Source: Streptomyces hawaiiensis (GTDB lineage Bacteria > Actinomycetota > Actinomycetes > Streptomycetales > Streptomycetaceae). From it: a DNA stretch of 64,000 nucleotides. This document shows positions 1 to 64,000 of the stretch, one piece after another; the first letter of the stretch is position 1; each line of letters starts with the position of its first letter. The DNA lies in the NCBI RefSeq assembly GCF_004803895.1, contig NZ_CP021978.1, positions 1,426,001 to 1,490,000 on the forward strand. Reading direction: 5' to 3'. The translations under genes and the position numbers were made by a program. A model generated the notes under the pieces. The model ran no database searches. It had not been told where the DNA came from and saw only the letters and a program-made list of their open reading frames with translations.

Positions 1-847
1 CCTCCTCGGTGGCCAGTTCCAGAACCGGCACGCCCGCGGCCGAGGCGATGCGGCCGATGTCGTCCACGCGCGCGTCGTGCACGGTCCAGTGCCCGTCCGC
101 CTGTTCCTCGGCGGTGTGGCCGTGCCGGGCGAGGGCCGACTCGAGGGCGGCGGGGTCGGTCGTGCGGATGCGGACGCGGGGCTGCACGCGCGCGTGGATG
201 AAGTCCCGCATCGGGGTGTCGGCGAGGAGCCGGCCCCGGCCGAGGACGACGAGATGGTCGGCGAAGGACGCCGTCTCGTTCATCAGATGGCTGGAGACCA
301 GGACCGTGCGGCCCTCCCCCGCCAGTCGGCGCAGCAACGTCCGGATCCACACGATGCCTTCGGGATCGAGGCCGTTGGACGGCTCGTCCAGCATGACCAC
401 CTCGGGGTCGCCCAGCAGAGCGGCGGCGATGCCGAGCCGCTGGCGCATGCCCAGGGAGTACGTCCGCACGCGGCGCCGGGCCACCGAGGCCAGACCCGTC
501 TCCTCCAGGACCTCGTCGACCCGACGGTCCGGGATGCGGTTGCTCGCCGCCAGGACACGGAGATGGTCGCGGGCGGTGCGGGAGCCGTGCGCGGCCTGCG
601 CGTCGAGCAGGGTGCCCACGTGGCGCAGGGGTTCGCGCAGCGTCGGGTAGGGCCGACCGCCGATCGTGGCGGCACCGGCGGTCGGCCGGTCGAGGCCGAG
701 CACCAGCCGCATGGTGGTGGACTTTCCGGCGCCGTTCGGGCCGAGGAAGCCGGTGACGCGGCCGGGCCGCACGCGGAAGGTGAGCCGGTCCACGGCTCGC
801 CGGCTGCCGAACTCCTTGGTGAGGTCCTGGACGTCGATGCTGGTCAT
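1..847 (-). CDS. ABC transporter ATP-binding protein (3' end outside window)
   Basis: ATPase subunit of an ABC exporter of the BcrA/DrrA (antibiotic or lipid export) type, acting at the cytoplasmic face of the membrane. About 282 N-terminal residues are visible. Walker A GPNGAGKST lies at residues 36-44, a YSLGMRQRL signature near 130-138, Walker B ending LDEP at about 153-156, and an SSHLMNE H-loop near 186. The ATG at 847 fits the family start. The C-terminus runs off the left edge, and its permease partner presumably lies outside. It is divergent from a histidine kinase/response regulator pair, an arrangement common when the kinase pair controls the transporter. ATPase identity is sure; substrate is unknown. 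Confidence 0.93.
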   Translation of the reverse strand, partial: MTSIDVQDLTKEFGSRRAVDRLTFRVRPGRVTGFLGPNGAGKSTTMRLVLGLDRPTAGAATIGGRPYPTLREPLRHVGTLLDAQAAHGSRTARDHLRVLAASNRIPDRRVDEVLEETGLASVARRRVRTYSLGMRQRLGIAAALLGDPEVVMLDEPSNGLDPEGIVWIRTLLRRLAGEGRTVLVSSHLMNETASFADHLVVLGRGRLLADTPMRDFIHARVQPRVRIRTTDPAALESALARHGHTAEEQADGHWTVHDARVDDIGRIASAAGVPVLELATEE

Positions 848-903
848 GGCGACAGCGTGGCGGTTGGTCCGGGGTGCGGTCCTCCCCCGGTGGTGGAGAT
901 CGT

Positions 904-921
904 CTCCCCCGTGCGGGGGAG
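904..921. promoter_or_regulatory. Perfect dyad between divergent ABC and kinase genes
   Basis: CTCCCCC and GGGGGAG are exact inverted repeats separated by GTGC, about 35 bp upstream of the kinase start and 57 bp upstream of the ABC start. It could be the binding site of the adjacent response regulator, or simply a GC-rich hairpin. No clear -35/-10 pair was identified. Confidence 0.35.
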
Positions 922-955
922 GCTCGCTGTCGGTGCCGGCTGGCACCATGACGCC

Positions 956-2125
956 ATGGTCCGCATGCTGCGCCCGTTCACCCGGGCGGTGACGTACACG
1001 CGGTGGCTGCATCTCTGCGTGGCCATCGTGTGGCCGTCCCTGTGGCTGTTCGTCGACGAGGCGTGGTGGACCGTGGGCACGGCGACCGTGCTGCTCGGTC
1101 TCGCGGGCCTGGTCCCCGCCATGCGGGTCGTGGAGGGGTTCCAGGCCAGGCTGCTGCTGACCGGCCATCGGGAGGGCAGCGAGAGCTCGGAGATCGTCGT
1201 CGCCCCCTCGGCCACGTGGGGCGACCGCGGGCGGATGGTGGTGTGGCTCCAGACGCGGCTGTTCCTCGGCGCCCTGGTGTCGCATCTCGCCCTCCAGCTC
1301 CTCCTTCTCGGGGTGGACCTGGTGTCGACGGCGCTCAGCGGCGAGCGCGCCGGCGGTGCCTGGCTTGCCGTCGAGGGTCATCACTGGTGGCACGCCCTGC
1401 TCGCGCCCCTGCCCCTGGTCCTGGCGGCCGCGGTCGTGGTCGGCTCGGGGCACCTCATCACCCGCATCGCCCTGCGCCTGCTCGGCCCCTCCCCCCTCGA
1501 GCGGCTCGCCGCACTGGAGGAGCGCACGGAACAGCTCCTGGAACGCACGCGTATCGCCCGCGAGTTGCACGACTCCATCGGCCACGCGCTCACGGTCGCC
1601 GTCGTGCAGGCGGGGGCCGCCCGGGCGGCGGGCGATCCCGCCTTCACCGATCGCGCCCTGGGCGCCATCGAGGAGACCGGCCGGGCCGCCCTGGAGGATC
1701 TGGAGCGGGTGCTCGGCGTCCTGCGGGAGTCGGAGAAGCCGGTGAGCGGCAGACCGACCCTCGCGGACGCCGACCGCCTGCTGGAGTCGGCCCGCGCCTC
1801 CGGGGCGAAGGTCGACGCCGAGGTGACCGGGCCGGTGGAGACGGTGCCGGGCCCGGTGGCCCGGGAGGGCTACCGGATCCTCCAGGAGTCGCTGACCAAC
1901 GTGCTGCGGCACGCGGGGGCGGTCCCGGTGCGCGTCCGTGTGCACGTCACCGACGACACCCTCGTCCTCGCGATACACAATCCGCTGCCGGCCGGGACGC
2001 CCGGCTCCGGGCGCGGCAGCGGGCTGCGCGGGATCCGGGAACGCGCGGCCCTGCTCGGCGGGCGGGCCCGGACCGGACCCGACGAAGGCGACTGGCAGGT
2101 CCATGCCGAACTGCCGTTCAGCTGA
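956..2125 (+). CDS. Two-component sensor histidine kinase (NarL-type partner)
   Basis: Membrane sensor kinase of 389 residues. The N-terminal ~180 residues contain four or so hydrophobic segments. Then come a HisKA_3 dimerisation domain with the H-box [10 protein letters not shown] (phospho-acceptor His near residue 205), a HATPase_c N-box with Asn near 315 and a glycine-rich G-box [15 protein letters not shown]. An open frame extends far upstream of 956, but that part is antisense to the ABC gene; the ATG at 956 (or the one three codons on) fits the first membrane helix. The response regulator follows 14 bp downstream, so the two form an operon, resembling LiaS/DesK-class envelope or drug sensors. 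Signal unknown. Confidence 0.92.
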
Positions 2126-2139
2126 TCTACGCTGGTCCG

Positions 2140-2802
2140 ATGCCGGTCACCGTTCTCCTCGTCGACGACGAACCCCTGGTCCGCGCGGGTCTGCGGGCCG
2201 TGCTGGAGGCGCAGCCCGACATCGAGGTCGTCGGGGAGGCCGCGGACGGGGCGGCGGTGATCCCGCTCGTGCGGCGGCTGCGGCCGGACGTGGTCGCCAT
2301 GGACGTCCGGATGCCGCTGCTGGACGGCATCGAGGCCACCCGGGCGTTGCTGCGGACGGTCGCGGATCCGCCGCGGATCCTGGTGGTGACGACCTTCGAG
2401 AACGACGAGTACGTGTACGAGGCGCTGCGGGCGGGAGCCGACGGGTTCCTGCTCAAGCGGGCCCGGCCCGCCGAGATCGTGCACGCGGTGCGGCTGATCG
2501 CCGAGGGCGAGTCGCTGCTGTTCCCCGCCTCGGTGCGGCAGCTCGCCGCCGAGTACGGCGACACCGCCGGGAACCGCGCGGCACGGGCCGTGCTGGAGCG
2601 CGCCCGGCTGACCGAGCGCGAGGCCGAGGTGCTGCGGCTGATGGCGCGGGGCCTGTCGAACGCGGAGATCGCCGCCCGGCTGGTCGTGGGGACCGAGACG
2701 GTGAAGTCGCATGTCAGCGCGGTGCTGGCGAAGTTGGGGGCGCGGGACCGCACCCAGGCGGTGATCGCGGCGTACGAGTCGGGCTTCGTGGCGCCGGGCT
2801 GA
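2140..2802 (+). CDS. Response regulator, NarL/LuxR family
   Basis: Cytoplasmic DNA-binding partner of the preceding kinase, 220 residues. The receiver domain has the acidic pair DDE near residue 10, phospho-acceptor Asp near residue 55 in [11 protein letters not shown], conserved Thr in VVTTF and Lys in FLLKR. A LuxR-type helix-turn-helix ([22 protein letters not shown]) occupies about residues 150-215. ATG at 2140 immediately precedes the canonical beta-1 strand. The pair probably regulates the divergent ABC exporter; that is inferred from position only. Confidence 0.94.
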
Positions 2803-2892
2803 TCGCCGAGGGGCCGGTGCCTGCCCCTCGCCGGGGTGTGCCGGGTCGAAGTACGATCCGGCCAACGCGCGCACGACCTGGGAGGACGGACG

Positions 2893-4037
2893 GTGGGGCG
2901 GCTGACCGGCGGGGATCCCTCGCTGCTGCGAAGGATCAACTCCGCGGTGGTGCTGCACGCGCTGCGTGCCACGGACTGCGCGACGCTGACCGAGATCACC
3001 CGGGTGACGGGGCTGTCCCGGCCGACCGTCGAGGGCGTCGTCGAGGGGCTCATCGAGGCCGGGCTGGTGGTCGAGAAGGCGGCCGAGGAGGGCGCTGCCC
3101 GGCGGCAGGGGCGTCCGGCGCGGCGGTTCCGGTTCCGGGCGGAGGCCGGGCATCTGCTGGGGCTGGAGGTCGGGGCGCATCGGGTGGCCGCGCTGCTGTC
3201 CGACCTGGACGGCCGGGTGATCGGCGCCCAGGCCAGGGAGGTGTCCGAGACGGCGGGGGCCGACGAGCGGCTGGAGCGGCTGCGCGGGGCCGTCGCCGAG
3301 CTGTTGCGGCGGGCCGGGGTCGCGCGCGGGTCGCTGCGGGCGGTGGGCGTGGCGACGCCCGGGATCGTCGAGGCCGACGGCACGGTACGGCTGGGCACGG
3401 CGCTGCCGGGGTGGACGGGGCTGCGGCTGGGCGAGCGGCTGAGCCGGTCGTTCAAGTGCCCGGTGCTGGTCGAGAACGACGCCAACGCGGCTGCCGTCGC
3501 CGAGCACTGGAAGGGGGCGGCCACCGAGTCGGACGACGTGGTGTTCGTGCTGGCGGGGCTCAGCCCGGGCGCCGGCTCGCTGATCGGGGGCCGGCTGCAC
3601 CGGGGCTACGGCGGAGCGGCCGGCGAGATCGGCGCGCTGCACCTGCTGGGCCGGGAGGTGACGCCCGAGAGGCTCCTGTCGACCACGGACGAACCCCTCC
3701 ACCCCCTCGACGAGCAGGCGGTCGCCGAGGTCTTCGCGCAGGCCCGCGAGGGCGACCAGCGGGCCCGCGCGGCCGTCGACCGCTTCATCCGGCGCCTGGT
3801 CCACGACGTGGCCGCACTCGCCCTCGCCCTGGACCCGGAGCTGGTCGTCATCGGCGGCTGGGCAGCGGGCCTGGACGGCGTCCTGACCCCCTCCGCCAGG
3901 AACTCGCCCGCTACTGCCTGCGCCCCCCGGAGGTGACCCTCTCCAGTCTGGGGGACGCGGCAGTGGCGACAGGCGCCCTCCGCCTGGCCCTGGACCATGT
4001 GGAGGAACAGCTCTTCACAGTGGAACGCCCCTCTTAG
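2893..4037 (+). pseudogene. ROK-family transcriptional regulator, broken by a -1 frameshift
   Basis: A winged-helix region (about residues 15-75) is followed by a ROK sugar-kinase-like domain (ENDANAAAVAEHW, then GAAGEIGALHLLG), as in NagC/XylR/Rok7B7 regulators. GTG at 2893 has GGAGG at 2881-2885. The frame from this start closes at 3936 with an atypical tail. Adding one C to the C5 run at 3887-3891 restores a normal ROK C-terminus (VLTP then LRQELARYCLRPPEV) ending at the TAG at 4035-4037. The usual CxCGxxGC zinc cluster of ROK proteins is absent. Ligand unknown. Either a recent mutation or a homopolymer sequencing error. Confidence 0.82.
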
Positions 4038-4100
4038 GGGCGCGCGGCTGTGTCGACATGCGGCTCCGCCGCGTGGGCGCGACCAGCCACGATGAGCCCG
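4026..4100 (+). repeat. Interspersed intergenic element, copy 1 (hairpin plus conserved tail)
   Basis: A CGCCCCT/AGGGGCG hairpin (4026-4032 with 4036-4042) overlaps the stop of the ROK gene and is followed by a GC-rich tail containing GCGCGACCAGCCAC. The same hairpin plus tail recurs at about 12215-12258 (reverse) and 47420-47458. Here it sits between the convergent ROK and GntR genes, where it could act as a terminator. Confidence 0.7.
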
Positions 4101-4137
4101 CAGCCCGCCACGCGGAGCGCCACCCCGTACGGCACGG

Positions 4138-4899
4138 TCAGGACGCCCGCTGCTGAGGCCCGGCGTGGATCTCCACACCCCCCGAGTCACCGAAGGTAAG
4201 GCGGCACGTGTCAGCGCGATACGTCGCCACCGACAACGCGGCCGTCCGCCCCCCGGCGACGAACCGCGTGGTCACCACCAGCACGGGCGCCCCGGGCAGC
4301 CGGTCCAGCTCCTTCGCCTCGTCGGCGCCGGCGGAGCCGAGCTCCACCGCGTTCTCCTGCCGCTCCGGCTCCAGTCGCTGCAGCTCCCGCAGCACCGCAC
4401 GCGCGCGTGCCGCTCCGGACGGCGCGTCGATGCCGGAGAGCTCGGGCACCGAGGACTGCGGGATGTACAGCAGCTCCGCGGCCACCGGCCGGCCGTGCGA
4501 GACGCGGGAGCGCCGCACGATGTGCACGGGCTCGTCCCGGCCGGTCTCCAGCGCGTCGGCGACGGCCGCCGGCGGCACGGCCGTCGTGCAGTCGACGGGC
4601 TGCCAGGCGTCCTCGGGGCCGCCCGGCCAGGTGTGCGGGCCGGTGCCGAGGGAGACGCCCATGCGGGGCGGCGCGACGGTCGTCCCGACACCGCGGCGGC
4701 GCTGCAGCCTGCCTTCGAGTTCGAGCTGCTCCAGGGCCTGCCGGAGCGTGGCGCGGGCGACGCCGAAGCGGGCCGCGAGATCGCGCTCGTTGGGCAGGAT
4801 CTCCCCCACCGAGAACTCCGAGTCGAGCGCTTGACTGAGCACCGTCTTGAGATGCCAGTACTTCGGTTCCTGTACCGATTCCAGCTGCGTGGTCCCCAC
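4138..4899 (-). CDS. GntR-family regulator with UTRA effector domain (DasR-like)
   Basis: Repressor-type protein of 253 residues. A GntR winged helix at about 15-85 (LPNERDLAARFGVARATLRQ region) is followed by a UTRA ligand-binding domain to the C-terminus, the HutC/DasR subfamily architecture. GTG at 4899 is chosen because GCGGAGGACAGG lies directly before it; an upstream GTG at 4965 is nearly at the predicted transcription start and would add a TTA codon. The promoter carries a DasR-like palindrome over its -35 box, so autoregulation or membership in an amino-sugar regulon is likely. It is not DasR itself as I remember that sequence. The neighbouring ROK regulator is of the same sugar-sensing type. 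Confidence 0.9.
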   Translation of the reverse strand: MGTTQLESVQEPKYWHLKTVLSQALDSEFSVGEILPNERDLAARFGVARATLRQALEQLELEGRLQRRRGVGTTVAPPRMGVSLGTGPHTWPGGPEDAWQPVDCTTAVPPAAVADALETGRDEPVHIVRRSRVSHGRPVAAELLYIPQSSVPELSGIDAPSGAARARAVLRELQRLEPERQENAVELGSAGADEAKELDRLPGAPVLVVTTRFVAGGRTAALSVATYRADTCRLTFGDSGGVEIHAGPQQRAS

Positions 4900-4974
4900 C
4901 CTGTCCTCCGCAATCGCCGTGGTCGGCGGCGTTTTAGCGCCCTTGTTTATTAAAGGTTGTTGCACTTCTCTGCG

Positions 4975-5009
4975 ACCATAGGGCGGCCCTGATCCTTGGT
5001 CAAGACCAA
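4975..5009 (-). promoter_or_regulatory. Promoter of the GntR gene with dre-like operator
   Basis: On the minus strand -35 TTGACC (4998-5003), a 17-bp spacer and -10 TATGGT (4975-4980) form a good housekeeping-type promoter. The palindrome TTGGTCAAGACCAA (4996-5009) overlaps the -35 box and closely matches the DasR-responsive element core TGGTC-N2-GACCA. The transcription start would be near 4968, giving a leader of about 70 nt before the GTG at 4899. Confidence 0.72.
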
Positions 5010-5068
5010 TGGCCGGGAACGTTCACGGGGCGTTCATACGGGGCCGCGGACCGGGCCCGTGGGGGCGT

Positions 5069-5950
5069 TCAGGCGGCCAGGGACCGCAGCTTGTCGGGGT
5101 TGCGGACGATGTAGACCGACTGCACACGGCCGTCGGCCACGTCGAGCTGGAGGACGGAGTCGGGCTTGCCGCCGGACAGGATCAGCACGGCCGGGCCGCC
5201 GTTGAGCTCCAGGAAGCGCACGGTCAGGCCCGGGAGGCCCTTCTGCGCGGCGCCGACGAGGAAGCGGCCGACCTTGTCGGCGGTCTGCACGACGCGCAGC
5301 GGCGCCCGCGCCTTGCCGCCGCTGTCGCCGACCAGCCGGACCTCCGGGGCGAGCAGCGCCATCAGACCTTCGAGGTCGCCGTCCGCCGCCGCGGCGAGGA
5401 ACCGTTCGGTGAGCTCGCGCTGCTGGGCGGGGTCGACCTCGTAGCGCGGGCGCCGCTCCTCGACGTGCTTGCGGGCCCGCCCGGACAGCTGGCGCACCGC
5501 CGGTTCGCCGCGGTCGAGCATGGCGGCGATGTCGGCGTACGGGAAGCCGAAGGCCTCGCGCAGCACGAACACGGCGCGCTCCAACGGTGACAGCGACTCC
5601 AGTACGACGAGGACGGCGAGGGAGACGGAGTCGGCGAGCACGGCCCGCTCGGCGGTGTCCGGCACGGTGTCGCCGAAGTCGGTGGCGTACGGCTCGGGCA
5701 GCCAGGGTCCGACGTAGGTCTCGCCGCGGGCCTTGATCTGGCGCAGCCGGTCGATGGCGAGACGGGTGGTGATCCGTACGAGGTAGCCGCGCGGTTCGCG
5801 CACATCGTCGCGAGCGGCACCGGACCAGCGCAGCCAGGCCTCCTGGACCACGTCCTCCGCGTCGGCCACGCGTCCCAGCATGCGGTAGGCGACGCCCAGC
5901 AGGACGGGACGGTGCGCCTCGAAGACGTCGGTCGCGGTCTCGGTGGTCAC
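5069..5950 (-). CDS. ECF sigma factor with SnoaL-like C-terminal extension (ECF41/SigJ type)
   Basis: Alternative sigma factor of 293 residues. Sigma-70 region 2 lies at about 8-75 (AYRMLGRVADAEDVVQEAWLR region) and region 4 at about 110-165 (SLSPLERAVFVLREAFGFPY region). A SnoaL/NTF2-like domain at about 180-290 is the hallmark of ECF41 factors, whose extension controls activity in place of an anti-sigma protein. GTG at 5950 is preceded by GGATGGAGCC. The divergent gene at 6060 is an NAD(P)-binding oxidoreductase, the kind of partner ECF41 genes usually have. Target probably that gene; signal unknown. Confidence 0.93.
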   Translation of the reverse strand: MTTETATDVFEAHRPVLLGVAYRMLGRVADAEDVVQEAWLRWSGAARDDVREPRGYLVRITTRLAIDRLRQIKARGETYVGPWLPEPYATDFGDTVPDTAERAVLADSVSLAVLVVLESLSPLERAVFVLREAFGFPYADIAAMLDRGEPAVRQLSGRARKHVEERRPRYEVDPAQQRELTERFLAAAADGDLEGLMALLAPEVRLVGDSGGKARAPLRVVQTADKVGRFLVGAAQKGLPGLTVRFLELNGGPAVLILSGGKPDSVLQLDVADGRVQSVYIVRNPDKLRSLAA

Positions 5951-5977
5951 GGCTCCATCCCAGCCCACCGATGCGGC

Positions 5978-6011
5978 TCTGTCCAGGCGGAACCATCCCT
6001 TCCCGGACAGA
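5978..6011. promoter_or_regulatory. Inverted repeat between the ECF41 gene and its partner
   Basis: TCTGTCC (5978-5984) and GGACAGA (6005-6011) are exact inverted repeats 20 bp apart, in the gap between divergent starts. Each strand therefore has a TGTC element reading toward one gene. ECF41 promoters carry a TGTC-containing -35, so these may be facing -35 boxes; no matching -10 CGTC was placed with certainty. Confidence 0.4.
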
Positions 6012-6059
6012 ATGGCCGGCAAGGCGCCGGTGATCGGCGACACGGCTGCGGAGGTGGCG

Positions 6060-6713
6060 ATGCGGTACGCGGTGCTGGGCACGGGGCAGGTCGGGCGCAC
6101 GCTCGGCGGACGGCTGGTGGAGCTGGGGCACGAGGTGCGGCTCGGCTCGCGCACGCGGGAGAACACGGCCGCCGTGCAGTGGGCCGCCGCCGCGGGCCCC
6201 GGGGCGGGCGTGGGGACGTTCGCGGAGGCGGCGGCGTTCGGGGAGGTCGTGGTGAACGCGGTCGGCGGGCGGGTGGCGCTCGCCGCGCTGGAGGCGGCCG
6301 GGGCGGCGAACGTCGGTGGGAAGGTCCTCGTGGACGTGTCCAATCCGCTGGCGCTCGAGGAGGGTGAACTGCGGCTGTCGCCCGTCGAGTCGGACAGCGT
6401 GGGCGAGCAGATCCAGCGGGCGTTTCCGCTCGCGCGCGTGGTGAAGTCGCTCAACACGGTCAACTGCCGGGTGATGGTGGATCCGGCCGGTGTGCCGGGC
6501 GAGCACAACGTCTTCGTCTGCGGGGACGACCCGGACGCCAAGGCGCAGGTGACGGCGCTGCTCGGGGAGTTCAGCTGGCCGGCGGACCGCGTGCTCGACC
6601 TCGGCGGCATCCGGGCGGCCCGGGCCGTCGAGATGTGGCTGCCCCTGTGGGCCGGCCTGTTCCGGAAGTTCGGGCACGGCGAGTTCAACCTGGAGGTGCG
6701 GCGGGCCCGTTGA
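6060..6713 (+). CDS. NAD(P)-binding oxidoreductase (F420-dependent NADP reductase-like)
   Basis: Soluble Rossmann protein of 217 residues. It begins MRYAVLGTGQVGRTLGGRL, a GxGxxG dinucleotide site typical of the NADPH:F420 reductase/pyrroline-carboxylate reductase-like family, with LVDVSNPL and VVKSLNTVNCR motifs of that family further on. ATG at 6060 is preceded by GGAGG (6050-6054). Divergent from the ECF41 sigma gene, which probably activates it. The true electron donor (NADPH or F420) and substrate cannot be read from the sequence. Confidence 0.86.
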   Translation: MRYAVLGTGQVGRTLGGRLVELGHEVRLGSRTRENTAAVQWAAAAGPGAGVGTFAEAAAFGEVVVNAVGGRVALAALEAAGAANVGGKVLVDVSNPLALEEGELRLSPVESDSVGEQIQRAFPLARVVKSLNTVNCRVMVDPAGVPGEHNVFVCGDDPDAKAQVTALLGEFSWPADRVLDLGGIRAARAVEMWLPLWAGLFRKFGHGEFNLEVRRAR

Positions 6714-6748
6714 GCGGACCGGTGGCGTGAACGTGCCGACAGCACGGG

Positions 6749-6798
6749 GCTACCGGCGGGTAGCAATTGCTGACAAGCTGTCTACAGCGTCCGTCAGC
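6749..6798. promoter_or_regulatory. Two dyads upstream of the alpha/beta hydrolase gene
   Basis: GCTACCGGCGGGTAGC (6749-6764) is a palindrome with 6-bp arms and a 4-bp centre, the shape of a TetR-family operator. A second inverted repeat GCTGAC/GTCAGC spans 6769-6774 and 6793-6798. Both lie within 75 bp of the ATG at 6821 and could bind a repressor not encoded next door. Confidence 0.4.
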
Positions 6799-6820
6799 GA
6801 GTACAGCCGAGGAGCACCCC

Positions 6821-7651
6821 ATGTCCGCCACCGTCTCCTTCAAAGTCACCACCGCGCAGGGCGAGCAGAGCGTGACCCTGTCCTACACCCGCCGGGGCAG
6901 CGGCGAACCGCTGCTCCTGCTGCACGGCATCGGCCACCACCGGCAGGTGTGGGACCCGGTGATCCCGGCGCTGGCGGCCGAGCGCGACGTGATCGCCGTG
7001 GACCTGCCCGGCTGCGGCGAGTCGTCGGCGCTCCCGGACGGCATGGCGCACGACCTGCCCACGATGAGCACGGTCCTGACGGCGCTCTTCGGGGCTCTGG
7101 ACATCGAACGGCCGCACGTGGCGGGCAACTCGCTGGGCGGCCTGCTGGCGCTGGACCTGGCCCGGGCGCAACTGGTCCGCTCCGTGACCGCTCTGTCCCC
7201 CGCCGGGTTCTGGAACGAGGCCGAGCGCCGCTACGCCTTCACCGTGCTGATGACGATGCGGCAGATCGCCCGGCGGATGCCGCTGCCCATGGTCGAGCGG
7301 CTGGCCCGCCCGGCCCTCGGCCGTACCCTGCTGACGAGCACCATCTACGCCCGCCCGGGCCGCCGTTCCCCCGAGGCCGTGGTCGCCGAGACGCTCGCGC
7401 TCGCCCGGGCCCAGGGGTTCTCCGAGACGCTGCGCTCCGGCCGGACCGCGCAGTTCACCGACGACATCGTGGGCACGCCGGTCACGGTGGCGTGGGGCAA
7501 CCGGGACCGGCTGCTCATCCCCCGCCAGGGCGTGCGCGCCAAGGGCGTCATCCCCGGGGCCCGGTTGGTGCGGCTGCCCGGCTGCGGCCACGTCCCGATG
7601 AACGACGACCCGGCGCTGGTGGCCCGGGTGGTCCTCGACGGCAGCCGCTGA
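6821..7651 (+). CDS. Alpha/beta hydrolase
   Basis: Cytoplasmic hydrolase of 276 residues with the alpha/beta-hydrolase fold: LLLHGIGHH oxyanion region near residue 30, nucleophile Ser in AGNSLGG near 107, and the catalytic His in GCGHVPMND near the C-terminus. ATG at 6821 follows GAGGAGC. Likely esterase, lipase or haloperoxidase-like; substrate unknown. The MocR regulator starts 42 bp downstream on the same strand, so cotranscription is possible, but each may be independent. Confidence 0.9.
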   Translation: MSATVSFKVTTAQGEQSVTLSYTRRGSGEPLLLLHGIGHHRQVWDPVIPALAAERDVIAVDLPGCGESSALPDGMAHDLPTMSTVLTALFGALDIERPHVAGNSLGGLLALDLARAQLVRSVTALSPAGFWNEAERRYAFTVLMTMRQIARRMPLPMVERLARPALGRTLLTSTIYARPGRRSPEAVVAETLALARAQGFSETLRSGRTAQFTDDIVGTPVTVAWGNRDRLLIPRQGVRAKGVIPGARLVRLPGCGHVPMNDDPALVARVVLDGSR

Positions 7652-7693
7652 CCGGCCCCGGGGCGGGCGGCGGAGCCTCTAAGGTTTCCCGTC

Positions 7694-9133
7694 ATGAGGC
7701 CATCGCAGAGCGACCCGGGCGCAGGTGCGGCGTCCGCCGCCTGGGAGCTGCTGCTCCCCGCCGCCTCCGCTCCGGCCCGTACACGTGGCCGTTCCCTGCA
7801 GACGGCGCTGCGCGAGGCGGTCCGCTCGGGCCGGCTCGCGCCGGGCACGCGGCTGCCGTCGAGCCGGGACCTCGCGGCGGACCTGGGGGTGTCGCGCGGG
7901 CTGGTCACGGAGGCGTACGAGCAGCTGACGGCCGAGGGGTATCTGCGCAGCGGCCGGGGCGCGGGCACCTGGGTGGGCGCGGCCGTCCGGGCCGCGGAGC
8001 CGCGGGCGCACGATCTCGCTCCGCGCTCGCCCGGTACGCGCGCGGACTTCGTGCCCGGGACGCCGGACCTGGCGCTGTTCCCGCGCGCGGCGTGGGCCGC
8101 CGCGCAGCGCGGTGTGCTGGCGGAACTGCCGCACCAGGGACTGGGCTACCCCGATCCGCGCGGGCTGCCACGATTGCGTACCGCGCTGGCCGAACTGCTC
8201 GCGCGGCGGCGGGGCGTGGTGGCCGACCCGGAGCGGATCGTGGTCGTCTCGGGGGTGGCCCAGGCGACGGCCCTGCTCGGTTTCGCGCTGCACGCGCGCG
8301 GGGTGCGCACGGTCGGCGTGGAGGACCCGGGCAGCCCGCAGCACGACGCGCTGTACGGCGCGGCCGGGGTCACCGTCGTGCCGCTGCCGGTGGACGACGA
8401 GGGAGTCGCCCCGCAGCCGCTGCGGGCCTCGGGTGTCCGGGCCGTGGTGACGACTCCGGCCCACCAGTTCCCCACCGGCATCGCCTACTCGGCCCGGCGT
8501 CGCGCCGAGCTGCTGGACTGGGCGCGGTCGGTGGACGGCATCGTCCTGGAGGACGACTACGACGGCGACTTCCGTTACGACCGTGCTCCCGTCGGGGCGC
8601 TCCAGGGCCTCGACCCGGACCATGTGGCCTACACGGGCTCGGTCAGCAAGTCCCTCGCGCCGGGCCTGCGGCTGGGCTGGATGCTGGTGCCGGAGTCCTG
8701 GGCGGAGGAGATCGTCGAACGCAAGCGCACGATGGATCTCGGTCACCCGGCCCTCGACCAGGCCCTGTTCGCCCGCTTCCTGGAGCGCGGCGACTACGAC
8801 CGCCAGTTGCGCCGCTGCCAGCGCGCCTACCGCGACCGGCGCGACGCGCTGGTCGCCGCCCTGGACGCGCACTTCCCCGGCTCCGAGGTGTCCGGGATCG
8901 CCGCGGGCCTGCACGTGATCGCCACACTGCCGCAGCGGTACGGGCCCGAGGAGCGGTTCCTGGCGCGCGTGGCGGAGGCGGGGGTGGCGGTGCACCCGCT
9001 GTCGGCCTACGCCCACACAAGGGCCCGGCCCGAGGAGGCCGAGGAGATCCGGCTGGTCCTGGGCTACGCCCATGTGCCGCCCGCCCGGATCGCCGACGGC
9101 GTGCGTCTGATGGCGGAGGCGGCGGCCGGGTGA
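7694..9133 (+). CDS. MocR/PdxR-type regulator (GntR HTH fused to aminotransferase)
   Basis: PLP-dependent transcription factor of 479 residues. An N-terminal GntR winged helix (about 35-105, with LPSSRDLAADLGVSRG) is joined by a linker to a fold-type I aminotransferase domain. The Schiff-base Lys is near residue 319 in YTGSVSKSLAPGLRLGW, and the PLP-binding DDYDGDFRY stretch is present. MocR proteins sense PLP or amino acids and often control vitamin B6 or GABA metabolism; no B6 gene is adjacent, so its target is open. ATG at 7694. Confidence 0.92.
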   Translation: MRPSQSDPGAGAASAAWELLLPAASAPARTRGRSLQTALREAVRSGRLAPGTRLPSSRDLAADLGVSRGLVTEAYEQLTAEGYLRSGRGAGTWVGAAVRAAEPRAHDLAPRSPGTRADFVPGTPDLALFPRAAWAAAQRGVLAELPHQGLGYPDPRGLPRLRTALAELLARRRGVVADPERIVVVSGVAQATALLGFALHARGVRTVGVEDPGSPQHDALYGAAGVTVVPLPVDDEGVAPQPLRASGVRAVVTTPAHQFPTGIAYSARRRAELLDWARSVDGIVLEDDYDGDFRYDRAPVGALQGLDPDHVAYTGSVSKSLAPGLRLGWMLVPESWAEEIVERKRTMDLGHPALDQALFARFLERGDYDRQLRRCQRAYRDRRDALVAALDAHFPGSEVSGIAAGLHVIATLPQRYGPEERFLARVAEAGVAVHPLSAYAHTRARPEEAEEIRLVLGYAHVPPARIADGVRLMAEAAAG

Positions 9134-9172
9134 GCCGACCGGTTCGCGGGTTCCCTCACCCTGCGGCCAGTT

Positions 9173-9194
9173 GTTCACTTGGGGTTCGTGTGTG
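9173..9194 (+). promoter_or_regulatory. Putative PHO box (PhoP site) before phoD
   Basis: Two abutting 11-bp units, GTTCACTTGGG (9173-9183) and GTTCGTGTGTG (9184-9194). The first matches the Streptomyces PhoP direct-repeat unit (GTTCACC-type) well, the second shares its start. It lies 66 bp upstream of the phosphatase ATG, where PHO boxes sit in known phoA/phoD promoters. Confidence 0.62.
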
Positions 9195-9259
9195 CGCTGC
9201 GGCGTGCCAGTAGTTGTGGCTCTGCACACTTGGCCGATCCCGTCCCTGGAGGCGCATCC

Positions 9260-10822
9260 ATGTCACACCGTCCGTTGCCCGGGCGCCGTAGCGTCCTGCG
9301 TGGCTCCCTCGCCGCGTCGGCGGCCCTGTCCCTGCCCGCCGCTCTCGGCGCGGCGCCCGCCTTCGCGCGCTCGGGGCGCCCCACCGCGGGGTGGGGTGTG
9401 CAGGCGGGAGACGTGACCTGCGACTCCGGGCTGGTGTGGGCGCGCTCCGACCGGCCCGCCCGGATGATCGTCGAGACGTCGGCCACCGAGTCGTTCCGCA
9501 ACCCCCGCAGATGGCGCGGCCCGCTGCTGGGCCCGGGCACCGACTTCACCGGCACGACCCCGCTGCGCGGCCTGCCGTCCGGCGAGCAGATCCACTACCG
9601 CGTGCTGCTCGCCGACCCGGACGACCCGCGCCGCACCGGCGAGCCGGTCACCGGCACCTTCCGCACGGCCTCCGCCAAGCGCCGCGACGGCGTGCGGTTC
9701 GTCTGGTCCGGCGACCTGGCCGGGCAGGGCTGGGGCATCAACCCGGAGTTCGGCGGCTACACCATCTACAACGCGATGGCCGCCCTCGACCCGGACTTCT
9801 TCCTGTGCAGCGGCGACAACATCTACGCCGACGGCCCGATCACCGCGACCGTGGCCCTGCCCGACGGCCGGACCTGGCGGAACATCACCACCGAGGAGAA
9901 GGCGAAGGTCGCCGAGACGCTCGGGGAGTTCCGCGGCAACTTCCGCTACAACCTGCTCGACGAGAACCTGCGGGCCTTCAACGCCCGGGTCCCCTCCATC
10001 ATCCAGTGGGACGACCACGAGGTCACCAACAACTGGTACCCGGGCGAGATCCTCACCGACACCCGGTACACCGAGAAGCGCGTCGACGTGCTCGCCGCCC
10101 GCGCCCGCCGGGCGTTCTCCGAGTACTTCCCGATCTCCACGCTGCGCCGCCCCCACGGCCGTGTCTACCGCGTGCAGCACCACGGGCCGCTGCTGGACGT
10201 GTTCGTCCTGGACATGCGCACCTACCGCAACGCGAACTCGCCGGACGACCAGCCCACCGACCCGCAGGGCATCCTCGGCCGCGAGCAACTGGAGTGGCTC
10301 AAGCGCGAGCTGTCCCGCTCCCGGGCGGTGTGGAAGGTGATCGCCTCCGACATGCCGGTCGGCCTCGTCGTCCCGGACGCGCCGAACATCGAGGCCGTGG
10401 CGCAGGGTGACCCCGGCAAGCCGCTCGGCCGCGAGCTGCAGATCGCCGAACTGCTGCGGTTCGTCAAGCACCGGCGGATCACGGGCACGGTGTGGCTGAC
10501 GGCCGATGTGCACTACACCTCGGCGCAGCACTACCTGCCGTCGAAGGCCGCCTTCACCGACTTCGAACCGTTCTGGGAGTTCGTCTCGGGCCCCCTCAAC
10601 GCCGGTGCCTTCCCGGCGAACGCGCTCGACGGCACCTTCGGACCGGACCGGGTGTTCGTGAAGGCACCGACGACCGCCAACGTCTCCCCCGCCGGGGGGT
10701 TCCAGTTCTTCGGCGAGGTCGACATCGACGGCCACAGTGGCGAGCTGACGGTCCGTCTGCGGGAGCAGGACGGCACGGTGCTGTTCACGCAGACGCTTCA
10801 GCCGGGCCTGGTCGGCCAGTAG
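9260..10822 (+). CDS. phoD: Secreted alkaline phosphatase, PhoD family
   Basis: Exported metallophosphatase of 520 residues that releases phosphate from organic esters outside the cell. It starts with a Tat signal (GRRSVLRGSLAASAAL, cleavage after about residue 37). A PhoD N-terminal beta domain follows, then the metallophosphoesterase core with SGDLAGQGWG, CSGDNIYADGP, QWDDHEVTNNW and TADVHYTSAQ metal-ligand motifs. PhoD enzymes use Fe and Ca. ATG at 9260 has TGGAGG before it. A PHO box upstream suggests induction under phosphate limitation, and a strong terminator follows. Confidence 0.93.
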   Translation: MSHRPLPGRRSVLRGSLAASAALSLPAALGAAPAFARSGRPTAGWGVQAGDVTCDSGLVWARSDRPARMIVETSATESFRNPRRWRGPLLGPGTDFTGTTPLRGLPSGEQIHYRVLLADPDDPRRTGEPVTGTFRTASAKRRDGVRFVWSGDLAGQGWGINPEFGGYTIYNAMAALDPDFFLCSGDNIYADGPITATVALPDGRTWRNITTEEKAKVAETLGEFRGNFRYNLLDENLRAFNARVPSIIQWDDHEVTNNWYPGEILTDTRYTEKRVDVLAARARRAFSEYFPISTLRRPHGRVYRVQHHGPLLDVFVLDMRTYRNANSPDDQPTDPQGILGREQLEWLKRELSRSRAVWKVIASDMPVGLVVPDAPNIEAVAQGDPGKPLGRELQIAELLRFVKHRRITGTVWLTADVHYTSAQHYLPSKAAFTDFEPFWEFVSGPLNAGAFPANALDGTFGPDRVFVKAPTTANVSPAGGFQFFGEVDIDGHSGELTVRLREQDGTVLFTQTLQPGLVGQ

Positions 10823-10851
10823 GTACGGATCGCAACGTTTGAAGCTTCGAC

Positions 10852-10874
10852 AAAGGGGGCACACTGCCCCCTTT
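10852..10874 (+). terminator. Terminator of phoD
   Basis: Perfect 10-bp stem AAAGGGGGCA/TGCCCCCTTT (10852-10861 with 10865-10874), loop CAC, ending in T residues, 30 bp after the phoD stop. It is also nearly symmetrical, so it may stop transcription from either side. Confidence 0.88.
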
Positions 10875-10931
10875 ACCCGCCGGTCACAATGCGTTCGCGG
10901 TCACGCAACACCGTTCCGTCACAGTGGGTGC

Positions 10932-12188
10932 ATGACGCGAGAACTGACCCACGTGACGCACTCCGAAGACAACGGCCGCCCCGCCACCTCGTGGCAGCGG
11001 GTCGCGGCGGCGTTCCGCACCTGGCGGACACGACGTCAGGAACACGCACCGCCGACGGGTGATACCGAGTCCCCGGCACCGGAGCCGGTGCCGGGGACGA
11101 ACACCCTGTGGCGGATGCGCACCACGGTTCAGGACGAGCCGGGGTCACTGGCGGCGCTGTGCGTCGCCCTGGCCGGGCGGCGCGTCGACATCCTGAGCCT
11201 CCAGACGCACCCGCTGGCCGAGGGCACGGTCGACGAGTTCCTGCTGCGGGGCCCGGCCGCCCTGCCGGCGTCCGCGATCACCACGGCCGTCGAGTCGGCC
11301 GGTGGCGCCGACACCTGGATCGAACGGGCCGACGCCCACGACCTGGTGGACGCGCCGACCCGGATCCTCGGACTCGCCGCCCGCACCGCCCTGGACGCGG
11401 CGGAACTGCCGCTGGCCCTGCGGCAGTTGCTGGGCCGGTGCACCATCCGGTCGCGGCCCGCTCCGGCCGGTGCCGGCGGGGCGCCGGAGGGCCTTCCGGT
11501 GGAGGGGGCACTCGACGACACGGTGATGCGCCTGCGCGCCCCCGAAGGCGGAGTGATCACCGTGGAACGGCCGTATCTGCCGTTCACGCCGACCGAGTTC
11601 GCCCGGGCCAGGGCTCTGGTGGAACTGGACGCCCGGCTCGGACCGCGTCTCCCGCACGGACGGGACGTGCTCACGCTCGCCGAGGGCGGCGACATCGCCG
11701 TGCGGCGGGCCGACACGCGTGATCTGGAGGCCGCCCGGGCTTTGCACGAGCGGTGCTCGGCACGCACGCTGAGGCTTCGCTATCACGGGCCGGTCCGTGA
11801 CGCCGACCGGTATCTCAACCACCTGCTCAGCCCGAGGTTCGGCCGCACTCTCGCCGTGCAGACGGCCTCCGGGCGGATCGTCGGGCTCGGGCACCTCCTG
11901 TGGGACGGGGACGAGACGGAGGTCGCGCTGCTCGTCGAGGACGCGTGGCAGCGGCGGGGTGTGGGGGCGGAGTTGCTGTCACGACTGGTGGCCATGGCCG
12001 TCGAGGCGGGGTGCTCCAGCGTGTACGCCGTGACGCAGGCGTCCAACACGGGCATGGTCGCCGCGATGCGGGGGCTGGGGCTGCCCCTCGACTACCAGGT
12101 CGAGGAGGGGACGCTGGTCATCACGGCGCGGCTGGGTGAGGCGGTCGTGACGAGTGCGGAGGGACTCGGGAGCGCCTCCGCGCCGTAG
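10932..12188 (+). CDS. ACT-domain and GNAT acetyltransferase fusion
   Basis: Cytoplasmic protein of 418 residues. An ACT-like regulatory domain (about 60-125, TVQDEPGSLAALCVALAGR) precedes a linker region and a C-terminal GNAT N-acetyltransferase domain (about 255-400) with the acetyl-CoA loop QRRGVGAELL near 338. ACT domains bind amino acids, so the acetylation may be amino-acid regulated, as in other actinobacterial GNAT-ACT proteins; substrate unknown. ATG at 10932 lies after the phoD terminator. Its stop is 7 bp from the end of the convergent trans-sulfuration gene. Confidence 0.87.
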   Translation: MTRELTHVTHSEDNGRPATSWQRVAAAFRTWRTRRQEHAPPTGDTESPAPEPVPGTNTLWRMRTTVQDEPGSLAALCVALAGRRVDILSLQTHPLAEGTVDEFLLRGPAALPASAITTAVESAGGADTWIERADAHDLVDAPTRILGLAARTALDAAELPLALRQLLGRCTIRSRPAPAGAGGAPEGLPVEGALDDTVMRLRAPEGGVITVERPYLPFTPTEFARARALVELDARLGPRLPHGRDVLTLAEGGDIAVRRADTRDLEAARALHERCSARTLRLRYHGPVRDADRYLNHLLSPRFGRTLAVQTASGRIVGLGHLLWDGDETEVALLVEDAWQRRGVGAELLSRLVAMAVEAGCSSVYAVTQASNTGMVAAMRGLGLPLDYQVEEGTLVITARLGEAVVTSAEGLGSASAP

Positions 12189-12195
12189 GAGTGTG

Positions 12196-13422
12196 TCAGT
12201 TGGCGAGTGCGGCCGCGTTGTGGTTGTGCGCGCAGTTCCCCGCGCCCCTTTCGGGGCGTCGTCCCAACGCTCCGTCCAGATCCGACCACAGGTCCTCCAC
12301 GTCCTCCAGGCCCACCGACATGCGCAGCAGCCGGTCGCTCACCCCTGCTCCCCTGCGGTCCTCCGCGTCCACGATGCGGTGGCTGATGGAGGCCGGGTGC
12401 TGGATGAGGGTGTCCACGCTGCCGAGGCTGACCGCCGGGGTGATCAGGCGGACCGCGCCGATCACCCCGTGCGGGTCGTCGTACACCTCGAAGGCGACCA
12501 TCGCGCCGCCGATGCGGGGGTAGTGCACGCGGGCCACTCGCGGGTCGGCGGTGAGGCGGTGGGCCAGTTCGGCTGCCGTGGCGGAGGCCGCCCGGACCCG
12601 GACGGGGAGGGTGGACAGGCCGCGCAGCAGCAGGTAGCCGGCCAGCGGGTGCAGGACGCCGCCCGTGGCGAAGCGCACCTGGCGCAGCCGGCCCGCGAGT
12701 TCCTCGTCGCAGGCGACCACGCCCGCCAGAACGTCCCCGTGCCCGCCGAGGTACTTGGTGGCGCTGTGCAGCACCAGCCGCGCGCCGTGCTCGGCAGGGC
12801 GCTGGAGGACGGGTGTGGCGAAGGTGTTGTCCACGAGCAGCGGCACCGAGCCGCAGGCGTGCGCCACGGCCCGCAGGTCGACCTCGGCGAGGGTGGGGTT
12901 GGCCGGGGACTCGACCATGACCAGGCCGGTGTCCGGGCGCAGCGCGTCGGCGACACCCGCGGGGTCGGTCCAGGTCACCTCCGTGCCCAGCAGCCCGGCG
13001 GTCAGCAGATGGTCGCTGCAGCCGTAGAGGGGGCGTACGGCGACGACGTGGCGCAAGCCCATCGAACCGCGGACGAGGAGGACGGCGCTCAGCGCCGCCA
13101 TGCCGCTGGCGAAGGCCACCGCCGCCTCGGTGCCCTCGAGACGGGCCAGGGCCGTCTCGAAGCGGGCGACGGTCGGGTTGCCGAGCCGCCCGTAGACGGG
13201 CGGGCCGTCGGGTTCGGCGCCGGTGGTGGCGAACGCGTCGATGCGGGCCGCCTCGCCGCGGCTGTCGTACGACGGGTAGGTGGTGGACAGGTCGATCGGC
13301 GGGGCGTGCAGGCCCTGCCGGGCGAGGTCGTCCCGCCCGGCGTGGACGGCCTCGGTGGCGAGGGCTCGCGGTGCGGTGCGTACGCCGTCGTCGGCGCGCG
13401 TGCTCGTTGTGTCCATGTCCAT
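12196..13422 (-). CDS. PLP-dependent trans-sulfuration enzyme (cystathionine gamma-synthase family)
   Basis: Cys/Met-metabolism PLP enzyme of 408 residues. The PLP Lys is near residue 223 in [12 protein letters not shown], with the YGRLGNPT and VDNTFATP motifs of the family. The usual linker after RVHYP (about 18 residues, PGLPSHP-like) is missing, so the sequence goes straight to GGAMVAFEV; the C-terminal domain is therefore shorter than in typical MetB/MetC. ATG at 13422. The last ~20 codons are supplied by the interspersed hairpin element at 12215-12258. Divergent from an Lrp regulator 61 bp away, its likely controller. Exact reaction (synthase, beta- or gamma-lyase) not determinable. Confidence 0.88.
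12215..12258 (-). repeat. Interspersed intergenic element, copy 2
   Basis: Reading on the minus strand, a CGCCCC/GGGGCG hairpin (12243-12258) is followed by GCGGGGAACTGCGCG and an ACAACCACAAC tail, nearly the same as copy 3 at 47420. This copy lies inside the 3' end of the trans-sulfuration gene, between convergent genes only 7 bp apart. Confidence 0.68.
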
Positions 13423-13483
13423 GGTGGGCAAGGGTGAACATCGAACGGGCCGTCGCGCGACCGTCCCGTGCTACGTTCGGCCG

Positions 13484-13975
13484 ATGGCTGAATCTGTCGT
13501 ACTGGATCCGGTGGATCTCCATCTGCTGCGGCTGTTGCAGAACGACGCCCGGGCGACCTACCGGGATCTCGCCGCGCAGGTCGGGGTGGCCCCGTCGACC
13601 TGTCTGGACCGGGTGACGCGGCTGCGCCGCTCGGGCGTGATCCTCGGGCACCGGCTGGAGCTGGATCCGGCCAAGCTGGGGCGAGGGCTCGAGGCCCTGC
13701 TGTCGGTGCAGGTCAGGCCGCACCGGCGGGAGCTGGTGGGGCCGTTCGTGGAGCGGATCCGGGCTCTGCCGGAGTCGCGTACGGTCTTCCACCTGACCGG
13801 CCCGGACGACTACCTGGTCCATGTAGCGGTCGCGGACATGACCGATCTGCAGCGGCTGGTGCTGGACGGGTTCACCTCGCGGCGGGAGGTGGCGCGGGTG
13901 GAGACCCGGCTGATCTTCCAGCAGTGGGAGTGCGGGCCGCTGCTGCCGCCTTCGCCCTCGGCTCAATCCGCGTGA
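13484..13975 (+). CDS. Lrp/AsnC-family regulator
   Basis: Feast/famine DNA-binding protein of 163 residues. The N-terminal AsnC helix-turn-helix (LHLLRLLQNDARATYRDLA then VGVAPSTCLDRV, about 10-60) is followed by the RAM ligand-binding domain (about 70-150) with FHLTGPDDYLVHVAV. ATG at 13484. Divergent from the trans-sulfuration gene and probably sensing an amino acid to control it. The DUF885 gene begins 32 bp downstream and may be cotranscribed. Confidence 0.94.
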   Translation: MAESVVLDPVDLHLLRLLQNDARATYRDLAAQVGVAPSTCLDRVTRLRRSGVILGHRLELDPAKLGRGLEALLSVQVRPHRRELVGPFVERIRALPESRTVFHLTGPDDYLVHVAVADMTDLQRLVLDGFTSRREVARVETRLIFQQWECGPLLPPSPSAQSA

Positions 13976-14006
13976 CGTGTGCGGTCCGTCGTACGAGGAT
14001 GGCCGC

Positions 14007-15698
14007 ATGTCTGAGATCAAGAGCCCGCTGCCCCGTGAGGTCGCCGACGCGTACGTCGACGAGCTCGTCGCCCTCGACCCGATCACCGGTACGTTCCTCG
14101 GCGACAAGGAGAGTTCGAGCAGGCTGCCCGACACCTCGCCCGCGGGCCAGGAGGCACTCGCGGAGCTGGCGCGCCGGACGCTGGCCCGGTTGGACGAGGC
14201 CGAGCGGCTGCCCGGCGCCGACAGTGACATCGAACGCCGGTGCGCGCGGCTGCTGCGCGAGCGGCTGGGCGCCGAACTCGCGGTGCACGAGGCCGACGAG
14301 AGCCTGCGTTCCGTCAGCAACCTGAGCTCCATCGCCCATGCGGTGCGGCAGGTGTTCACCGTGACGCCGGCGCAGACGCAGGAGGACTGGACGGCGATCG
14401 CCGAGCGGCTGCGCGCGGTCCCGGCCGCGCTGGAGGGTTACCGGGAGTCCCTGGCGCTCGGACTGGAGCGGAAGCTGTACGGCGGGCCCCGCGCCACGGC
14501 CACGTTCGTGCGGCAGCTGGGCGAATGGGCCGACGCGGACGGCGAGGGCCACGGCTGGTTCGAGCAGTACGCGGCCGCCGGCCCCGAGTCCCTGCGGTCC
14601 GAGCTGGACGCCGCCGCCCGCTCGGCCACCGAGGCCGTCGTACAGCTGCGCGACTGGATGCGGGACGTGTACGCCCCGGCGATCGAAGGCGCGCCGGACG
14701 TGGTGGGCCGCGAGCGGTACGCGCGCTGGGTGCGCTACTTCAACGGCACGGACCTCGACCTGGACGAGGCGTACGCCTACGGCTGGTCCGAGTACCACCG
14801 CCTCCTCGGCGAGATGAAGAGCGAGGCCGAGAAGATCCTGCCGGGCGCCGGCACGCCGTGGGAGGCGCTGGCCCACCTCGACGCGCAGGGCACGCACATC
14901 GAGGGCGTCGACGAGGTCCGCGACTGGCTGCAGAGCCTCATGGACGAGGCGATGGACGCGCTCGACGGCACCCACTTCGACCTGGCCGAGCGGGTGCGCC
15001 GGGTGGAGTCCCGCATCGCCCCTCCGGGCAGTGCCGCGGCCCCCTACTACACGCCGCCCTCGGACGACTTCTCCCGCCCGGGCTGCACCTGGCTGCCGAC
15101 CATGGGCGAGACGCGCTTCCCGGTCTACGACCTGGTGTCGACCTGGTACCACGAGGGCGTGCCGGGCCATCACCTCCAGCTGGCCCAGTGGAAGCACGTG
15201 GCGCAGAACCTCTCCCGCTACCAGGCGAGCGTCGGCATGGTGAGCGCCAACGCCGAGGGCTGGGCACTGTACGCGGAGCGGCTGATGGACGAACTGGGCT
15301 TCCTGACCGACCCGGAGCGCCGGCTCGGCTACCTGGACGCCCAGATGATGCGGGCCGTGCGCGTCATCATCGACATCGGTATGCACCTGGAGCTGACGAT
15401 CCCGGACGACTCGCCCTTCCACCCCGGTGAGCGCTGGACGGCCGAGCTGGCGCAGGAGTTCTTCGGCTCGCACAGCAGCCGGCCGGCGGACTTCGTGGAG
15501 AGCGAGCTGACCCGCTACCTGTCCATGCCGGGCCAGGCCATCGGCTACAAGCTCGGCGAACGGGCCTGGCTCCTGGGCCGCGAGAACGCCCGCGCCCGGC
15601 ACGGCGACGCCTTCGACCCGAAGGCCTGGCACATGGCCGCGCTGTCGCAGGGTTCGCTCGGTCTGGACGACCTGGTGGACGAACTGTCCCAGCTGTAG
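14007..15698 (+). CDS. DUF885-family metallopeptidase-like protein
   Basis: Protein of 563 residues with the DUF885 signature HEGVPGHHLQ (first His near residue 382), a zinc-protease-like motif, and a downstream SANAEGWALYAERLMDELG stretch that supplies the third ligand in related enzymes. No signal peptide is visible. It follows the Lrp gene by 32 bp. Family members are poorly characterised; peptidase activity is predicted from the motif only. ATG at 14007 rather than the GTG-like codons upstream because those overlap the end of the Lrp gene. Confidence 0.88.
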   Translation: MSEIKSPLPREVADAYVDELVALDPITGTFLGDKESSSRLPDTSPAGQEALAELARRTLARLDEAERLPGADSDIERRCARLLRERLGAELAVHEADESLRSVSNLSSIAHAVRQVFTVTPAQTQEDWTAIAERLRAVPAALEGYRESLALGLERKLYGGPRATATFVRQLGEWADADGEGHGWFEQYAAAGPESLRSELDAAARSATEAVVQLRDWMRDVYAPAIEGAPDVVGRERYARWVRYFNGTDLDLDEAYAYGWSEYHRLLGEMKSEAEKILPGAGTPWEALAHLDAQGTHIEGVDEVRDWLQSLMDEAMDALDGTHFDLAERVRRVESRIAPPGSAAAPYYTPPSDDFSRPGCTWLPTMGETRFPVYDLVSTWYHEGVPGHHLQLAQWKHVAQNLSRYQASVGMVSANAEGWALYAERLMDELGFLTDPERRLGYLDAQMMRAVRVIIDIGMHLELTIPDDSPFHPGERWTAELAQEFFGSHSSRPADFVESELTRYLSMPGQAIGYKLGERAWLLGRENARARHGDAFDPKAWHMAALSQGSLGLDDLVDELSQL

Positions 15699-15729
15699 GC
15701 GCACCCGCGCGCCTGTCTGCGGGGCGTCG

Positions 15730-16248
15730 CTATCGCGGCGCCAGCAGGCGCAGCCGGATCAGGTCCAGCCAGGTCTCCGGGCCCGGCTGGACTCGCGCCG
15801 CGCGGACCGCGTACGTGCCCGGTTCCAGGGCGACCCGGACCTGGTCGGTGCCCGCGAGGCCCGTCCCGGGCCAGGCCGCGTCGAAGAGGCGGACGGGCCC
15901 GGGCACCTTCCAGGTCGTCTCCGGTCCCCAGTCCGCCGTGGCGGTCGCCGGCGGGACGCTCGCCAGCAGTTCGTCCTCGGAGTTGGCGGCGCGCCACCGG
16001 ACGAACATGCCGTGGTCGTGCAGATAGGCGGTCGAGGCGGGCTCGTCACCCAGGACCAGGGCGGTGCAGTCGCCGACCGGGAGGAGGCCGACGTGGCCGT
16101 CCACCTCGCAGGCCCGGTCGTAGTCCGAGGCCGTCTCCTCGCCGTCGGCGCCCGCCCAGAACGGCAGGACGGTCTCCGGTACCGCTATCAGCGGCCCGCC
16201 TCCCGACTCCACCCATTCCACTACGCCCGGCTCCGCGTATCGCACCAT
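15730..16248 (-). CDS. Imm21-family immunity protein (orphan)
   Basis: Small soluble protein of 172 residues. Features I recall from the Imm21 polymorphic-toxin immunity family are present: WVESGGGPLIAVPE near the start, then SDYDRACEVDGHVGLLPVG and a LVLGDEPA stretch. Such proteins neutralise a cognate secreted nuclease or similar toxin. No toxin gene lies beside it. ATG at 16248; the longer frame upstream lacks a ribosome site. It could equally be a domesticated family member with a house-keeping role. Confidence 0.75.
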   Translation of the reverse strand: MVRYAEPGVVEWVESGGGPLIAVPETVLPFWAGADGEETASDYDRACEVDGHVGLLPVGDCTALVLGDEPASTAYLHDHGMFVRWRAANSEDELLASVPPATATADWGPETTWKVPGPVRLFDAAWPGTGLAGTDQVRVALEPGTYAVRAARVQPGPETWLDLIRLRLLAPR

Positions 16249-16380
16249 GGCGCAAGAACCTACAGGGTCAACTCGCGGCAAACGATCAGGGGTTCGGCAG
16301 CCGCAGTCGCCGGCGTCCCACCCTCGCCGAGCGGCCCGGCCCGCACGGGGACGAGCGCGGTCGGCAGGTGGGCGGCGGTC

Positions 16381-19377
16381 TCAGCCGGCACCGCGCTGGC
16401 GCAGCGCCGACCCGGACCGGCCCTTGACGACCTCCAGCTGGGCGTGGATCCGCCGCCGCAGGTCGGGCACATGACTGACGATGCCGACGCTGCGGTCGCG
16501 TTCGCGCAGGGAGTCGAGGACGTCGAGGACCTCGTCGAGGGTCTGGTCGTCGAGGCTGCCGAAGCCCTCGTCGATGAAGAGGGTGTCCAGCCGCACCCCG
16601 CCCGCCTCGTCCGTGACGACGTCGGCGAGGCCGAGGGCCAGGGCGAGTGAGGCGAAGAACGTCTCGCCGCCCGACAGGGTCGCCGTGTCGCGTTCGCGGC
16701 CGGTCCACGCGTCGACGACGTGCAGGCCGAGCCCGCTGCGGCCGCGGCCGGTGCGGTCGTCGGAGTGGACGAGGGTGTAGCGGCCCGAGGACATGCGGCG
16801 CAGCCGTACGGTCGCGGCGGCGGCGACCTGCTCCAGCCGGGCCGCCAGCACGTACGACTCCAGCCGCATCCGGCGTTCGTTGTCCGCCGCGGTGCCGGCG
16901 GCGAGTCCGGCCATCCGGGCGACGCGGTCGTACTCCTCGCGCAGCGGCGCCAGCCGGCGCACGGAGGCGGTCGCCCGGGCGGACAGCCGGTCGAGTTCGG
17001 CGCAGCGCCGGCCGGCGGCGTCGTGGGCGGAGGCGGCGTCGCGCAGGAACCGGGCCGCCTCGTCGGCCGTCCGCTGTGCCGAGTCCGGGTCGGCCTGCGG
17101 CTCGCGGGCCGCCGCGGCCGTGTCGGCCTCGGCGAGGACGGCCCGTACGGCGGCCTCCTCGTGCTGCCAGGCGTCCAGGCGGTGTTGCAGTTCGCGGTGG
17201 GCGGCGTTGTCCAGGAGGGCGGCGGCCGCGGCCTGCGGCGTCTCGAAGCCGGCGCGGAAGGCGGCGTCGGCGAGGCGGGCGTCGGCGTCCTTGAGCCGCC
17301 GGGCGCTGTCCTCGGCGACGCGGGCGGCGTCGGCGGCGTCCGTGAGCAGCGCGGTCCGCCGCTCCAGCTGTGCGGCCCGCGCGGCGACACTGTCCAGGGT
17401 GCCCCGCGTCCGGTCCAGCTCCTCCTCCAGGGCGGCCCGTTCGCGGTCCAGCCGCTCCCGGTGACCGACCCGGGAGGCGGTCCGTACGGCGGTCTCCTGC
17501 CGGGCGGCGAGGCGCCGTTCGTGCTCGTGTCCGGCCTGCCGCAGCCGCTCCTGCGCGGCGTGCAGCTCGGCGGCTACGCCGCGGGCCCGCACATACTGCT
17601 CCTCCAACTCCGCGAGATCGTGGGCGAGTTGCCCGGTGGGGGTGTCACCTGCCTCCGCGGTGGCGGCGGCCAGTGCCTCCCGTACGACGCCGAGGCGCCG
17701 TTCGTCCTCGGCGCGCCGCTCGTCGGCGCGCTGGTAGGCGGTGAGGGCGTGCTCCTCCGCCTCGCGGTCGACGTGCCCGGCGACCTTGCGGGCCGGGGCG
17801 GGGTGTTCGGTGGCGCCGCAGACGGCGCAGGGGGCGCCGTCGGTGAGGTTCGCGGCCAGTTCGGCTGCGATGCCGTTCAGGCGCTGCTCCTTGAGGTCGA
17901 GCCAGTGCTGCTTGGCCCGGAGCGTCTCGTCCTGCGCGGTGCGGACCCGTTCTACCGCCTGGTCCGTGTCCTGGGCGAGCTGGTCGCGCGTGCGGGCCGC
18001 CCGCAGCCGCTGCTGGGCGGGCTCGCGCCGTACGGCGAGCTGCTCGGCCTGGGCGGCGGCCTGCTGCGCGGAGTCGACCCGCGCCTGGAGTGCGGTGCGC
18101 GTCTCCTCCCAGTCGTCGAGCCAGACCTCCGCCTCCTGCAAGAGGTCCGCGTCGGCGCGCTCCTGGCGGTCCAGGCCCTCCCGCTCGTCGAGGAGTTCGG
18201 CCAGCCGCCGCTCGGCGCGGCGTGCCGAGTCGAGCCCGCCCAGTTCCTCGGCGGCCCGGCGGGCGGCGGCGGCGAGCCCGGCCGCGCCCGCGTCGGCGAA
18301 GGCCTCCGGCAGCAGGGCACGCGCGCGTGCCTCGGCGGCGGCCGCCCGGCGGTGTTCGGCTTCGGAGGCTTCCCGCAGGTCCAGGGCGGGCGCGACCGCC
18401 TCCGCCTTGCGGGCCCGGTCCATGAGCGCCTGCGCCTCCCGGTAGGCGGCGGCTCCCTGCTCCAGGCGCGCCGCCCGTTCCCGTGCCTGGGCGAACCGCC
18501 GCTGGAGCCGGGCCAGTTCGCGGACGTCGTCCAGGGCGCGGCCGGCGGCGGCCTGCGCGGCCTCGGCGGCGGTGAGCGTGCACGCGGCGACGGTGAGCTG
18601 TTCCCGGGCGGTGCTGCGGGCGACGGCGGCCGCGCTCAGTACGGCCTCGGCGAGGCCCGGTTCGCCGGGGGCGAGTTCGGGCAGTTCCATGGCGTCGCCC
18701 GCGGCCTGCTGCATGCGGTGGGCGTCGGCCAGCAGCTCCGTGTCCCCGTCCCGCACCTGTGTCTCGGTGGCGCGGCGGCGCTCGGCGAGGCGCTTTTCGA
18801 CGTCGGCGAAACGGCGGGTGTCGAACAGGCGGCCCAGCAGCTTGCCGCGGGCCTCGGCGTCGGCGCGCAGGAACCGGGCGAAGTCGCCCTGCGGCAGCAG
18901 CACGACCTGGCAGAACTGCTCCCGGCTCATGCCGAGCAGCTGGGTGATCTCCTCGCCGATCTCCTGGTGCGAGCGACTGAGGTCCTTCCAGGCCCCGGCC
19001 GTCGCGTCGTACTCGCGCAGCCACGTCTGGGCCTTGTCCAGGGTCGTGCCGGTGCCGCGCTTCTTGGCGCGCTCCCAGGGCGGCTGGCGGGTGACCTCCA
19101 GGCGTCGCCCGGCGACGGTGAGGTCGAGGGTGACCTCGGTGCGGGTGGCGGGCGCGGCGTGGTCGCTGCGCAGGGTCGTGCCCTGCCCGCCGCCCTGCCG
19201 GGCGCCCGGCACCGAGCCGTAGAGGGCGTAGCAGACGGCGTCGAGGACGGATGTCTTGCCGGCGCCGGTGGGGCCGTGCAGCAGGAACAGCCCGGCTGTC
19301 GACAGTTCGTCGAAGTCGACGGTCTGGGTGCCTCCGAAGGGTCCGAAGGCGGTGACCGCGAGCCGGTGGAGCCTCAC
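16381..19377 (-). CDS. sbcC: Exonuclease SbcC (SMC-like ATPase subunit)
   Basis: 998-residue ATPase of the SbcCD (Rad50-Mre11-like) nuclease that opens hairpins and blocked DNA ends. Walker A GPTGAGKT at 35-42. Long coiled coils flank a zinc-hook CAVC (Cys near 517 and 520). The signature LSGGETF is near 900 and Walker B TLFIDEGFG near 933. GTG at 19377 overlaps the sbcD stop in a GTGA junction, so translation is coupled. Length and architecture are normal for the family. Confidence 0.97.
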   Translation of the reverse strand: MRLHRLAVTAFGPFGGTQTVDFDELSTAGLFLLHGPTGAGKTSVLDAVCYALYGSVPGARQGGGQGTTLRSDHAAPATRTEVTLDLTVAGRRLEVTRQPPWERAKKRGTGTTLDKAQTWLREYDATAGAWKDLSRSHQEIGEEITQLLGMSREQFCQVVLLPQGDFARFLRADAEARGKLLGRLFDTRRFADVEKRLAERRRATETQVRDGDTELLADAHRMQQAAGDAMELPELAPGEPGLAEAVLSAAAVARSTAREQLTVAACTLTAAEAAQAAAGRALDDVRELARLQRRFAQARERAARLEQGAAAYREAQALMDRARKAEAVAPALDLREASEAEHRRAAAAEARARALLPEAFADAGAAGLAAAARRAAEELGGLDSARRAERRLAELLDEREGLDRQERADADLLQEAEVWLDDWEETRTALQARVDSAQQAAAQAEQLAVRREPAQQRLRAARTRDQLAQDTDQAVERVRTAQDETLRAKQHWLDLKEQRLNGIAAELAANLTDGAPCAVCGATEHPAPARKVAGHVDREAEEHALTAYQRADERRAEDERRLGVVREALAAATAEAGDTPTGQLAHDLAELEEQYVRARGVAAELHAAQERLRQAGHEHERRLAARQETAVRTASRVGHRERLDRERAALEEELDRTRGTLDSVAARAAQLERRTALLTDAADAARVAEDSARRLKDADARLADAAFRAGFETPQAAAAALLDNAAHRELQHRLDAWQHEEAAVRAVLAEADTAAAAREPQADPDSAQRTADEAARFLRDAASAHDAAGRRCAELDRLSARATASVRRLAPLREEYDRVARMAGLAAGTAADNERRMRLESYVLAARLEQVAAAATVRLRRMSSGRYTLVHSDDRTGRGRSGLGLHVVDAWTGRERDTATLSGGETFFASLALALGLADVVTDEAGGVRLDTLFIDEGFGSLDDQTLDEVLDVLDSLRERDRSVGIVSHVPDLRRRIHAQLEVVKGRSGSALRQRGAG

Positions 19378-20537
19378 CGGGCCACCTCCCGTACGGTCTC
19401 GTCGGCCCGCACCGCGTCGAACGCGTCGCGCAGCACGGTCTGTTCGTGCGGGTCGGGTCCGGCGCCGCGCACATGGGCGACGAAGTCCTCCGCGATCTGC
19501 TGGTCGCTGCGGCCGGCGAGGCGCCGGGCGTACGACACCTCGGACTCGTCCTCGGCGCGGTCGGGGTCGAAGACGAGGCTGAGCGTGTGCGGGAAGCGCT
19601 CGGTGAGCCGGGCCATCGGGTCGGCCGGGCGGACCGGGTCGGTGAGGGTCGCCTCGACCCATGCCTCCTCGTGCCGTGTCAAATCCGGGTCGGCGAGCAG
19701 GTCCTCCAGCGTGCCCCGGATCCGGGCCAGGGCGCGGGGCACCGGGCAGTCGACGCGCTCGGCGTCCACGGAGCCGTCGGCGGCCAGGTCGACCAGCCAC
19801 ATGCTCTTGCGGTGGGCGGCCTCCGAGAAGGAGTAGGGCAGCGGGGAGCCGGAGTAGCGGACGCGGTCGGTGAGGGTCTGGCAGCCGTGCAGATGCCCGA
19901 GCGCCACATAGTCGACGCCGTCGAAGACCCCGGCCGGTACCGCGGCGACGCCGCCGACGGTGATGTCCCGCTCGCTGTCGCTGGGTTCGCCGCCGGTGAC
20001 GAAGGCGTGCGCGAGGACGACGGAGCGGGTGCCGGGCGCCCGGGTGGCGAGGTCGGCGCGGACCCGGTCCATGGCGGCGGCCAGCACGGCCTCGTGCCCG
20101 GCCTTCGCCACCCCGAACTCGTCCTTCACCAGGGCCGGTTCGAGGTAGGGCAGCCCGTAGAAGGCGACTTCCCCGTCGGCGTCCGCCAGCACCACCGGGG
20201 TGCCGGCCGCCGACGGCTCGGTCCGCAGATGGATGCCGGCCCGCCCGATGAGTCCGGCGCCGACGCCCAGCCGGCGGGCCGAGTCGTGGTTCCCGGAGAT
20301 CATCACCGTCGGCACGCCGAGGTCGGCGAGGCGGTGCAGGGCGTCGTCGAACAGCTCGACGGCGGCGAGCGGCGGCACCGCACGGTCGTAGACGTCTCCC
20401 GACACGACCACCGCGTCGACGGCCCGCTCCCGCACGGTGGTGACGAGGTGGCCGATGAACTCGGCCTGGGCGCCGAGCATGTTCACCCGGTGGAACGCCC
20501 GGCCGAGGTGCCAGTCGGAGGTGTGCAGCAGCCTCAA
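19374..20537 (-). CDS. sbcD: Exonuclease SbcD (Mre11-like nuclease subunit)
   Basis: 387-residue metallophosphoesterase nuclease partner of SbcC. Motifs in order: DWHLGR (near 8), VSGDVYDR (near 46), ISGNHDSA (near 80), AHAFVTGG and GHLHGCQ. These give the two-metal site. TTG at 20537 is the start, with GGAGCGG just before it and the family N-terminus RLLHTSDWHLG directly after. First gene of the sbcDC operon, stop overlapping the sbcC GTG. Confidence 0.97.
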   Translation of the reverse strand: MRLLHTSDWHLGRAFHRVNMLGAQAEFIGHLVTTVRERAVDAVVVSGDVYDRAVPPLAAVELFDDALHRLADLGVPTVMISGNHDSARRLGVGAGLIGRAGIHLRTEPSAAGTPVVLADADGEVAFYGLPYLEPALVKDEFGVAKAGHEAVLAAAMDRVRADLATRAPGTRSVVLAHAFVTGGEPSDSERDITVGGVAAVPAGVFDGVDYVALGHLHGCQTLTDRVRYSGSPLPYSFSEAAHRKSMWLVDLAADGSVDAERVDCPVPRALARIRGTLEDLLADPDLTRHEEAWVEATLTDPVRPADPMARLTERFPHTLSLVFDPDRAEDESEVSYARRLAGRSDQQIAEDFVAHVRGAGPDPHEQTVLRDAFDAVRADETVREVAR

Positions 20538-20722
20538 GACGCCGCTCCGGCCTGCATGTCTCCCCCTGCTGTCGCTCTTCGGGCCGGCACGAGCCGGTCC
20601 GGCTCGCTGTCAGGCCCACCACGCTAACGCGTGTGGGCACCTGGTCCACCACGAACCTCGGACCGTCCCGCCCTTCCGGCGGCAATTCAGGGGAAATGTC
20701 CGCAACTGTGGTGTGAACCAGG

Positions 20723-20830
20723 TCATTCCGGCGCGATGCCGTACTCCCGCGCCCACCGGTCGAGGCAGAGGGCGGTCTCCAGTCCGTTGCTGCGCAGCCG
20801 CGTCGAGACCGACGTCGGCCCGGGGCAAAG
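20723..20830 (-). pseudogene. Relic: C-terminus of an unidentified protein
   Basis: Minus-strand reading ending at TGA 20723-20725 gives a coherent tail (RLRSNGLETALCLDRW then AREYGIAPE) that looks like the end of a real protein but has no start or upstream body. I do not recognise the family with certainty. It lies beside another relic, so the segment seems to be decaying. Confidence 0.4.
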
Positions 20831-20852
20831 GCTGGGCGAGGCTCCGGGACGA

Positions 20853-21025
20853 GGATCGGGGGGGCCTACCGCCGGTTCGAGCAGGAGTTCCCCGGCGGCC
20901 GCCTGCTCGATCCGCGGGATGTCGCCGAGGTGATCGCGTTCCTGCTCTCGGGCCGGGCGCGGTCAACGGCGCGAACATTCCCGGGGGACGGCGGACAGAA
21001 CGCGCCGAGCGCCTACGGCTACTGA
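20853..21025 (+). pseudogene. Relic: C-terminus of a short-chain dehydrogenase
   Basis: Reading on the plus strand gives LLDPRDVAEVIAFLLSG, then VNGANI in another frame, then DGGQNAPSAYGY and a stop at 21023-21025. These are consecutive pieces of the SDR C-terminal signature (DPxDVAxxxxFLxS...xxxGxxIxVDGG). At least two small indels are needed to join them: a few bases missing near 20957 and one extra base near 20983. There is no N-terminal half. Non-functional. Confidence 0.72.
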
Positions 21026-21266
21026 GCCGCTCCCGGCGGCGGCCCGGGGGGCGGGGCACGAGGGCGTCGAGCCCGTGACGGCCGGGGCCGGGTCACGGCA
21101 CCGGCCGCTGACCCTCCTCGGCGACAGCAGGACGGTCGTGGTCCAGCGCTCCGCCCCGGCATGGCCGGTCCGGCCGCGGGGGCGGACCTCGGCGGCTGTG
21201 CCGCACGTCGTCTCGCTCACCGGCGCGCGTCCCCGCCGGTACCCGGCGTTCGAGGCGGCGCCGCAG
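21026..21266. other. Gene-poor stretch after relics
   Basis: Very GC-rich sequence between the SDR relic and the YigZ gene. Open frames exist on both strands, but none has a plausible ribosome site or a recognisable product. I see no operator or hairpin worth naming here. Confidence 0.4.
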
Positions 21267-21893
21267 TCAGGCGTCCCCGTACGCCTCCCCGCCCGGTTCG
21301 AACCCGGCCGTCCCGGCGGTGGCGTCGGCGAGCCAGGACCGGAAGGTGTCCACGTCGGCGTCCGGGAGGGCGATGTCGATCGTGACCGCCTCCTCGTAGC
21401 GCACGCCGCGGACTTCGTGCCCGGTGGTGCGCAGGTCGTTCTCGAGTTTGCCGGCCCGCTGGTGGTCGACGGTGACCGTGGCCAGCCGGAACCTGCGGCG
21501 GGTGCGGGTGCCGAGGGTGTCAAGGGCCTCGCCGACCGCTCCGCCGTAGGCGCGGATCAGACCGCCGGCGCCGAGTTTGACGCCGCCGTAGTAGCGGGTG
21601 ACGACGGCGACGACGTACCGCATGTCGCGGCGCAGCAGCATCTGGAGCATGGGGACGCCGGCGGTGCCGCCGGGTTCGCCGTCGTCGCTCGCCTTCTGGA
21701 CGGAGGCGTCGGCGCCGATGACGTAGGCCCAGCAGTTGTGGGAGGCGTCGGCGTGTTCCTTGCGGACCGTGGCGATGAAGTCCTGCGCCTCCTGCTCGGT
21801 GGCCGCCGGGGCGAGGGCGCACAGGAAGCGGGAGCGGTTGACCTCGGTCTCGTGCACGCCGGCGCCGGCGACCGTGCGGTATTCGTCCTGCAT
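21267..21893 (-). CDS. YigZ/IMPACT-family protein
   Basis: 208-residue protein of the UPF0029/IMPACT family. The conserved core SRFLCALAPAATEQEAQDFI, SHNCWAYVIG, SDDGEPGGTAGVPMLQ and VTRYYGGVKLGAGGLIRAY spans about residues 20-125; a DUF1949-like C-terminal domain follows. Eukaryotic IMPACT regulates Gcn2 kinase; the bacterial role is unsettled. It is the third gene of an operon with a SixA-like phosphatase (27 bp upstream) and a CysS-like protein. Confidence 0.92.
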   Translation of the reverse strand: MQDEYRTVAGAGVHETEVNRSRFLCALAPAATEQEAQDFIATVRKEHADASHNCWAYVIGADASVQKASDDGEPGGTAGVPMLQMLLRRDMRYVVAVVTRYYGGVKLGAGGLIRAYGGAVGEALDTLGTRTRRRFRLATVTVDHQRAGKLENDLRTTGHEVRGVRYEEAVTIDIALPDADVDTFRSWLADATAGTAGFEPGGEAYGDA

Positions 21894-21920
21894 CCGGCCA
21901 GCCTATGCGCGGGCCCGGGG

Positions 21921-22463
21921 CTACTTCTTCGCGCCCCGGGGCACGGTCAGGGACGTGAGCAGCGCGGTGCCGGGGGCGAGGGCGGGCCAGGCCGTGCCGC
22001 GCCAGGACAGGACGGCGATCGCCGAGGTGGGGAACTTCGTACGGACCTGCTCCAGGGTGTCGTCGAGGCCGTCGCCGGCGAGGGCCAGGACCAGTTCCTC
22101 CAGCCCGGGGTTGTGCCCGATCAGCAGCAGCGTCTCCACCTCGGCGGGCACCTCGTGGACGACGGCCAGCAGGCCGGAGGGGCCGGCGGCGTACAGCCGC
22201 CGGTCGTGGCGGACCGGCGGGGGTGTGCCCCACTCGGCGGCGGCCAGGCCCCAGGTCCGGCGGGCGCGTACGGCGGTGGAGCACAGCGCGAGGTCCGGCA
22301 GGAGGTCCGCGTCGGCCAGGGCCCGCCCGGCTGCGGGGGCGTCCCGGCGGCCGCGCGGGGCGAGAGGACGTTCGTGGTCGGCGACGTCCAGGGGCCAGGC
22401 GGACTTGGCGTGCCGCAGCACGACCAGGCGGCGCTGCGGGCCTGCTCCGGCGCGTTCGATCAC
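21921..22463 (-). CDS. SixA-type phosphohistidine phosphatase
   Basis: 180-residue histidine-phosphatase-superfamily protein. The catalytic RHG-like motif VVLRHAKSAW (phospho-accepting His near residue 18) is followed by ARRT and the second catalytic His in LLIGHNPGLEEL. SixA enzymes remove phosphate from phosphohistidine proteins such as PTS components. GTG at 22463 overlaps the stop of the CysS-like gene (GTGA), so the two are translationally coupled. Confidence 0.9.
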   Translation of the reverse strand: MIERAGAGPQRRLVVLRHAKSAWPLDVADHERPLAPRGRRDAPAAGRALADADLLPDLALCSTAVRARRTWGLAAAEWGTPPPVRHDRRLYAAGPSGLLAVVHEVPAEVETLLLIGHNPGLEELVLALAGDGLDDTLEQVRTKFPTSAIAVLSWRGTAWPALAPGTALLTSLTVPRGAKK

Positions 22464-23176
22464 GACGGGGATCCCAGGTCGCGGGTGAGGTCGAGGCCGA
22501 GGAGCCGGTCGGCGTAGGCGTACGTCTCGAACCGGGCGCCGTCGGGCAGGTCCGGCTCGGTCTCGACCTGACGGAGCACGTCCAGCACCCGGGGCACGTC
22601 CAGGTCGTCCTCCCAGGCGTCGCGCAGCCGCCCCCGCACGGCGTCGGGAATCGGCCGTGAGGGCTGCCGTGCCCAGCGGGCGACCGCACCGCGCCAGCGG
22701 GCGAGGGTGGCGCGGGCGTCGTCGAGTCGGGCCGCCTCCAGCCGGACGGGGGCGCTGTGGTGACGGGAGATCAGGGCGAGGCGCAGGGCGGCGGGGTCGC
22801 AGTGGTCCGTCGGGCCCGGCTCGACCGGCGCGACGGCGATCCGTACCCCGTCGGCCACCGCCCCGCCCTCGGCGGTGACATGGACGACCTGGGCCTCGCC
22901 CAGGCCCGCACCGACGTCGGGGCTGTCCTCGAAAGGGCGGATGCCGAGCGTCGCGGCGCCCGCGCGCAGCTCCGGCTGCCGCCGGCCGCCGGTCAGCAGG
23001 GCCCAGACCGGTGTGCCGCCGAGTTCCAGGGTCCGCACGAGCAGGTCCCCGACGAGCAGCACCCGCAGGTTCGTCGTGTCGGAGCCGGGCGCGTGCACCA
23101 CGACACGGGTCAGGCCCCGGCGGGCCGGGGCGGGGTCGACCGGCTCACGGGTTCGGGCGTCGATGATGCGCAGCAC
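22460..23176 (-). CDS. Cysteinyl-tRNA synthetase-like protein without catalytic motifs
   Basis: 238-residue protein that resembles a shrunken CysS/MshC. The start (LRIIDARTREPV) matches the CysS/MshC N-terminus. DPAALRLALISRHHSAPVRL (127-146) matches the conserved stretch right after KMSKS in CysS, and the tail (DAWEDDLDVPRVLDVL, YADRLLGLDLTRD) matches the CysS helical domain. The zinc ligands and HIGH motif are missing, and the KMSKS position reads VRIAVAPV. It cannot be an ordinary synthetase. GTG at 23176; first gene of an operon with SixA and YigZ. Possibly a sensor of a cysteine- or nucleotide-related ligand. Homology is my reading by eye. Confidence 0.72.
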   Translation of the reverse strand: MLRIIDARTREPVDPAPARRGLTRVVVHAPGSDTTNLRVLLVGDLLVRTLELGGTPVWALLTGGRRQPELRAGAATLGIRPFEDSPDVGAGLGEAQVVHVTAEGGAVADGVRIAVAPVEPGPTDHCDPAALRLALISRHHSAPVRLEAARLDDARATLARWRGAVARWARQPSRPIPDAVRGRLRDAWEDDLDVPRVLDVLRQVETEPDLPDGARFETYAYADRLLGLDLTRDLGSPS

Positions 23177-23279
23177 GAGGTGAGCGTAGGCGGGCGGGCG
23201 GGCACGCGCAGGCAGGTGCGGCGTTTTCCGGCCACCGTGGCGACAATCGCCCCACCAATGGCGTGCCCGGCCGCTCCTG

Positions 23280-24077
23280 TCAGGCCAGCGTGCCCAGGAA
23301 CCGCACATGGGGCCGCCCCTCGGGCCCTTCGCGGCTGACGGCGGCCCGCACCCCGTACACCTCGGCGATGAGCTCGGCCGTGAGGACGTCCTCGGGGGTG
23401 CCTCCCGCCACGACCCGCCCCGCGGACAGTACGACGACCCGATCGCAGTACATCGCCGCGAGGTTGAGGTCGTGCAGGGCGACGACGGTCGTGACCGGCA
23501 GGCCTGTGACCAGGGTGAGCAGGTCGAGCTGGTGGTGGATGTCGAGGTGGTTGGTGGGTTCGTCGAGGAGGAGTTCGCGGGGTTCCTGGGCGAGCGCGCG
23601 GGCGATCTGCACCCGCTGGCGTTCGCCGCCCGAGAGGGTGTGCCAGAGTCGGCCGGAGCGGCCGTCGAGGCCCGTGCGCTCCAGGGCGGCGCGCACGGCC
23701 CGCTCGTCGTCCGCGCAGGCGGGTGTCCAGGCGCGGCGGTGCGGGACGCGACCCAGCCGCACAATGTCCTCGACCGTCAACTCCACCTGGGTGTCCGACT
23801 GTTGCTCGACGACGGCGAGGCGGCGTGCGACCGTGCGGCGGGGCAGGTCGCCCAGCGGTGTGCCGTCGAGGGTGACGACTCCGGAGGTCGGCGTGAGCAG
23901 CCCGGCCAGCAGCCGCAGCAGCGTGGACTTGCCGGAGCCGTTGGGACCGAGGACGCCGACCGTGGAGCCGGTCTCCGGGGCGAGGGCGACGCCGTCCAGG
24001 ATGAGACGCCCGCCGGCACTGCGGCTGACCCGGTCGGCCCGCAGCCCCGCCCCCGCCGTCGCCCCCGCGCCGCTCAC
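23280..24077 (-). CDS. btuD: Cobalamin ABC transporter ATPase
   Basis: 265-residue ATPase of an iron-siderophore/B12 importer. Walker A GPNGSGKS at 44-51, Q-loop VVEQQSD, signature LSGGERQRV and Walker B LLLDEPTNHLDIH. GTG at 24077 overlaps the permease stop in a GTGA junction. Third gene of btuFCD; a cobalamin riboswitch upstream of the operon supports B12 or corrinoid as substrate. Confidence 0.93.
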   Translation of the reverse strand: MSGAGATAGAGLRADRVSRSAGGRLILDGVALAPETGSTVGVLGPNGSGKSTLLRLLAGLLTPTSGVVTLDGTPLGDLPRRTVARRLAVVEQQSDTQVELTVEDIVRLGRVPHRRAWTPACADDERAVRAALERTGLDGRSGRLWHTLSGGERQRVQIARALAQEPRELLLDEPTNHLDIHHQLDLLTLVTGLPVTTVVALHDLNLAAMYCDRVVVLSAGRVVAGGTPEDVLTAELIAEVYGVRAAVSREGPEGRPHVRFLGTLA

Positions 24078-25126
24078 CGCGCCCTCCGCGTCCGGTACAG
24101 CACCGCCACGAACGCCGGCACCCCGATCAGCGACGTCACGACCCCCACCGGAACCTCCTGCGGATCGAGGACCGTTCGGGCCAGGGTGTCCACCCATACG
24201 AGGAACACCGCCCCCGCGAGGGCGGTGACCGGCAGCAGCCGCGTGTGCCCGGGGCCGGTCAGGGCCCGGGCGGCGTGCGGCAGGACCAGTCCGACGAAGC
24301 CGATCGCCCCGGCCGAGCTGACCAGCGCGGCGGTGAGCAGGGCCGTGACGCACAGCAGCACCAGGCGGGTGCGGGCGACGGACACCCCGAGCGCGGCCGC
24401 CGCGTCCTGCCCGAAGGCGAAGGCGTCGAGGGTACGGGCGTACGACAGGCACACCACGAGCGCCACGGCCAGCACCGCCAGGCACAGCCATACGTCGGTC
24501 CAGCCGGCGCCGCCGAGTGAGCCGAGGAGCCAGAACAGCACACCGCGGGTGGTCTCGGCGTCGGCGGAGGTCATCACGACGAAGGAGGTGAGCGCGGAGA
24601 AGAGCTGCATGGCGGCGACGCCCGCGAGGACCACCCGGTCGGTGGTGCCGCCGAGGGTGTGGCTGAGCAGCAGCACCAGCGCGAAGGACAGCAGGGCGCC
24701 GAGGAACGCGCCCGCCGACACCGAGAGGGCACCGCCACCCGCGCCGAGCACGACCACGAGGACCGCTCCGGTGGAGGCGCCCGAGGACACCCCGAGTACG
24801 AAGGGGTCGGCGAGCGGGTTGCGCAGCAGCGACTGCATCACCGCCCCGCACACGGCGAGTCCGGCTCCGCACACGGCCGCGAGCAGGGTGCGCGGCAGTC
24901 GCAGCTGCCAGACGATCCCGTCCCGGATCGGCGTCAGCTGCGAGCTGCCGAGGCCGAGGTGGGCGGCCACGACGGACCACACGTCACCGACGCGGAGGTC
25001 GGCGGGACCGATGGTGAGGGCCACCGCGACGGACGCGGCGAGCGCGACGGCCCCGGCCGCCCCCAGGGCGAGTCCGGCCCCGCGCCGGGGCCGGACCCCG
25101 GCATCCGGCGGACCTTGGGCGGTCAC
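24074..25126 (-). CDS. btuC: Cobalamin ABC transporter permease (FecCD family)
   Basis: 350-residue integral membrane protein with about ten hydrophobic segments. It has FecCD/BtuC family motifs: RLPRTLLAAVCGAGLAVCGA, NPLADPFVLGVSSGAS, and GFVGLVLPHAARAL near the C-terminal half, the last being the ATPase-coupling region. GTG at 25126 overlaps the stop of the binding-protein gene. Forms the channel of the importer with BtuD and BtuF. Confidence 0.94.
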   Translation of the reverse strand: MTAQGPPDAGVRPRRGAGLALGAAGAVALAASVAVALTIGPADLRVGDVWSVVAAHLGLGSSQLTPIRDGIVWQLRLPRTLLAAVCGAGLAVCGAVMQSLLRNPLADPFVLGVSSGASTGAVLVVVLGAGGGALSVSAGAFLGALLSFALVLLLSHTLGGTTDRVVLAGVAAMQLFSALTSFVVMTSADAETTRGVLFWLLGSLGGAGWTDVWLCLAVLAVALVVCLSYARTLDAFAFGQDAAAALGVSVARTRLVLLCVTALLTAALVSSAGAIGFVGLVLPHAARALTGPGHTRLLPVTALAGAVFLVWVDTLARTVLDPQEVPVGVVTSLIGVPAFVAVLYRTRRAR

Positions 25127-26139
25127 TTCACCAGCCCGGACCGGCGCAGCCCGGCGGCCACCTGCTCCACGCCCTCGACGGTGCGGATGGTCGGGTTCAT
25201 GGCCTGCCCGCTGAGCAGCACGTACCGCTTGTGCCGGACGGCGTCCATGTTCCTGGTGACCGGGTTGGACTCCAGGAAGGCGATCTTCTTCGCGGCCGAC
25301 TCGGCGGTCTGCGACTTACGGGTCAGGTCGCCGATGACGAGGACGTCGGGGTCGCGGTCGGCGACCGTCTCCCAGTTGACCTGCGGCCACTCCTCGTGTG
25401 TGTCGTCGAAGACGTTCTTCGCGCCGAGGGCCCGGGTGATGATGCCGGGCGCTCCGCAACAGCCCGCCATGTAGGGCGACTCGGAGTTCGCGAACCAGTA
25501 GAGGAGGGTGACGTCGGAGGCGTCGATGCCCGCCGTGGCCTTCTTCATGCGCTGCCGGAGGGAGGACACGAGCGCGTCGCCGCGACCCTTCACTCCGAAC
25601 ACGGTCGCGAGGTCACATACTTCGCCGTAGACGGTGTCGATGCCCAGAGCCTTGTCGCGTGCGCCGTCACCGCCGCCCGAGTTGTCCTTGCCCGCGCAGT
25701 CGGACGGGGAGACGTAGGTGGGGACGCCGAGCTTCTCGAACTGCTCGCGGGTGGCGACGCCGCCCTTGCCGAGGGTGGAGACGAACGACGCGGCGACGAA
25801 GTCGGGCTCGGCGTCCAGGACGCGTTCGAAGGACGGGGTGTTGTCGGCGATGCGCGGCACCTCGGCGTCGGCCTTCTCCAGCCCCTTCATCACGGGGTCG
25901 GTCCAGGTGGCCGTGCCCGCGAGGCGGTCGGCCAGGCCGAGGGAGAGCAGGATCTCGGTGGTGCCCTGGTTGAGGGACACGGCGTGCCGCGGCGCGGCCG
26001 CGACGCGGACCTCGTGCCCGCAGTTGGAGAGTGTGACGGCGGCCTTCGCGTCGGTGGCCTCGGCGCCCCCGCAGCCGGTCAGGAGCAGGGAGCCGGCCGC
26101 GAGCAGGGCAGCGGCACGGGCGGGTGGAGCGAGGGGCAC
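25123..26139 (-). CDS. btuF: Cobalamin-binding lipoprotein of ABC importer
   Basis: 338-residue solute-binding lipoprotein. A signal peptide ends in lipobox LLTGC (Cys near 23), so it is anchored outside the membrane. The FecB/BtuF fold follows: NQGTTEILLSLGLADRLAG and a PQVNWETVADRDPDVLVIGD stretch near the end of the second lobe. A CCGAP pair of cysteines mid-protein is unusual. GTG at 26139. First gene after the cobalamin riboswitch; stop overlaps btuC. Confidence 0.92.
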   Translation of the reverse strand: MPLAPPARAAALLAAGSLLLTGCGGAEATDAKAAVTLSNCGHEVRVAAAPRHAVSLNQGTTEILLSLGLADRLAGTATWTDPVMKGLEKADAEVPRIADNTPSFERVLDAEPDFVAASFVSTLGKGGVATREQFEKLGVPTYVSPSDCAGKDNSGGGDGARDKALGIDTVYGEVCDLATVFGVKGRGDALVSSLRQRMKKATAGIDASDVTLLYWFANSESPYMAGCCGAPGIITRALGAKNVFDDTHEEWPQVNWETVADRDPDVLVIGDLTRKSQTAESAAKKIAFLESNPVTRNMDAVRHKRYVLLSGQAMNPTIRTVEGVEQVAAGLRRSGLVK

Positions 26140-26214
26140 GGGAACCAGTCCTCAGTCGTCGAGGGCCCATTCGCGGAGCCCGGTCGTACGGTGCTCCCCC
26201 GCCGCGTGCGGCCG

Positions 26215-26382
26215 CGGGGGCCGCCAGCAGGTCTTCGGACTCGGGTTCACCCGGTGCGGGACGCCTTCCCGGACGACCGAGTCGTCCAGTGGCCGAGGCC
26301 CCGCCCGTCCCCCTCACCGCTGCGCGTCAGTTCCGGATTCGCACCGGATTCCCTGACCCACGTACATGGGTTCGACTGGCCT
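26215..26382 (-). ncRNA. Cobalamin (AdoCbl) riboswitch
   Basis: Minus-strand RNA upstream of btuF. It contains the conserved core GGGAATCCGGTGCGAATCCG (about 26334-26353), the B12-box-like AACTGACGCGCAGCGGT following it, and the closing AGTCCGAAGACCTGCTGGC element (about 26222-26242). Together these fit the cobalamin riboswitch class. It should lower btuFCD expression when adenosylcobalamin is plentiful, probably by hiding the btuF ribosome site. Confidence 0.93.
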
Positions 26383-26475
26383 CGGCAAGCTATCACGGAG
26401 GCGCCCGGGAATCACCGCGCACTCCGCGTCGTTGCCGGGAGAGCAGTTCGTCCACGACTCCCGAGGAGGCCGCCG

Positions 26476-26904
26476 GTGTACGGCGACGAGGCAGCGGTCC
26501 GCAGGATCCTCACCGAGCTCGGCGACACCTGGGCCGTGGTGGGCCTGTCGTCGAACGAGCAGCGGGCGGCGTACGGCGTCGCGGCCGTGCTCCAGCGCTT
26601 CGGCAAGCGCGTCGTGCCGGTGCATCCGAAGGCGGAGACGGTGCACGGGGAGAAGGGGTACGCGAGCCTGGCGGACATCCCCTTCGACGTGGACGTCGTC
26701 GACGTGTTCGTGAACAGCGACCTCGCCGGGGCCGTCGCGGACGAGGCGGCCGCCAAGGGCGCGAAGGCCGTCTGGTTCCAGCTCGGCGTCATCGACGAGG
26801 GGGCGTACGACCGGGCCCGCGCGGCGGGGCTGGAGATGGTGATGGACCGCTGCCCGGCGATCGAGATCCCACGGCTGTCTCATCACCGCGTACAGGAATC
26901 CTGA
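26476..26904 (+). CDS. CoA-binding domain protein (YccU-like)
   Basis: 142-residue soluble protein with a Rossmann-type CoA-binding domain. Family features are TWAVVGLSSNEQRAAYGVA near the start, RVVPVHP and the late AVWFQLGVIDEGA then VMDRCPAIE stretch, including the conserved Cys. GTG at 26476 is preceded by GAGGAGG (26463-26469). It is divergent from the riboswitch-controlled btuFCD operon; a metabolic link is not evident. Confidence 0.9.
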   Translation: MYGDEAAVRRILTELGDTWAVVGLSSNEQRAAYGVAAVLQRFGKRVVPVHPKAETVHGEKGYASLADIPFDVDVVDVFVNSDLAGAVADEAAAKGAKAVWFQLGVIDEGAYDRARAAGLEMVMDRCPAIEIPRLSHHRVQES

Positions 26905-27035
26905 AGCGTTTCCCACGAAACACCCGCGCCCGGTCAAGGCTGCACAACTGGTCTTCTTCCGCCGGCTGACCGATTCCTAACCTGAGGCCTCTTGCTCCGG
27001 ACTCTTCGAGTTCACTGATGAGAGGCCCCGCATTC

Positions 27036-28640
27036 ATGGAAAGAAACGGCCTGCGCCGGGATGTCGGGCTGATCGGGCTCATGTGGGCGTCGGTCGGGTC
27101 CATCATCGGCTCGGGCTGGTTGTACGGCGCCGAGAAGGCCGTCGTGGCGGCCGGCCCCGCGGCGATCCTGTCCTGGCTGATCGGCGCCGTTGCGATCGTG
27201 CTGCTGGCCCTGGTGCACGCGGAACTCGGCGGCATGTTCCCGGTCGCGGGCGGCACGGCCCGTTATCCGCACTACGCGTTCGGCGGGCTGGCCGGCATGT
27301 CCTTCGGCTGGTTCTCCTGGCTCCAGGCGGCGACGGTGGCCCCGATCGAGGTCGAGGCCATGATCGGCTACGCCGGACACTGGCACTGGGCGCGGGGCTT
27401 CCAGCACGCGAAGGACGGGACGCTGACGACGAGCGGCTTCGTCGTCGCCGTCGCGCTGATGGCCGTGTTCGTCGTCGTCAACTTCCTCGGCGTGCGGATC
27501 CTGGCCCACACCAACAGCGCCGCCACCTGGTGGAAGGTGGCCGTGCCGCTGGCCGCGATCTTCATCATCGCGGCCGGCAACTTCCACCCGGGCAACTTCA
27601 CCGAGCACGGCTTCGCCCCGTTCGGGGCCCACGGGGTGCTGAGCGCCGTCAGTTCCAGCGGCATCATCTTCGCCCTGCTGGGCTTCGAGCAGGCGATCCA
27701 GCTGGCGGGCGAGAGCCGCGACCCGCAGCGGGACCTGCCGCGCGCCACGATCGGCTCGGTCGCCATCGGGGCGGCCATCTACGTCCTGCTCCAGGTCGTC
27801 TTCATCGCCGCCCTGCCGCTGAGCTCCTTCGCGCACGGCTGGACCAAGCTCGACTACCCCGGCATCAGCGGCCCGTGGGCGGGCCTGGCGACCGTGGTGG
27901 GCCTCGGCTGGCTGAGCGTGGTGCTGTACCTGGACGCGGTGGTCTCCCCCGGCGGCACCGGCCTGATCTACACGACGGCCACGTCCCGCGTCTCCTACGG
28001 GCTGGCCCGCAACGGCTACGCGCCGAAGCTCTTCGCCCGCACCGACGCGCGCGGTGTGCCGTGGTTCGGGCTGATCGTGTCCTTCGTGACCGGCGTGGTC
28101 TGCTTCCTGCCGTTCCCGAGCTGGCAGCAGCTGGTCAGCTTCATCACCTCGGCGAGCGTGCTGATGTACGCGGGCGCCCCGCTGGCCTACGGCGTCTTCG
28201 CGGACCGGCTGCCGCACCGGGCGCGCCCCTACCGCCTGCCCGCCGGGAAGGTCCTCTCGCCGCTGTCGTTCGTGGTGGCCAACCTCATCATCTACTGGTC
28301 CACCTGGGACACCCTGTGGCGGCTCGGCGTGGCCATCGTCCTCGGCTACGTCCTGCTCGGCGGCTACGCCTGGTACGCCACCCGCAAGGGTCTGCCCGAC
28401 GCGCCCCGCCTCGACTTCAAGGCCGCCCAGTGGCTGCCCGTCTACCTGCTGGGCATGGGCGTCATCTCCTGGCAGGGCGGCTTCGGCGGCCAGGGGCACC
28501 TCGGACTGTGGTGGGACATCCTGGTCGTCGCGGTGTTCTCGCTGGCGATCTACTACTGGGCCCGGGCCTGCGCCTCCCCGTCCGGGGAGATCGAGCGAAG
28601 CATCGAGGAGGTGACGGTCGAGGAGGTGCCCGTCCACTGA
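27036..28640 (+). CDS. APC-superfamily amino-acid permease
   Basis: Membrane transporter of about 534 residues with roughly 12-13 helices. The first helix has the APC motif SVGSIIGSGWLYG; FALLGFEQAIQLAGESRDPQRDLPRA is the conserved segment after helix 6. ATG at 27036 has GAGAGG 10 nt upstream; ATG at 27018 is an alternative. Substrate probably an amino acid or polyamine. The C-terminal tail is hydrophilic. The next gene starts 22 bp later on the same strand. Confidence 0.92.
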   Translation: MERNGLRRDVGLIGLMWASVGSIIGSGWLYGAEKAVVAAGPAAILSWLIGAVAIVLLALVHAELGGMFPVAGGTARYPHYAFGGLAGMSFGWFSWLQAATVAPIEVEAMIGYAGHWHWARGFQHAKDGTLTTSGFVVAVALMAVFVVVNFLGVRILAHTNSAATWWKVAVPLAAIFIIAAGNFHPGNFTEHGFAPFGAHGVLSAVSSSGIIFALLGFEQAIQLAGESRDPQRDLPRATIGSVAIGAAIYVLLQVVFIAALPLSSFAHGWTKLDYPGISGPWAGLATVVGLGWLSVVLYLDAVVSPGGTGLIYTTATSRVSYGLARNGYAPKLFARTDARGVPWFGLIVSFVTGVVCFLPFPSWQQLVSFITSASVLMYAGAPLAYGVFADRLPHRARPYRLPAGKVLSPLSFVVANLIIYWSTWDTLWRLGVAIVLGYVLLGGYAWYATRKGLPDAPRLDFKAAQWLPVYLLGMGVISWQGGFGGQGHLGLWWDILVVAVFSLAIYYWARACASPSGEIERSIEEVTVEEVPVH

Positions 28641-28662
28641 GACCGGCCTCCATAATGTGCGC

Positions 28663-29886
28663 ATGACCCACGCCTTTCCGCCCGCGGACTCCGGCGCCCC
28701 GCAACGCTTCCCAGTCGTTGTCGTGGGTGCCGGTCCCGCGGGTCTGACGGTCGGCAACATCCTGCGGGCCGCGTCCGTGGACTGCCTGGTGCTGGAGACC
28801 GAGACCCGGGAGTTCATCGAACAGCGGCCCCGGGCCGGGGTCATCGAGGAATGGGCCGTACGCGGCTTGGAGAAGCGGGGTCTCGCCCGCAATCTGCTGG
28901 ACAGCGCGGAACTGCACACGGCCTGCGAGTTCCGCTTCGTCGGGGAGCGTTATCGGTTCCCGTACGGCGAGCTGACGGGCAGCCACCACTTCGTCTACCC
29001 GCAGCCGTTGCTGGTGACGGACCTGGTGCGCGAGTACGCCGATGTCCGGGGCGGCCGGATCCGCTTCGGCGTCCGGGACGTGCGGGTCCAGGACCTCGGC
29101 ACCGACCGGCCGTCGGTGTCGTACACCTGCCCCGAGACGGGTGAACGCCACGTCGTGCACTGCGACTTCGTCGCCGGGTGCGACGGGGCACGCGGAGTGA
29201 CCCGGGCCTCGCTCCCGCCCGAGCGGGTCCGGATCGCGCGGCACGACTACGGCATCGGCTGGCTGGCCCTGCTCGCCGAGGCGCCGCCGTCCGCCGACTG
29301 CGTGCTGTTCGGCTGCCACGCGCGCGGCTTCGCCGGACAGATGCCCCGCAGTCCGCAGGTGACCCGCTACTACCTCCAGTGCCCGCCGGGCGACGACCCG
29401 GAGAACTGGCCGCACGAACGCGTCTGGTCGGAGCTCCAGGAACGGCTCGGGGCGGCCGGTGTGCCGCCGCTGACCGAGGGCCGGCTGATCGAGAAGCGCG
29501 TACTGGACATGCACGATTACGTGGTCGAGCCGATGGTGCACGGCCGGCTCTACCTCGCCGGGGACGCGGCCCATCTGGTCGCCCCCATCGCCGCCAAGGG
29601 CATGAACCTCGCCCTGCACGACGCCTTCCTGCTCGGCGACGCCCTGGTCGCCCGGCTGACCACCGGCGACGGCAGCGGCCTCGACGGCTACGCGCAGGCG
29701 TGTCTGCGGCGCGTGTGGGACTACCAGGAGTTCTCGCAGTGGCTGTCCGAGGTGTACCACGGCACGGCGGCGGGCGACCCCTTCCGCGCGGGCACCACGC
29801 TCGCCCGGCTGCGCCGCCTGTTCACCTCGCCCGCGGCGGCCGCCGCCTTCGCCGAGCAGTACCTCGGGACGGCGGCGCGTCACTGA
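28663..29886 (+). CDS. FAD monooxygenase, 4-hydroxybenzoate 3-hydroxylase-like
   Basis: 407-residue class A flavoprotein hydroxylase. It has FAD-binding VVVVGAGPAGLTVG near the N-terminus, RPRAGVIEEW as in PobA, the DG motif FVAGCDGARGVTRAS and LAGDAAHLVAPIAAKGMNLA near 300. Closest in memory to PobA, which converts 4-hydroxybenzoate to protocatechuate with NAD(P)H and O2. No protocatechuate-pathway genes are adjacent, so the substrate may differ. ATG at 28663. It may be cotranscribed with the permease 22 bp upstream. Confidence 0.88.
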   Translation: MTHAFPPADSGAPQRFPVVVVGAGPAGLTVGNILRAASVDCLVLETETREFIEQRPRAGVIEEWAVRGLEKRGLARNLLDSAELHTACEFRFVGERYRFPYGELTGSHHFVYPQPLLVTDLVREYADVRGGRIRFGVRDVRVQDLGTDRPSVSYTCPETGERHVVHCDFVAGCDGARGVTRASLPPERVRIARHDYGIGWLALLAEAPPSADCVLFGCHARGFAGQMPRSPQVTRYYLQCPPGDDPENWPHERVWSELQERLGAAGVPPLTEGRLIEKRVLDMHDYVVEPMVHGRLYLAGDAAHLVAPIAAKGMNLALHDAFLLGDALVARLTTGDGSGLDGYAQACLRRVWDYQEFSQWLSEVYHGTAAGDPFRAGTTLARLRRLFTSPAAAAAFAEQYLGTAARH

Positions 29887-29897
29887 GCGGGCCGTAC

Positions 29898-30245
29898 TCA
29901 GTCGTGCGGGGGGCGGTCGCTGAGGCGGTGGTCGGCCACGTTCAGCGCCTCGTCGACGAGCCGGCGCAGATGGCCGTCGCGGAGTGAGTAGATCACCCGG
30001 CGGCCCTCTTTGCGCGTGTTCACCAGGCCCGCGAGGCGCAGTCGGGCCAGGTGCTGGCTGACGGCCGGTCTGGCCGCCCCGCACGCCTGCGTGAGCGTCG
30101 TGACGTCGGCCTCCGACCCGGTCAGCGCGTGCAGCAGGGCGAGCCGGGTGCGGTCCCCCAGCAGGGCGAGGAGTTCCGCGGCGAGCGCGAGCTGCTCCTC
30201 GCCGGGGCTGCGCGGATGCGCATTATGCGCAGATGACAGGTGCAT
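29898..30245 (-). CDS. ArsR/SmtB-family metalloregulator
   Basis: 115-residue winged-helix repressor with LLALLGDRTRLALLHAL, TTLTQACGAARPAVSQHLARLRLAGLV and RRVIYSLRDGHL. The ATG at 30245 is the last possible start; one at 30257 also exists. Either way the operator dyad overlaps the first codons. Divergent from a CDF metal exporter, so it is most likely a Zn/Ni/Co sensor releasing DNA on metal binding. The C-terminal HDxxH-like stretch (VADHRLSDRPPHD) could supply ligands. Confidence 0.92.
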   Translation of the reverse strand: MHLSSAHNAHPRSPGEEQLALAAELLALLGDRTRLALLHALTGSEADVTTLTQACGAARPAVSQHLARLRLAGLVNTRKEGRRVIYSLRDGHLRRLVDEALNVADHRLSDRPPHD

Positions 30246-30269
30246 GCGTGCGCTCATACGCACATAATG
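30221..30269. promoter_or_regulatory. ArsR operator dyad between ArsR and CDF genes
   Basis: CATTATGCGCAGATGA (30221-30236) and TCATACGCACATAATG (30254-30269) are inverted repeats matching at 13 of 16 positions, with a GCATGC palindrome between. This fits two half-operators of an ArsR/SmtB repressor controlling both divergent genes. Confidence 0.68.
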
Positions 30270-30320
30270 GCGCCTCGGCATGGGTACGTCCACTCTCGCG
30301 CGCACCGAAAGGGGACCCAC

Positions 30321-31379
30321 GTGAGCGACCGGCACGAGCACTCCCACCCCCACGACCACACCCACGGGCACCGGCACGACCGGCGGCAGCGGCACGGCCT
30401 GCGCCATCGGATCGGCCACCTCCTCGCCCCGCACTCCCACGAGACGGCCGACAAGGTCGACTCCGCCCTGGAGTCCTCGGCCCGCGGGATGCGGGCGCTG
30501 TGGGTCTCGCTCGTCGTCCTCGGCGTGACGGCGCTGGCCCAGGCGGTCGTGGTGGCCTTCTCCGGATCGGTGGCGCTGCTCGGGGACACGGTGCACAACA
30601 CCGCGGACGCGCTGACCGCCGTCCCGCTCGGGATCGCCTTCGTGCTGGGCCGGCGCGCGGCCACGCGCCGCTTCACTTACGGCTACGGGCGGGCCGAGGA
30701 CCTGGCGGGGCTGGTGATCGTGCTGACGATCGCCGCCTCCGCGGCCTTCGCGGGCTGGACGGCCGTGGACCGGCTGCTGGATCCGCGCCCGGTCACACAC
30801 GTCCCGGCGGTCGCCGTGGCCGCTCTCGTCGGCTTCGCCGGCAACGAGTGGGTGGCCCGCTACCGCATCCGCGTCGGCCGCTCGATCGGCTCGGCGGCGC
30901 TGGTCGCCGACGGGCTGCACGCCCGTACCGACGGATTCACCTCACTGGCCGTGCTGCTGGGCGCCGGAGGCTCGGCCCTCGGATGGCAACGGGCGGACCC
31001 GGTCGTCGGGCTGGTGATCACGGCGGCGATCGTCCTGGTCCTGCGGGACGCGGCCCGGGAGGTGTTCCGCCGGGTGATGGACGCCGTCGACCCGGCGCTG
31101 GTGGACCGGGCCGAGCGGGCCCTGACCGAGGTTCCCGGGGTGCGCGGAGTGGGTGAGCTGCGGTTGCGCTGGATCGGCCACCGGCTGCGCGCCGAGGTGG
31201 CGGTCGTGGTGGACGGCGAGGTGACGGTGCGCGAGGCCCACCGCATCGCCGTGGACGCCGAGCACGCGCTGCTGCACGCGGTACCGCGCCTGACCGCGGC
31301 CCTGGTACACGCGGATCCGGAGCCGGCCCCGGGCGAGAGCGACCCCCATCTGCCACTGGCTCACCACGTCGCGGCGTAG
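30321..31379 (+). CDS. Cation diffusion facilitator metal exporter
   Basis: 352-residue membrane protein of the CDF (CzcD/ZitB) family. The N-terminus is very His-rich (HEHSHPHDHTHGHRHD), a cytoplasmic metal-binding tail. It is followed by about six helices with the metal-site motifs GDTVHNTADA and LVADGLHARTDGFTS, and a C-terminal cytoplasmic domain ending PHLPLAHHVAA. GTG at 30321 follows AAAGGGG. Exports Zn, Co or Ni; induced through the adjacent ArsR. Confidence 0.93.
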   Translation: MSDRHEHSHPHDHTHGHRHDRRQRHGLRHRIGHLLAPHSHETADKVDSALESSARGMRALWVSLVVLGVTALAQAVVVAFSGSVALLGDTVHNTADALTAVPLGIAFVLGRRAATRRFTYGYGRAEDLAGLVIVLTIAASAAFAGWTAVDRLLDPRPVTHVPAVAVAALVGFAGNEWVARYRIRVGRSIGSAALVADGLHARTDGFTSLAVLLGAGGSALGWQRADPVVGLVITAAIVLVLRDAAREVFRRVMDAVDPALVDRAERALTEVPGVRGVGELRLRWIGHRLRAEVAVVVDGEVTVREAHRIAVDAEHALLHAVPRLTAALVHADPEPAPGESDPHLPLAHHVAA

Positions 31380-31380
31380 G

Positions 31381-31937
31381 TCAGGAGACCCCGAGCCCCT
31401 CCAGCACCACCGCACCCGGCAGTTCCGCGAACGCCTTGCCCGGGACCAGCAGCTTGCCGCGCCGCCGGCCGCTGCCGACCAGCACGTACGGCAGGTCGAC
31501 GACGGCGGCGTCCACCAGGACCGGCCAGCTTTCCGGCAGTCCGAGCGGGGTGATGCCGCCGTACTCCATGCCGGTCTCGCCGGTGGCCGTGTCCATGGAG
31601 GCGAAGGAGGCCTTGCGGGCACCGAGCCGGCGGCGCACGACGCCGTTCACGTCGACCCGGGTGGTGGACAGCACGACGCACGCGGCGAGCGTGGACTCGC
31701 CGCCGCGCTTGCCCGCGACGACCACGCAGTTCGCCGACCGCTCCAGCAGGTCCTGCCCGTAGTGCTCCACGAAGGTGGCGGTGTCGGCCCACTCGGGGTC
31801 GGTGTCGACGTAGACGAGGTGCTCGGCGGGGACACTGGCCCGCCAACGGCGTACGGCGTCGGCGACCGGGGCGGTGAGTTCGTCGAGGCAGGCGGGGCCG
31901 GGCGGGCGTTGTCGAAGTGTCCGATGGGTGCGCGCAT
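31381..31937 (-). pseudogene. YbaK/EbsC-family protein, frameshifted near the N-terminus
   Basis: Aminoacyl-tRNA-deacylase-like YbaK protein. The ATG at 31937 begins MRAPIGHFDNARPA, the family N-terminus, but that frame then goes wrong. The rest (CLDELTAPVADAVRRW onward, with CVVVAGKRGGESTLAACVVL and GMEYGGITPLGLP) is in another frame from about 31893. One base is missing in the C/G run at about 31893-31901. An alternative TTG start at 31953 in the second frame looks artificial. Either a sequencing error or a broken gene; the remaining 160 codons are intact. Confidence 0.8.
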
Positions 31938-31980
31938 GGCCGCACGCTAACAACAGCGGACCGTCGGCGGACCGGGCGTC

Positions 31981-32553
31981 TCAGGTCACGGGCGGCACCG
32001 AGACGGCCATGACCATCTCCATGGGCCCCTCGCCGGTGTTGCCGTACGTGTGCGGGACGTTGGCCTCGAAGTGGACGCTGGCGCCCGCGGGCACCCGGTG
32101 CTCGACGCCGTCGACGGTGAGGGTCAGTTCGCCCGCCGTGACGTGCAGCAGTTCGGTCGTGCCGGCGGGGTGCGGGTCCGACGGGCTGCTCTCGCCGGGC
32201 ATGAGCCGCCAGTCCCACAGCTCCAGCGGGCCGGGCGCCTCGGTGCCCGCGAGAAGCCGGTTGTAGCTGCCGGCGTCGGTGTGCCACAGCCGTACGGCCT
32301 GCTCGGCCGGGACGATGCGGACGTTCGGGCCCTGCTCGTAGTCGAGCAGGGTGGTGATGCTGACGCCGAGTGCGTCGCCGATCTTGACGACGGTGCCGAG
32401 GCTGGGGTTGGTACGGGCCTGCTCGATCTGGATGAGCATGCCGCGGCTGACCCCCGCCCGGGCGGCGAGCACGTCCAGGGTGAAGCCGCGCACCGCGCGC
32501 CAGTGCTTGACGCTCCGCGCCAGGGACTGGGTCAGCAGGTCGAGGTCCGACAC
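31981..32553 (-). CDS. XRE-family regulator with cupin domain
   Basis: 190-residue regulator. An XRE helix-turn-helix (about 10-65, LDVLAARAGVSRGMLIQIE) is followed by a cupin domain (about 100-185, SDPHPAGTTELLHVTAGELTL and PHTYGN) that likely binds a small effector. GTG at 32553. Divergent from an EamA exporter 97 bp away, with an inverted repeat between; it probably controls that exporter. Related proteins often regulate amino-acid or drug efflux. Confidence 0.92.
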   Translation of the reverse strand: MSDLDLLTQSLARSVKHWRAVRGFTLDVLAARAGVSRGMLIQIEQARTNPSLGTVVKIGDALGVSITTLLDYEQGPNVRIVPAEQAVRLWHTDAGSYNRLLAGTEAPGPLELWDWRLMPGESSPSDPHPAGTTELLHVTAGELTLTVDGVEHRVPAGASVHFEANVPHTYGNTGEGPMEMVMAVSVPPVT

Positions 32554-32579
32554 GTTCCGTCCAATATTCTGTATGACAC

Positions 32580-32634
32580 AGTGCAACCGACTGCACTATG
32601 GTGTGGTTGACCTGATCGTTCACCGAACTGTACT
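32580..32634. promoter_or_regulatory. Operator dyad and exporter promoter in the XRE/EamA gap
   Basis: AGTGCA (32580-32585) and TGCACT (32592-32597) form an inverted repeat with a 6-bp spacer. Toward the exporter, -35 TTGACC (32607-32612) and a weak -10 TGTACT (32629-32634) are 16 bp apart. The dyad just upstream of the -35 is a plausible site for the cupin regulator. Confidence 0.5.
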
Positions 32635-32650
32635 GCGAGGTATCCGTCCC

Positions 32651-33508
32651 ATGACAGCGCTCTTCGCCCTGGCCACCAGCCTGTTGTGGGGTCTGGCCGA
32701 CTTCGGCGGCGGTCTGCTGACCCGGCGCACGCCCGCTCTCACGGTGGTCGTGGTCTCGCAGTCGATCGCGGCGGTGGTGCTCGGCGCTGTCGTGGTGGCG
32801 ACCGGCGGCTGGAGCGAGGCGGGGCCGCAGCTGTGGTTCGCCGTGGCGGCCGGGCTCGTCGGGCCGGTGGCGATGCTCGCCTTCTACAAGGCGCTCGCGC
32901 TGGGCCCGATGGGCGTGGTCTCGCCGCTGGGGTCGATCGGTGTGGCGGTGCCGGTCGGGGTGGGCCTGGTGCTGGGCGAGCGCCCCGGCCTGCTGCAGTT
33001 CGTCGGCATCCTGGTCGCCGTCGCCGGTGTGTGCCTGGCCGGCGGCCCCCAGTTCCGCGGCGCCCCCGTCCAGCGCCAGGCCGTCGCCCTGACCCTGCTC
33101 GCGGCGTTCGGCTTCGGCGCGGTGATGGCCCTCATCGCCGAGGCGTCGACGACGCTGACCGGTCTGTTCCTCGCCCTGTTCGTCCAGCGGGTGACCAACG
33201 TCGCCGCGGGCGGGCTGGCGCTGTTCGTGTCGGTACGACGTGGTGCGCCCGCCCTTCCGGCGGACGGCTTCCCCTGGCGCACCCTGCCCGCCCTCGCCTT
33301 CGTCGGCCTCGCGGACGTCGCCGCCAACGGCACGTACTCGATCGCCGCGCAGCACGGCCCGGTGACGGTCGCCGCCGTGCTGGCCTCCCTGTACCCGGTG
33401 GTGACGGCCGTGGCCGCGCGGGGCGTCCTGCGCGAACGGCTGCGGGCCGTGCAGGCCGCGGGGGCGGGACTGGCCCTGGTGGGGACGGTCCTGCTGGCGT
33501 CGGGCTGA
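32651..33508 (+). CDS. EamA/DMT-family exporter
   Basis: 285-residue membrane protein with ten helices, in two EamA repeats (about 1-140 and 150-285). It has FYKALALGPMGVVSPLGSI in the first and AAVLASLYPVVTAVAARGVLRERL in the second, hallmarks of the drug/metabolite transporter superfamily. ATG at 32651 follows GCGAGG. Export of an amino acid or metabolite is likely, governed by the adjacent cupin regulator. Confidence 0.92.
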   Translation: MTALFALATSLLWGLADFGGGLLTRRTPALTVVVVSQSIAAVVLGAVVVATGGWSEAGPQLWFAVAAGLVGPVAMLAFYKALALGPMGVVSPLGSIGVAVPVGVGLVLGERPGLLQFVGILVAVAGVCLAGGPQFRGAPVQRQAVALTLLAAFGFGAVMALIAEASTTLTGLFLALFVQRVTNVAAGGLALFVSVRRGAPALPADGFPWRTLPALAFVGLADVAANGTYSIAAQHGPVTVAAVLASLYPVVTAVAARGVLRERLRAVQAAGAGLALVGTVLLASG

Positions 33509-33515
33509 ACGGAAC

Positions 33516-33770
33516 GGTTCAGGGCCGGCTCCGGGGTGCCGCCGGCGCAGCCAGCCCAACCGGTTCAGGGTCCGGCCCCGGGGAGCCACCGACGCAGGCC
33601 AGCCCAACCGGTTCAAGGTCCGGCCCCGGGGAGCCACCGACGCAGGCCAGCCCAACCAGTTCAAGGTCCGGCCCCGGGGAGCCACCGACGCAGCCAGCCC
33701 AACCAGTTCAGGAGCCGGCCCCGGGGAGCCACCGACGCAGGCCAGCCCAACGGTTCAGGAACCCGGCTCC
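33516..33770. repeat. Tandem 46-48 bp repeat, five full units plus a partial
   Basis: Units start at 33516, 33562, 33610, 33658 and 33705, with a partial at 33752. The unit is GGTTCA(A/G)GGTCCGGCCCCGG followed by GGAGCCACCGACGCAGGCC and AGCCCAACC; lengths are 46, 48, 48, 47 and 47. Units 2 and 3 are almost identical. It fills the gap between convergent genes, and the partial unit overlaps the last codons and stop of the acyltransferase gene. Two units of 48 bp keep frame, but stops and context argue against a coding role. Confidence 0.88.
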
Positions 33771-34552
33771 AGCTCCGCGAGTCCGGCCGCCGGCTCCTCG
33801 TCCAGCTCGGCCAGCCGGGCCGCCGTCTCCTCGTCCAGGCCCGACAGCGCGCGCAGCTGCTCGGGCGTGACGCCCTCCGGTATCGGGACCGGCGCCGGGG
33901 TGCGCAGGGGCGGCTGCCAGCCGTCGGCGGCGGTCCAGCGCCGTACGACGCGGGCCGGTGCGCCCGCCACCACGGCGTGGTCGGGCACCGTGCCCCGCAC
34001 GACCGCGCCCGCGGCCACCACCACGTTCCGCCCGATCCGGGCGCCCGGCAGGATCACCGCGCCCGTGCCGATCCAGCAGCCGGGCCCGATCGCCACCGGC
34101 TCCATCCGCGGCCACTGCTTGCCGATCGGCTCGTGCGGATCGTCGTAGGAGTGGTTCGTGGACGTGACGTAGACGTACGGGCCGAAGTAGCAGTCGCTGC
34201 CGATCGTGACCGTCGTGTCGGCGATGACGTGGCTGCCGCGGCCCAGGACGACGCCGTCGCCGAGCCGCAGGATGGCGTCCGGGCCCAGGTCGAGGTCGGG
34301 CATCAGACCCGCGGTGAGGGTGACCTGCTCACCGATGATGCAGTGGGAGCCGAGGCGGATCCAGGGTTCACCGAAGACCGTGCCGAGCGGGAAGGCCAGT
34401 CTGGTACCTGTTCCCATCGCGCCGAAGCGGTAGCGGCCGGGGTGCTCGGCGGTGACGGAACCCGTGCGCTGCACCCAGGCCCAGCCCGCGTGGACGGCGC
34501 GCTGCGTCAGGCCCCGCCGCCAGGATGAGAACGTGTTCTTGCGCTTCGGCAC
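33755..34552 (-). CDS. Left-handed beta-helix acyltransferase
   Basis: 265-residue hexapeptide-repeat transferase (LbH fold) from about 40 to 200, with repeats such as IRLGSHCIIGEQVTL and VAIGPGCWIGTGAVILPGARIG and the catalytic-region STNHSYDDP. This pattern resembles sugar or antibiotic O-acetyltransferases using acetyl-CoA. GTG at 34552 is chosen; the frame extends to 34615 without a better start. The C-terminal tail (EEPAAGLAELEPGS) is acidic and ends inside the tandem repeat. Acceptor unknown. Confidence 0.85.
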   Translation of the reverse strand: MPKRKNTFSSWRRGLTQRAVHAGWAWVQRTGSVTAEHPGRYRFGAMGTGTRLAFPLGTVFGEPWIRLGSHCIIGEQVTLTAGLMPDLDLGPDAILRLGDGVVLGRGSHVIADTTVTIGSDCYFGPYVYVTSTNHSYDDPHEPIGKQWPRMEPVAIGPGCWIGTGAVILPGARIGRNVVVAAGAVVRGTVPDHAVVAGAPARVVRRWTAADGWQPPLRTPAPVPIPEGVTPEQLRALSGLDEETAARLAELDEEPAAGLAELEPGS

Positions 34553-34663
34553 GAGCTCACGGTACTCAGCGGTAGCTCCACGCGCGGCGCCGGATACCTG
34601 TGATCTTCGCCCCACCGGGGTGGCGTACGGTGTGCGCGTTGTCTACGGCGCTGGGAGGCGGAC

Positions 34664-35191
34664 ATGGGTCAGCGGGCGATGATCACCGGGATCGGCGGCA
34701 GGGAGCCGGAGATCGACGAGACGGCGTTCGTGGCGCCGACGGCGTCGGTGATCGGGGGCGTGACGCTGGCGGCGGGGGCAAGCGTCTGGTACGGCGCCGT
34801 GGTGCGCGGTGACGTCGAGTCGATCTCCGTCGGGGCGAGCAGCAACGTCCAGGACAACTGCACGCTCCACGCCGACCCGGGGTTTCCCGTGAGCGTCGGT
34901 GAGCGGGTGAGCATCGGGCACAACGCCGTGGTGCACGGGGCGACGGTCGAGGACGACTGTCTGATCGGGATGGGTGCGACGGTCCTGAACGGCGCGGTGA
35001 TCGGGGCCGGGTCGCTCATCGCCGCGCAGGCGCTGGTGCCGCAGGGGATGGTCGTGCCGCCCGGGTCGCTGGTGGCGGGGGTGCCCGCGAAGGTCCGGCG
35101 GGAGCTGTCGGAGGAGGAGCGGCAGGGAGTCACCCTCAACGGCACGATGTACGCCGAGCTGGCGAAGGCGCACCGCGAGGTGCACGCGTAG
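34664..35191 (+). CDS. Gamma-carbonic anhydrase-like protein
   Basis: 175-residue LbH protein of the PaaY/YrdA gamma-class carbonic anhydrase family. Hexapeptide repeats run from about 20 to 140. The three zinc His ligands appear in CTLHAD, SIGHNAVVHG. ATG at 34664 has GGGAGG upstream; a second ATG five codons on is possible. Family members hydrate CO2 or act as thioesterases; activity is untested. It is divergent from the other LbH gene. Confidence 0.88.
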   Translation: MGQRAMITGIGGREPEIDETAFVAPTASVIGGVTLAAGASVWYGAVVRGDVESISVGASSNVQDNCTLHADPGFPVSVGERVSIGHNAVVHGATVEDDCLIGMGATVLNGAVIGAGSLIAAQALVPQGMVVPPGSLVAGVPAKVRRELSEEERQGVTLNGTMYAELAKAHREVHA

Positions 35192-35204
35192 GACGGAAGC
35201 CGCT

Positions 35205-35828
35205 CTACTCCGCGGCGGGTACCGGCTGGGCCTTCTTCGCCTTGCGCTTGAGCACCAGCATGGATGTGAGGCCCACCAGGACCGCCGCGACCAGACCGAG
35301 CCACGAGAAGCGCTTGAGCCAGGACTCCGCGACGATGCCGACGTAGTAGATGACCGCCGTCGTGCCGCCCGCCCAGACGATGCCGCCGAGGACGTTGGCG
35401 ATCAGGAACTTCCAGTACGGCATGCGGAGTACCCCGGCGAGGGGGCCCGCGAAGATGCGCAGAAGGGCGACGAAGCGGCCGAAGAAGACGGCCCACATGC
35501 CCCACTTCTCGAAGGAGCGCTCGGCGGTGGCGATATGGCCCTCGCTGAAGTGCTTGGGGAACTTGCCGCCCAGCCAGGCCAGCAGCGGCCGACCACCCTT
35601 GCGGCCGATGGCGTAGCCGATCGAGTCGCCGATGATCGCGCCGGCCGTGGCGCTGGCGCCGAGGACGACGGGGTCGATCTCGCCGTGCTGGGACGCGAGC
35701 AGCGCCGAGGAGACGAGGATGATCTCGCCCGGCAGCGGGATACCCAGGCTTTCCAGGCCGATGACCAGCCCCACCAGTGTGTAGACGGCGACCGCGGGTA
35801 CGGTTTCGAGCCACTCCTGGACGTGCAA
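35205..35828 (-). CDS. DedA-family membrane protein
   Basis: 207-residue integral membrane protein with the SNARE-associated (VTT) domain: LESLGIPLPGEIILVSSALLA near the start and FFGRFVALLRIFAGPLAGVLRMP mid-protein. DedA proteins flip or recycle lipids such as undecaprenyl phosphate. TTG at 35828 follows AAAGGAACC. A basic tail (KRKAKKAQ) ends the protein. Confidence 0.93.
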   Translation of the reverse strand: MHVQEWLETVPAVAVYTLVGLVIGLESLGIPLPGEIILVSSALLASQHGEIDPVVLGASATAGAIIGDSIGYAIGRKGGRPLLAWLGGKFPKHFSEGHIATAERSFEKWGMWAVFFGRFVALLRIFAGPLAGVLRMPYWKFLIANVLGGIVWAGGTTAVIYYVGIVAESWLKRFSWLGLVAAVLVGLTSMLVLKRKAKKAQPVPAAE

Positions 35829-35900
35829 CGCCGGTTCCTTTCCCTGAGCTTCCCTGCGTGCCCCGGGAAGCCTACCGGCTCTTGGGACGTCCCTCGCGGC

Positions 35901-38285
35901 TCAGGCGTTCCAGCTCCACTCGGCGACCTCGGGCAGGTCGGTGCCGTGCTCGCGGATCCAGGCGTGGTGGCGGGTGCGGGCGTCGGCCATCCGCTGGCGT
36001 ACGGCCGTGGCGCGGACCGCGAGGCCGGGGACGCGGTCGATGACGTCCATGACCAGGCGGTAGCGGTCGAGGTCGTTGCGGACGACCATGTCGAACGGGG
36101 TGGTCGTGGTGCCGGCCTCCTTGTAGCCCCTCACGTGCAGATGCCGATGCCCGGTGCGGCGGTAGGCGAGACGGTGGATGAGCCACGGGTAGCCGTGGTA
36201 GGCGAAGATCACCGGCTTGTCGGTGGTGAACAGGCCGTCGTACTCGTGGTCGCTCATCCCGTGCGGGTGCTCCTCCTGCGGCAGCAGCCGGGCGAGATCG
36301 ACGACGTTGACCACGCGGACGGCCAGCTCGGGCAGGTGCCTGCGGAGCAGGTGCGCGGCGGCCAGGGTCTCCTGGGTCGGGACGTCACCGGCGCAGGCCA
36401 GCACGACATCGGGCTCGGTGCCGTCCTCGGTGCCGGCCCACTCCCAGACGCCGGCGCCGCGGGCGCAGTGGACCCGCGCCTCGTCCATCGAGAGCCAGTC
36501 GAAGCAGGGCTGCTTGCCGGCCACGATCACGTTGACGTAGTCGCGGCTGCGCAGGGCGTGGTCCGCCACCGACAGCAGGGTGTTGGCGTCCGGCGGGAGG
36601 TAGACGCGGACGACCTCGGGGCTCTTGTTGAGGACGTGGTCGACGAAGCCGGGGTCCTGGTGGGAGAAGCCGTTGTGGTCCTGCCGCCACACATGGGAGG
36701 TCAGCAGGTAGTTCAGCGAGGCGATGGGGGCGCGCCAGGGCAGCCGGCGGGAGGTGCGCAGCCACTTGATGTGCTGGTTGACCATGGAGTCGACGATGTG
36801 CACGAACGCCTCGTAGCAGGAGAACAGCCCGTGCCGGCCGGTGAGGAGGTACCCCTCTAGCCAGCCCTGGCAGAGGTGTTCGGAGAGGACCTCCATCACC
36901 CGGCCGTGCCGGTCCAGGTCCTCGTCCACGGGCAGGGTCTCGGCCTGCCAGGTCTTGCCGCTGGCGTCGTAGACGGCCTGGAGCCGGTTGGAGGCGGTCT
37001 CGTCCGGGCCGACGAGGCGGAAGTCGCGGCGGTCGGAGGTGTCGCGCATGACCCGGGCGAGGAGGTCGCCGAGGACCCGGGTCGGCTCGTGCAGCGTCGT
37101 ACCGGGTTTGTCGACGGGGACGGCGAAGTCGTCCAGGGACGGGATCGGCAGGTCGCGGACGAGCAGTCCGCCGTTGGCATAGAGGGTGGCGCCGAGGCGC
37201 CTGGTGCCGTCGGGGACGCAGGCGAGGACGTCCGCGACCGGGCGGCCCTCGGCGTCGAACAGCTCCTCGGGCCGGTAGGAGCGCAGCCAGGACTCCAGTT
37301 GCCGCAGGTGCTCGGGGTTGTCGCGGACGCCGGACAGCGGCACCTGGTGGGCGCGCCAGGTGCCCTCGACCGGTTCGCCGTCGACCTCGGCCGGGCCGGT
37401 CCAGCCCTTGGGGGTGCGCAGCACGATCACCGGCCAGTGCGGGCGCTCGGTCACGCCGTCCTCGCGGGCGGCGCGCTGTGCGCCGGCGATGCGGTCGAGC
37501 GCGGTGTCCATGGCCTCGGCCATCGCGCGGTGGACGGTGGCCGGGTCGTCGCCGGCGACGTGGATCGGCTCGTGGCCGTAGCCGCGCAGCAGCGCGTCGA
37601 GCTCCTCCTCCGGGAGGCGGGACAGCACGGTCGGGTTGGCGATCTTGTAGCCGTTGAGGTGCAGGATCGGCAGGACGGCACCGTCGTGGACGGGGTCGAG
37701 GAACTTGTTGGCGTGCCAGGACCCGGCCAGCGGGCCGGTCTCCGCCTCGCCGTCGCCGATCACGCAGGCCACCAGCAGGCCCGGGTTGTCGAGGGCGGCG
37801 CCGTAGGCGTGGGCGAGGGAGTAGCCGAGTTCGCCGCCCTCGTGGATCGAGCCGGGCACCTCGGGGGCGACGTGGCTGGGCACACCGCCGGGGAAGGAGA
37901 ACTGCCGCATCAGCAGCTCCATGCCCTGCGCGTCCCGGGACGCGTCCGGGTACTTCTCGCTGTAGCTGCCCTCCAGCCAGGAGTTGGCGAGGACCGACGG
38001 CCCGCCGTGACCCGGGCCCCAGACGCACAGGGCGTCCAGCTCGCGTGCCTTGATCACCCGGCTGAGGTGGGTGTGGACCAGGTTCAGTCCGGGTGAGGTG
38101 CCCCAGTGGCCCAGCAGCCGCGGCTTGATGTGCTCGGGCCGCAACGGCTCGGTGAGCAGGGGGTTGGCCAGCAGGTAGATCTGACCAGCCGCCAGGTAGT
38201 TGGCGGCCCGCCAGTGGGCGTCCAGCGTGCGCAGTTCCTCGTCGGTCGGTGCGGTCCTGCTGTCCTGGCGCGGGGCCTCGGGCAT
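35901..38285 (-). CDS. Phosphoketolase (xylulose-5-P/fructose-6-P)
   Basis: 794-residue thiamine-diphosphate enzyme of the XFP family, cleaving xylulose-5-phosphate or fructose-6-phosphate with phosphate to acetyl phosphate. Motifs include [40 protein letters not shown], the ThDP motif [20 protein letters not shown] and [22 protein letters not shown]. Full family length. ATG at 38285 follows CAGGGAG. Stands alone; an acetate kinase or phosphotransacetylase is not nearby. Confidence 0.96.
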
Positions 38286-38386
38286 GAATGACTCCCTGGG
38301 GTTTCTGCGGGCGGCCTCAGGAGGAGTACCAGTTTGTTCCGGTTCGATGCCAGGCGCCTCCCGGTCGTACCGCCTCCCGCACGGTG

Positions 38387-40834
38387 TCAGCCGCCCACCC
38401 TCGCGTCCAGACGCAGCCGCAGATCCCGTGACGACGCCCCGATCCACAGGGTCCGGGTCCCGGTGCCCAGCACCCAGTCGTGGACGTCCGGGTCCCAGGA
38501 GGACAGGGCCCGGGGCTCGACGCGGACGGTGACGCGCCGCTCCAGCCCCGCCCGCAGAGTGAGCCGCCGGTAGCCGGCCAGCACGCGTACCGGCTGGTCG
38601 AGCGGGACGTCCGGGGAGGGACCCGCGTACACCTGCGGCACGTCCACGCCGTCGCGCTCGCCGGTGTTGCGGACCGTGAAGGCGACGTCGAGGCCGTCCG
38701 CCGTCCAGACCGCCTCGGGCTCCTCGTAGGCGAAGGACGTGTACGACAGGCCGTGGCCGAAGGGGAACAGCGGCCGCACGCGCTCGGCGTCGTACCAGCG
38801 GTGACCGACGTGGATGCCCTCCGTGTACTCCTCGGTGCCGTCGACGCCCGGGTAGCGGCGCGGGTCCCCGGCGACCGGGTGCCGGTCGTCGCCGGCTGGG
38901 AAGCTCTGGGTGAGGCGGCCGCCGGGGTCGCGGTCGCCGAACAGGACGGCGGCGGTCGCGGCGGCGCCCTCCTGGCCCGGGTAGTACATCTGGAGCACGG
39001 CGCCGGTGCGCTCCAGCCAGGGCATCGACGTGGCGGACGAGGTGTTGAGGACGACGGTGGTGCGCGGGTTGGCGGCCGTCACGGCGTCGATCAGCCGCTC
39101 CTGGTTGCCGGGGAGGGCGATGGTCGTGCGGTCCTGGCCCTCGATGGCGTCCTCGTAGGCGAAGAGGACGACATCCCGGGCGGCGCGGGCGGCCCGTACG
39201 GCCTGCGTGACGTCCCCGGCCCGAGTCGCGGCGGTGATCCGGCGCAGCCGGAACAGCTGACCGGTCTCCCCGCCCCGGGCGGTGATCGACAGCCGGTGGG
39301 TGCCCTCGGTCGGCTTCATGACCCTGCGGCGCACGGACAGGCCGTCGGCCGCGTGCGTGAGCAGGCCTCCGGTGAAGTACTCGCTCCAGCCGGGGACCAG
39401 CGGGAACAGTTCCTCGCCGTCGAGCAGGACCTTCGGGCGGAGCGGGTGCGTGGCGGAGTAGTGCAGGACGAGCGTCCACTCCTCGGCCTCGGTGACGGTG
39501 AGGGTGCCGTCGTACGTCCAGGTGCGGCCTGCCTCGACGTGGTGCGCCTCGGTGTCGAAGGCGGGGTCGAGCACATCGGCCGGGAGGGGTTTGCCGAAGG
39601 CGTCCTCGCCGAGCGCGTAGGTCACCCGGGCGGCGCGCGACCGGATGGCGTCGAGGGGGCTGTCGGCGTGCTCGGGCACGACGTGGGCACTGCCACCGCC
39701 GCTGACCAGGGGCCGGGCGCCGGTCGGGCCGATCACCGCCACGCTGCCGCCGTCGCTCAGGGGCAGGGTTTTGTGGGCGTTGCGCAGCAGGGTGGCGCCC
39801 GCCTCGGCGACCTCGCGGGCGATGGCCGCACCGGCTGCCGCGTCCCGCTCCGGCCGGTGCGGGGCGATGCCGTCGAGCAGTCCGAAGCGGTCCATGACGG
39901 CCAGGACGCGGCGCACGGCCCGGTCGACATACGCCTCGGGCACGCCGCCGTCCCGTACGGCCGTGCGGAGGGCGGTGCCGTAGTGGGTGCCGTCGGGCAT
40001 CTCCATGTCGAGACCCGCCAGCAGGGCCTCGCGGGTGCTGTGTGCGGCGGACCAGTCGGTCATGACGAAGCCGGTGAAGCCCCACCGCTCGCGCAGGACG
40101 CCGGTGAGCAGGGCCTCGTTCTCGCAGGCGAAGGTGCCGTTGACCTTGTTGTACGCGCCCATCACCGCGCCGGTGCCGGCGGCGACGGCCGCTTCGAAGC
40201 CGCGCAGCTCGGTCTCGTGCAGGGTCCGCTCGTCCACCCGCACGTCGACCGATGCGCGGTCGCGCTCCTGGTTGTTGAGCGCGAAGTGCTTGACGGTCGC
40301 GATGAGTCCCTCGCTCTGGATGCCCTCGATCTCGGCGGCGACCAGGTGGGCGGAGAGCAGCGGATCCTCGCTGAAGGTCTCGAAGTTGCGGCCGGCGTAC
40401 GGGGTGCGGATGAGGTTGACCATCGGGGACAGCAGCACGTCCTGGCCGAGGGCGCGGCCCTCCCGCCCGATGACCCGGCCGTAGCGCCGGGCCAGGCCGG
40501 GGTCGAAGGCGGAGGCCAACAGGACGGGAGCGGGCAGGGCGGTGGCGTGCCGGGTGACACGGACACCGGCCGGGCCGTCGGCCAGACGCAGTGGGGGGAT
40601 GCCGAGGCGCTCCACTCCGGCCACGTATCCGGCTTGGCCGAGGGGGCGCGGGTCGGTGGCGCCGTGCAGCAGGGAGATCTTCTCGTCGAGGGTGAGCCGG
40701 GCGAGCAGCGCCTCGACGCGGGGCGCGGGCCCGCCGCGCGCGTGGGCGGGCGACGGCACCGCGGCGACGGTGATCGCCCCGCCGATCAGACGCAGTGCGG
40801 ACCGCCGGGGGATGCGAGGCGCGGTGTCGGTCAT
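38387..40834 (-). CDS. Exported GH3 beta-glucosidase
   Basis: 815-residue glycoside hydrolase family 3 enzyme. The N-terminus [20 protein letters not shown] is a Tat-type signal. The GH3 N domain runs from about 40 to 330 with [17 protein letters not shown] and the nucleophile Asp in [14 protein letters not shown]3 C domain follows, interrupted by a PA14-like insert (about 415-560), and then a fibronectin-III-like domain ends the protein. Hydrolyses beta-glucosides from plant polymers. No sugar transporter is adjacent. Confidence 0.93.
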
Positions 40835-40940
40835 GGACGCACTATGCGCCAGACGCCGCTTGACGCTCCGTCGGACACCACGGGCGGGGCGGGTGAACCT
40901 CTGCCCGCGGGGTCGCCCGGGCGGGCGACCCCGGCCCGCT

Positions 40941-42794
40941 CTACGGCAGGGCGGCGGAGTGGAGTGCCGTCACGGCGTCGGTCACGGTGGCGGTCGCGGG
41001 ACCGAGGACGTCGGGGCCGGGCCCCGTGTCGGCCTCGCCAGCCCCGGGGCCGGCTTCCTCGCAGCAGTCCACCTGCGCGAACCGCGTCTCGTACCGCTCC
41101 TGCGGCAGCTTCCCGGACGTGCTGGGCGGCGGTCCGGGCCGGTGCCCGGGCGGGGCTTCGCCGTACGGCCGCCGCGTGGGCTCCCGGCGGCTCTCGCGCG
41201 GAGTGTCCTCGGCTCGCTTCTGCCTGGACTCCCCCGGACCCCCGGGGGCGGACGACGGTTCCAGTGTCCAGCGTTGCGCCCCGGATCCGTCGCGGCCGGT
41301 GACGATCACGTCCCGGCCCTTGCCGGGGGCGAGGGCCAGCCCCTTGCCCCCGCGCGGCAGGAGTTCACCGCGCACGGTCAGGTCGTAGCGGACGACTCCG
41401 GCGTGCACGAGACAGCCGGCCAGGACGACCGAGCCCTCGGCCGTGTCGGAGGCGAGGCACAGGGTGGGGTCGGCGGTGCTGCGCAGTACGCCGTCGTCCT
41501 GGTACGACCACTGCTGGGACCCGCCCGCGGAGCAGGCGGCCAGCACGACGCGGGCGTCGGCCCGGGTCCGGCCGCCCGGGATGTCGAGGCACAGGCCGTC
41601 GGCGAGGTTGCGCAGCCGCCCCCGGGCCACTTCGGCGGGGTTGCCGGCGGAGGCGGCCGACGGGAAACCGGCGGACGGGGAAGCGGTGGACGAGGATGTC
41701 GCGGAGTCCGGCGGCACGGACGGGGTTCCCGCGCCGTCCGGGTCGACGGAGTGGCCGCTGACCGCGCCCCAGGTGGCCTGCGAGTCGGTGGTGCCGCCCT
41801 CCTCCGTCCAGCCCCGGGCGGCGAGCAGGGTCGCGAGCAGCACCAGTGAGGTCACCCCGACCGCGGCGGCCAGCGCCTTCGTGTGCCTCCTCGGCGCCCC
41901 GGGCCGGCCGGTCGCCGGTTCGGCACGGGAGCGCAGGCGGTGGCGTCCGCCGGCGGGCAGGTCGCCCCGGTCCCCGTCGCGGCCCGGCCGTGAGGCGAGG
42001 TAGCGGCGTGCGCCCCAGCCGAGCACCGTTTCGGCGAGCAGGTCTTCCAGACCGCCCTCGAAATGGCTGAGTTGTTCGGCGGCGTGACGGCAGTAGCGGC
42101 ATGCCATGAGATGCCGCTGCACATCCGGCAGCAGGGCCCCGCCGCGGCGCATGGGAACGTCCAGCAGGCGGTTGTAGTAGCGGCATTCCTGCGTCGGTGC
42201 GAGTTCCCGGTGCGCCCGTACGCACCCCGACCGGAATTGCTCGCGCGCCTGCTCCAGGGCGGCCGACGCGGTGCCGGCGTCCACTCCCAGCAGACCGGCC
42301 GGTACGGATATGGACTCGGCCTCGACCTCCCTGTGCCACAGCAGGCATTGGGAAGCCCCCGGAAGACCGCGGAAAGCCCGCTCCGCGAGGCGTCGCCTTT
42401 CGGGTGTACCGGACCGGGCGGCGCGCAGGCCGCGGGCGCCGACGGTTTTGCGGAGTTCCGGCAGTACTCCGGAAATGCCGTCGTCCGCGGCCCACTCCCC
42501 GACCGTCTCCCGGACGGCCGTGAGCAGCCGCGGACGCAGGGCGCCACCGCCCGGCCGGGCCAGCTCCACGCGGAAGGCGGCGGCTGCCGCCATCGACGCG
42601 GAATCCTCCGAGGACGCAAGGCAGATCACGGCGTAGTCGTAGACCGAGCGCCAGTGCCGCGCCAGCAACAGCGCGACGGCGCGCGGCCCTTCAGTGGGTT
42701 CGCCGACCCGGGCGAGAAGATTGCGGTCGGACTCCGCGGGCCCCGCTCCGGGTCGTGGCGGGTACGGCGGGCGTGGGGGGTTGGGGGATTGCAC
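40941..42794 (-). CDS. ECF sigma-like / zinc-finger / membrane / ricin-lectin fusion
   Basis: 617-residue protein. Residues about 25-190 look like ECF sigma regions 2 and 4 (DRNLLARVGEPTEGPRAVAL; RRRLAERAFRGLPGASQCLLW). A zinc-finger anti-sigma-like stretch with HLMACRYCRHAAEQL lies near 230. One membrane helix (AAVGVTSLVLLATLLAARGW) lies near 310. A Ser/Pro-rich linker leads to a ricin-type beta-trefoil (about 390-510) with QQW and QRW motifs, outside the membrane. It resembles the ECF52-like sigma factors with carbohydrate-binding extensions. GTG at 42794. Likely a one-protein sensor linking an extracellular sugar to transcription. Confidence 0.78.
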   Translation of the reverse strand: MQSPNPPRPPYPPRPGAGPAESDRNLLARVGEPTEGPRAVALLLARHWRSVYDYAVICLASSEDSASMAAAAAFRVELARPGGGALRPRLLTAVRETVGEWAADDGISGVLPELRKTVGARGLRAARSGTPERRRLAERAFRGLPGASQCLLWHREVEAESISVPAGLLGVDAGTASAALEQAREQFRSGCVRAHRELAPTQECRYYNRLLDVPMRRGGALLPDVQRHLMACRYCRHAAEQLSHFEGGLEDLLAETVLGWGARRYLASRPGRDGDRGDLPAGGRHRLRSRAEPATGRPGAPRRHTKALAAAVGVTSLVLLATLLAARGWTEEGGTTDSQATWGAVSGHSVDPDGAGTPSVPPDSATSSSTASPSAGFPSAASAGNPAEVARGRLRNLADGLCLDIPGGRTRADARVVLAACSAGGSQQWSYQDDGVLRSTADPTLCLASDTAEGSVVLAGCLVHAGVVRYDLTVRGELLPRGGKGLALAPGKGRDVIVTGRDGSGAQRWTLEPSSAPGGPGESRQKRAEDTPRESRREPTRRPYGEAPPGHRPGPPPSTSGKLPQERYETRFAQVDCCEEAGPGAGEADTGPGPDVLGPATATVTDAVTALHSAALP

Positions 42795-43147
42795 GGAACC
42801 ATTTCCTTCCAGCCGCAGAACGGCATGCGAATTGCGCGTCCGTCGGAAAGCAGGTGCGTGATTGGTGCATACCTATGCCGCGTCAGCTGCGGACCCGGCT
42901 GTGAGGCGGCTCACTTTCGCACACGCGACTCACAGGTAACAAGGAGTTCGGATGACCCAAGTTCAAAACGCGGGGAATTCAGATATGTTACCGGCGGTAT
43001 CCGCACCGGCATTCGAAAAAACAGGGCAGCCGAGGGCCGCAAGTTGTGCGCACGCAAAGGCGGTTGGTCCACGAAATCTCCCACTTCACAGCGCGCTCCC
43101 ACACGGCTCTCGGCGCGCTCTCAGCTCCGCGCGCCAGGGTGGGCCGC
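42795..43147. other. Long gap with candidate small ORF at 42952
   Basis: Relatively A+T-rich region between the sigma-lectin gene and galU. At 42952 an ATG has the excellent site AAGGAG (42941-42946, 5-nt spacer). It reads MTQVQNAGNSDMLPAV and contains a TTA codon at position 13, but the frame then runs antiparallel to normal codon use and overlaps galU by far. It may be a truncated gene, a leader, or chance. No convincing -35/-10 was fixed. Confidence 0.3.
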
Positions 43148-44095
43148 ATGATCGCCCCCCACCCTTCCGCCCCGGCCGCCCCCGCCCGCACCGTCCGCAA
43201 GGCGGTCGTCCCGGCCGCCGGTCTCGGCACCCGCTTCCTGCCCGCCACGAAGGCGACGCCCAAGGAGATGCTGCCGGTCGTCGACAAGCCGGCCATCCAG
43301 TACGTCGTCGAGGAGGCCGCAGCGGCGGGACTCGACGACGTCCTGATGGTCACCGGCCGGCACAAGCGGGCCATCGAGGACCACTTCGACCACGCCTTCG
43401 AACTGGAACAGGCCCTCACGGCCAAGGGCGACACCGTGCGACTGGACGCGGTGCGCGACCCGGCGCGGCTGGCCAGCATCCACCACATCCGGCAGGGCGA
43501 ACCGCTCGGCCTCGGCCACGCCGTGCTGTGCGCCCGCCGCCATGTCGGCGACCAGCCCTTCGCGGTCCTCCTCGGCGACGACCTGATCGACCCGCGCGAG
43601 ACCCTGCTGAGCCGGATGCTCGGCGTGCGCGACCGCCGGCTCGGCAGCGTGGTCGCCCTGATGGAGGTCCCGCCGGAGCAGATCCACCGCTACGGCTGCG
43701 CCGCCGTCGAGCCGGCCGGCGAGGAGGACGTCGTCCGCGTCACGGGCCTGGTCGAGAAGCCGGCACGGCAGCACGCGCCCAGCCGCTACGCCGTCATCGG
43801 CCGCTACGTCCTCGACCCGGCCGTCTTCTCCGTCCTGGAGCGCACCCCGCCGGGCCGGGGCGGCGAGATCCAGCTGACCGACGCCCTGCAGGAGCTGGCC
43901 GCGGGCGGCACGGTGCACGGAGTCGTCTTCAAGGGCCTGCGCCACGACACCGGCGACAAGGCCGACTATCTGCGCACGGTGGTCAGGCTGGCCTGCGAAC
44001 GGCCCGACCTGGGGCCGGAGTTCGTGGCGTGGCTCCGGCGCTTCCTCGGGGAACTGGACGGCGCGCGCCCCGGGCGCCGGGACGTGGCGGCCTGA
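43148..44095 (+). CDS. galU: UTP-glucose-1-phosphate uridylyltransferase
   Basis: 315-residue nucleotidyltransferase making UDP-glucose. It has the signature KAVVPAAGLGTRFLPATKATPKEML near residue 20, VTGRHKRAIEDHFD, VLLGDDLID and the late KGLRHDTGDKADYL motif of GalU. ATG at 43148 is chosen because the family N-terminus starts shortly after; upstream codons lack support. A 7-bp hairpin terminator follows. Serves cell-wall and exopolysaccharide sugar synthesis. Confidence 0.95.
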   Translation: MIAPHPSAPAAPARTVRKAVVPAAGLGTRFLPATKATPKEMLPVVDKPAIQYVVEEAAAAGLDDVLMVTGRHKRAIEDHFDHAFELEQALTAKGDTVRLDAVRDPARLASIHHIRQGEPLGLGHAVLCARRHVGDQPFAVLLGDDLIDPRETLLSRMLGVRDRRLGSVVALMEVPPEQIHRYGCAAVEPAGEEDVVRVTGLVEKPARQHAPSRYAVIGRYVLDPAVFSVLERTPPGRGGEIQLTDALQELAAGGTVHGVVFKGLRHDTGDKADYLRTVVRLACERPDLGPEFVAWLRRFLGELDGARPGRRDVAA

Positions 44096-44105
44096 CATGC
44101 GAAAG

Positions 44106-44124
44106 CCCCGGCACCCGGCCGGGG
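44106..44124. terminator. Bidirectional terminator between galU and thioesterase
   Basis: Perfect 7-bp stem CCCCGGC/GCCGGGG (44106-44112 with 44118-44124) with loop ACCCG, between convergent genes, 10 bp after the galU stop and 22 bp from the end of the thioesterase gene. Confidence 0.75.
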
Positions 44125-44146
44125 TCCCGCACCCGCCACTACCCGG

Positions 44147-44599
44147 TCAGCCGTTGGGCCGCAGGGTCCACACCACCGTCATCTCACCGGTCACGGCGCC
44201 GTCGGCCCGCTGGATGGCGATGGCCACCGGGAACTCGGGGCGCTCACCGGCGTCCAGCTGGGCGACGACCTCGGAGGCCGGGCGGCCGAGGGTGGCCGTG
44301 GCGGTGACGGCGCCCATCGCCAGCTTCTTGTAGGAGATCTCGGCGCTGACGGCGAGCGGCACGGCGCGCGCGAGCTGGTCCCCGAACGCGGCCAGCACGA
44401 TCGCCCCGCTCGCGGACTCGCCGAGCGTGAACATCGCGCCGGCGTGCGGGCCGCCCACGTGGTTGTGGTACTCGCCCTGGTCCGGCAGCGACACCACCGC
44501 CCGCTCCGGCGAGGTCTCGAGGAACTCGAGGTTCAGGGTCCGGGCCATGGGCACCGTGGCGGCGAGCATCTCGCCGATGGACATCTGGTCTGCGCTCAT
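44147..44599 (-). CDS. Hot-dog fold thioesterase-like protein (DUF4442/PaaI type)
   Basis: 150-residue single hot-dog-fold protein. It has NHVGGPHAGAMFTLGESASG near residue 45-65, the substrate-loop motif of PaaI/YiiD-like acyl-CoA thioesterases, and VSAEISYKKLAMGAVTATA. ATG at 44599. Probably hydrolyses an acyl-CoA; substrate unknown. Lies alone, convergent with galU. Confidence 0.88.
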   Translation of the reverse strand: MSADQMSIGEMLAATVPMARTLNLEFLETSPERAVVSLPDQGEYHNHVGGPHAGAMFTLGESASGAIVLAAFGDQLARAVPLAVSAEISYKKLAMGAVTATATLGRPASEVVAQLDAGERPEFPVAIAIQRADGAVTGEMTVVWTLRPNG

Positions 44600-44758
44600 G
44601 GCCGAATGTTACTCACGAGTAGAGACGGCTGACCAGGCCGTGTGACGACCGCCGCATCGGTCCGCACGACATCCACACCGTCCTGTTCCCGGGTTGCTAC
44701 GTCTCCGTCCACGGACAGTGGCCGAATCGTGTCCGGGGCGCGGCTAGGGTGGCTGCCC

Positions 44759-45766
44759 ATGTGGCCAGGACAGCAGCCGCCCGGGGGCGAGCAGAACCCG
44801 CAAGGGAACAACCCGTACCAGCAGCCGGGGTACCAGCAGCCGAATCCGTACCAGCAGCCGGGGCACCAGCAGCAGCCCAGCCCCTACGGGCAGCAGCCGC
44901 AGTGGGGCACCCCCGCGCCGGCCGGCGCACCGCAGCCTCCGCAGGGCGGTGGCGGCGGCAACCGGACGAAGCTGGTCGCGATCATCGCCGCCACGGCGGT
45001 GGTCGTCGCGGCCGGTGTCACCGGTTTCCTGGTGCTGGGCGGCGACAAGGACGACACGGCGGACGGTGGCGGCAAGAACGGCACGGCGTCGTCGAGCCCG
45101 TCGGCCCAGGAGCCGAGCGCCCCCGCCACGGGCGACAACCCCCGCGGCGGTGAGGCGGCGCAGCCCACGGTCAAGGGCTGGAAGGTCGTTATCAACCCCA
45201 AGTGGGGCACCGCCTTCGACGTCCCGGCGGACTGGGAGGTGGCCTCCCCGACCTCGTCCGTCTTCTTCGAGGACGAGAAGTCGGACGACGGCAAACCGCT
45301 GATCACCATGTCGGCACCGGCGTTCTACAAGTCCAAGTGGTGCACGAGCGACGACAACAAGGACGGCAGGTCCGAGACCGAGTCCCTGGCCGGCGCGGGC
45401 ACCAAGGGTGCCGACGGCGCCAAGGACACGGACGAGGTCGCGGTCAACCAGGTGGCCTGGTGGGTGTACGGCGGCTACACGCAGCCGGACAAGAAGAGCG
45501 TCAAGACCGACGACAAGGCCGAGCCCTACACCACCGCCTCGGGTGTGAAGGGCAGCATCGCCTGGGCGCACTCGGAGAACACACCCGACAAGGGCAAGTG
45601 CGCGAGCGACGGCAAGGCGGTCACGTTCGGCTTCAAGAACTCCGCCGGCGACTTCGTCGCGTGGAGCTTCTTCGGCGCCAAGGGCGTCAAGGGCGAGGTT
45701 CCCGAGAAGACCGTCATGAAGATCCTCAGCACGGTCCGGCTGCACGGCGAGCCGACCGGCGGCTGA
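44759..45766 (+). CDS. Membrane-anchored protein with Q/P-rich N-terminus
   Basis: 335 residues. A cytoplasmic Gln/Pro/Tyr-rich tail of about 65 residues has repeats of PYQQPG type. One membrane helix follows (KLVAIIAATAVVVAAGVTGFLVL, about 70-93), then a Ser/Pro linker and an extracellular domain of about 200 residues with GWKVVINPKWGTAFDVPADWEV. This build is common in actinobacterial membrane proteins of unknown function. ATG at 44759 follows AGGGTGG. A strong terminator follows. Function unknown. Confidence 0.87.
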   Translation: MWPGQQPPGGEQNPQGNNPYQQPGYQQPNPYQQPGHQQQPSPYGQQPQWGTPAPAGAPQPPQGGGGGNRTKLVAIIAATAVVVAAGVTGFLVLGGDKDDTADGGGKNGTASSSPSAQEPSAPATGDNPRGGEAAQPTVKGWKVVINPKWGTAFDVPADWEVASPTSSVFFEDEKSDDGKPLITMSAPAFYKSKWCTSDDNKDGRSETESLAGAGTKGADGAKDTDEVAVNQVAWWVYGGYTQPDKKSVKTDDKAEPYTTASGVKGSIAWAHSENTPDKGKCASDGKAVTFGFKNSAGDFVAWSFFGAKGVKGEVPEKTVMKILSTVRLHGEPTGG

Positions 45767-45779
45767 CCGGGAAAGAGGA

Positions 45780-45810
45780 CGGGCCCGCCCCTGCGACAGG
45801 GGCGGGCCCG
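45780..45810 (+). terminator. Strong terminator hairpin
   Basis: Perfect 14-bp stem CGGGCCCGCCCCTG/CAGGGGCGGGCCCG (45780-45793 with 45797-45810), loop CGA, 14 bp after the preceding stop and just before the end of the convergent secreted-protein gene. It can act in both directions. Confidence 0.9.
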
Positions 45811-45835
45811 CTCACCGGAGCATCGGGGACGAGCC

Positions 45836-46165
45836 TCAGCCCTTCAGGTACCCGCGGTAGACCCAGCGCCCCGTGACGGAGTCCTCGTCGACACGGCAGC
45901 TGCCGATGCAGACCCAGGGGTTGCCCGCGGAGTTGGTGCACTCCCAGGAGGCGTGCACCTTGTTGTCCTTGTAGACGTAGCCGACCACCCTGGCGTTGGC
46001 CGAGAAGCTGGAGTGGACCGCGGCCTTCTCCTTGACGACCACGTAGTCACGTGACGACGGCTGGCACTTGAAACCGGCCGCCGAGGCGGAGCCGGCCCCC
46101 ATGAGGGGCAGCGCGGCCCCCATGAGTGCCGCCGTGGCCAGCAACGTCGCAGAGCGCTTGTGCAT
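45836..46165 (-). CDS. Small secreted cysteine-containing protein (SH3-like)
   Basis: 109 residues. A Sec signal peptide of about 32 residues ends SASA, leaving a mature domain of about 75 residues with four cysteines (KCQPSS, ECTN, WVCIGSCRV) that probably form two disulphides. VVKEKAAVHSSFSANARVVGYVY is like a bacterial SH3 domain (wall binding). ATG at 46165 follows GGAAGGAAACC. Role unknown; similar small SH3 proteins are common in Streptomyces secretomes. Confidence 0.88.
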   Translation of the reverse strand: MHKRSATLLATAALMGAALPLMGAGSASAAGFKCQPSSRDYVVVKEKAAVHSSFSANARVVGYVYKDNKVHASWECTNSAGNPWVCIGSCRVDEDSVTGRWVYRGYLKG

Positions 46166-46549
46166 TGGTTTCCTTCCCCGTTTCAAGGTCAAATCAAGAT
46201 CAACTTAGCTAGGCGCGGACACGTCGCGCAATCGGTTTGGCAGGACGGCCCCGGGCCCTGCCCTCGGCCACTCTCGCTGTCCCGGTGCCGATCGGCGTCC
46301 TGTTCGGCGTCATGGCCGTCGCCGGCGCGGTGCGTGGCGACGGCATCGGCGGCCTGCCGACGGCCGCCCGTCTTGTCGGCGAGCGCTTCGTCGATCCGCG
46401 CCCGGTGTGCAGGTCTTCGACCGCAAGCCGGCCCTGGGGGCGGCGCCCGCCTGGTTGTCCAGGTCACACTGGCCGTGCTGTGCGTACCGGACGTACGCGA
46501 ATCTGCGCCCCGGACCCCGCCGCCGGCCCGGGGCGGCACCGAACGCGCG
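46166..46549. other. Gap with possible membrane-protein relic
   Basis: The left part (46170-46230) is the A+T-richer promoter region of the secreted protein. On the plus strand from about 46255, a reading with VPVPIGVLFGVMAVAGAVRG looks like a membrane helix, and a second frame continues VQVFDRKPALGAAP. No start, and at least one shift is needed to join them, so this may be a decayed membrane-protein gene. I do not recognise the family. Confidence 0.35.
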
Positions 46550-47395
46550 TCAGCCGATGCCGAACGCTCCGTCGGGGGGTTCGGGTGACGGCACGGCGTC
46601 CGCGTCCCGCACCGCCCGCGCGTCCCCGATGAACTCCCGCAGCCCGGCGCCGTGTTCGACCCGGGCCGGGAAGACGTCGGCGGCGGTGAGCCGGGCCAGG
46701 GCGGCGACGTCGATCGCCTGATGCCCGGCGACGAGCACGGCGTTCCCGAACCGCCGGCCCCGCAGCACACCCGGCTCGGCGATCAGCACGAGTTCCTCGA
46801 AGGCGGTGGCCAGGGTGGCGAGTTGCGACCGCAGGAAGACGAAGGGCGCGGAGTCGGGGAGGTTGGCGAGATAGACCCCGCTCCCCCGCAGCACCCGCGC
46901 GGCAGCGCGGACGTAGTCGACCGACGTCAGATGCGCCGGCACCCGCGACCCGCTGAAGACGTCCGCGAGGAGAACGTCCGCCGAGGCGGCGGGAGCGTTC
47001 TCCAGCCAGGCCCGGGCATCCGCCGTGTGCAGGGCGATGTTCGCGCCCTGCGGAAGCGGCAGATGCCCGGACACGAGCTCCAGCAGCCCCCGGTCGGCCT
47101 CGACGACGTCCTGGCGCGAGCCCGGCCGGGTCACGGCCACGTACCGGGGCAACGTGAGCGCCCCACCCCCGAGATGCACCACGTCCAACACCCGCCCCGG
47201 CTCGGCCACGACATCCAGCACATGGCCGAGCCGCCGTGTGTACTCGAACTCCAGGTGCGCGGGTTCGTCGAGATCGACGTAGGACTGCGGCGCCCCGTCC
47301 ACGGTCAGCAGCCAGGCCCGTGCCCGGTCGACGTCGGGCATCAGCTTGGCAAACCCATGGTCGACGGACCGGCCGACTGGTACAGGCTCATTCAC
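46550..47395 (-). CDS. Spermidine synthase-like methyltransferase-fold protein
   Basis: 281 residues with the spermidine synthase-like Rossmann fold: VLDVVHLGGGALTLPRYVA near residue 80, then QDVVEADRGLLEL, and ADVLLADVFSGSRVPAHLTS near 150. The core resembles SpeE, but the polyamine-binding residues are not obvious, as in many actinobacterial fused or stand-alone homologues. GTG at 47395 is preceded by GAGGGG close by; an ATG is possible at 47341. Function unassigned. Confidence 0.85.
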   Translation of the reverse strand: MNEPVPVGRSVDHGFAKLMPDVDRARAWLLTVDGAPQSYVDLDEPAHLEFEYTRRLGHVLDVVAEPGRVLDVVHLGGGALTLPRYVAVTRPGSRQDVVEADRGLLELVSGHLPLPQGANIALHTADARAWLENAPAASADVLLADVFSGSRVPAHLTSVDYVRAAARVLRGSGVYLANLPDSAPFVFLRSQLATLATAFEELVLIAEPGVLRGRRFGNAVLVAGHQAIDVAALARLTAADVFPARVEHGAGLREFIGDARAVRDADAVPSPEPPDGAFGIG

Positions 47396-47419
47396 CCCCT
47401 CATTGTGCCTGTGCGGCAA

Positions 47420-47458
47420 CGCCCCTCAAGGGGCGCGGGGAACCGCGCGACCAGCCAC
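47420..47458 (+). repeat. Interspersed intergenic element, copy 3
   Basis: CGCCCCT/AGGGGCG hairpin (47420-47426 with 47429-47435) followed by CGGGGAACCGCGCGACCAGC and CACAAC. It sits between tuf3 (upstream on the minus strand) and the spermidine-synthase-like gene. The same element occurs at 4026 and, reversed, at 12215. Confidence 0.7.
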
Positions 47459-47484
47459 AACGGCCCCGCGGTCCACCCGCGACC

Positions 47485-48654
47485 TCAGCCGACAACGGTC
47501 ACGGTCCCCGCCCCCACGGTCCTGCCACCCTCACGAATGGCGAACCCGAGCCCCGGCTCCAACGGGACCTCCCGTCCCAGCTCCACGGTCATGGCAACCG
47601 TGTCACCGGGCCGGGCCACGGCCACCTCACCGAGGTCGACGACCCCGACCACATCCGCGGTCCGGATGTAGAACTGCGGCCGGTACCCGGAGGAGACGGG
47701 CCTCGTCCGCCCGCCTTCGCGAGCCGACAGGACGTACACCTGCGCCGAGAAGCGCCGCCGCGGCTTCACGCTCCCCGGCGCCGCCACGACCTGCCCGCGC
47801 CGCACGGCATCCCGCGGCACCCCCCGCAGCAGCAACGCCACGTTGTCGCCGGCCTGCGCCTCCTCCATCGGCTTCCCGAAGGTCTCCAGACCGGTGACCA
47901 CCGTCTCGACGGACGCCCCGAGCACCTCGACCCGGTCCCCGACGCGCACCACGCCCCGCTCGACCGCCCCGGTCACCACGGTGCCCCGCCCGGTGATGGT
48001 CAGCACGTTCTCCACCGGCAGCAGGAACGGCGCGTCCAGATACCGCTCCGGCATCGGCACATACGTGTCCACCACGTCGAGCAGCGCCTCGATCGACGCC
48101 GTCCAGCGCGGGTCTCCCTCCAGCGCCTTCAGACCCGAGACGCGTACGACGGGTACGGAGTCACCGCCGTAGCCGTGCGCGGTGAGCAGGTCGCGGACCT
48201 CCAGCTCGACCAGGTCGGCCAGCTCCTCGTCCCCCGCGTCGGCCTTGTTGAGGGCGACCACGATGTGGTCGACGCCCACCTGCCGGGCGAGCAGCACGTG
48301 TTCGGCGGTCTGCGGCATGATCCCGTCGAGCGCGGAGACGACGAGGATCGCCCCGTCGAGCTGCGCGGCGCCGGTGACCATGTTCTTGACGTAGTCGGCG
48401 TGGCCCGGCATGTCGACGTGCGCGTAGTGCCGGGTGTCGGTCTCGTACTCGACGTGCGCGATGTTGATGGTGATGCCGCGCGCCGCCTCCTCGGGCGCCC
48501 GGTCGATCCGGTCGAACGGCACGAACGCGCCGCTGCCGCGGTCGGCGAGGACCTTGGTGATGGCGGCCGTCAGGGTCGTCTTGCCGTGGTCGACATGACC
48601 CATGGTGCCGATGTTGAGATGCGGTTTCGTGCGGACGTAGGCCGTTTTGGACAT
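47485..48654 (-). CDS. tuf3: Elongation factor Tu, divergent tuf3 type
   Basis: 389-residue EF-Tu that brings aminoacyl-tRNA to the ribosome. GTP motifs: GHVDHGKT (19-26), DMPGHADY (81-88; usual Cys replaced by Met), NKAD (136-139). All three domains are present, ending [13 protein letters not shown]. It differs from normal EF-Tu in many places, for example [12 protein letters not shown] where others have HTPFF. This fits Streptomyces EF-Tu3, a minor paralogue reported to resist EF-Tu-targeting antibiotics. ATG at 48654 follows CGAGGTACAGCC. Solitary gene, no rpsL/fusA neighbours; the leader has notable structure. Confidence 0.93.
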
Positions 48655-48711
48655 GGCTGTACCTCGAAGCTTGATCAGCGGAGAAGGAACTGGGACCCCG
48701 AGGTGCTGCCC

Positions 48712-48754
48712 GACCCTCCCCTTGCGGGGTCCGCCGGACGAACCGGAGAGGGTC
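48712..48754 (-). promoter_or_regulatory. Structured RNA element in tuf3 leader
   Basis: On the minus strand GACCCTC (48754-48748) pairs with GAGGGTC (48718-48712); inside are CCGG/CCGG and CCC(C)GCAAGGG(G) stems, giving a three-way-junction-like fold 58 nt upstream of the tuf3 ATG. The stop of the leader ORF falls in its 5' arm. Confidence 0.55.
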
Positions 48755-48866
48755 AGCTTCGGGCGCCGTCGGCAACGGCCGTGAGAACGGCGACGGCAGC
48801 CTTCGGGGCATCCGTGACCACGGATGCTGCGAGGGTGAAGGCGTACCGGAACATGTCGTCGATCAT
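48753..48866 (-). CDS. Possible tuf3 leader ORF, 37 aa
   Basis: ATG at 48866 opens 37 codons ([20 protein letters not shown] onward, ending VADGARS) with G/C-rich third positions like real genes. The TGA at 48753-48755 lies inside the 5' arm of the leader structure, 98 bp before tuf3. A second ATG is at codon 5. No strong ribosome site is seen. It contains a perfect 20-bp dyad (48808-48827). It could be a regulatory leader peptide; peptide function is unknown. Confidence 0.45.
48808..48827. promoter_or_regulatory. Perfect 9-bp-arm dyad upstream of tuf3
   Basis: GCATCCGTG and CACGGATGC are exact inverted repeats around AC. As DNA it could be an operator; as RNA an early hairpin in the tuf3 leader, within the small ORF. 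Confidence 0.6.
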
Positions 48867-48994
48867 TGCCGACGCTTTACCGCACGTCGAATGGTTTTCG
48901 GTTGCCTGCGCGGGGGGGTTGCGCACCGCCGGCTGTGACGCTCGTGAGACGAACCATACGGCGATCACACACATTTGTCGGTTAGTGTCACCGG

Positions 48995-49786
48995 ATGCTC
49001 GATGCCACCACCCGCTCTGGGGGCACCGCCACGGCCTCTCCCCGGGCCACCGCCGCGGAGCTCGCCGTCGCCGTCCCCCCGGCAACGACCGCCTCGCCCG
49101 CCGTACCGAACCGTTTCGCCGCTCGCTGCTCGAGAGTTCTGCTCTCCCCGTGGTCGCGGTTGTCCCTGCTCGTCGTGCTGCTCGCCGCGGGCGCGTGCGG
49201 GGTGCTGCTGTTCGAGCCGCAGCGGCTGCTGACGGAGGGCTGGCCCCCGCAGCTCGGCGGTGCCGCGGCAGCCGCGGTGTTCGCGGTGGCGTACGGCGTG
49301 TGCACCGTGGCGTTCGTGCCGAGGCCGCTGCTGAACCTCGCGGCGGGCGCCCTGTTCGGTTCGCAGCTGGGCCTCGGCGTGGCACTGTCGGGCACGGTCC
49401 TCGGTGCCGGGATCGCCTTCTGCCTGGGCCGGGCGCTGGGCCAGGACGCCCTGCGGCCGCTGCTGCGGGGGCGCTGGCTGCAGGCCGCCGACGGTCAGCT
49501 CAGCCGGCACGGCTTCCGTTCGATGCTGGCGGTGCGGCTGTTCCCGGGTGTGCCGTTCTGGGCCGCGAACTACTGCGCCTCCGTCTCCCGCATGGGCCTG
49601 CTGCCGTTCCTGCTGGCCACGGGCCTGGGCTCGATCCCGAACACCGCCGCCTACGCCGTCGCGGGCGCCCGCGCCTCCGCCCCGACCTCGCCCGCCTTCC
49701 TGATCGCCCTGGCGTGCATCGCCCTGCCCGCGCTGGCGGGTGTGGTGGTGGCCTGGCGCAAGCGGCACCAGCTGCGCCGCCTCTGA
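48995..49786 (+). CDS. TVP38/TMEM64-family (VTT) membrane protein
   Basis: 263 residues, with a hydrophilic N-terminus of about 50 and then about six membrane helices. VTT motifs are FVPRPLLNLAAGALFG, and RLFPGVPFWAANYCASVSRMG, near 110 and 190. Related to DedA. ATG at 48995 lies only about 7 nt after a TTAGTGT -10-like box, so the mRNA may be leaderless. Divergent from tuf3. Probable lipid transport role; unproven. Confidence 0.9.
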   Translation: MLDATTRSGGTATASPRATAAELAVAVPPATTASPAVPNRFAARCSRVLLSPWSRLSLLVVLLAAGACGVLLFEPQRLLTEGWPPQLGGAAAAAVFAVAYGVCTVAFVPRPLLNLAAGALFGSQLGLGVALSGTVLGAGIAFCLGRALGQDALRPLLRGRWLQAADGQLSRHGFRSMLAVRLFPGVPFWAANYCASVSRMGLLPFLLATGLGSIPNTAAYAVAGARASAPTSPAFLIALACIALPALAGVVVAWRKRHQLRRL

Positions 49787-49808
49787 CGCGCCGTCACGCC
49801 CGTGAGGC

Positions 49809-50010
49809 TCACACCCGTTCCAGCCCATGGCGTTGGCGAGTCCGCCCGCCTCGCACATGGTCCGGAGCGCGTACCGGGCGCCCCGCTCCGCATCGCGTGC
49901 ACCAGCGTCGTCGTGAGCCGGGTGCCGCTCGCACCGAGGGGACGCCCGAGCGCGATGGCCCCGCCGTGCGGCTGCGCCGGCTCGTCGACGCCGGGATCCT
50001 GGCCAAGCAC
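49809..50010 (-). pseudogene. Thiolase (acetyl-CoA acetyltransferase) relic
   Basis: Minus-strand reading gives HGGAIALGRPLGASGTRLTT then, one frame over, TMCEAGGLANAM, then LERV and a stop at 49809-49811 after another shift. This is the thiolase C-terminal signature (NPHGGAIALGHPLGASG...MCxGGGxxxAxxxER). The catalytic His of GHPLG is Arg and the preceding Asn is Gln. Two single-base shifts are needed, and there is no N-terminal 300 residues. Dead gene. Confidence 0.8.
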
Positions 50011-50098
50011 CTCTACAGCGAGCGCCCGCCGGCGCTTCGAGTACCGGCCGCGCTCAGGCGTGACTTGAACTGGAGCCGGTGCTGATGACCCTCACGGC

Positions 50099-50278
50099 AT
50101 GGGCGACCGCCATCTCCGGACGGACGGCGACCGTCCGATGCTCCTGGAGCACTCCTGCGGCCGGGCCCCCGCCCCGGCCGTCACCTGCCGGGCGGGCGGC
50201 GACGAAGTACGCCACGAGGACCTCACCGCCCGCCCCCAGACGCCCGGCTGGACGGTGACCGGACCCACCGCGACCTGA
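50099..50278 (+). pseudogene. Possible relic of an HxlR-type regulator C-terminus
   Basis: A 59-codon frame from ATG 50099 reads LLEHSCGRAPAPAVTCRAGG, then DEVRHEDLTARPQTPGW, resembling the zinc-ribbon-like tail after the winged helix in actinobacterial HxlR/PadR-type regulators. The helix-turn-helix part is missing. It may be a relic like its thiolase neighbour; a tiny working protein is less likely. Confidence 0.5.
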
Positions 50279-50435
50279 TCGCCGCTGGTGGGGAGCGGCT
50301 TCCAAACCCCTGTGTCCGGGCGGCCTTCCGGGGACGCTACGCTTCCCCCTCGGCACACCTGATCCGGTTCATCACGACGGCGGCCCGGTGCGCCCGTCGT
50401 CCGTCCCACGATCGCCACTTGGACTTCGCTACCTC
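50279..50435. other. Gap before uppP
   Basis: Probable promoter region of uppP. No convincing -35/-10 pair or operator was identified. Relic sequence from the preceding 500 bp ends here. Confidence 0.35.
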
Positions 50436-51311
50436 ATGTCTTGGTTCGAATCACTCATCCTCGGACTCGTCCAGGGGCTGACCGAGTTCCTCCCCGTCTC
50501 CTCCAGCGCCCACCTGCGGCTGACGGCGGCCTTCTCGGGCTGGGAGGACCCGGGCGCGGCCTTCACGGCGATCACGCAGATCGGCACCGAAGCCGCCGTG
50601 CTGATCTACTTCCGCAAGGACATCGGGCGGATCATCTCGGCGTGGACGCGCTCGCTCACCGACAAGACGCTGCGCAGCGACCCCGACGCCCGGATGGGCT
50701 GGCTGGTCATCGTCGGCTCGATCCCGATCGGTGTGCTCGGCGTGACGCTGAAGGACCAGATCGAGGGACCGTTCCGCGATCTGCGGATCACCGCGACGAT
50801 GCTGATCGGCATGGGCATCGTCCTGGGCATCGCCGACCGGCTCGCGGCCCGCGACGAGAGCGGCGGCAAGCACCGCGCGCCCAAGCAGCGCAAGGCCCTC
50901 GAGGACCTGGGCGTCCGGGACGGCCTGATCTACGGCGTCTGCCAGGCCATGGCGCTCGTCCCGGGCGTCTCCCGCTCCGGCGCCACCATCAGCGGCGGCC
51001 TGTTCATGGGCTACAAGCGCGAGGCCGCGGCCCGCTACTCTTTCCTGCTCGCCATCCCCGCGGTGCTCGCCTCCGGCGTGTTCGAGCTGAAGGACGCCAC
51101 GGAGGGCGGCCACGTCTCGTGGGGCCCGACGATCTTCGCGACGGTCATCGCCTTCGGGGTCGGGTACGCGGTGATCGCCTGGTTCATGAAGTTCATCTCG
51201 ACCAAGAGCTTCATGCCGTTCGTCTACTACCGCATCGTGCTCGGCATCGTCATCATCGTCCTGGTCAGCATGGGTGCCCTGAGCCCGCACGCGGCCGAGT
51301 CGGCGGGCTGA
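50436..51311 (+). CDS. uppP: Undecaprenyl-diphosphate phosphatase (BacA type)
   Basis: 291-residue membrane enzyme that recycles the undecaprenyl carrier for wall synthesis and gives bacitracin tolerance. Motifs: GLVQGLTEFLPVSSSAHL near the start (catalytic Glu/Ser) and QAMALVPGVSRSGATISGG near 180 (catalytic Ser/Arg). About eight helices. ATG at 50436. An actinobacterial-type insert (RDESGGKHRAPKQRKALEDL) lies between the repeats. Confidence 0.96.
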   Translation: MSWFESLILGLVQGLTEFLPVSSSAHLRLTAAFSGWEDPGAAFTAITQIGTEAAVLIYFRKDIGRIISAWTRSLTDKTLRSDPDARMGWLVIVGSIPIGVLGVTLKDQIEGPFRDLRITATMLIGMGIVLGIADRLAARDESGGKHRAPKQRKALEDLGVRDGLIYGVCQAMALVPGVSRSGATISGGLFMGYKREAAARYSFLLAIPAVLASGVFELKDATEGGHVSWGPTIFATVIAFGVGYAVIAWFMKFISTKSFMPFVYYRIVLGIVIIVLVSMGALSPHAAESAG

Positions 51312-51379
51312 CCCGCAGGGCCTGTGACCCGGGTCTCGTGACCAACCGCATAGCGATCGGGTAGCCGTCCGGTAGCGGG

Positions 51380-51402
51380 CTGTCAGTGGCTGCCCATAGG
51401 CT
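51380..51402 (+). promoter_or_regulatory. PafBC-type (RecA-independent) DNA-damage promoter
   Basis: CTGTCAGTG (51380-51388), eight bases, then TAGGCT (51397-51402) matches the mycobacterial RecA-NDp/PafBC consensus TTGTCRGTG-N8-TANNNT at all but the first base. The ATG of the next gene lies 7 bp after the -10, so the transcript would start at or next to it. Confidence 0.6.
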
Positions 51403-51409
51403 TGTCCGC

Positions 51410-51589
51410 ATGTCCCCCGATTTCGTGACCCCTGGTTCCGTGCGGCCCGCTGCCGAGGTCAACGACGAGATCCGTGCGCTCTGGCAGCGCACGGGCGGCA
51501 CCCTGTCGGCCGAGGAGCGCGCGGAGTACGAGCTCCTCGTCGTCGAGTGGGCGGCAGCGATCCGAGGCGGCGTCGTCAAGGCGGCCTGA
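51410..51589 (+). CDS. Small conserved-looking protein, 59 aa, likely leaderless
   Basis: 59 residues (MSPDFVTPGSVRPAAEVNDE onward), with EIRALWQRTGGTLSAEERA and EYELLVVEWAAAI forming likely helices; acidic and soluble. No Cys, no signal, no known domain that I recognise. Third-position G/C is high, so it is a real gene. ATG at 51410 is 7 bp after a -10 TAGGCT in a PafBC-like promoter, so it is probably leaderless and damage-induced. Function unknown. Confidence 0.75.
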   Translation: MSPDFVTPGSVRPAAEVNDEIRALWQRTGGTLSAEERAEYELLVVEWAAAIRGGVVKAA

Positions 51590-51637
51590 CCCAGGGCCTG
51601 CGTGGACATGGTGTGGCAGGGGCGTACCTCGAATCTC

Positions 51638-51671
51638 GGTTCGTTCTGATCGTCGGTTCGTTCTGATCGTT
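51638..51671. repeat. 17-bp direct repeat, two copies
   Basis: GGTTCGTTCTGATCGTC (51638-51654) and GGTTCGTTCTGATCGTT (51655-51671) abut and differ only at the last base. They lie 82 bp upstream of the SnoaL-like gene and could be tandem regulator sites or a slip duplication. Confidence 0.7.
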
Positions 51672-51752
51672 CGCGAAGGGCAGGCCGGGCCCCCGCGCCC
51701 CTCGGCGGCCACCGAATATCAACCACGCACGGCCCTTGGCCCGGCCCCCGCC

Positions 51753-52241
51753 ATGCCCAACACTGATCCGATGACGCAGCGCGTGGAGCTCGCCACCGTG
51801 AGAGACCGACTGGCCGTCGACGAGTTGATCACCGACTACGCGGTGGCGGTCGACGACGGTGACTGGGAGGCATACCGGGGACTGTTCGCCCCTCGGGGGC
51901 GGGCGGACTACCGCTCGGCCGGCGGCATCGAGGGAGAGGCCCGGGCCGTAGCCGCGTGGCTCGCGGAGAGCCTGCGGCTGTTCCCGGTGCGGCAGCATCT
52001 GATCGTCAACCGGCGGGTGCGCTTCGGGATCCGGGAGCAGGACACCGGCGACACGGCCGAGGTCCGGGCCGACTACGTCAACCCCATGGCCACCGCGGGG
52101 TCCGCTCCCGACTTCGTGTGCGGCGGCCGGTACGCCTTCGCGGCCCTGCGCACGAACGAGGGCTGGCGGCTGAGCGAGGTGGTCGTACGGGAGATGTGGC
52201 GGCGCCTTCCCGAGCCGCGGACGGCACCTGTGGTCAACTGA
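51753..52241 (+). CDS. SnoaL/NTF2-like protein
   Basis: 162-residue soluble protein of the NTF2-like fold: LAVDELITDYAVAVDDGDW, then YRGLFAP and HLIVNRRVRF stretches, as in SnoaL_4/ring-hydroxylating-beta-like proteins. A hydratase, isomerase or ligand-binding role is possible. ATG at 51753; the ATG at 51771 is an alternative. No partner enzyme adjacent. Confidence 0.83.
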   Translation: MPNTDPMTQRVELATVRDRLAVDELITDYAVAVDDGDWEAYRGLFAPRGRADYRSAGGIEGEARAVAAWLAESLRLFPVRQHLIVNRRVRFGIREQDTGDTAEVRADYVNPMATAGSAPDFVCGGRYAFAALRTNEGWRLSEVVVREMWRRLPEPRTAPVVN

Positions 52242-52309
52242 CCCGGCGTCCTGTGTCCTAGATCGTTCGCGGGGCGCACACTGGAGGCACCCGCGGGTAG
52301 GAGGCGCCT

Positions 52310-53875
52310 ATGAAGACGCTCGGCCACTGGCTCACCTCCCCCTGGCGCCGCTCGGCGGTCGCGGCGGTCGCGGGCGCCCTCCCCGTCCTCGCCTACCCCG
52401 CGCCGTCCCTGTGGTGGTGCGGCTACGTCGCGCTGGTCCCCTGGCTCCTGCTGCTGCGCACCGCGCCGACCGGGAAGCGCGCCGCGTTCGACGGCTGGTG
52501 CGGCGGCTTCGGCTTCATGCTGGCCATGCACCACTGGCTGCTGCCGAGCCTGCACGTGTTCACGATCGTCCTCGCCGCCCTCCTCGGCGCCCTGTGGGCC
52601 CCGTGGGGCTGGCTGGTACGCCGTCTCCTGGGCGGCCTCCCCTCCGCGGGGCAGGTCACGGTGGCGCTCCTGGTGCTGCCGTCGGGCTGGCTGGCCGCCG
52701 AGCTGGTCCGCTCCTGGCAGGGGCTGGGCGGCCCCTGGGGCATGCTCGGCAGCAGTCAGTGGCAGGTCGAGCCCGCGCTGCGGCTCGCCTCGGTCGGCGG
52801 GGTGTGGCTGCTCAGCTACCTGCTCGTGGCCGTCAACGTCGCGGTCGCCGTCCTCGTCGCGGTCCGCCGGGCCCGGGTGCCCGCCGTGGCCACTCTCGTC
52901 GCCACGGCCGCCGCCACCTCCGCCGCCTGGGCGTTCTCACCCCGCCCCGCCGTCGACGGCCAGGTCAGGATCGCCGTCGTGCAGCCGGGCGTCATCGCCG
53001 GCCCGGACAGCCGGTTCGCCCGCGAGGAGCAGCTCACCCGCCGGCTCGCCGGCCAGGACGTCGACCTGATCGTCTGGGGCGAGAGCAGCGTCGGCTTCGA
53101 CCTCGGGGACCGGCCCGACCTCGCCCGGCGGCTCGCGGACCTCTCCCGCACGACGGGCGCCGACATCCTGGTCAACGTGGACGCCCGGCGCTCCGACACA
53201 CCCGGCATCTACAAGAGTTCGGTCCTGGTCGGGCCCGAGGGCCTGACCGGCGAGCGCTACGACAAGATGCGGCTCGTGCCCTTCGGCGAGTACATCCCGG
53301 CCCGCTCCCTGCTCGGCTGGGTCACCTCCGTCGGCAAGGCCGCGGGCGAGGACCGCAGGCGCGGCTCGCAGCCGATCGTGATGAACATCGGGGACGATCT
53401 GCGGGTCGGCCCGCTGGTGTGCTTCGAGACCGCCTTCCCCGACATGACCCGCCACCTCACCCGGGAGGGCGTCGACGTGCTGATCGGCCAGTCGTCGACG
53501 TCCACGTTCCAGCACAGCTGGGCGCCCGAGCAGCACGCGTCGCTCGCCGCGCTGCGGGCCGCCGAGACCGGCCGCCCCATGGTGCACTCGACGCTGACGG
53601 GCGTCTCCGCCGTCTACGGCCCCAGCGGACAGCGCATCGGATCGTGGCTCGGTACGGACGCCTCCGCCGCGCGGATCTACGAGATTCCCCTCGCCCACGG
53701 CACTACGCCCTACGTCCGCTACGGCGACTGGACGGTGCACGCGGCGATGCTGATCCTCGCCCTGTGGGCCGCCGGCGAGGGCGCGCGGACCCTGTGGCTC
53801 AGGCGGTCCGATCCTGAACCGCGCGTACCACCCGCTCGCACAGGTCATGGGTCTCCAGCGCGTCCCGGGCGCTGA
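52310..53875 (+). CDS. lnt: Apolipoprotein N-acyltransferase
   Basis: 521-residue membrane enzyme that adds the third acyl chain to lipoproteins. About six to seven N-terminal helices precede a nitrilase-type domain from about 220, with the catalytic triad Glu in VWGESSVG, Lys in YDKMRLVPFGEYIP and Cys in VCFETAFPDM. ATG at 52310 follows GTAGGAGG. The last 77 bp overlap the convergent Gfo/Idh/MocA gene. Confidence 0.94.
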   Translation: MKTLGHWLTSPWRRSAVAAVAGALPVLAYPAPSLWWCGYVALVPWLLLLRTAPTGKRAAFDGWCGGFGFMLAMHHWLLPSLHVFTIVLAALLGALWAPWGWLVRRLLGGLPSAGQVTVALLVLPSGWLAAELVRSWQGLGGPWGMLGSSQWQVEPALRLASVGGVWLLSYLLVAVNVAVAVLVAVRRARVPAVATLVATAAATSAAWAFSPRPAVDGQVRIAVVQPGVIAGPDSRFAREEQLTRRLAGQDVDLIVWGESSVGFDLGDRPDLARRLADLSRTTGADILVNVDARRSDTPGIYKSSVLVGPEGLTGERYDKMRLVPFGEYIPARSLLGWVTSVGKAAGEDRRRGSQPIVMNIGDDLRVGPLVCFETAFPDMTRHLTREGVDVLIGQSSTSTFQHSWAPEQHASLAALRAAETGRPMVHSTLTGVSAVYGPSGQRIGSWLGTDASAARIYEIPLAHGTTPYVRYGDWTVHAAMLILALWAAGEGARTLWLRRSDPEPRVPPARTGHGSPARPGR

Positions 53876-54704
53876 GCACCTTGCCCGCCCGGACCGCGTC
53901 GAGGAACGCGAGCACCGCCTGCTCGATCCCGCGCTGCCGGGCCACCGGCACCCAGTCCCCGCGCCGCCGCACGGTCGGCTGGCCCTTGTGGTCGACGACC
54001 TCGGCGAGGTTGACGACCTGCCGTTTGGTGTCCTGCCCGGAGACCTCCAGGATCTCCTCGGCGGAACCGCTGAGCCGGTTCATCACCCCGAGCGCGGTGA
54101 AGCCGTCCCCGGCGAGCTGGAGCACCAGGTGGTGCAGCAGCCCGTCCCGCACGCGGGCGCGCACGGTCACGTCGTCGATCTCGCCGGGCACCAGGAAGCG
54201 GAGGGTGTCGACGACGTGGATGAAGTCGTCGAGGATCATCGAACGGGGGTCCTCCGGCAGCCCGATGCGGTTCTTCTGCATCAGGATCAGCTCGCGCGGA
54301 TGGTCCGCGCACTGCGTGTAGCCGGGGGCATAACGCCGGTTGAAGCCGACGGCGAGGCTCACGTCCCGCTCCTCGGCCAGCGCCACCAGCCGCGCGGAAT
54401 CGTCGAGCGCGTAGGCGAGCGGCTTGTCGACGTACGTCGGTACGCCCGCCTCCAGCAGCCGCGTCACGATCTCCGGGTGCACGACCGTGGGCGCGTGCAC
54501 GAAGGCCGCGTCGAGGTCTGCCGCGAGCAAGGAGTCGAGGGTGGTGTGCCGTCGCTCCGCCGGGATGTGCAGGCCCTCGGCGACCCGGTCGAGCGTGGCG
54601 GGGGTACGGGTCTGCAGGTGCAGTTCGACCCCGGGCTGGAAGGCGAGGACCGGAAGGTAGGCCTTCTGCGCGATGTCGCCGAGTCCGATGCAGCCGACCT
54701 TCAC
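53799..54704 (-). CDS. Gfo/Idh/MocA-family oxidoreductase
   Basis: 301-residue NAD(P)-dependent dehydrogenase. VKVGCIGLGDIAQKAYLPVL gives the Rossmann site and TYVDKPLA the conserved EKP-like Lys, followed by SLAVGFNRRYAPG. Substrate probably a sugar or inositol-like compound. GTG at 54704 follows GAGGAG. Lies 13 bp downstream of the FAD monooxygenase on the same strand, so they form an operon. Its 3' end overlaps lnt by 77 bp. Confidence 0.92.
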   Translation of the reverse strand: MKVGCIGLGDIAQKAYLPVLAFQPGVELHLQTRTPATLDRVAEGLHIPAERRHTTLDSLLAADLDAAFVHAPTVVHPEIVTRLLEAGVPTYVDKPLAYALDDSARLVALAEERDVSLAVGFNRRYAPGYTQCADHPRELILMQKNRIGLPEDPRSMILDDFIHVVDTLRFLVPGEIDDVTVRARVRDGLLHHLVLQLAGDGFTALGVMNRLSGSAEEILEVSGQDTKRQVVNLAEVVDHKGQPTVRRRGDWVPVARQRGIEQAVLAFLDAVRAGKVLSARDALETHDLCERVVRAVQDRTA

Positions 54705-54717
54705 GGGGCGGTCTCCT

Positions 54718-55902
54718 CTAACGGTTGCCTGCCGGGGTGTGCTCGGAAGCATACGGCCGCTGCGGGGGCGCCCAGGTCGCGATGCCGTCGAAGCTGCGCA
54801 GGAACAGGGCGGGCCCGGCCTTCGACAGTGCGGCCATGGCCGTGTCGCGCAGGGCGGTCCCGGCCCGGCTGCGGATGAGGCTGAGTCGGGCCGTCTTCAC
54901 GGCCTGGCGCGCGATGGCGGTGGTACGCGGCAGCCGGGCGGCGGTGTAGGCGGCGAGGTCGTCGCAGTGGTGGGCGAGCACGATCGCGTCCTCGATGGCC
55001 TGGTTGCCGCCCTGGCCCAGGCTCGGGGGCATGGCGTGCGCGGCGTCGCCGAGCAGGGCGATGCGGCCGCGGTGGTAGGCGGGCAGGGGCTCGGCGATGT
55101 GGTGGACGTCGTGGCGCAGGACGTCCTCGGGGCGGGTGGCGGCGAGCACGGCGGGGATCGGGTCGTGCCAGTCGCCGAAGCGGCGCAGCAGCTCGGACTT
55201 CTCGTCGTCGGGCGCCCGGCCGCCGGCGGGGGTCAGGGCGGCGGCGTAGGCGTAGACGCGGCCGTCCTTCAGCGGGTGGGTGCCCCAGATGCGGCCCCGG
55301 CCCCAGCTCTCGTGCGAGGCGAACCGGGCTCCGGGGAGGGGGATCACGACCCGCCAGGTGGTGAAGCCGGAGTAGACGGCCCCCGGGTGGCGGGGGAAGA
55401 GCGCCCCGCGCACGGCGGACCGGACGCCGTCCGCACCGACCACCAGGTCGGCTTCGAGGTCGCCGTCCGTGGTCGTGACGCGGGCCGCCCGGCCGGGGCC
55501 GCCGCTGTCGGCGAGGGCCGCGGCGGCGTCCGTGCGGACGGCGTCCGCCGGGAGCAGGGCGGCGAGACGCTCGATGAGGGTGGCGCGGTGCAGCAGCACG
55601 AGCGGGCCGCCGAAGCGCTCGGCGGCGGCCTCGGCGGAGGAGCGGGAGAGCCACCGCCCGCTCGGGGTGCGCAGGCCCCCGTCCCCCGACCAGGCGGCGA
55701 GGCCGCGGATCTCGTCGCCGAGGCCGATGACGTCCAGTGCGCGCAGGGAGTTGGGAGCGAGGGAGATCGCCGCGCCGACCGGTTCCAGTGAGCGGGCGCG
55801 CTCCAGCACGGTGACGTGCAGGCCGCGCCGGTGCAGGGCGACCGCCGCCGTCAGGCCCCCGATACCGCCGCCGATCACGACGGCCCGCCTCGGCTGTGTC
55901 AT
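54718..55902 (-). CDS. FAD-dependent aromatic monooxygenase
   Basis: 394-residue class A flavin monooxygenase. It has VVIGGGIGGLTAAVALHRRG at the start, ADLVVGADGVRSAVR mid-protein and IALLGDAAHAMPPSLGQGGNQ near 290. Similar to salicylate or zeaxanthin-type hydroxylases. ATG at 55902. Divergent from a TetR regulator with two operators between, and followed by a Gfo/Idh/MocA gene in the same operon. Substrate unknown, possibly the TetR ligand. Confidence 0.92.
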   Translation of the reverse strand: MTQPRRAVVIGGGIGGLTAAVALHRRGLHVTVLERARSLEPVGAAISLAPNSLRALDVIGLGDEIRGLAAWSGDGGLRTPSGRWLSRSSAEAAAERFGGPLVLLHRATLIERLAALLPADAVRTDAAAALADSGGPGRAARVTTTDGDLEADLVVGADGVRSAVRGALFPRHPGAVYSGFTTWRVVIPLPGARFASHESWGRGRIWGTHPLKDGRVYAYAAALTPAGGRAPDDEKSELLRRFGDWHDPIPAVLAATRPEDVLRHDVHHIAEPLPAYHRGRIALLGDAAHAMPPSLGQGGNQAIEDAIVLAHHCDDLAAYTAARLPRTTAIARQAVKTARLSLIRSRAGTALRDTAMAALSKAGPALFLRSFDGIATWAPPQRPYASEHTPAGNR

Positions 55903-55920
55903 AGCTCCTCCAGTAGTCTG

Positions 55921-55963
55921 ACTACACCTGTAGTGACACCGCCGACGTTACTACAGGTGTAGT
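55921..55963. promoter_or_regulatory. Twin TetR operators
   Basis: ACTACACCTGTAGT (55921-55934) and ACTACAGGTGTAGT (55950-55963) are each perfect 6-bp-arm palindromes with a 2-bp centre and are exact reverse complements of each other, centres 29 bp apart. They lie between the divergent monooxygenase and TetR genes. Confidence 0.85.
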
Positions 55964-55984
55964 CGGACGGGTAGCGTGAGCCTC

Positions 55985-56575
55985 ATGCCCGTACGCACCG
56001 CCGGCCCCGCCCGCTCCGACCTCGTCGCCGACACCGCACTGGCCCTGCTCGCCGAGCGCGGGATGCGCGGCCTCACGCACCGGGCCGTCGACGAGGCGGC
56101 CGGGCTCCCCCAGGGCTCCACCTCCAACCTCGCGCGGACCCGGCAGGCCCTGCTGGAACTCGCGGTGCGGCGCCTGGCCGACCGGGAGGCGCGGGTGCTG
56201 GGGCTGCACGAGATGCCGGACCCCCGGGCCGGGGCCGGCCCCCTGGCGGACGCGCTGGCCCTGGCGACCCACCGGGCCCTGACGGGCAACCGCGCCCTCA
56301 CGCTCGCCCGCTACGAACTGGCCCTGGAGGCGACGCGCCGCCCCGAGCTGCGGGCCTACTTCGACGCCACCGGCGCCCGCTTCCGGGACCAGCTCGCCGT
56401 CCTGGTCACCGGGATGGGCTCGACGGACCCGGCCCGGCACACCCTGTCGCTGATCGCCTGGGCGGACGGGCTGATGTTCAGCTGCGTGGCGGGGTCGTTC
56501 GGTGCCGAGGTGCCGAGCCTGGAGGAGGTGCGGGCCGGGCTGCGGGAACTGCTGGAGGGGATGATCGGGGGCTGA
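55985..56575 (+). CDS. TetR-family repressor
   Basis: 196 residues. The N-terminal TetR helix-turn-helix (RSDLVADTALALLAERGMRG and THRAVDEAAGLPQGSTSN) is followed by an all-helical ligand domain. ATG at 55985 (GTG at 55976 possible). It very probably binds the twin operators and represses the divergent monooxygenase operon and itself, released by an aromatic or lipophilic inducer. Confidence 0.93.
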   Translation: MPVRTAGPARSDLVADTALALLAERGMRGLTHRAVDEAAGLPQGSTSNLARTRQALLELAVRRLADREARVLGLHEMPDPRAGAGPLADALALATHRALTGNRALTLARYELALEATRRPELRAYFDATGARFRDQLAVLVTGMGSTDPARHTLSLIAWADGLMFSCVAGSFGAEVPSLEEVRAGLRELLEGMIGG

Positions 56576-56618
56576 AAATCTTGTGGTGCGGCGAGGGCGG
56601 CTCGGAAAGGATGCGTCC

Positions 56619-57131
56619 ATGACGAACGAACGCCATGAGCCCGCCACCACCGCCGACGAGCGCACCATGCTGGAGGGCTGGCTGGACTACCACCGCCGGA
56701 CCCTCGCCTGGAAGTGCGAGGGCCTGACCGACGCCCAGCTCCGCACCGCCGCGGTGGAGCCGTCCGAGCTGAGCCTGATGGGACTGGTGCGGCACATGGC
56801 GGAGGTGGAGCGGGGCTGGTTCCGCAAGGTACTCGCGGCCGAGGACGCAGGCCCGGTCTACTACACCGAGGAGGATCCGGACGGCGAGTTCCATCTCTCC
56901 GAGTCCGACACGTGGGAGGAGGCGTTCGCCACCTGGCAGTCCGAGATCGAGACCGCCCGGCGCAACGCGGCCCGCTTCGGCCTCGACGACATCTCCGAGG
57001 GCAAACACCGGCGCACCGGCGAGCGCTTCAACCTGCGCTGGATCTACACGCACATGATCGAGGAGTACGCGCGGCACAACGGCCACGCCGACCTGATCCG
57101 CGAGCGCATCGACGGCGCGACCGGCGACTGA
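56619..57131 (+). CDS. DinB-like (DUF664) protein
   Basis: 170-residue four-helix-bundle protein. It has GLVRHMAEVERGWFRKV near 50-65 and YTHMIEEYARHNGHADLIRE near 145-160, the metal-binding His pattern of the DinB/DUF664 superfamily. ATG at 56619 follows GGAAAGGA. Many such proteins use mycothiol or a metal to detoxify; substrate unknown. Follows the TetR gene by 43 bp. Confidence 0.88.
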   Translation: MTNERHEPATTADERTMLEGWLDYHRRTLAWKCEGLTDAQLRTAAVEPSELSLMGLVRHMAEVERGWFRKVLAAEDAGPVYYTEEDPDGEFHLSESDTWEEAFATWQSEIETARRNAARFGLDDISEGKHRRTGERFNLRWIYTHMIEEYARHNGHADLIRERIDGATGD

Positions 57132-57244
57132 CGTCACCCCCGCCACACCGGCGCCCTCCGTACGGGGCGCGAGATCACCCGTGCGGGGCATCCTGCGCCA
57201 GGTCCGAGGCCCCACCGAGGGCCGGACACACCAGAGTTGCGCGG

Positions 57245-57766
57245 GTGCATCGAACGACGACCACAGCGACGCTCCTGCTGACCGTGGCGGTCTCGGCCCT
57301 CTCCGGCTGTACGACGGTCCCGCATCCCCCCGCACCGGGGCCCCCGACGGCACCATCCAGGCCGTCGGCGCCGGAGCCGGAGGGTGAGGCGGAGACCCGG
57401 ATCGTGCAGGCGCCGGCCCGTGAGGCTCTGCAGCTCATCGAAGAGGCGTCCCACCGCCCGGAGCCGGCCGCATCGGCGTCCCGTCCGGCCGCACCCCCTG
57501 CGGCCCCGCCGGATCACGGGGCGCCGCAGCCCGGCCACCGCGACGCCCGCCCCCGCCCCGCCCGTCCGGAACGCCCCGAGCCCGCTCGGCGCGGCCCTCA
57601 GCGGTCGCGAACCGACCTCCCCTACGTGTCGGAGTCGGTACGGCAGGAAGTCGAGAAGAGCGTCCCGAACGGCGACGCGGACGTGTGCGCGCTGGGCAGG
57701 CGCTACGGGGGATGGCGGGCGGACAGCCCGGAGGCGACGATCTGCCGCGACACGTACCGGCGTTGA
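57245..57766 (+). CDS. Putative lipoprotein, Pro/Ala-rich
   Basis: 173 residues. GTG at 57245 begins a signal with lipobox SALSGC (Cys near 18), so the protein is lipid-anchored. A long Pro/Ala/Arg-rich disordered stretch follows. The last 50 residues form a small domain (SVRQEVEKSVPNGDADVCAL, then GRRYGGWRADSPEATICRD) with two cysteines, resembling tails of other Streptomyces secreted proteins. Function unknown. Confidence 0.78.
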   Translation: MHRTTTTATLLLTVAVSALSGCTTVPHPPAPGPPTAPSRPSAPEPEGEAETRIVQAPAREALQLIEEASHRPEPAASASRPAAPPAAPPDHGAPQPGHRDARPRPARPERPEPARRGPQRSRTDLPYVSESVRQEVEKSVPNGDADVCALGRRYGGWRADSPEATICRDTYRR

Positions 57767-57775
57767 CCCGTCGCG

Positions 57776-58276
57776 TCAGGGCCGCTGCCGTGGCGGCGTC
57801 CACGTCCCCGAGCCGCCCTCGCCCAGCCGGCACTCCAGCCGTGCGATGGCCGCCCACACGCCCTCGCCGTATCGGTCGCCGGTGAGGGCGGCGGCGGCTT
57901 CCCGGGCCCACCGCAGGTGCGTGCGGGCGGCGTCGCGGCGACCGAGTCCGAAGTAGTCGTCCGCCAGGTTCAGGTGCAGCGAGGGGGAGATCGCGATCAC
58001 CGCGGTCACCGCGAGGGCCTCCTGCCTGGCCTCCTCTGCCGCCGTCAACGCGCGCAGGTCCCAGGCGAGTTCGTCCGCCGGGTCGTCCTGGGTGTCGGCC
58101 AGGTAGTGGGCGAGGGTGCAGCGGTGCAGCGGGTCGCCGTGCTCGCCGATCTCCGCCCACAGGCCGAGAAACCGGCGCCGGGCCTCCTCCCGGTCCCCCG
58201 CGTGGTGCAGCATGACGACCTGCCCGATCCGCGTCAGCACGGCGTCCGGCGCCGCCTGCTCCTGTCGCTCCGCCAC
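57776..58276 (-). CDS. TPR-like helical-repeat protein
   Basis: 166-residue soluble, all-helical protein with tetratricopeptide-like periodicity (AGDREEARRRFLGLWAEIG, LHLNLADDYFGLGRRDAART). GTG at 58276. Such stand-alone TPR proteins are widespread in Streptomyces as conserved hypotheticals. Binding partner unknown. Ends 10 bp from the convergent lipoprotein gene. Confidence 0.8.
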   Translation of the reverse strand: MAERQEQAAPDAVLTRIGQVVMLHHAGDREEARRRFLGLWAEIGEHGDPLHRCTLAHYLADTQDDPADELAWDLRALTAAEEARQEALAVTAVIAISPSLHLNLADDYFGLGRRDAARTHLRWAREAAAALTGDRYGEGVWAAIARLECRLGEGGSGTWTPPRQRP

Positions 58277-58394
58277 GACGCCCTCCGCGCACTCGCCTGC
58301 TGTTCCCGCCGACGCTAACCGCAGGCGGGGGCGATCCGGCTCAGGCGGCTCCGGACACCGCCGGACCTGTCACGGCACGGCCGTACGGCCGGCG

Positions 58395-59078
58395 TCAGCC
58401 CAGGTTCGGGATCGTCCAGTCGATCGGCGTGTGCTCCTGCGCCGCCACCGCCTCGTTGATCCGGGTGAAGGGGCGGGAGCCGAAGAACTTCTTGGCCGAC
58501 AGGGGCGAGGGATGCGCGCCCTTGACCACGACATGCCGGGACTCGTCGATCAGCGGGAGCTTCTTCTGCGCGTAGTTGCCCCACAGCACGAAGACCGCCG
58601 GGTCGGGGCGCTCGGCCACCGCCCGGATCACGGCGTCGGTGAACTTCTCCCAGCCCCGGCCCTTGTGCGAGTTGGCCTCGCCGCCGCGGACCGTGAGCAC
58701 CGCGTTGAGCAGCAGCACGCCCTGCTCGGCCCACGGCATGAGGTAGCCGTTGTCCGGGATCGGCGTGCCCAGCTCCTCGTGCATCTCCTTGTAGATGTTG
58801 CGCAGGGACGGCGGGATCCGCACGCCCGGCCGGACCGAGAAGCACAGTCCGTGCCCCTGTCCCTCGCCGTGGTACGGGTCCTGACCGAGGATCAGGACCT
58901 TGACCCTCTCGAACGGCGTGGCGTCCAGCGCCGCGAAGACCTCCTCGCGGGGCGGATGGACGGGACCCTTCGCCCGCTCCTCCTCGACGAACTCCGTCAG
59001 CTCCTTGAACCAGGGCTGCTGCAGTTCGTCGCCCAGAACCCCGCGCCAGGACTCGGGCAGCATGGCGATGTCGGTCAC
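58395..59078 (-). CDS. ung: Uracil-DNA glycosylase
   Basis: 227-residue family 1 UDG that removes uracil from DNA. Motifs: ILGQDPYHGEGQGHGL (catalytic Asp), LLLNAVLTV, and GAHPSPLSAKKFFG (catalytic His). GTG at 59078 starts the normal N-terminus. A PafBC-type damage promoter lies 41 bp upstream. Confidence 0.97.
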   Translation of the reverse strand: MTDIAMLPESWRGVLGDELQQPWFKELTEFVEEERAKGPVHPPREEVFAALDATPFERVKVLILGQDPYHGEGQGHGLCFSVRPGVRIPPSLRNIYKEMHEELGTPIPDNGYLMPWAEQGVLLLNAVLTVRGGEANSHKGRGWEKFTDAVIRAVAERPDPAVFVLWGNYAQKKLPLIDESRHVVVKGAHPSPLSAKKFFGSRPFTRINEAVAAQEHTPIDWTIPNLG

Positions 59079-59118
59079 GTCAACGTCCTCACGATGTGCG
59101 GTCACTTGCAGGCCACAG

Positions 59119-59141
59119 AACCTACAGGCGACCACTGACAA
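59119..59141 (-). promoter_or_regulatory. PafBC-type DNA-damage promoter of ung
   Basis: On the minus strand TTGTCAGTG (59141-59133), N8, TAGGTT (59124-59119). This matches the RecA-NDp/PafBC consensus TTGTCRGTG-N8-TANNNT exactly. Predicted start near 59112, a leader of about 34 nt. Confidence 0.78.
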
Positions 59142-59170
59142 CGCGCCCGGGAAGCCCGCTGCCCGCTCCC

Positions 59171-60757
59171 CTACCAGGCGGTCTTGCGGTGCAGCTCCCA
59201 CAACATCATGATCGTCGACGGGTCCATGGCCCGCTCGGCGCCCGAGACGTCCCGGCTGGCCGCCACGTACTGCCGGCCCTGCCACAGCGGCAGCAGCCGC
59301 GCGTCGTCCACGAGGATCCGCTGGGCCGCCTCGAACTCCTTCTCCACGTTCGCGCGGTCGCTCTCCCGGCGCGAGCGGGGCAGCAGATCACCGGTGATCT
59401 CGGGGGCCGGGTAGGGCGTACCGAGGGCGTTCTGGTCGCCGACGAACGGCGCGATGAAGTTCTCGGCGTCCGGGAAGTCGGGGAACCAGCCGCGCCCGAA
59501 CACCGGGTACTCGCCCTTCTGGTAGCCCTCGACATACGTCTTCCAGGGGCGGCTCTTCAGGCTGATCGTGAACAGGCCGGACGCCTCGAGCTGGCGCTCC
59601 AGCTCCTTGAACTCCCCGGCGGTCTCGGAGCCGTAGCGGTCGCTCGTGTACCAGAAGGTGAGCGGGACGCGCTGGTTGATGCCCGCCTCGGTGAGGATCT
59701 TGCGGGCCTTGGCGACGTCGGGGTCGCCGTAGTCGTCGAAGAAGCCCGTGGTGTGGCCCGTGAGGCCCTTGGGGACCATGGAGTACAGCGGGTCGACCGT
59801 GTCCTTGTAGACCTTGTGGGCGATCGCCGCCCGGTCGACGACCTGCGCGATGGCCTGGCGCACGGCCTTCTTGTTCGCCCAGGAGTCCTTCGGGTTGAAC
59901 ACCAGGTAGTTGATGTCGGTGCCCGTGCCCTCGACGAGCTGGATCTCCTCGTCCTTGGAGGACTTGCTCTGGAGGTCGACGACGTCTCCGGCGGCCAGAC
60001 CGCGGTAGGTCACGTCGATCTCCTTGTCCCGCAGGGCCTTCACCATGGCGCCGGAGTCCTGGAAGTAGCGGACGGTCACCGCGTCGTTCCGGCGCTCCGC
60101 GTAGCCCTTGTAGTCGTCGTTGCGGACGAGGACGGCCTCCTTGCCGTCGGCGTACGAGTCGAGGGTGTACGGGCCGGAGCCGACCACGTCGCCGCCCTTG
60201 CGCAGGCTGTCCTCGGGGTAGGCCTTCGGGGACACGATCGACATGGCGGGGGTGGCGAGCACGAACGGGAAGGTCGCGTCGGGCTTGTTGAGGTGGAAGA
60301 TCACCTCACGGTCGCCGGGCGCCTGGACCCGCTCGAGGCTGCCCAGCAGACCGGCGGGGCCGCCGTTGACGTTGATCTTGCGGATCCGGTCGAACGAGTA
60401 CTTCACGGCCTGGGCGTCGAGCGCGTCGCCGTTGGAGAACTTCAGGCCCTCGCGCAGCTCGCAGCGGTAGACCTGGTTCGAGGAGTCGCTGAAGCCGCAA
60501 CTCTCGGCGGCGTCCGGCTGGGGCTCGCTCGCGCCCGTCGGATAGCTCAGGAGCGTTTGGTAGATGTTGCGGAACAGCTCCCAGGAGCTGTCCCACGAAG
60601 CGGCAGGGTCGAGCGTGCTGGGCGAACTGGTGGTGCCCACGACGATCGGTCCTTCGTCCTCCGGGGTGTCGGACGACAGCACGCCGCATCCGGCGAGCAG
60701 GGCCGATATGGACGCGATGGCCGCCACCCGCCGCAGGCATCGGTTCCGGTTGAACAC
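59171..60757 (-). CDS. Peptide-type ABC substrate-binding lipoprotein
   Basis: 528-residue family 5 (DppA/OppA) solute-binding lipoprotein. Signal with lipobox LLAGC (Cys near 21); SSPSTLDPAASWDSSWELFR near the start and the FSNGDALDAQAVKYSFDRI signature near 110. GTG at 60757 has GAGGAG 7 nt upstream. No permease or ATPase adjacent, so it is an orphan binding protein. Likely binds peptides or similar. Confidence 0.93.
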   Translation of the reverse strand: MFNRNRCLRRVAAIASISALLAGCGVLSSDTPEDEGPIVVGTTSSPSTLDPAASWDSSWELFRNIYQTLLSYPTGASEPQPDAAESCGFSDSSNQVYRCELREGLKFSNGDALDAQAVKYSFDRIRKINVNGGPAGLLGSLERVQAPGDREVIFHLNKPDATFPFVLATPAMSIVSPKAYPEDSLRKGGDVVGSGPYTLDSYADGKEAVLVRNDDYKGYAERRNDAVTVRYFQDSGAMVKALRDKEIDVTYRGLAAGDVVDLQSKSSKDEEIQLVEGTGTDINYLVFNPKDSWANKKAVRQAIAQVVDRAAIAHKVYKDTVDPLYSMVPKGLTGHTTGFFDDYGDPDVAKARKILTEAGINQRVPLTFWYTSDRYGSETAGEFKELERQLEASGLFTISLKSRPWKTYVEGYQKGEYPVFGRGWFPDFPDAENFIAPFVGDQNALGTPYPAPEITGDLLPRSRRESDRANVEKEFEAAQRILVDDARLLPLWQGRQYVAASRDVSGAERAMDPSTIMMLWELHRKTAW

Positions 60758-60772
60758 GCGCACGCTCCTCGA

Positions 60773-60803
60773 TCTGCCATACCAAGGGTCGGCAGACCAT
60801 ACC
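60773..60803. promoter_or_regulatory. Operator-like repeats upstream of the peptide-binding gene
   Basis: Inverted repeat TCTGCC (60773-60778) / GGCAGA (60791-60796), each followed on the plus strand by a CCATACC direct repeat (60777-60783 and 60797-60803). Sits 16 bp before the GTG at 60757. Confidence 0.5.
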
Positions 60804-60859
60804 GCAGTGCCGCGCCCGCTGACCCTCCCCGGTACATGACCTCTTGATCGATAAACCTT

Positions 60860-60873
60860 TGACGACGTTGTCA
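60860..60873. promoter_or_regulatory. Near-perfect 14-bp palindrome
   Basis: TGACGACGTTGTCA is palindromic at 12 of 14 positions, around ACGT. It lies about 105 bp upstream of the peptide-binding gene and 25 bp from the SDR terminator. It may be an operator. Confidence 0.45.
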
Positions 60874-60897
60874 TCGCTCTTTGCGGTGTCTTTACGC

Positions 60898-60936
60898 CGA
60901 CACGGGCGCCGTTCGTGTCAACGGGCGCCCGTGTCG
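60898..60936 (-). terminator. Terminator of the SDR operon
   Basis: Perfect 13-bp stem CGACACGGGCGCC/GGCGCCCGTGTCG (60898-60910 with 60924-60936), 13-nt loop, 20 bp after the second SDR gene. Confidence 0.9.
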
Positions 60937-60956
60937 ATCCGTGTGCGCGGCCCTGG

Positions 60957-61715
60957 TCAGCCGGTTCCGGCGTTGAGGAAGATGCCGCCGTCCACGACGA
61001 GCGTCTGGCCGGTGACCCAGTCGGACTGCTCGGAGGTGAGGAACGCGGCCGCGCCTCCGATGTCGGAGGGCACGCCGAGCCGGCCCAGCGGGTAGGCCGC
61101 GGCGGCCTCCTCCTCGCGGCCCTCGTACAGGGCCTGGGCGAACTTGGTCTTCACCACGGCCGGGGCGATCGCGTTGACCCGGACCCTGGGCGCGAACTCG
61201 TGCGCGAGCTGCACGGTCAGGTTGATCATCGCGGCCTTGCTGACGCCGTACGCGCCGATGAAGGGCGAGGGCGAGAGGCCCGCGACGGAGGCGATGTTGA
61301 CGATCGCGCCGCCGTTGTCCTTCTGCCAGGCGTGCCAGGTCCGCTGGGCGAAACCGAGCGCCGAGACGACATTGGTCTCGAAGACCTTGCGGGCGACGTT
61401 CAGGTCGAGGTCGGCGATCGGCCCGAACACCGGGTTGGTGCCCGCGTTGTTGACCAGGTAGTCGACGCGGCCGAAGGCCTCCATCGTGCGCTCGACGGCG
61501 ACGGCCTGGTGGGCCTCGTCGTGCGCCTTGCCGGCCACGTAGACCGCGCGGTCGGCGCCGAGCCGCTCGACGGCCTCCTTGAGGGCGTCCTCGTTGCGGC
61601 CGGTGATGCACACGCGGTCGCCGCGCGCGACCAGGGCCTCGGCGACGCCGTAGCCGATGCCGCGGCTGGCGCCCGTGACGAGGGCGGCCTTGCCGGAGAG
61701 TTCCACGGAAGTCAT
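60957..61715 (-). CDS. Short-chain dehydrogenase (FabG-like)
   Basis: 252-residue SDR oxidoreductase: VTGASRGIGYG coenzyme site, NNAG, catalytic Ser/Tyr/Lys (NIASVAG, YGVSK) and VDGGIF at the end. Probably a 3-oxoacyl-ACP reductase or related NADPH reductase. ATG at 61715, 12 bp after the upstream SDR gene; they form an operon. Confidence 0.94.
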   Translation of the reverse strand: MTSVELSGKAALVTGASRGIGYGVAEALVARGDRVCITGRNEDALKEAVERLGADRAVYVAGKAHDEAHQAVAVERTMEAFGRVDYLVNNAGTNPVFGPIADLDLNVARKVFETNVVSALGFAQRTWHAWQKDNGGAIVNIASVAGLSPSPFIGAYGVSKAAMINLTVQLAHEFAPRVRVNAIAPAVVKTKFAQALYEGREEEAAAAYPLGRLGVPSDIGGAAAFLTSEQSDWVTGQTLVVDGGIFLNAGTG

Positions 61716-61727
61716 GTTCTTCGTCCC

Positions 61728-62489
61728 TTAGTCGAGCGGTCCGCCGGCCACGTACAGCACCTGGCCGGAGACGAACCCGGCCGCCTCGCCGGTGAAGAAG
61801 GCGATGGCGTTGGCGATGTCCTCCGGCTCGCCGACCCGGGCCACCGGGATCTGGGTGGCGGCGGCGGCCTTGAAGTCCTCGAAGCCCATGCCGACGCGGT
61901 CGGCGGTGGCCTTGGTCATCTCGGTGGCGATGAAGCCGGGGGCGACGGAGTTGGCGGTGACGCCGAACTTGCCGAGCTCCTTGGCGAGGGTCTTGGTGAA
62001 GCCCTGCAGGCCCGCCTTGGCGGCCGAGTAGTTCACCTGACCGCGGTTGCCCAGCGCCGAGGACGACGACAGGTTGACGATCCGGCCGAAGCCCGCGTCC
62101 ACCATGTGCTTCTGGCAGGCCTTGGACATCAGGAAGGCGCCGCGCAGGTGCACGTTCATGACGGTGTCCCAGTCGGAGACGCTCATCTTGAACAGCAGGT
62201 TGTCGCGCAGCACGCCCGCGTTGTTGACCAGGATCGTCGGCGCGCCGAGCTCCTCGGCGATCCGGGCGACGGCCGCCTCGACCTGTGCCTCGTCCGAGAC
62301 GTCGCACCCGACCGCGAGGGCCTTGCCGCCCGCGGCGGTGATCTTCTCGACGGTGTCCTTGCAGGCCGCCTCGTCGAGGTCGAGCACGGCGACCGCGCGG
62401 CCCTCGGCGGCCAGTCGTACGGCGGTGGCGGCACCGATGCCGCGCGCGGCACCGGTCACGACGGCAACCCGCTGCTCAGTGGTGGACAT
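61728..62489 (-). CDS. fabG: 3-oxoacyl-ACP reductase-like SDR
   Basis: 253-residue SDR with VTGAARGIGAATA, ILVNNAGVLRDN, NLSSSSALGN and YSAAKAG, ending VAGGPLD (VDGG changed to VAGG). Typical FabG (beta-ketoacyl-ACP to beta-hydroxyacyl-ACP, NADPH). ATG at 62489 follows GAGGAGTAG. First of the two-gene SDR operon. Confidence 0.94.
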   Translation of the reverse strand: MSTTEQRVAVVTGAARGIGAATAVRLAAEGRAVAVLDLDEAACKDTVEKITAAGGKALAVGCDVSDEAQVEAAVARIAEELGAPTILVNNAGVLRDNLLFKMSVSDWDTVMNVHLRGAFLMSKACQKHMVDAGFGRIVNLSSSSALGNRGQVNYSAAKAGLQGFTKTLAKELGKFGVTANSVAPGFIATEMTKATADRVGMGFEDFKAAAATQIPVARVGEPEDIANAIAFFTGEAAGFVSGQVLYVAGGPLD

Positions 62490-62718
62490 GACTGCTACTC
62501 CTCAGGTGAGCGACCGCTTAGTACCTTCAGTGGGTGTGACGCTAGAAGCCCTGGCACGCGGTGTCAACGGCCCAGGGCGGCATGTGATCCATCACCCGGG
62601 CCCACCCTGCCCGACAGCACCCTCCGGGACACCCGATCGGCCTACGGCCGCGCGCCGCCGCGTCCCTCGGCACCTAGCGTCGGAGCGCGAGCCACCCGTG
62701 GCCGAAGGGAGGCGCTCC

Positions 62719-63168
62719 ATGCGCCGTCGCACCGGTGTCATCGGCACGCTGTTCGCGATCGCCGCGATCGTGCCGCTGGCCGACCCCGCTCACGCCCGGC
62801 AGGACCTGGACTGCCGCCACTTCTCCTTCCAGGAGGAGGCGCAGGCCGTCTTCGACGCGGATCCGAGTGATCCCCACCGACTCGACGAGGATCAGGGCCC
62901 GGACGACGGCATCGCGTGTGAGGCGTTGGCCCGCCGCGGTGTCATCTCCCCCACCACATCCCCCACCCCGTCATCACCCAGCACTCCTGCCAGTCCCTCC
63001 GCTCCCGTCACCGGCGCTCCCACCGGCTCCCCTGCCCAGGGCGTGCGAGGCGGGCTCGGGGGTGCGGTGGCGTCGGGACCGAGCGACTGGGACGTCGCCA
63101 TCGGCCTGACGTTCGCGGCGGGTGCCGCCGTCGCCGCCGGTTACGTGGTGAAGCGCCGTCGGCGCTGA
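62719..63168 (+). CDS. Excalibur calcium-binding domain membrane protein
   Basis: 149 residues: an N-terminal signal (VIGTLFAIAAIVPLADPAHA), an excalibur domain (DLDCRHFSFQEEAQAVFDAD and DQGPDDGIACEAL, the DxDxDGxxCE-like loop), a Ser/Pro/Thr-rich linker, and a C-terminal helix with RRRR tail (WDVAIGLTFAAGAAVAAGYV). ATG at 62719 follows GGGAGG. Extracellular, probably membrane-bound via the last helix. Role unknown. Confidence 0.9.
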   Translation: MRRRTGVIGTLFAIAAIVPLADPAHARQDLDCRHFSFQEEAQAVFDADPSDPHRLDEDQGPDDGIACEALARRGVISPTTSPTPSSPSTPASPSAPVTGAPTGSPAQGVRGGLGGAVASGPSDWDVAIGLTFAAGAAVAAGYVVKRRRR

Positions 63169-63186
63169 CGGCCCGAGGGGTGTCCG

Positions 63187-63600
63187 TCACCTCACCAGCA
63201 GGTCCAGCAACCGCTCGGTCTCCGCCGCCGGGTCCGTGGTCAGGCCGGTGTGCACGGGGCCGGGCTGGACGATCGTGGAGCGAGGGGCGACGAGCCAGCG
63301 GAAGCGGCGGCCCGGGTCGTCGGACGCCGCCTGGCCGGCCGCGGGGCCGCCCGCGCACAGGCTCTCCACGGCCCGCAGGGCGGCACGGACCCCGGCCACG
63401 TCGGCCCGGGGGTCCAGGGCCAGCAGGCGGGTCTCGTCGAGGTGGGTGCGGGCACCGACGTACGCCTCGGCACGGCAGTAGACGAGGACCCCGGCGTTGA
63501 CGCACTCGCCGCGTTCGACGCGCGGGACGACGCGCAGGACGGCGTACTCGAAGACGTGGCGGTCCCGGGGCCCGCCCTTGATGATGTGCCGGTCGTTCAC
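63187..63600 (-). CDS. DUF3037 protein
   Basis: 137 residues with FEYAVLRVVPRVERGECVNA, then GVLVYCRAEAYVGART, the DUF3037 signature. GTG at 63600 overlaps the stop of the HipA-like gene (GTGA). Pairs of DUF3037 and HipA-like kinase genes are recurrent in actinobacteria. Function unknown. Confidence 0.9.
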   Translation of the reverse strand: MNDRHIIKGGPRDRHVFEYAVLRVVPRVERGECVNAGVLVYCRAEAYVGARTHLDETRLLALDPRADVAGVRAALRAVESLCAGGPAAGQAASDDPGRRFRWLVAPRSTIVQPGPVHTGLTTDPAAETERLLDLLVR

Positions 63601-64000
63601 TTGAGCCCCTGGATGCGGTCGTGGATGACGGCGGCCCGTGCGAGCAGCGGACGCGCGTAGGCCTGCCTCAGGTCGTCCGGCGCGGCGAAGCCGGGTTCGT
63701 CCGTGAGCCAGGCGTCCGGGATCTGCGCGGTGACGTCGGCGAGGAGTTCCTCGGTGACCAAGGGCGCCAACTCGGCGGCGGCGGTGGCGACGTCGGGGGC
63801 GAAGGACGCCAGCGCGTGGTCGGAGGCGTCGTACGGGCGGGCGGCGGAGGCCTCCACGCCGGGCCAGTTGTGGTGCCAGATCATCGTCGCGCCGTGGTCG
63901 ACGAGCCACAGCTCGCCCCGCCACCTCAGCAGGTTGGGGTTGCGCCAGGACCGGTCGACGTTGTTGATCAGCGCGTCGAACCAGACCACCCGGCCGGCCT
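63597..64000 (-). CDS. HipA-like kinase (5' end outside window)
   Basis: C-terminal ~133 residues are visible. VVWFDALINNVDRSWRNPNL and WLVDHGATMIWHHNW match the catalytic N and D(H)G motifs of HipA-like/PI4K-type kinases. The start lies off the right edge. Translationally coupled to the DUF3037 gene. Possibly a growth-control kinase; substrate unknown. Confidence 0.85.
   Translation of the reverse strand, partial: AGRVVWFDALINNVDRSWRNPNLLRWRGELWLVDHGATMIWHHNWPGVEASAARPYDASDHALASFAPDVATAAAELAPLVTEELLADVTAQIPDAWLTDEPGFAAPDDLRQAYARPLLARAAVIHDRIQGLK

Follow-up and report, generated by a model that had tools for sequence, protein, structure and literature searches.

A descendant of a second cysteinyl-tRNA synthetase, without catalytic motifs, encoded beside a SixA-type phosphatase in Streptomyces

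Gene layout of the locus

The window, by which we mean the whole 64,000-nucleotide stretch of Streptomyces hawaiiensis DNA that was analysed (positions 1,426,001-1,490,000 of an 8.88-Mb single contig), contains three consecutive genes on the minus strand. The first (22460-23176, GTG start) encodes a 238-amino-acid protein, P1, which derives from a second type of cysteinyl-tRNA synthetase (CysRS) and lacks the catalytic motifs. Its stop codon overlaps the GTG start of a gene for a SixA-type histidine phosphatase (21921-22463), a paralog designated SixA2, in the four nucleotides GTGA at 22460-22463. The start of an IMPACT/YigZ gene (21267-21893) follows 27 bp past the phosphatase stop. All of these positions agree with a preliminary description of the locus, which had tentatively joined the three products in one functional unit; we judge IMPACT to lie outside it.

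The gene for SbcD (19374-20537, minus strand) is found downstream of IMPACT with or without P1. On the other side of P1 are a FecCD/siderophore-type ABC importer comprising ATPase, permease and binding protein (23280-26139, minus strand) and a gene for a CoA-binding-domain protein (26476-26904, plus strand). Neighbouring genes were predicted with an in-house program of simple design that relies on GC frame. A search for sigma-70-like promoters and terminators between 21050 and 23400, which says little in high-GC DNA, gave none.

Fold, lost motifs and descent of P1

P1 is homologous to CysRS and to the mycothiol cysteine ligase MshC. This resemblance is not a chance one, because profile matches, a match to MshC in the PDB (E = 4e-6) and the superposition of a structure model all point the same way. 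Residues 126-207 match the NCBIfam MshC profile (TIGR03447, E = 4.5e-8) at 32.3 bits, below its cut-off of 485; the CysS model gives the only other NCBIfam match, a weak one, and no NCBIfam model scores the protein above its own cut-off. The MshC profile matches all 22 members of the P1 alignment A1, and the CysRS family profile TIGR00435 matches just one of them (E = 0.0055); the window's P1 is absent among the TIGR00435 matches in its own genome. At E values up to 1, Pfam returns nothing for the window's P1, and no Pfam family is matched by any of the three P1 proteins scanned.

An AlphaFold2 model of P1, built from 48 sequences of the window or of named loci, has a pLDDT of 89.3 and a pTM of 0.89. 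Its best structural match is the Borrelia CysS 3sp1_A (VIA-align Z = 23.0, 236 of 238 residues, rmsd 2.6); it also aligns with MshC (Z = 21.4, 224 residues), and synthetases other than CysRS and MshC reach a Z of 15.8 or less. The modeled protein thus has the class I CysRS fold over its entire length, and the aminoacyl-tRNA synthetase ancestry proposed in the preliminary description is borne out by both profile and structure. The alignment extends over the C-terminal helices of CysRS, which presumably include the region that contacts the tRNA stem.

The elements on which catalysis depends in CysRS are missing from the P1 sequences aligned, as had been noted for the single protein of the window. 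Not one histidine occurs across the four positions of the HIGH motif in 62 aligned P1 sequences, and neither lysine position of KMSKS holds a lysine in any of 22. The zinc-ligand cysteine and histidine columns of the connective domain are gaps in 22 of 22, and the position of the N-terminal zinc-ligand cysteine is occupied by histidine in 17, cysteine in two and other residues in three. The connective domain itself and the C-terminal anticodon-binding domain are also lacking. From this loss of motifs, P1 is apparently catalytically dead. At three loci the P1 match is longer by about 50-100 codons.

A profile search with A1 in 345 genomes of the class recovers not only short forms but also matches in long open frames, in many cases of about 440-570 codons, that share a C-terminal block with P1. 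Eleven of the 15 proteins inspected from this search are long and CysRS-like with an HVGN motif and KMAKS, and we use the name CysS2 for this second actinobacterial CysRS. The two full-length CysS2 proteins scanned each have a CysRS catalytic domain and a CysS_C anticodon domain. P1 and CysS2 share an LR-x5-D-x3-R helix and a C-terminal WR...PS...DLD...GxxFE...DR block. Proteins of this kind score above the CysS cut-off beside canonical CysS in five of the 14 genomes searched, and in all five an MshC-type protein, recognized by motif, is present as well. Of 296 genomes drawn from the phylum, only eight give a match with an E value of 1e-25 or lower, and six of the eight belong to the window's genus.

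In a tree of 69 sequences and 227 columns, rooted on canonical CysS and with several weak inner nodes, P1, CysS2 and intermediate forms make up one clade (support 99.1/99) apart from CysS and MshC. Stages of the reduction are preserved in another family (f17), in which genes near one shared trio of upstream genes encode two full-length CysS2 proteins (one with KMAES), five intermediates of 347-415 amino acids that have lost HIGH and KMSKS (four of them with the zinc-ligand positions kept), and four short forms of 236-290 amino acids without the connective domain. Within f17, short forms and full-length CysS2 nest together (99.8/83), and P1 joins the short forms of family f13 (94.8/97); reduction therefore took place at least two times. 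The origin of P1 as a reduced descendant of CysS2 is well supported. What had been called a CysS-like protein thus does have the CysRS fold, but its closest relative is CysS2 rather than canonical CysS or MshC.

A paralogous relationship to MshC was considered and rejected, since MshC gives the best profile match yet the tree places P1 with CysS2. MshC resembles P1 in being a CysRS paralog that ends, in the alignment, before the C-terminal tail of CysS. However, it keeps HIGH and KMSKS in all 12 sequences compared, whereas P1 has neither and falls outside the MshC clade. Separately, four genomes of other families contain members of a further MshC-like clade (HLGHA, KMAKS), which is placed beside MshC at a weak node.

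The adjoining phosphatase

The phosphatase is a His_Phos_1/SixA-like protein with a score against the SixA model TIGR00249 (27 bits) that is below the cut-off of 74.5. In 20 aligned SixA2 sequences R17-H18 and H117 are invariant; an Arg-His pair and a second histidine are the functional residues of histidine phosphatases. The structure model of SixA2, which is of moderate confidence (pLDDT 78.9), shows the SixA fold, with Z scores of 21.8 to 4hbz and 17.8 to 1ujb. The phosphatases linked to P1 fall in the SixA2 group, apart from core SixA (91.7/85), and this group also includes copies that do not adjoin P1.

Pairing was assessed at 80 named loci, the best 80 of 324 relatives, all from Streptomyces at 64-92% identity, so that the counts describe close relatives. 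The phosphatase gene lies within about 100 bp downstream of P1 at 76 of these loci, and the two genes overlap by the 4-bp NTGA at 74; the remaining six comprise one shorter gap, three gaps above 100 bp and two loci without a phosphatase match. Beyond the genus, adjacency persists at about 40% P1 identity with order or orientation sometimes changed: the phosphatase is upstream of P1 at three loci and divergent at one. Among the 62 P1 sequences aligned, 26 have no phosphatase next to them. Within the 200-genome family sample, counting was limited to the window's genus, where P1 occurs in 32 of 63 genomes, the window's own included. A second SixA is present in 26 of the 32 genomes with P1 and in four of the 31 without (Fisher p = 4e-8, same genus, kinship ignored, tallied by hand from the search tables). 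Neither gene strictly requires the other, because six P1 genomes have no second SixA and four P1-negative genomes have one.

The pairing of P1 with SixA is real, and the conservation of gene order beyond this strain, on which the preliminary description made its proposal depend, holds for these two genes. The raw correlation of evolutionary distances was discarded as a mark of the pair. It is 0.61 between P1 and SixA2, the same as between SixA2 and SbcD, and 0.56 between P1 and SbcD. Once IMPACT and SbcD are removed, a correlation of 0.37 is left between P1 and SixA2 (0 of 499 permutations, 64 loci), which could be explained by shared inheritance alone. A role in defence was also set aside, as PADLOC matched neither P1 nor SixA2, nor the single distant P1 and single CysS2 that were included.

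At SixA-less loci, a search for common partners of P1 yields repeated clusters only among close relatives. An mshB-fdxA-dapC region recurs around SixA-less P1 in two genera (g2 and g5), and in a third (g3) four P1 genes have recurring neighbours of universal-stress-like and CBS-like type (clusters c3, c11 and c30). The names fdxA, dapC, universal-stress and CBS were assigned from sequence by eye and are what we take these neighbours to be.

Candidate function and alternative readings

The residues that P1 keeps are mostly those already present in CysS2, and P1 therefore appears to be a folded scaffold rather than a protein with an obvious new active site. H28 (codon at 23093-23095, minus strand) stands where CysRS has its zinc-ligand cysteine, and H99 (22880-22882, minus strand) aligns, in a gappy region, with the histidine of the CysRS DIHGGG or CysS2 DVHTGG motif; these positions are histidine in 48 and 49 of the 62 P1 sequences, respectively. 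Both histidines are present in 31 of 36 SixA-linked and 12 of 26 unlinked P1 sequences (p = 0.002, kinship ignored, linkage list compiled by hand). Because the matching CysRS positions presumably border the cysteine site, it is plausible that the two residues belong to a remodelled ligand or metal pocket.

We are somewhat inclined to read P1 as a pseudo-synthetase from CysS2 that most likely acts as a non-catalytic binding or regulatory subunit of SixA2, with IMPACT as a bystander. Sequence, tree and model show that on the way from CysS2 the protein shed HIGH and KMSKS along with its connective/zinc and anticodon domains, while purifying selection preserved a folded core and the helices at the C-terminus. 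In Streptomyces and several related genera its gene overlaps or adjoins that of SixA2. P1 may use the former synthetase pocket, in which the histidine pair would replace the cysteine/zinc site, to bind a ligand or client, and could so direct or gate the removal of phosphate by SixA2 from a putative phosphohistidine protein. This last role is proposed because the phosphohistidine phosphatase SixA of Escherichia coli acts on NPr and Ndk, according to abstracts (PMC7948535, PMC6282199, PMC12934123). A bolder variant, in which H28 and H99 are a ligand or metal sensor or a phosphate carrier whose state SixA2 reads or erases, strikes us as decidedly unlikely; if true, it would amount to a synthetase-derived phosphohistidine switch.

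The reuse of aminoacyl-tRNA synthetase paralogs outside normal translation is an established theme, as a review of synthetase-like proteins sets out (PMC9437257). The CysRS* of Desulfobacterales is described as charging the selC* tRNA and as lacking the anticodon domain (PMC7609411); P1 shares this absence but is without catalytic motifs, and its gene is paired with that of a phosphatase. The SixA abstracts mention no synthetase-derived partner. Titles and abstract openings, in a literature coverage that mostly excludes subscription journals, gave no prior description of the P1 family or of its pairing with SixA. A 2022 proteomics paper calls the function of SixA in Streptomyces (SCO1809) unknown (PMC9739823), and P1 is a concrete candidate partner for SixA proteins, possibly including that one. 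P1 is also a case in which a tRNA synthetase has shrunk more than once to a stable protein without its motifs that was then paired with a phosphatase, and in which intermediates are found at one syntenic locus.

A possible, though rather doubtful, alternative is that P1 is a stand-alone protein that binds tRNA, or teams up with canonical CysRS or MshC, does not need SixA2 and is paired with it in Streptomyces for operon convenience. The SixA-less sequences described above, including those in the mshB neighbourhood of g2 and g5, fit this proposal, as does the alignment of the model over the CysRS C-terminal helices. However, overlaps at 74 of the 80 loci (the best 80 of 324) together with the co-occurrence exceed what loose co-transcription would lead one to expect. 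P1 is moreover acidic in most sequences listed, which leaves no obvious nucleic-acid surface, as judged from the charge of P1 alone.

An unlikely reading is that P1 is what is left of CysS2 in slow decay, having lost most or all of its function. The gene evolves faster than its neighbors, with binned median dN/dS values of about 0.36-0.39 for P1, 0.27-0.32 for SixA2 and 0.13-0.21 for IMPACT (2,926 pairs, simple NG86 counts in high-GC DNA). The motifs have been lost repeatedly in the same gene of another family, P1 is patchily present even within the genus (32 of 63 genomes), the choice of the best 80 of 324 loci favors intact copies, and a stop interrupts the P1 match in a genome of another genus. 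The dN/dS values of P1 are nonetheless well below 1, and nine residues (R38, D44, R48, R132, R162, A166, G213, F216 and D223) are identical in all 62 sequences; the confident fold and the conserved overlap also speak against decay. In P1, differences at third codon positions outnumber the average for the first two positions 2.56-fold; the factor for SixA2 is 2.80. P1 is under constraint, weaker than that on its neighbors.

A role for P1-SixA2 in mycothiol metabolism, for example with the SixA-type phosphatase as MshA2 and P1 as a GlcN-Ins-binding helper, is very improbable. Its appeal lies in the local resemblance of P1 to MshC and in the position of CysS2 or P1 at 2.3-10 kb from true mshB in seven genomes, all from genera other than that of the window. 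P1 lies outside the MshC clade, however, and SixA2 is patchy, whereas all 15 genomes searched for MshB have it. A distance of 4.25 Mb separates mshB from P1 in the window's genome, where the mshB locus has no P1 and MshC is the only other match. The genes are on separate contigs in six further genomes, so that their distance is not assessable in four; in the other two, tens of kilobases flank P1. Given the proximity in seven genomes of other genera and the 4.25 Mb here, the mshB region is probably the older home of the CysS2/P1 gene, which in the window's genus is located elsewhere. A further CysS-type gene (L242) is a few kilobases from genes for an MshB-like deacetylase and, by eye, a glycosyltransferase-like protein, a neighborhood that is suggestive of a thiol-sugar biosynthetic cluster.

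IMPACT is the member of the trio whose link to P1 is probably positional. The protein scores 187.9 bits against TIGR00257 (IMPACT_YIGZ), above the cut-off of 167.95, and at E values up to 1 Pfam gives UPF0029, DUF1949 and a sub-threshold EFG_C match, with no RWD domain found. The Gcn1/Gcn2 function of IMPACT needs an N-terminal RWD domain, and the Gcn2 role of eukaryotic IMPACT, which the preliminary description cited, is not supported for this protein. IMPACT is within 1.5 kb downstream of P1 at 73 of the named loci; on the upstream side, a divergent CoA-binding gene is seen at 71 and not found at the other nine (best 80 of 324). Of the P1-negative genomes of the same genus (20 sampled of 31), however, all 20 have IMPACT; inside 1.5-kb flanks SbcD follows it in 15, and the CoA-binding gene, there divergent from IMPACT, is found in 19. 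Because these genes neighbor each other where P1 is absent, P1-SixA, here together with the ABC importer, looks like an insertion between IMPACT and the CoA-binding-protein gene, a pattern on which IMPACT was rejected as a probable operon partner. A three-protein amino-acid or sulfur-status system is hardly credible when the closeness of IMPACT to P1 is its support, the flanking genes are retained without P1, and more distant P1-SixA loci show no IMPACT in the 9-15 kb covered.

The ABC importer, present at 21 of the 80 named loci (best 80 of 324), scores below cut-off against every model that it resembles, both those for F420-0 (TIGR03868/69/73) and the EitA/EitC models for siderophores. Between SbcD and IMPACT, positions 20864-21022 on the plus strand match PF13561 below its cut-off (E = 4e-4) and hold what appears to be a short, frame-broken remainder of the C-terminal part of an SDR/enoyl reductase gene.
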